Assembly: GCA_030616165.1 (NCBI GenBank)
Contig: JAUWXV010000135.1
Coordinates: forward strand, 1 to 9,878
DNA from: a bacterium
GTDB taxonomy: Bacteria; SM23-31; JAUVVT01
Direction of reading: 5' to 3'
Length of the DNA: 9,878 nucleotides
The notes under the pieces were generated by a model. The model had not been told where the DNA came from, searched no databases, and saw only the letters and a program-made list of their open reading frames with translations. Made by a program: the position numbers and the translations under genes. The stretch's first letter is position 1, and each line of letters begins with the position of its first letter. Below, in pieces: positions 1 to 9,878 of the stretch.

Positions 1-828
1 GTTCAGTTCTTTAAGTTTGTCGAGTAGACGACCAACATTGTCGTCAATATTGGTAACCATACCGTAAATCCTTGCTGTCGTGTCGCCTAATCCCATAGAT
101 TTGTAAGGCGCGACATAATGGTCTCCTATTTGTAAAGGGGTGTGGGGGGCGTTGGTGCTGAGATATACGAAAAATGGTTTATCACGGTTCTTTTCGATAA
201 ATTGAATCGCGGCATCGGTAAAAATATCCGTGCAGTAGCCCTTGTATCTCTCCGCTTTATTGTTATGCTGTAAAATGGGATCAAAGTACCTGTTACCCTC
301 CGGATCGGAAGGCTGTCCGATTCCCCCACCTTTGTGAACCAAAGACTCCTGAAATCCCTGGTCTGTGGGTCTCATTGGATAATTGTCACCCAGATGCCAT
401 TTACCGAAGATTCCTGTATAGTAGCCAGATGCACCAAACATCTCAGCCATGGTTGCTTCCTCAGAATACATCATAGCACGCCCCAAATAGGTGTCCACCA
501 CTCCCGTACGGAAATTGTAGCGCCCCGTCATCAAGCATGCCCGCGTCGGTGCACATACAGGACAGACATAGAACTGCGTGAACTCCGCGCTTTGTTTGGC
601 AAGCCGATCAAGGTTCGGAGTTTTAATTTTGTCGTTTCCATGACAGCCGAGGTCACCATAGCCCTGATCGTCAGTAATAATCAGCACCATATTCGGTCGC
701 CTGCCAGTTATCTGAGTATTCTTACTGCAGGCAACACGCGGCAGAACCAATGCTGCTGACCCGCCGAGCAGCGCCTTACCGGTAAAACCCAGGAATCTTC
801 TGCGATTTACAATTTTTTCACCTGACAT
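1..828 (-). CDS. Tat-exported sulfatase (formylglycine-dependent, arylsulfatase-like), 3' part missing at window edge
   Basis: I translated this by hand from the ATG at 828-826. The frame is open for 276 codons and runs off the left edge, so the C-terminal part is missing. Seen: a twin-arginine signal (N8-R-R-R-F-L-G followed by a hydrophobic stretch to about residue 33) and the metal-binding start '[12 protein letters not shown]' with D53-D54. The sulfatase signature C92-A-P-T-R96 follows, continuing '[13 protein letters not shown]'; C92 is the cysteine that the family converts to formylglycine, as nucleophile for sulfate-ester hydrolysis. G142-K-W-H-L-G147 and the 'APHTP' histidine (H229) are further active-site elements. 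The later Asp-Asn metal ligands would lie beyond the edge. C34 could make it a Tat lipoprotein, but the residues before it (R-V-A) are a poor lipobox. There is no Shine-Dalgarno site before the ATG. Family knowledge: periplasmic or surface hydrolysis of sulfated sugars. The exact substrate cannot be read. It is less AT-rich than the DNA just upstream. An anaerobic-type maturase would be needed if expressed without oxygen. Confidence 0.95.
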
Positions 829-1455
829 AATATATCCATAAAATTATATTCTTATTTTTTAAGATGAAACGGCAAAAAGTGGAGACATGCCATGGCATGT
901 CTCTACAATATTAACCTAAATCCATATTTTACAATTGAATATTTTTGTAAAAAGATTTAAAAATAAATTATTTTGACTTTTTGCCTAATCATCTTTTAAT
1001 ATATATTATTCATAAAACTTACATTTCTTGTAAATAAACTATATCCTTACAAACATTTAAGCATATCTTAACGTGTAGAGTTGAGCATAGGACTTTTTGT
1101 TTTTATTATTTATTACAATTAATTGGACTAATTTGATGAGTGCATTCAAATTTTTTTCATTTTTTTCTCATGCATTAAAAAAGAGATTGTTTTAAATAAT
1201 GCCGAAACGGTAAAAAACGAAAATTTCCCAAGGACAATCCAAGTGCCATCCCTACATGGCTGTGGAAGTTAAACTAAATCAATATATTAAAACTGCGTTT
1301 ATTTCAGCAAAGAGATGAAAAAATAAAAGATTTTAATTTTTTTGATTTTAATTATATCTATGATAAATCCTTATTAATAGAGAAGGAATAGAATTAATAA
1401 TTTTTAAATTTTTTCAATATCCAGTTACAATACAATTGATTAACAAAATATAATA
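829..1455. other. AT-rich intergenic spacer upstream of the sulfatase gene
   Basis: There is no convincing reading frame on either strand in this 627-nt stretch. It is strongly AT-rich, with runs of T and A. It contains the palindrome at 879-906. At 1204-1216 a 13-mer (gaaacggtaaaaa) matches, with one mismatch, the bases just before that palindrome (866-878). The sulfatase promoter should lie here, but I see no confident -35/-10 pair. I see no tRNA or rRNA. Confidence 0.6.
879..906. repeat. 28-nt palindromic element (hairpin) in the sulfatase leader
   Basis: The core 882-903 is a perfect 22-bp palindrome with arm gagacatgcca. One G.T wobble pair and two more pairs (gt/ac) extend it to 28 nt. 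It starts 51 nt before the sulfatase ATG. Read on the minus strand, it is followed after 'CAC' by a run of five T. It could be a dispersed palindromic repeat, because motifs of the form GTAGAGAC...GTCTCTAC recur in many bacterial genomes. It could also be an operator-like site or a weak terminator/attenuator. Its structure is certain; its function is not. Confidence 0.75.
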
Positions 1456-2946
1456 TCAATTTAATGAAGCCTTTTCATAGTTTTCCATTATTTCATTAAT
1501 CTCACTAACATTATATTTAGGGTCAACAATTACCTCCTCACCTCTAAGAGTATACAGTCCAGTTATTAGTGGTTTACCTCTTTCATATGAAAATTCTTTA
1601 ATAGTAAACTTATTAATCGGTTTAGTCTTGTCTTTCTTCAATGCTTTTTTCGTAAATCCTAATCCAACCAAAATAAAAGGGCTTCCTGATATATACATCT
1701 TATCACGATGAAGTTGGAGTTTTTGCTTTAATGTTTCCTTCACTTTTTCAATCTTACTTATCTTATCTATAATTTCATTTATATTTGCCAATTCTTTTTT
1801 TACTAATGGATTATTCGGCATACGTTTTGCCATTTCTCTTACTGAGTCTGCTTTTCTTATCAAGTTTCGATTGCTCAATTCCATTTCTCTTAATGCTTTA
1901 TCAACACCATCTAATTGACGAGACCAATTGTTATATTCTTCATTTTCATCAATATCAACTCCTACCCAAATATCATTACTGCCGTATAGATAGTCAGTCC
2001 AAACGCCGTATTTTGCTGTAACAGAACATTCTTGAATAACATGAGAACGCATAAAATCAGCTTGAATTTTTGAACCACCACTTATCTCTTTCTTAACATT
2101 GATAAATTTGGATTTAATTTTACGTGTTCCAATTATAAAACCGGTAGTCAAATAATCCACAACTATGGGCACATTGCTTGTTCCTACTATTCCCCTTTTA
2201 ACCTCAAGAATTTTAGCATTGATCCTTGCATCCTCAATATTTCCCATCACTGTTATCTTATGACATTGGACTGAAAAGCCGCCCTTAATATCACCCGCAA
2301 CAAACATTTCGATATCTGCCTCTAAAGGGAGGATTATTGAACCTGTTTTGATACCAAGGTCCCCTTCAAGCATAATATTTTGTTCAATATCTAACTTTGA
2401 GCCCTCTTTTTTTAAAATCCCATCATTAACGGCTATAAGGTCATTTCCAACAACTTTTGTATCTTTACCTTGAAAATCAAACCAAGAAATATCTTTCCCT
2501 AAAATCCCATCAATCTTGTTCCCTGTTACTGTAAAACCATTCGCTCCTCGTTTTGGTGGAACGCGAGTGGCAAGGATTTCACCTTCCTTCACATACGTAA
2601 TAAATCCCTCTCTCACTCCGTAGTGGTCAACTCTCCTTTCTGCGTCTACTCCTTTTTCATAGGTGGAACGTTCTTTAGGTTTTATTTTAATCTGAATTTT
2701 AGCATTCTCACCTATTTGAGGGGGAATTGCCTCTGCAACCAGAAATTTATGACCAAAATTTTTGTATTGACAAATCTGCTCCAGTGTAATTTCCTTGATT
2801 CCTTTTATCACACCTTTCTCTGAAAGTGATTTTTTTAATTCATCAACGGTTAATTCCTTTGACGTATTTTCTTCATCAGAAATTACTGTCAGAAAGGCTT
2901 GCTTTTCATTGTTCGCTATCTGGATATTTATTTTCACATTTGTCAT
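1456..2946 (-). CDS. FapA/DUF342 family protein (polymerising beta-helix type), 496 aa
   Basis: This is a complete gene starting at ATG 2946. The N-terminal segment has the family's 'ELTVDELKKSLSEKGVIKGI' pattern (about 31-50) and 'VAEAIPPQIGENAKI' (70-84). The core has 'LATRVPPKRGANGFTVTGN' (125-143). The region 190-315 shows repeated glycine-rich turns typical of the DUF342 beta-helix ('IMLEGDLG', 'VAGDIKGGFSVQC', 'ITVMGNIEDARINA', 'VKRGIVG', 'EISGGSKIQADF'). Residues about 340-415 are charged and heptad-like, probably a coiled coil, followed by a short C-terminal tail. No signal peptide or membrane segment is seen, so it should be cytoplasmic. In other bacteria FapA-type proteins are linked to flagellar assembly or polar localisation, but no flagellar gene is present here, so that role should not be assumed. 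The gene lies 17 nt after the zinc-protein gene and is probably co-transcribed with it. There is no spaced Shine-Dalgarno; the AGG of the preceding gene's last codon lies about 20 nt upstream. It is very AT-rich. Confidence 0.88.
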   Translation of the reverse strand: MTNVKINIQIANNEKQAFLTVISDEENTSKELTVDELKKSLSEKGVIKGIKEITLEQICQYKNFGHKFLVAEAIPPQIGENAKIQIKIKPKERSTYEKGVDAERRVDHYGVREGFITYVKEGEILATRVPPKRGANGFTVTGNKIDGILGKDISWFDFQGKDTKVVGNDLIAVNDGILKKEGSKLDIEQNIMLEGDLGIKTGSIILPLEADIEMFVAGDIKGGFSVQCHKITVMGNIEDARINAKILEVKRGIVGTSNVPIVVDYLTTGFIIGTRKIKSKFINVKKEISGGSKIQADFMRSHVIQECSVTAKYGVWTDYLYGSNDIWVGVDIDENEEYNNWSRQLDGVDKALREMELSNRNLIRKADSVREMAKRMPNNPLVKKELANINEIIDKISKIEKVKETLKQKLQLHRDKMYISGSPFILVGLGFTKKALKKDKTKPINKFTIKEFSYERGKPLITGLYTLRGEEVIVDPKYNVSEINEIMENYEKASLN

Positions 2947-2963
2947 CCTAAATAAAATTTATA

Positions 2964-3293
2964 CTACCTTAATATTATATATGCTGCTTTTATATTTGTA
3001 GTTTCTTCTTTTTCCCTTACATATTTTATTATTTCCGTCCATGCATCCTCTAAATATTTATCACAACAGTGTATACTATAACCTTTTTCTCTATGTAATT
3101 TACAATATTCTAAATAAAGGTTTTTATATTCTTCAAAGTTTTTCACTTTCTTTCCAATAAACCACTCCGGAGTTTTTTTCTTATAAATCAAATATCTCGA
3201 ACATTTTGGGCAAATATATTTTTTACAGAATGGGCACATCTTGATATTATCTTTAGAATTGCACTCTTTACATTTATCTCGAAATATTCCCAT
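2964..3293 (-). CDS. Small multi-cysteine zinc-binding protein of unknown function, 109 aa
   Basis: Complete frame from ATG 3293 to TAG 2964. The N-terminus holds three CxxC knuckles: C8-x2-C11, C20-x2-C23 and C28-x2-C31. Further potential ligands are C64, H67, H75, C76 and C77. This spacing resembles cross-braced zinc fingers (B-box or AN1-like), but it matches no family I can name with confidence. The rest is lysine- and aromatic-rich and ends with a probable amphipathic helix ('EDAWTEIIKYVREKEE'). No signal peptide or membrane helix is visible, so it is probably cytoplasmic and may bind nucleic acid or protein (inference). The FapA/DUF342 gene follows after 17 nt in the same direction, which suggests an operon and a possible partner role. 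The regular cysteine pattern argues that this is a real gene despite its low GC. No clear Shine-Dalgarno precedes the start. Confidence 0.72.
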   Translation of the reverse strand: MGIFRDKCKECNSKDNIKMCPFCKKYICPKCSRYLIYKKKTPEWFIGKKVKNFEEYKNLYLEYCKLHREKGYSIHCCDKYLEDAWTEIIKYVREKEETTNIKAAYIILR

Positions 3294-4079
3294 AATTACA
3301 CCAAATTTTTATTTTACATTAACTACAAATTTATAACTCTTTTGTTATATACGACATATTTTCAAATGGTTTCAGCAGTAAATTTTACCTATATTATTGA
3401 TATTTATAAAGTTCAATTAATATCCTTTACTCATTATTATTCTTTCCGTTACGTTTAATCATCTTCTTGAATATTTCCGTATTTGCAATTTTTATTATTT
3501 AAAATATAACATTTTAATTCCTAAAATTCAATCAATAATTTTTTTTTTATTTTCACACCAATCTCATATGCATCCTAACATACGAGAACTGACTTAAATC
3601 TTCTCTAATGAGTAATTCCTCGTTCAGATGAAAAACCGACCAGAGTATATTTGTAATGGATTCATGTTCCAGCAAATTTAGGTTTTCCAATAGAAATTCC
3701 TTTAAATCCAATAGAATTTTTAAAGGATATAGGCATTAGGATTATACGTACTGCAATATCATTTGGGAAGTAAACCTCAGAGATGGTGAAGGGAAAATGA
3801 TGTTGGATAGTTGTGTTTTCGAGAAAACTATTCTTTTGCTTCTCAATTCTAAGAGAAAAAGGGCACAAACCCTGAATAACTCACCGGGGGCTGCTAATGC
3901 AGGTACTTTTTCATGGCTTTGGCAAATATCCTCTCACAAGCATGTTATTCTCCCAAACGCATCAACACTATCGATGAGATTAGCCTGGAGAGGAATAGAT
4001 TGAACTCTTTCTATTCTTGATTAACTGGTTTAATCTCTATTTCGAATAGAATAACAATCACAGATGCATGAGTTAATAG
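3294..4079. other. AT-rich spacer with a possible decayed coding remnant at about 3662-4003
   Basis: The first 350 nt are AT-rich and empty as far as I can see. From about 3662 to 4003 the composition becomes more balanced, and frames look codon-like on both strands but are interrupted. On the minus strand one frame gives 'LIDSVDAFGRITCL', a TGA stop, then 'EDICQSHEKVPALAAPGEL' running on to about 3800. On the plus strand a 68-codon frame spans 3797-4003. I do not recognise either product. Neither has a ribosome binding site or a plausible full-length domain. The most economical reading is a gene fragment in decay, orientation uncertain and minus slightly favoured. The promoter of the downstream zinc-protein/FapA operon should lie in the low-coordinate part. 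Confidence 0.35.
4009..4051. repeat. Two-tier inverted repeat downstream of the lipoamide dehydrogenase gene
   Basis: Outer arms ttctattc (4009-4016) and gaatagaa (4044-4051) enclose inner arms gattaa (4019-4024) and ttaatc (4030-4035), giving an interrupted 14-bp stem. It begins 28 nt after the stop codon of the minus-strand gene. No T-run follows on the minus strand, so it is not a textbook intrinsic terminator. It could be a 3' stabilising hairpin, or the edge of the decayed island beside it. Confidence 0.4.
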
Positions 4080-5513
4080 TTAGATTCGGTCTCTCTTTGG
4101 GCGATATAAATGTGTACTTTGACCGAAAAATACTTCAGCGGCTTCCATAATTGTTTCTGAAAGAGTTGGATGTGGATGAATGGTCAACATAATATCCGAA
4201 ACTAACGCTGCCATTTCTATAGCAAGCACACCTTCTGAAATTAATTCCCCTGCGCCGGTTCCAGTAATTCCAACTCCAAAAATTCGTTTTGTATCAGGCT
4301 CGATAATTAATTTGGTTAAGCCATCACTTCGCCCAAGAGTAATCGCTCGACCTGAAGCTCCCCAAGGAAACTTCGCTATTTCAACCCTGAGATTTTCTTC
4401 CCTTGCCTGTGTTTCAGTTAAACCGCACCAGGCAATTTCCGGGTCAGTAAATACTACTGCCGGAATTGCACGAGGTTCAAAAGCAACCTTATACCCGGCA
4501 ATTGTTTCCACGGCTGTTCGTGCTTCATGAGAGGCTTTGTGTGCCAACATCGGTTCACCAACTACATCCCCAACCGCGTATATTGATGGCTCAGCGGTCT
4601 GACGCTGTTTATTTACTTTTATAAATCCGTTGTTATCGATTTCTACTTTGGTATTCTCCAAACCAAGATTATTAGAATTGGGTTTACGACCCACAGAAAT
4701 AAGAACTTTCTCATATAAATTTTCCTTTTTCTCTAAGCCTTCTCCCTCAAATTTAACTTTAATGCCATTTTTCTGGACTTTCATCTCCGCAACAGTAGTA
4801 TTCAGCATAATTGTTTCAAAAAGATTTTCTATTCGTTTAGATAGAACGGAAACCAGGTCTCGATCTACACCTGGCAGCAAGCCTGGCATCATCTCTACCA
4901 CTGAAACTTTGGTTCCTAAGGCAGCATATACCGTTCCCAATTCAAGTCCGATATAACCTCCTCCAACAATTAGAAGGGAGTTTGGAATATTCTCTAAATC
5001 CAATGCAGTTGTTGAGTTTAAAACGCGCGAAGAGTCAACAGACAAATCTGGAATATCTGCAGGATGCGAACCAGTAGCAAGAATAGCGTGCTTAAAGGAC
5101 AATTGTTCGGAATTACCTTCACCTTTTTTAACTTGTAGTGTATTGGCATCAACAAAAATCGCCTTTCCTTGAATATAATCAATTTTTCGCCGCCTGCAAA
5201 GTTGTCCCAACCCGCTGGTCAATTTTTCAACCACATTATCTTTCCACGAGCGCATTTTATCAAGGTCAACCTTAGGCTTGGAAAATTCGATTCCCCAATC
5301 TTTAGCTTCTCCAGAATTTGTGATAAACTTTGCTGCATGCAATAAAGCCTTGGTGGGCATACAGCCCCTGTAAAGACATACGCCGCCTGGACTGGATTCA
5401 GGATCAATTAAGGTTACTTGCATGCCTAAATCAGCGGCTAAGAACGCAGCAGCATATCCACCAGGACCAGCGCCGATAACAACCAATTGCTTTGAATTCT
5501 TTTTTTCAGCCAT
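4080..5513 (-). CDS. lpdA: Dihydrolipoamide dehydrogenase (E3 subunit), 477 aa
   Basis: This FAD-dependent enzyme reoxidises dihydrolipoyl groups of the 2-oxo-acid dehydrogenase or glycine-cleavage complexes and passes electrons to NAD+. Length is normal for the family. Seen in order: the FAD-binding 'VVIGAGPGGYAAA' (11-23); the redox disulfide C46-L-Y-R-G-C51 in 'GGVCLYRGCMPTKALLH'; the NAD-binding 'LIVGGGYIGLELG' (181-193); the second FAD motif 'YAVGDV' (312-317); and the C-terminal catalytic H448-P-T-L-S-E453 in 'IHPHPTLSE'. All key residues are intact. The C-x4-C loop reads LYRG rather than the common LNVG, a known variation among E3 enzymes. E1/E2 or glycine-cleavage genes are not next to it, so the complex it serves is unknown. 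No Shine-Dalgarno precedes ATG 5513. On the minus strand a perfect TTGACA hexamer lies at 5561-5556, but the -10 opposite it is weak. It acts in the cytoplasm. Confidence 0.96.
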   Translation of the reverse strand: MAEKKNSKQLVVIGAGPGGYAAAFLAADLGMQVTLIDPESSPGGVCLYRGCMPTKALLHAAKFITNSGEAKDWGIEFSKPKVDLDKMRSWKDNVVEKLTSGLGQLCRRRKIDYIQGKAIFVDANTLQVKKGEGNSEQLSFKHAILATGSHPADIPDLSVDSSRVLNSTTALDLENIPNSLLIVGGGYIGLELGTVYAALGTKVSVVEMMPGLLPGVDRDLVSVLSKRIENLFETIMLNTTVAEMKVQKNGIKVKFEGEGLEKKENLYEKVLISVGRKPNSNNLGLENTKVEIDNNGFIKVNKQRQTAEPSIYAVGDVVGEPMLAHKASHEARTAVETIAGYKVAFEPRAIPAVVFTDPEIAWCGLTETQAREENLRVEIAKFPWGASGRAITLGRSDGLTKLIIEPDTKRIFGVGITGTGAGELISEGVLAIEMAALVSDIMLTIHPHPTLSETIMEAAEVFFGQSTHLYRPKRDRI

Positions 5514-5689
5514 GAAATAACTACGTTAATTAATTTTTTATTAATAGAAAACTTTTGTCAATGCTAAGAAGTAAGATGAAACTATCCCCCAAAATAAAGT
5601 GGGAAGTGATGTTCTAATCCCGGGGCTTTGGGACAAAATGACATAATATTGCCTATAGAACTAAATCAACACTTGTAATAAATCATATT

Positions 5690-5897
5690 ATTTAAGAAAT
5701 GCAACAATTTATTGATATTCAAACCACGGAGAAAAATTTTAATGCTTATTCCTATTCTAAAACTCTTAAATCCGGTGTAAAATATAGTCCCAAATTCGTA
5801 AGAAAGACCAGAAACTTTTTTTTCAATAGTTTTGCTATTAATAAAAAAAATTACCACTTAGATGCTTATCTTCTTATTTAAGTATGACCACCCACAT
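5690..5897 (-). pseudogene. Decayed fragment of a PorV/PorQ family gene, paralogous to the gene at 7636-8628
   Basis: On the minus strand one short frame (5857-5666) reads 'KVSGLSYEFGTIFY', 'TGFKSFRIGISIKIF', against 'KVTGLAYDFGTIFY', 'PGFRSFRVGMSIRNF' at residues 181-209 of the intact PorV-like protein. I count 20 identities in 29 residues. The DNA aligns without gaps at an offset of 2270: 5741-5820 against 8011-8090 has 64 of 80 bases identical by my count. Similarity continues to about 5897 ('gtatgaccaccc' against 'atgtgaccacct'), but there the frame is broken by TAA at 5860-5858 and by small indels. Weaker similarity may extend to about 5630 (shared acaaaat). Most differences are G to A or C to T, as expected for drift in an AT-rich genome. 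There is no signal peptide, N-terminus or C-terminal strand. It corresponds to roughly residues 158-225 of 330 and is non-functional. Confidence 0.85.
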
Positions 5898-5901
5898 AAT
5901 A

Positions 5902-5936
5902 AAAAGTCCCTCTCCCTTAAAGGGAGAGGGACTTTT
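5902..5936 (-). terminator. Strong hairpin terminator after the GH109-type gene
   Basis: Perfect 17-bp arms (aaaagtccctctccctt at 5902-5918 and its complement at 5920-5936) are separated by one base, so the real loop takes a few A/T pairs. It lies 31 nt after the stop codon at 5968. On the minus strand the stem ends in a run of T, as for Rho-independent termination. The other strand also ends in TTTT, so it could work both ways. The gtccctctccc...gggagagggac sequence resembles dispersed palindromes in many genomes, so a repeat-element origin is possible. Confidence 0.8.
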
Positions 5937-5967
5937 AGGCATCAGTAAAGGAGAGCAATAAATAGTA

Positions 5968-7320
5968 TTAATACTCATCAGTTAATCCAAATATGGGTTT
6001 ATTTTTCATCCACATCCCACGAGTAAAATCAGGGAATTCAACAGGGGTACTCCCTTTGGCAATTGATTCTTCAGAAAGTGGAGTTATCACTATCCATGCG
6101 GCAGTATCGTAAACATCAATAGGTGTAGGTATTTGTCTCTTTACACATTCGACAAAAGCACGAATTTTCAGATAACCAGCCCCGCCGTGTCCTCCCCTGA
6201 CTCCCTCCGTGCGAAATTTGTGCCATAATGGATGTTCATATTTATCAAAGTAGTCTTCTAAAGATTCCCATTCATGTGACGGACTTATTCCATCTAAATA
6301 TATTGCACTAACAAGAGCCCTGTGTTCCATCCAAAGACCTTTTGTACCATGAATTGCATATCTATTAGAATAGGGACGGGGTAGATTAGTATCATGGCTG
6401 ATCAATATCGTTTCTCCATTCTGGCATTTTATCACTGTAGTAACAATATCACCAAGTTTGAAATTTATTTTTGCATAAGGATGCTCTATTCCAACTTGAC
6501 TTACAATATATTGGTGCAAACTTCGAGATTTCGTTGCTGTTGCAGTCAAAGAAACCATTCTGTTGCCCCTGTCTGTATTAAGACAGTTTGCTATAGGACC
6601 CAGCCCATGAGTCGGATACAAATCTCCGTTTCTATTTATGGAATGATATGTTCTCCACTCGGCTTCACCCCTTGCTCCGGGACCGAAATTTATTTGTCCG
6701 GATTGTCTGCCAAACTTAAGACTACGAAGATCATGACAATAACCGCATTCACCATGTACTAATTCTCCAAATAATCCTTCCCTTACCATTCCCAGTATTG
6801 CCATAGTACTACGTTCATAACAATGGTTTTCCAGCATCATACAAGGCATACCGGATTCTTCGGAAGCTTCTATAAGGTCCCAGCATTCCTGTATTGAAGA
6901 AGCGCCCCATACTTCAGGTGCGCAGTATTTACCTGCCTTCATTGCAGCAACTGCCATGGGAGTGTGCCACAACCATGGAGTGGCAACGACAACACCATCC
7001 AAATCGTCCCGCGCTACTAACTTGTAAAAATCTTCTTCACCCGTATAACCCTCAGGCCTTCTCCTGCCGGATTTTACTACAAGGTCTATAGCGCGGTTTA
7101 ATCTTTCACTATTAATTTCACTTAAGGCAGGAACTTCAACATCTTCCATATCTAAACACATTCTTAATAATCCGGTTCCCTGGCTTCCAAGTCCTACAAA
7201 TCCCAATCTTACTTTTCGGTCGTCCTGACCAAATAAACGGATGCTGCGGGACATTGTTGCAGCTAATCCCACTGCAGCACCTGTTTTAATAAAATCTCTT
7301 CGATTCATATTTGTGCCCAT
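5968..7320 (-). CDS. Tat-exported Gfo/Idh/MocA-fold protein of GH109 type (probable NAD-dependent glycosidase), 450 aa
   Basis: The N-terminus is a twin-arginine signal (N6-R-R-D-F-I-K12, then 'TGAAVGLAAT'), so the protein is exported folded with its cofactor. A Rossmann nucleotide-binding motif follows ('RLGFVGLGSQGTG', 38-50). Later come 'VVVATPWLWHTPMAVAAM' (110-127), 'PEVWGA' (135-140), 'YCHDLR' (194-199), R223 and the signature 'NGDLYPTHGLGPIA' (231-244). The Y235-x2-H238 pair with R223 matches the arrangement I recall for catalytic residues of the GH109 alpha-N-acetylgalactosaminidase NagA. Length also fits that family (about 440-470). GH109 enzymes split glycosides by an NAD-dependent oxidation/elimination route. 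A plain sugar dehydrogenase is the alternative, and the sugar specificity cannot be read. Start: ATG 7320 has a good ribosome binding site at 7331-7340; the inner ATG (residue 5) would be too far away. A terminator before it and another after it suggest a single-gene transcript. Confidence 0.87.
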   Translation of the reverse strand: MGTNMNRRDFIKTGAAVGLAATMSRSIRLFGQDDRKVRLGFVGLGSQGTGLLRMCLDMEDVEVPALSEINSERLNRAIDLVVKSGRRRPEGYTGEEDFYKLVARDDLDGVVVATPWLWHTPMAVAAMKAGKYCAPEVWGASSIQECWDLIEASEESGMPCMMLENHCYERSTMAILGMVREGLFGELVHGECGYCHDLRSLKFGRQSGQINFGPGARGEAEWRTYHSINRNGDLYPTHGLGPIANCLNTDRGNRMVSLTATATKSRSLHQYIVSQVGIEHPYAKINFKLGDIVTTVIKCQNGETILISHDTNLPRPYSNRYAIHGTKGLWMEHRALVSAIYLDGISPSHEWESLEDYFDKYEHPLWHKFRTEGVRGGHGGAGYLKIRAFVECVKRQIPTPIDVYDTAAWIVITPLSEESIAKGSTPVEFPDFTRGMWMKNKPIFGLTDEY

Positions 7321-7330
7321 AATATCTTTT

Positions 7331-7340
7331 CCCTCCTCTT
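7331..7340 (-). promoter_or_regulatory. Ribosome binding site of the GH109-type gene
   Basis: The minus strand reads AAGAGGAGGG, with ten bases before the ATG at 7320. This site decides the start: the second in-frame ATG, four codons later, would be 22 bases away. It is one of only two strong Shine-Dalgarno sites in the window. Confidence 0.85.
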
Positions 7341-7553
7341 TAATCGTATTTTAGGAAATATCAATTAAAATAATCTGTGAAACCAATTGTAATATCAGAC
7401 ACAATGCTGCTAAATTTTTAGTTAGATAGAATATCAACCATTCTATACAATATTCAGCTTTCTTTATAATCTATATAATGTACAGCTATTTCTTTTCACT
7501 CTTCAAACCCTAATAAGCCATCATTGCCTTATAACATCAATGCTAAATAAAAA

Positions 7554-7596
7554 GATAGGGATTAACAAGAACATTTAGTTACAAGTAATCCCTATC
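7554..7596 (-). terminator. Hairpin terminator after the PorV-like gene
   Basis: Perfect 11-bp arms (gatagggatta at 7554-7564 and its complement at 7586-7596) with a 21-nt loop lie 40 nt after the stop of the minus-strand gene at 7636. On the minus strand the stem is followed directly by TTTTTATTT, as for intrinsic terminators. The loop is longer than usual, which lowers certainty a little. Confidence 0.7.
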
Positions 7597-7635
7597 ATAT
7601 TTAATAAGCATTAATATGAAAAACTTTTCTCTTCA

Positions 7636-8628
7636 TTAAAATGAAGCTCCAATAGAGATTCTGTTTACCGCATCAAAGACTCCCAAGTCACTATAGGAAT
7701 AATCAATCTTTATGCCAAATCCTCCTTCAACGGCGTATTTAATGCCAACTCCCGCAGATAGTCCCTCTTCATCGTAATTATATTTATATCCAGCACGAAG
7801 TGCTATCATATCCATATACCAGTATTCTCCCCCAATGTGAATTCTCTCTGTGTAATCACGTGGATGTACGGCATCAACTGCCAATACCAGAGATTGACTC
7901 TCCTGAAGTGACGGCACAAAATCAAAAATATCCATACCAAAACCAAGCGTAAACGTTAGCGGCAGTTCAAATGCCGTTTCCTGATATTTGAACTGTGGAG
8001 AAAAGTTTCGAATACTCATTCCTACCCTGAAACTCCTGAAGCCAGGGTAAAATATAGTTCCAAAGTCGTAAGCAAGACCGGTAACTTTGTTTTTAACAGT
8101 TTCACCATCAGGAAAAAGGTTTTCTCCCAGGTGCTGGTGTGCATATTTGATGTGACCACCTAATGTGAACTTGTCGGTCATCTGTCTTGCATATGCTAAA
8201 CCTACTGCATAGGCACCAACATCCACATCTCCCGTCTCTATAAAGCCTTTCTCGGTATCTGCAACCCGGGTGCCTATTATTTCACCATAATCACTTGTGA
8301 TAAGACTAACGCCGACGTTGCCCCAATTCCCGAAATTCTGCACAAATGCTGCAGCGTTATACTTTATGTCAACTATCCATTCCGTCCTGCTGACAAAAAT
8401 GTCAGAAGTTGAGCGCATTGCGGCTATACCGGCAGGATTATAAAACATGGCACTGGCATCATTCCCAACCATCATAAATGCCCCTCCCATAGCAGCGGGC
8501 CTGGCTCCAACATCAACCTTTAAGAACTGAAGACCGGTTTGAGCAGTCTTCTTTAAAACCGAGTGAGTGGGCATTGCAACGACCATACAGAGAAAAGCAA
8601 TGGTCAATAATAAAGTCAATTTCTTCAT
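7636..8628 (-). CDS. PorV/PorQ family outer-membrane beta-barrel protein, 330 aa
   Basis: A signal peptide is visible (residues 1 to about 23, 'MKKLTLLLTIAFLCMVV'). The family hallmark follows: 'FLKVDVGARPAAMGGAFM' and 'NDASAMFYNPAGIAAM' (about 35-71). The rest shows alternating beta strands of a FadL-like barrel and ends in phenylalanine ('NRISIGASF'), as outer-membrane proteins usually do. PorV and PorQ are outer-membrane parts of the type IX secretion system: PorV shuttles cargo from the translocon to the surface attachment complex. FCB genomes often carry many paralogs next to individual cargo genes. Here the gene follows a T9SS-type cargo gene by 77 nt in the same direction, so it is probably dedicated to that cargo (inference). 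Length is slightly short for PorV. A very strong Shine-Dalgarno (8636-8644) supports the start, and a terminator follows the stop. A decayed partial copy sits at about 5690-5897. Confidence 0.92.
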   Translation of the reverse strand: MKKLTLLLTIAFLCMVVAMPTHSVLKKTAQTGLQFLKVDVGARPAAMGGAFMMVGNDASAMFYNPAGIAAMRSTSDIFVSRTEWIVDIKYNAAAFVQNFGNWGNVGVSLITSDYGEIIGTRVADTEKGFIETGDVDVGAYAVGLAYARQMTDKFTLGGHIKYAHQHLGENLFPDGETVKNKVTGLAYDFGTIFYPGFRSFRVGMSIRNFSPQFKYQETAFELPLTFTLGFGMDIFDFVPSLQESQSLVLAVDAVHPRDYTERIHIGGEYWYMDMIALRAGYKYNYDEEGLSAGVGIKYAVEGGFGIKIDYSYSDLGVFDAVNRISIGASF

Positions 8629-8635
8629 TCTATAT

Positions 8636-8644
8636 ACCTCCTTT
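8636..8644 (-). promoter_or_regulatory. Ribosome binding site of the PorV-like gene
   Basis: The minus strand reads AAAGGAGGT, a full match to the anti-Shine-Dalgarno end of 16S rRNA, seven bases before the ATG at 8628. It lies four bases beyond the intercistronic hairpin. Confidence 0.9.
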
Positions 8645-8648
8645 TAAT

Positions 8649-8683
8649 CCCGACTCTGCCCACTTCTGGCAGACAAAGTCGGG
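8649..8683 (-). promoter_or_regulatory. Intercistronic two-tier hairpin between the T9SS cargo and PorV-like genes
   Basis: Outer arms cccgact (8649-8655) and agtcggg (8677-8683) enclose inner arms ctgcc (8656-8660) and ggcag (8668-8672), with a 7-nt loop and a 4-nt bulge on one side. It lies in the 77-nt gap, four bases upstream of the PorV-like Shine-Dalgarno site. No T-run follows on the minus strand, so it does not look like a terminator. It may stabilise or process the mRNA and set unequal expression of the two genes (inference). Confidence 0.6.
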
Positions 8684-8705
8684 AAAATTTTCTATTTTCA
8701 AATAT

Positions 8706-9878
8706 TTACCTTACTATTACGAATTTTACGAAAGTTCTCTCACCGGTTGGAGTACCTTCTGCATCAGTTTTTTCAATGAGTGCAATATAAATCCCACTAA
8801 CTATAAGTTGACCATCTTCAGTTGTTGAATGTTCATCCTCTAAATCTCCCCACGATTCATCACCAGAACCGTCAGTATGGTATAAAGTCTGGACTAAATC
8901 ACCACTTTCAGTGTAAATCTTAATAGTGCAATATCCAGGTATATCCATAAACATTATCTTATTCTCCTCACCAGGATATTGCAGGTCTTCAGCACCAATA
9001 TTGAATGGATTTGGAACAACCCTGACAGTAGAAAGAGTCCCTTCTGTTCTGGTTAGATATGCACGTCTCATTGTTGTAATATTTAAATATTTACCGCTCT
9101 CAAGGATCTCTTTTTTACCATTAACACCAGCTATATTTCCTACCCCATCATCAAAAGCAGTTACATAGTATACATATCCAATACCGCGCTTGGGTGTTTC
9201 ATCATCAAAGGTATGAGTTAGAGCATTTGCTGTACCCTGTCCACATTCAAATACAGGGTAGAAGAAAGTGCTGTCATCCGTCGGAATAGCCCTGTAAACC
9301 CTGTAGCCGGCAAAATCAGATGCTTTCTCTGACTCAGTACCATCCCATTCTATCCTTATCATATTAGGCAGTGACTTTATCTCGACTGATGGAGGAGACG
9401 GCGGGATTGGAATATTGTAATCGTTTCGAATGTTCCATTGGGAAGCCAATGCATTATTAAAGAGGGAATCCTTGCCTGTGGCAACCCAGCAATCTTTTGC
9501 CCAGTTGTTATACTCGGTCGACCAGGTATCTGCTTCATAAAGATCCGGGAATGTTTTATATTGAGGGGGCAAGTTATCTTTTACACCAAAATCATTGCCT
9601 GGCGGCGGTTCTAATGTTTCATTAAGCCATTCCCCACCTATGCGCCAGCTTTCCTTGAGCGAAATACTTCCCCATACTTGAGAATAAGCAAACCTAAGAT
9701 CCTCTCCGGGTTCTAAAGTATAAGGACCGCTGGAATTAAACTCAATTGTATGCCAACCATGCCCCCAGCCGGGAAAATCATTTATATATTTATAACCTCG
9801 CTCTTCCGGGTTCACTTCATGGTATGTTCCTGGATATGTACCCTCCATATACGGTGTCCCCTGGGAAGGGGGAAGACC
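8706..9878 (-). CDS. Secreted protein with fibronectin-III domain and T9SS-type C-terminal sorting domain, N-terminus missing
   Basis: The frame stays open to the right window edge, giving 390 visible residues; the ATG at 9848 is internal and not the start. Seen: an N-terminal part with 'FNSSGPYTLEPGEDLRFAYSQ', a beta-rich pattern common in large FCB surface proteins. Next comes a fibronectin-III-like domain at about visible residues 160-243 ('PPSVEIKSLPNMIRIEWDG', 'DFAGYRVYRA', 'YYVTAFDDGVGN'). The last hundred residues look like a type A T9SS sorting domain: 'VRVVPNPFN', 'NKIMFMDIPGYCTIKIYTES', 'GDLVQTLYHT', 'SGIYIALIE' and the end 'FVKFVIVR'. Such domains send the protein across the outer membrane and are then removed. 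No catalytic motif is visible, so the function of the main body cannot be given. Placement just before a PorV-like gene supports export by T9SS. Confidence 0.88.
   Translation of the reverse strand, partial: GLPPSQGTPYMEGTYPGTYHEVNPEERGYKYINDFPGWGHGWHTIEFNSSGPYTLEPGEDLRFAYSQVWGSISLKESWRIGGEWLNETLEPPPGNDFGVKDNLPPQYKTFPDLYEADTWSTEYNNWAKDCWVATGKDSLFNNALASQWNIRNDYNIPIPPSPPSVEIKSLPNMIRIEWDGTESEKASDFAGYRVYRAIPTDDSTFFYPVFECGQGTANALTHTFDDETPKRGIGYVYYVTAFDDGVGNIAGVNGKKEILESGKYLNITTMRRAYLTRTEGTLSTVRVVPNPFNIGAEDLQYPGEENKIMFMDIPGYCTIKIYTESGDLVQTLYHTDGSGDESWGDLEDEHSTTEDGQLIVSGIYIALIEKTDAEGTPTGERTFVKFVIVR

Follow-up and report, generated by a model that had tools for sequence, protein, structure and literature searches.

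Why does a piece of a PorV-like gene lie on the far side of a GH109-type gene from the intact copy? The question is raised by a window of 9,878 nucleotides (by window we mean the whole stretch of DNA that was analysed). In this window an intact gene for a PorV/PorQ-family outer-membrane protein of 330 aa (7636–8628, minus strand) is followed on the same strand by a GH109-type gene (5968–7320; Pfam Glyco_hydro_109_C, 245.5 bits) and by the dihydrolipoyl dehydrogenase gene lpd (4080–5513, minus strand; TIGR01350, 510.5 bits with a cut-off of 408.8), which bounds the region. An earlier note on this DNA had correctly placed a PorV remnant across the GH109-type gene from the intact copy. It took the remnant to be a decayed duplicate of the middle of the neighbouring gene and offered two histories for it, namely a tandem PorV pair split by the arrival of the GH109-type gene, or the loss of a second cargo/PorV unit from this site. 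Elsewhere in the window, a protein with a FapA N-terminal domain (Flagellar Assembly Protein A) is encoded at 1456–2946, with a sulfatase gene and a short gene of uncharacterised product nearby.

The similarity to the middle of the PorV-like gene is real. Alignment of 5401–6100 against 7501–8800 by blastn gave a significant, extended match of 5713–5832 with 7982–8102 (95/121 identical, 79% at the DNA level, one gap, E 2e-24), and tblastx paired the coding (minus) strand of the fragment with the neighbouring PorV gene at 22/38 residues in one frame and 7/9 in another (E 6e-15). In a search of the whole genome the same stretch matched PorV genes on several contigs (E 1e-16 to 1e-25), the match reaching position 5892, and global alignment to the family carried the homology to about 5897. 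The fragment thus occupies 5713–5897 on the minus strand and corresponds to residues ~157–216, or positions 469–647 of the 330-codon gene. Two details of the original description are to be amended: the offset, given as an ungapped 2270, is 2269–2270 owing to one indel, and of the proposed extent (5690–5897) the first part, 5690–5706, is not PorV and forms the end of a 70-bp repeat.

The decayed state of the fragment is evident from codon reading. There is one in-frame stop (TAA at a conserved Tyr) and there are two frameshifts, caused by an additional base within a run of T and by the loss of a single base; the gene on either side of residues ~157–216 is absent. Read with its frame breaks, the fragment gives K*EDKHLSGNFF / INSKTIEKKVSGLSYEFGTIFYTGFKSFRIGISI / NFSPWFEY, compared with KYAHQHLGENLFPDGETVKNKVTGLAYDFGTIFYPGFRSFRVGMSIRNFSPQFKY in the PorV neighbour. 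In its stop, its frameshifts, its truncation at both ends and the presence of intact homologues in the genome it resembles ordinary bacterial pseudogene remnants of multicopy families, and nothing sets it apart from them. It is therefore a real but ordinary pseudogene fragment of the multicopy PorV family, produced by ordinary gene decay.

The intact neighbour, a homologue of the fragment, belongs to the PorV/PorQ family as defined by NCBIfam NF033709 (215.6 bits over residues 30–330, cut-off 90) and by Pfam PorV (32.6, cut-off 27). It falls below the cut-offs for the T9SS PorV equivalog NF033710 (84 bits, cut-off 250), for PorQ (90, cut-off 220) and for PorV2 (62.8, cut-off 325), and thereby differs from the true members of those three groups. 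It also differs from the PorV/PorQ family in that it occurs in multicopy cassettes with a TonB-dependent-receptor-like gene. The Type A sorting domain TIGR04183 (cut-off 23) reached 16.2 bits in a related ~730-aa protein of another genome, G041, and was not found in the two own-genome proteins scanned. The link to T9SS drawn in the note stays weak. Downstream of the PorV gene, at 7510–7622, lies a palindrome-bearing intergenic sequence (AGGGATTAAC...GTAATCCCT) that recurs on contigs C67, C46, C329 (two copies) and C132, near other genes including ones of GFO/IDH/MocA type; it is perhaps a shared terminator.

The genome of this uncultured bacterium (343 contigs, 90% complete) carries at least five other dispersed copies of the PorV gene. 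Protein identity to the neighbour is 99% on contig C67, 95% on C26 and 85% on C317; copies cut by contig ends are found on C222 (98%) and C239 (95%), C44 likewise carries a copy, and C40 and C46 hold partial ones. The piece at the end of C40 comprises 83 codons; it shares 75 identical bases with the cut ends of C222 and C239, which it overlaps, and is therefore probably the end of one of these two copies. The pieces on C46, two C-terminal ones, are other PorV debris of this genome. All five own-genome units that could be read fully (C67, C26, C317, C222, C239) have the same order, a receptor-like gene of 888–1017 aa, a gene of 720–746 aa and PorV, and this order is also found in related MAGs titled KSB1 and Calditrichota. 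Two of the 888–1017-aa genes, scanned over their full length, gave a carboxypeptidase-regulatory-like domain together with TonB-receptor-like or outer-membrane barrel matches. The window contributes part of such a unit: 8706–9878 (minus strand) encodes the C-terminal portion of the ~730-aa protein, whose gene is truncated where the contig ends, and its product is 53–62% identical to full-length genes of 710–746 aa that lie just upstream of PorV in this and related genomes.

These cassettes resemble a SusC/SusD PUL in having a TonB-dependent-receptor-like protein with a carboxypeptidase-regulatory-like N domain and a second protein, and in being flanked by enzymes (sulfatase-like, alpha-galactosidase, GH109). 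They differ from it in that the ~730-aa protein has no SusD match, nor any Pfam match, in that the receptor scores 37.7 bits over the N domain when the SusC/RagA model TIGR04056 has a cut-off of 368.25, and in that the third member is a PorV-family gene; the cassette is accordingly not a SusC/SusD PUL. It probably forms a complex for substrate uptake at the surface of the cell, and polysaccharide uptake is a fair inference for its role from the enzymes encoded beside it. We found no account of it in the literature searched.

Where in this family the fragment belongs was approached through distances and a tree. Over the segment it is 73% identical to the neighbour, to C67 and to C222, 74% to C239, 72% to C26 and 68% to C317, and 60–70% to the relatives G041 and G042; it is thus about equally far (72–74%) from the neighbour and from four other copies. 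In the maximum-likelihood tree it is sister to all own-genome PorV copies, with weak support: the group of own-genome copies plus fragment has 95/92 (SH-aLRT/UFBoot), the exclusion of the fragment from the own-genome copies 86.5/73. Single sites gave a mixed signal that does not point to the neighbour. At four sites where all own-genome copies are unlike the outgroups, the fragment has the outgroup state in three and another base in one; at two others, which set the five closest copies alone apart from C317 and the outgroups, it sides with the five.

Compared codon by codon with the neighbour, the fragment shows changes at 16 first, 5 second and 21 third positions. Neutral simulations with about the same number of changes gave a mean of 14.0 second-position changes, and five or fewer in only 1 of 2000 runs (P 0.0005); its amino-acid identity (0.58) was only marginally above the simulated neutral value (0.51, P 0.06). 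The scarcity of second-position changes therefore indicates that much of the divergence took place under purifying selection and that breakage came later. The fragment mostly diverged as a working gene and then broke, a pattern which argues against its being a duplicate of the gene now beside it that simply decayed neutrally. The earlier identification as a duplicate of that gene consequently holds for the family and is not supported for the particular neighbour, because the distances to the other copies are much the same, the best tree places the fragment outside them all, and the substitutions are of coding type.

A local tandem duplicate, separated from the neighbouring PorV gene by insertion of the GH109-type gene, would explain why fragment and neighbour lie on the same strand ~1.7 kb apart, and a sister relation of the two is not rejected by the AU test (p 0.39). 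The equal distances to C67 and C222 and the substitution pattern speak against it, as does the order of the genes. In G041 (locus L103), another, distant candidate-phylum genome, a receptor-like gene, a gene of ~710 aa, PorV and GH109 follow one another as here (protein identity to the window 65–66% for PorV and 73–74% for GH109). A second locus of the genome to which the window belongs points in the same direction. The end of contig C46 carries a decayed PorV C-terminus, the same spacer as in the window and the opening codons of a GH109 gene; the start of C53 carries GH109 residues 12–239 (92% identical), 11 bp further on than the C46 end; the two appear to join into one locus. Identity to the window amounts to 76% for the C46 PorV piece, its last 40 bases left aside, and to 88% for the noncoding spacer (Fisher P 0.0016), as would be expected had recombination replaced the window PorV once the two loci had separated. 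The occurrence of the PorV–GH109 order in G041 and, decayed, at this second locus argues that the adjacency is probably old. That the GH109-type gene came to separate two tandem PorV genes is thus disfavoured and unlikely, though the arrangement may be convergent, and we regard the local duplicate as quite improbable; gene conversion of the neighbour, had it occurred, could nevertheless mask a tandem origin. As further observations on GH109-type genes, the second one (C53, positions 1–751; L065) is interrupted at residue 239, where unrelated sequence takes over beside what we take to be an HU-like gene, with a presumably integrase-like fragment ~0.9 kb further on, and a genome of the same family has three in tandem (G001, C167, 7689–11946; L104), the middle one with two stops.

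The immediate surroundings bear on two other explanations. Upstream, the fragment is bounded by an intrinsic-terminator-like hairpin that follows the GH109-type gene (5902–5936, minus strand; a 16-bp stem with a T tail, −30.8 kcal/mol, z −5.0). This palindrome was considered as a repeat element and rejected, its exact core being present once in the genome. Within a few bases of its other end, the fragment adjoins the 70-bp intergenic repeat (5637–5706), present in four copies in the genome. The others (C24:21961–22030, C36:375–444, C32:13507–13576) lie between genes, share its sharp ends and are 84–89% identical to the window copy; the consensus RNA structure is negligible (−0.55 kcal/mol). 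These sharp ends beside terminator and repeat, the lack of any cargo (~730-aa) or receptor gene debris in 5514–5967 and the signs of recombination among PorV copies would all suit a fragment copied in by ectopic recombination with a dispersed PorV copy, no full cassette ever having stood here. A recent event of this kind would leave a match of >90% to the donor, and the best matches over the whole segment are 73–74%; we hold it to be unlikely. A function for the fragment, for instance within the lpd leader or as an antisense RNA directed at PorV-family genes, might be argued from its position upstream of lpd and from ~110–120 bp at 77–81% identity to several PorV genes. There was no Rfam match, promoter-like matches were at chance level, and the intergenic stretch had no match in the 40 other genomes searched (one of the same family), nor among the plasmids searched. 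A function is therefore highly improbable, and most likely the fragment itself does nothing.

Two further possibilities were considered and set aside. An assembly artefact was rejected as the source of the fragment, which sits in unique sequence. Where the window agrees exactly with other cassette contigs, the longest such runs (117 bp at 8564–8680, 107 bp at 7637–7743) lie in or beside the PorV gene, and mis-assembly is therefore possible only for the pairing of PorV with its neighbours. At another locus compared (L105) lpd adjoins E1 and E2 genes; a broken pyruvate dehydrogenase operon was dropped as an idea, the E2 query having no match in this genome and thus giving no basis for a story of rearrangement.

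With a probability of roughly 0.75, the fragment is all that remains of a further member of the dispersed receptor-like/~730-aa/PorV cassette family. Of the two histories proposed at the outset, the better fit is the loss of a second cargo/PorV unit, given a multicopy three-gene cassette and near-equal distances to the neighbour and four other copies. Another PorV copy would have diverged as a working gene and then lost its function, and deletion from both sides would have left 185 bp between the GH109 terminator and the short intergenic repeat. The want of partner-gene traces noted above counts against a lost cassette, and we therefore only infer that a whole one once stood here and that events took this order.

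The living copies show a further pattern. Between cassettes other than that of C317, dS is 0.22–0.46 for PorV, 0.58–1.22 for the ~730-aa genes and 0.73–1.04 for the receptor genes. The C317 PorV gene differs from the others by a dS of 0.74–0.84, and codon usage alone is therefore not what holds PorV dS down. The simplest explanation suggested by these values is gene conversion, recombination or repeated replacement among the copies, with short-read assembly of repeated genes as a caveat. Tentatively, and at somewhat less than even odds, PorV copies may be kept alike by gene conversion while their partners diverge, because a single kind of outer-membrane protein has to work with all the cassettes; relics such as the present one would then be copies that escaped homogenisation and died.

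The fragment helps to show how sets of surface genes multiply, recombine and die. Its use lies in drawing attention to a surface cassette of three genes, present in many copies in a KSB1/Calditrichota-like lineage, in which PorV is uniform while its partners diverge, and this pattern bears on whether PorV-like proteins are components common to many systems of uptake or export.
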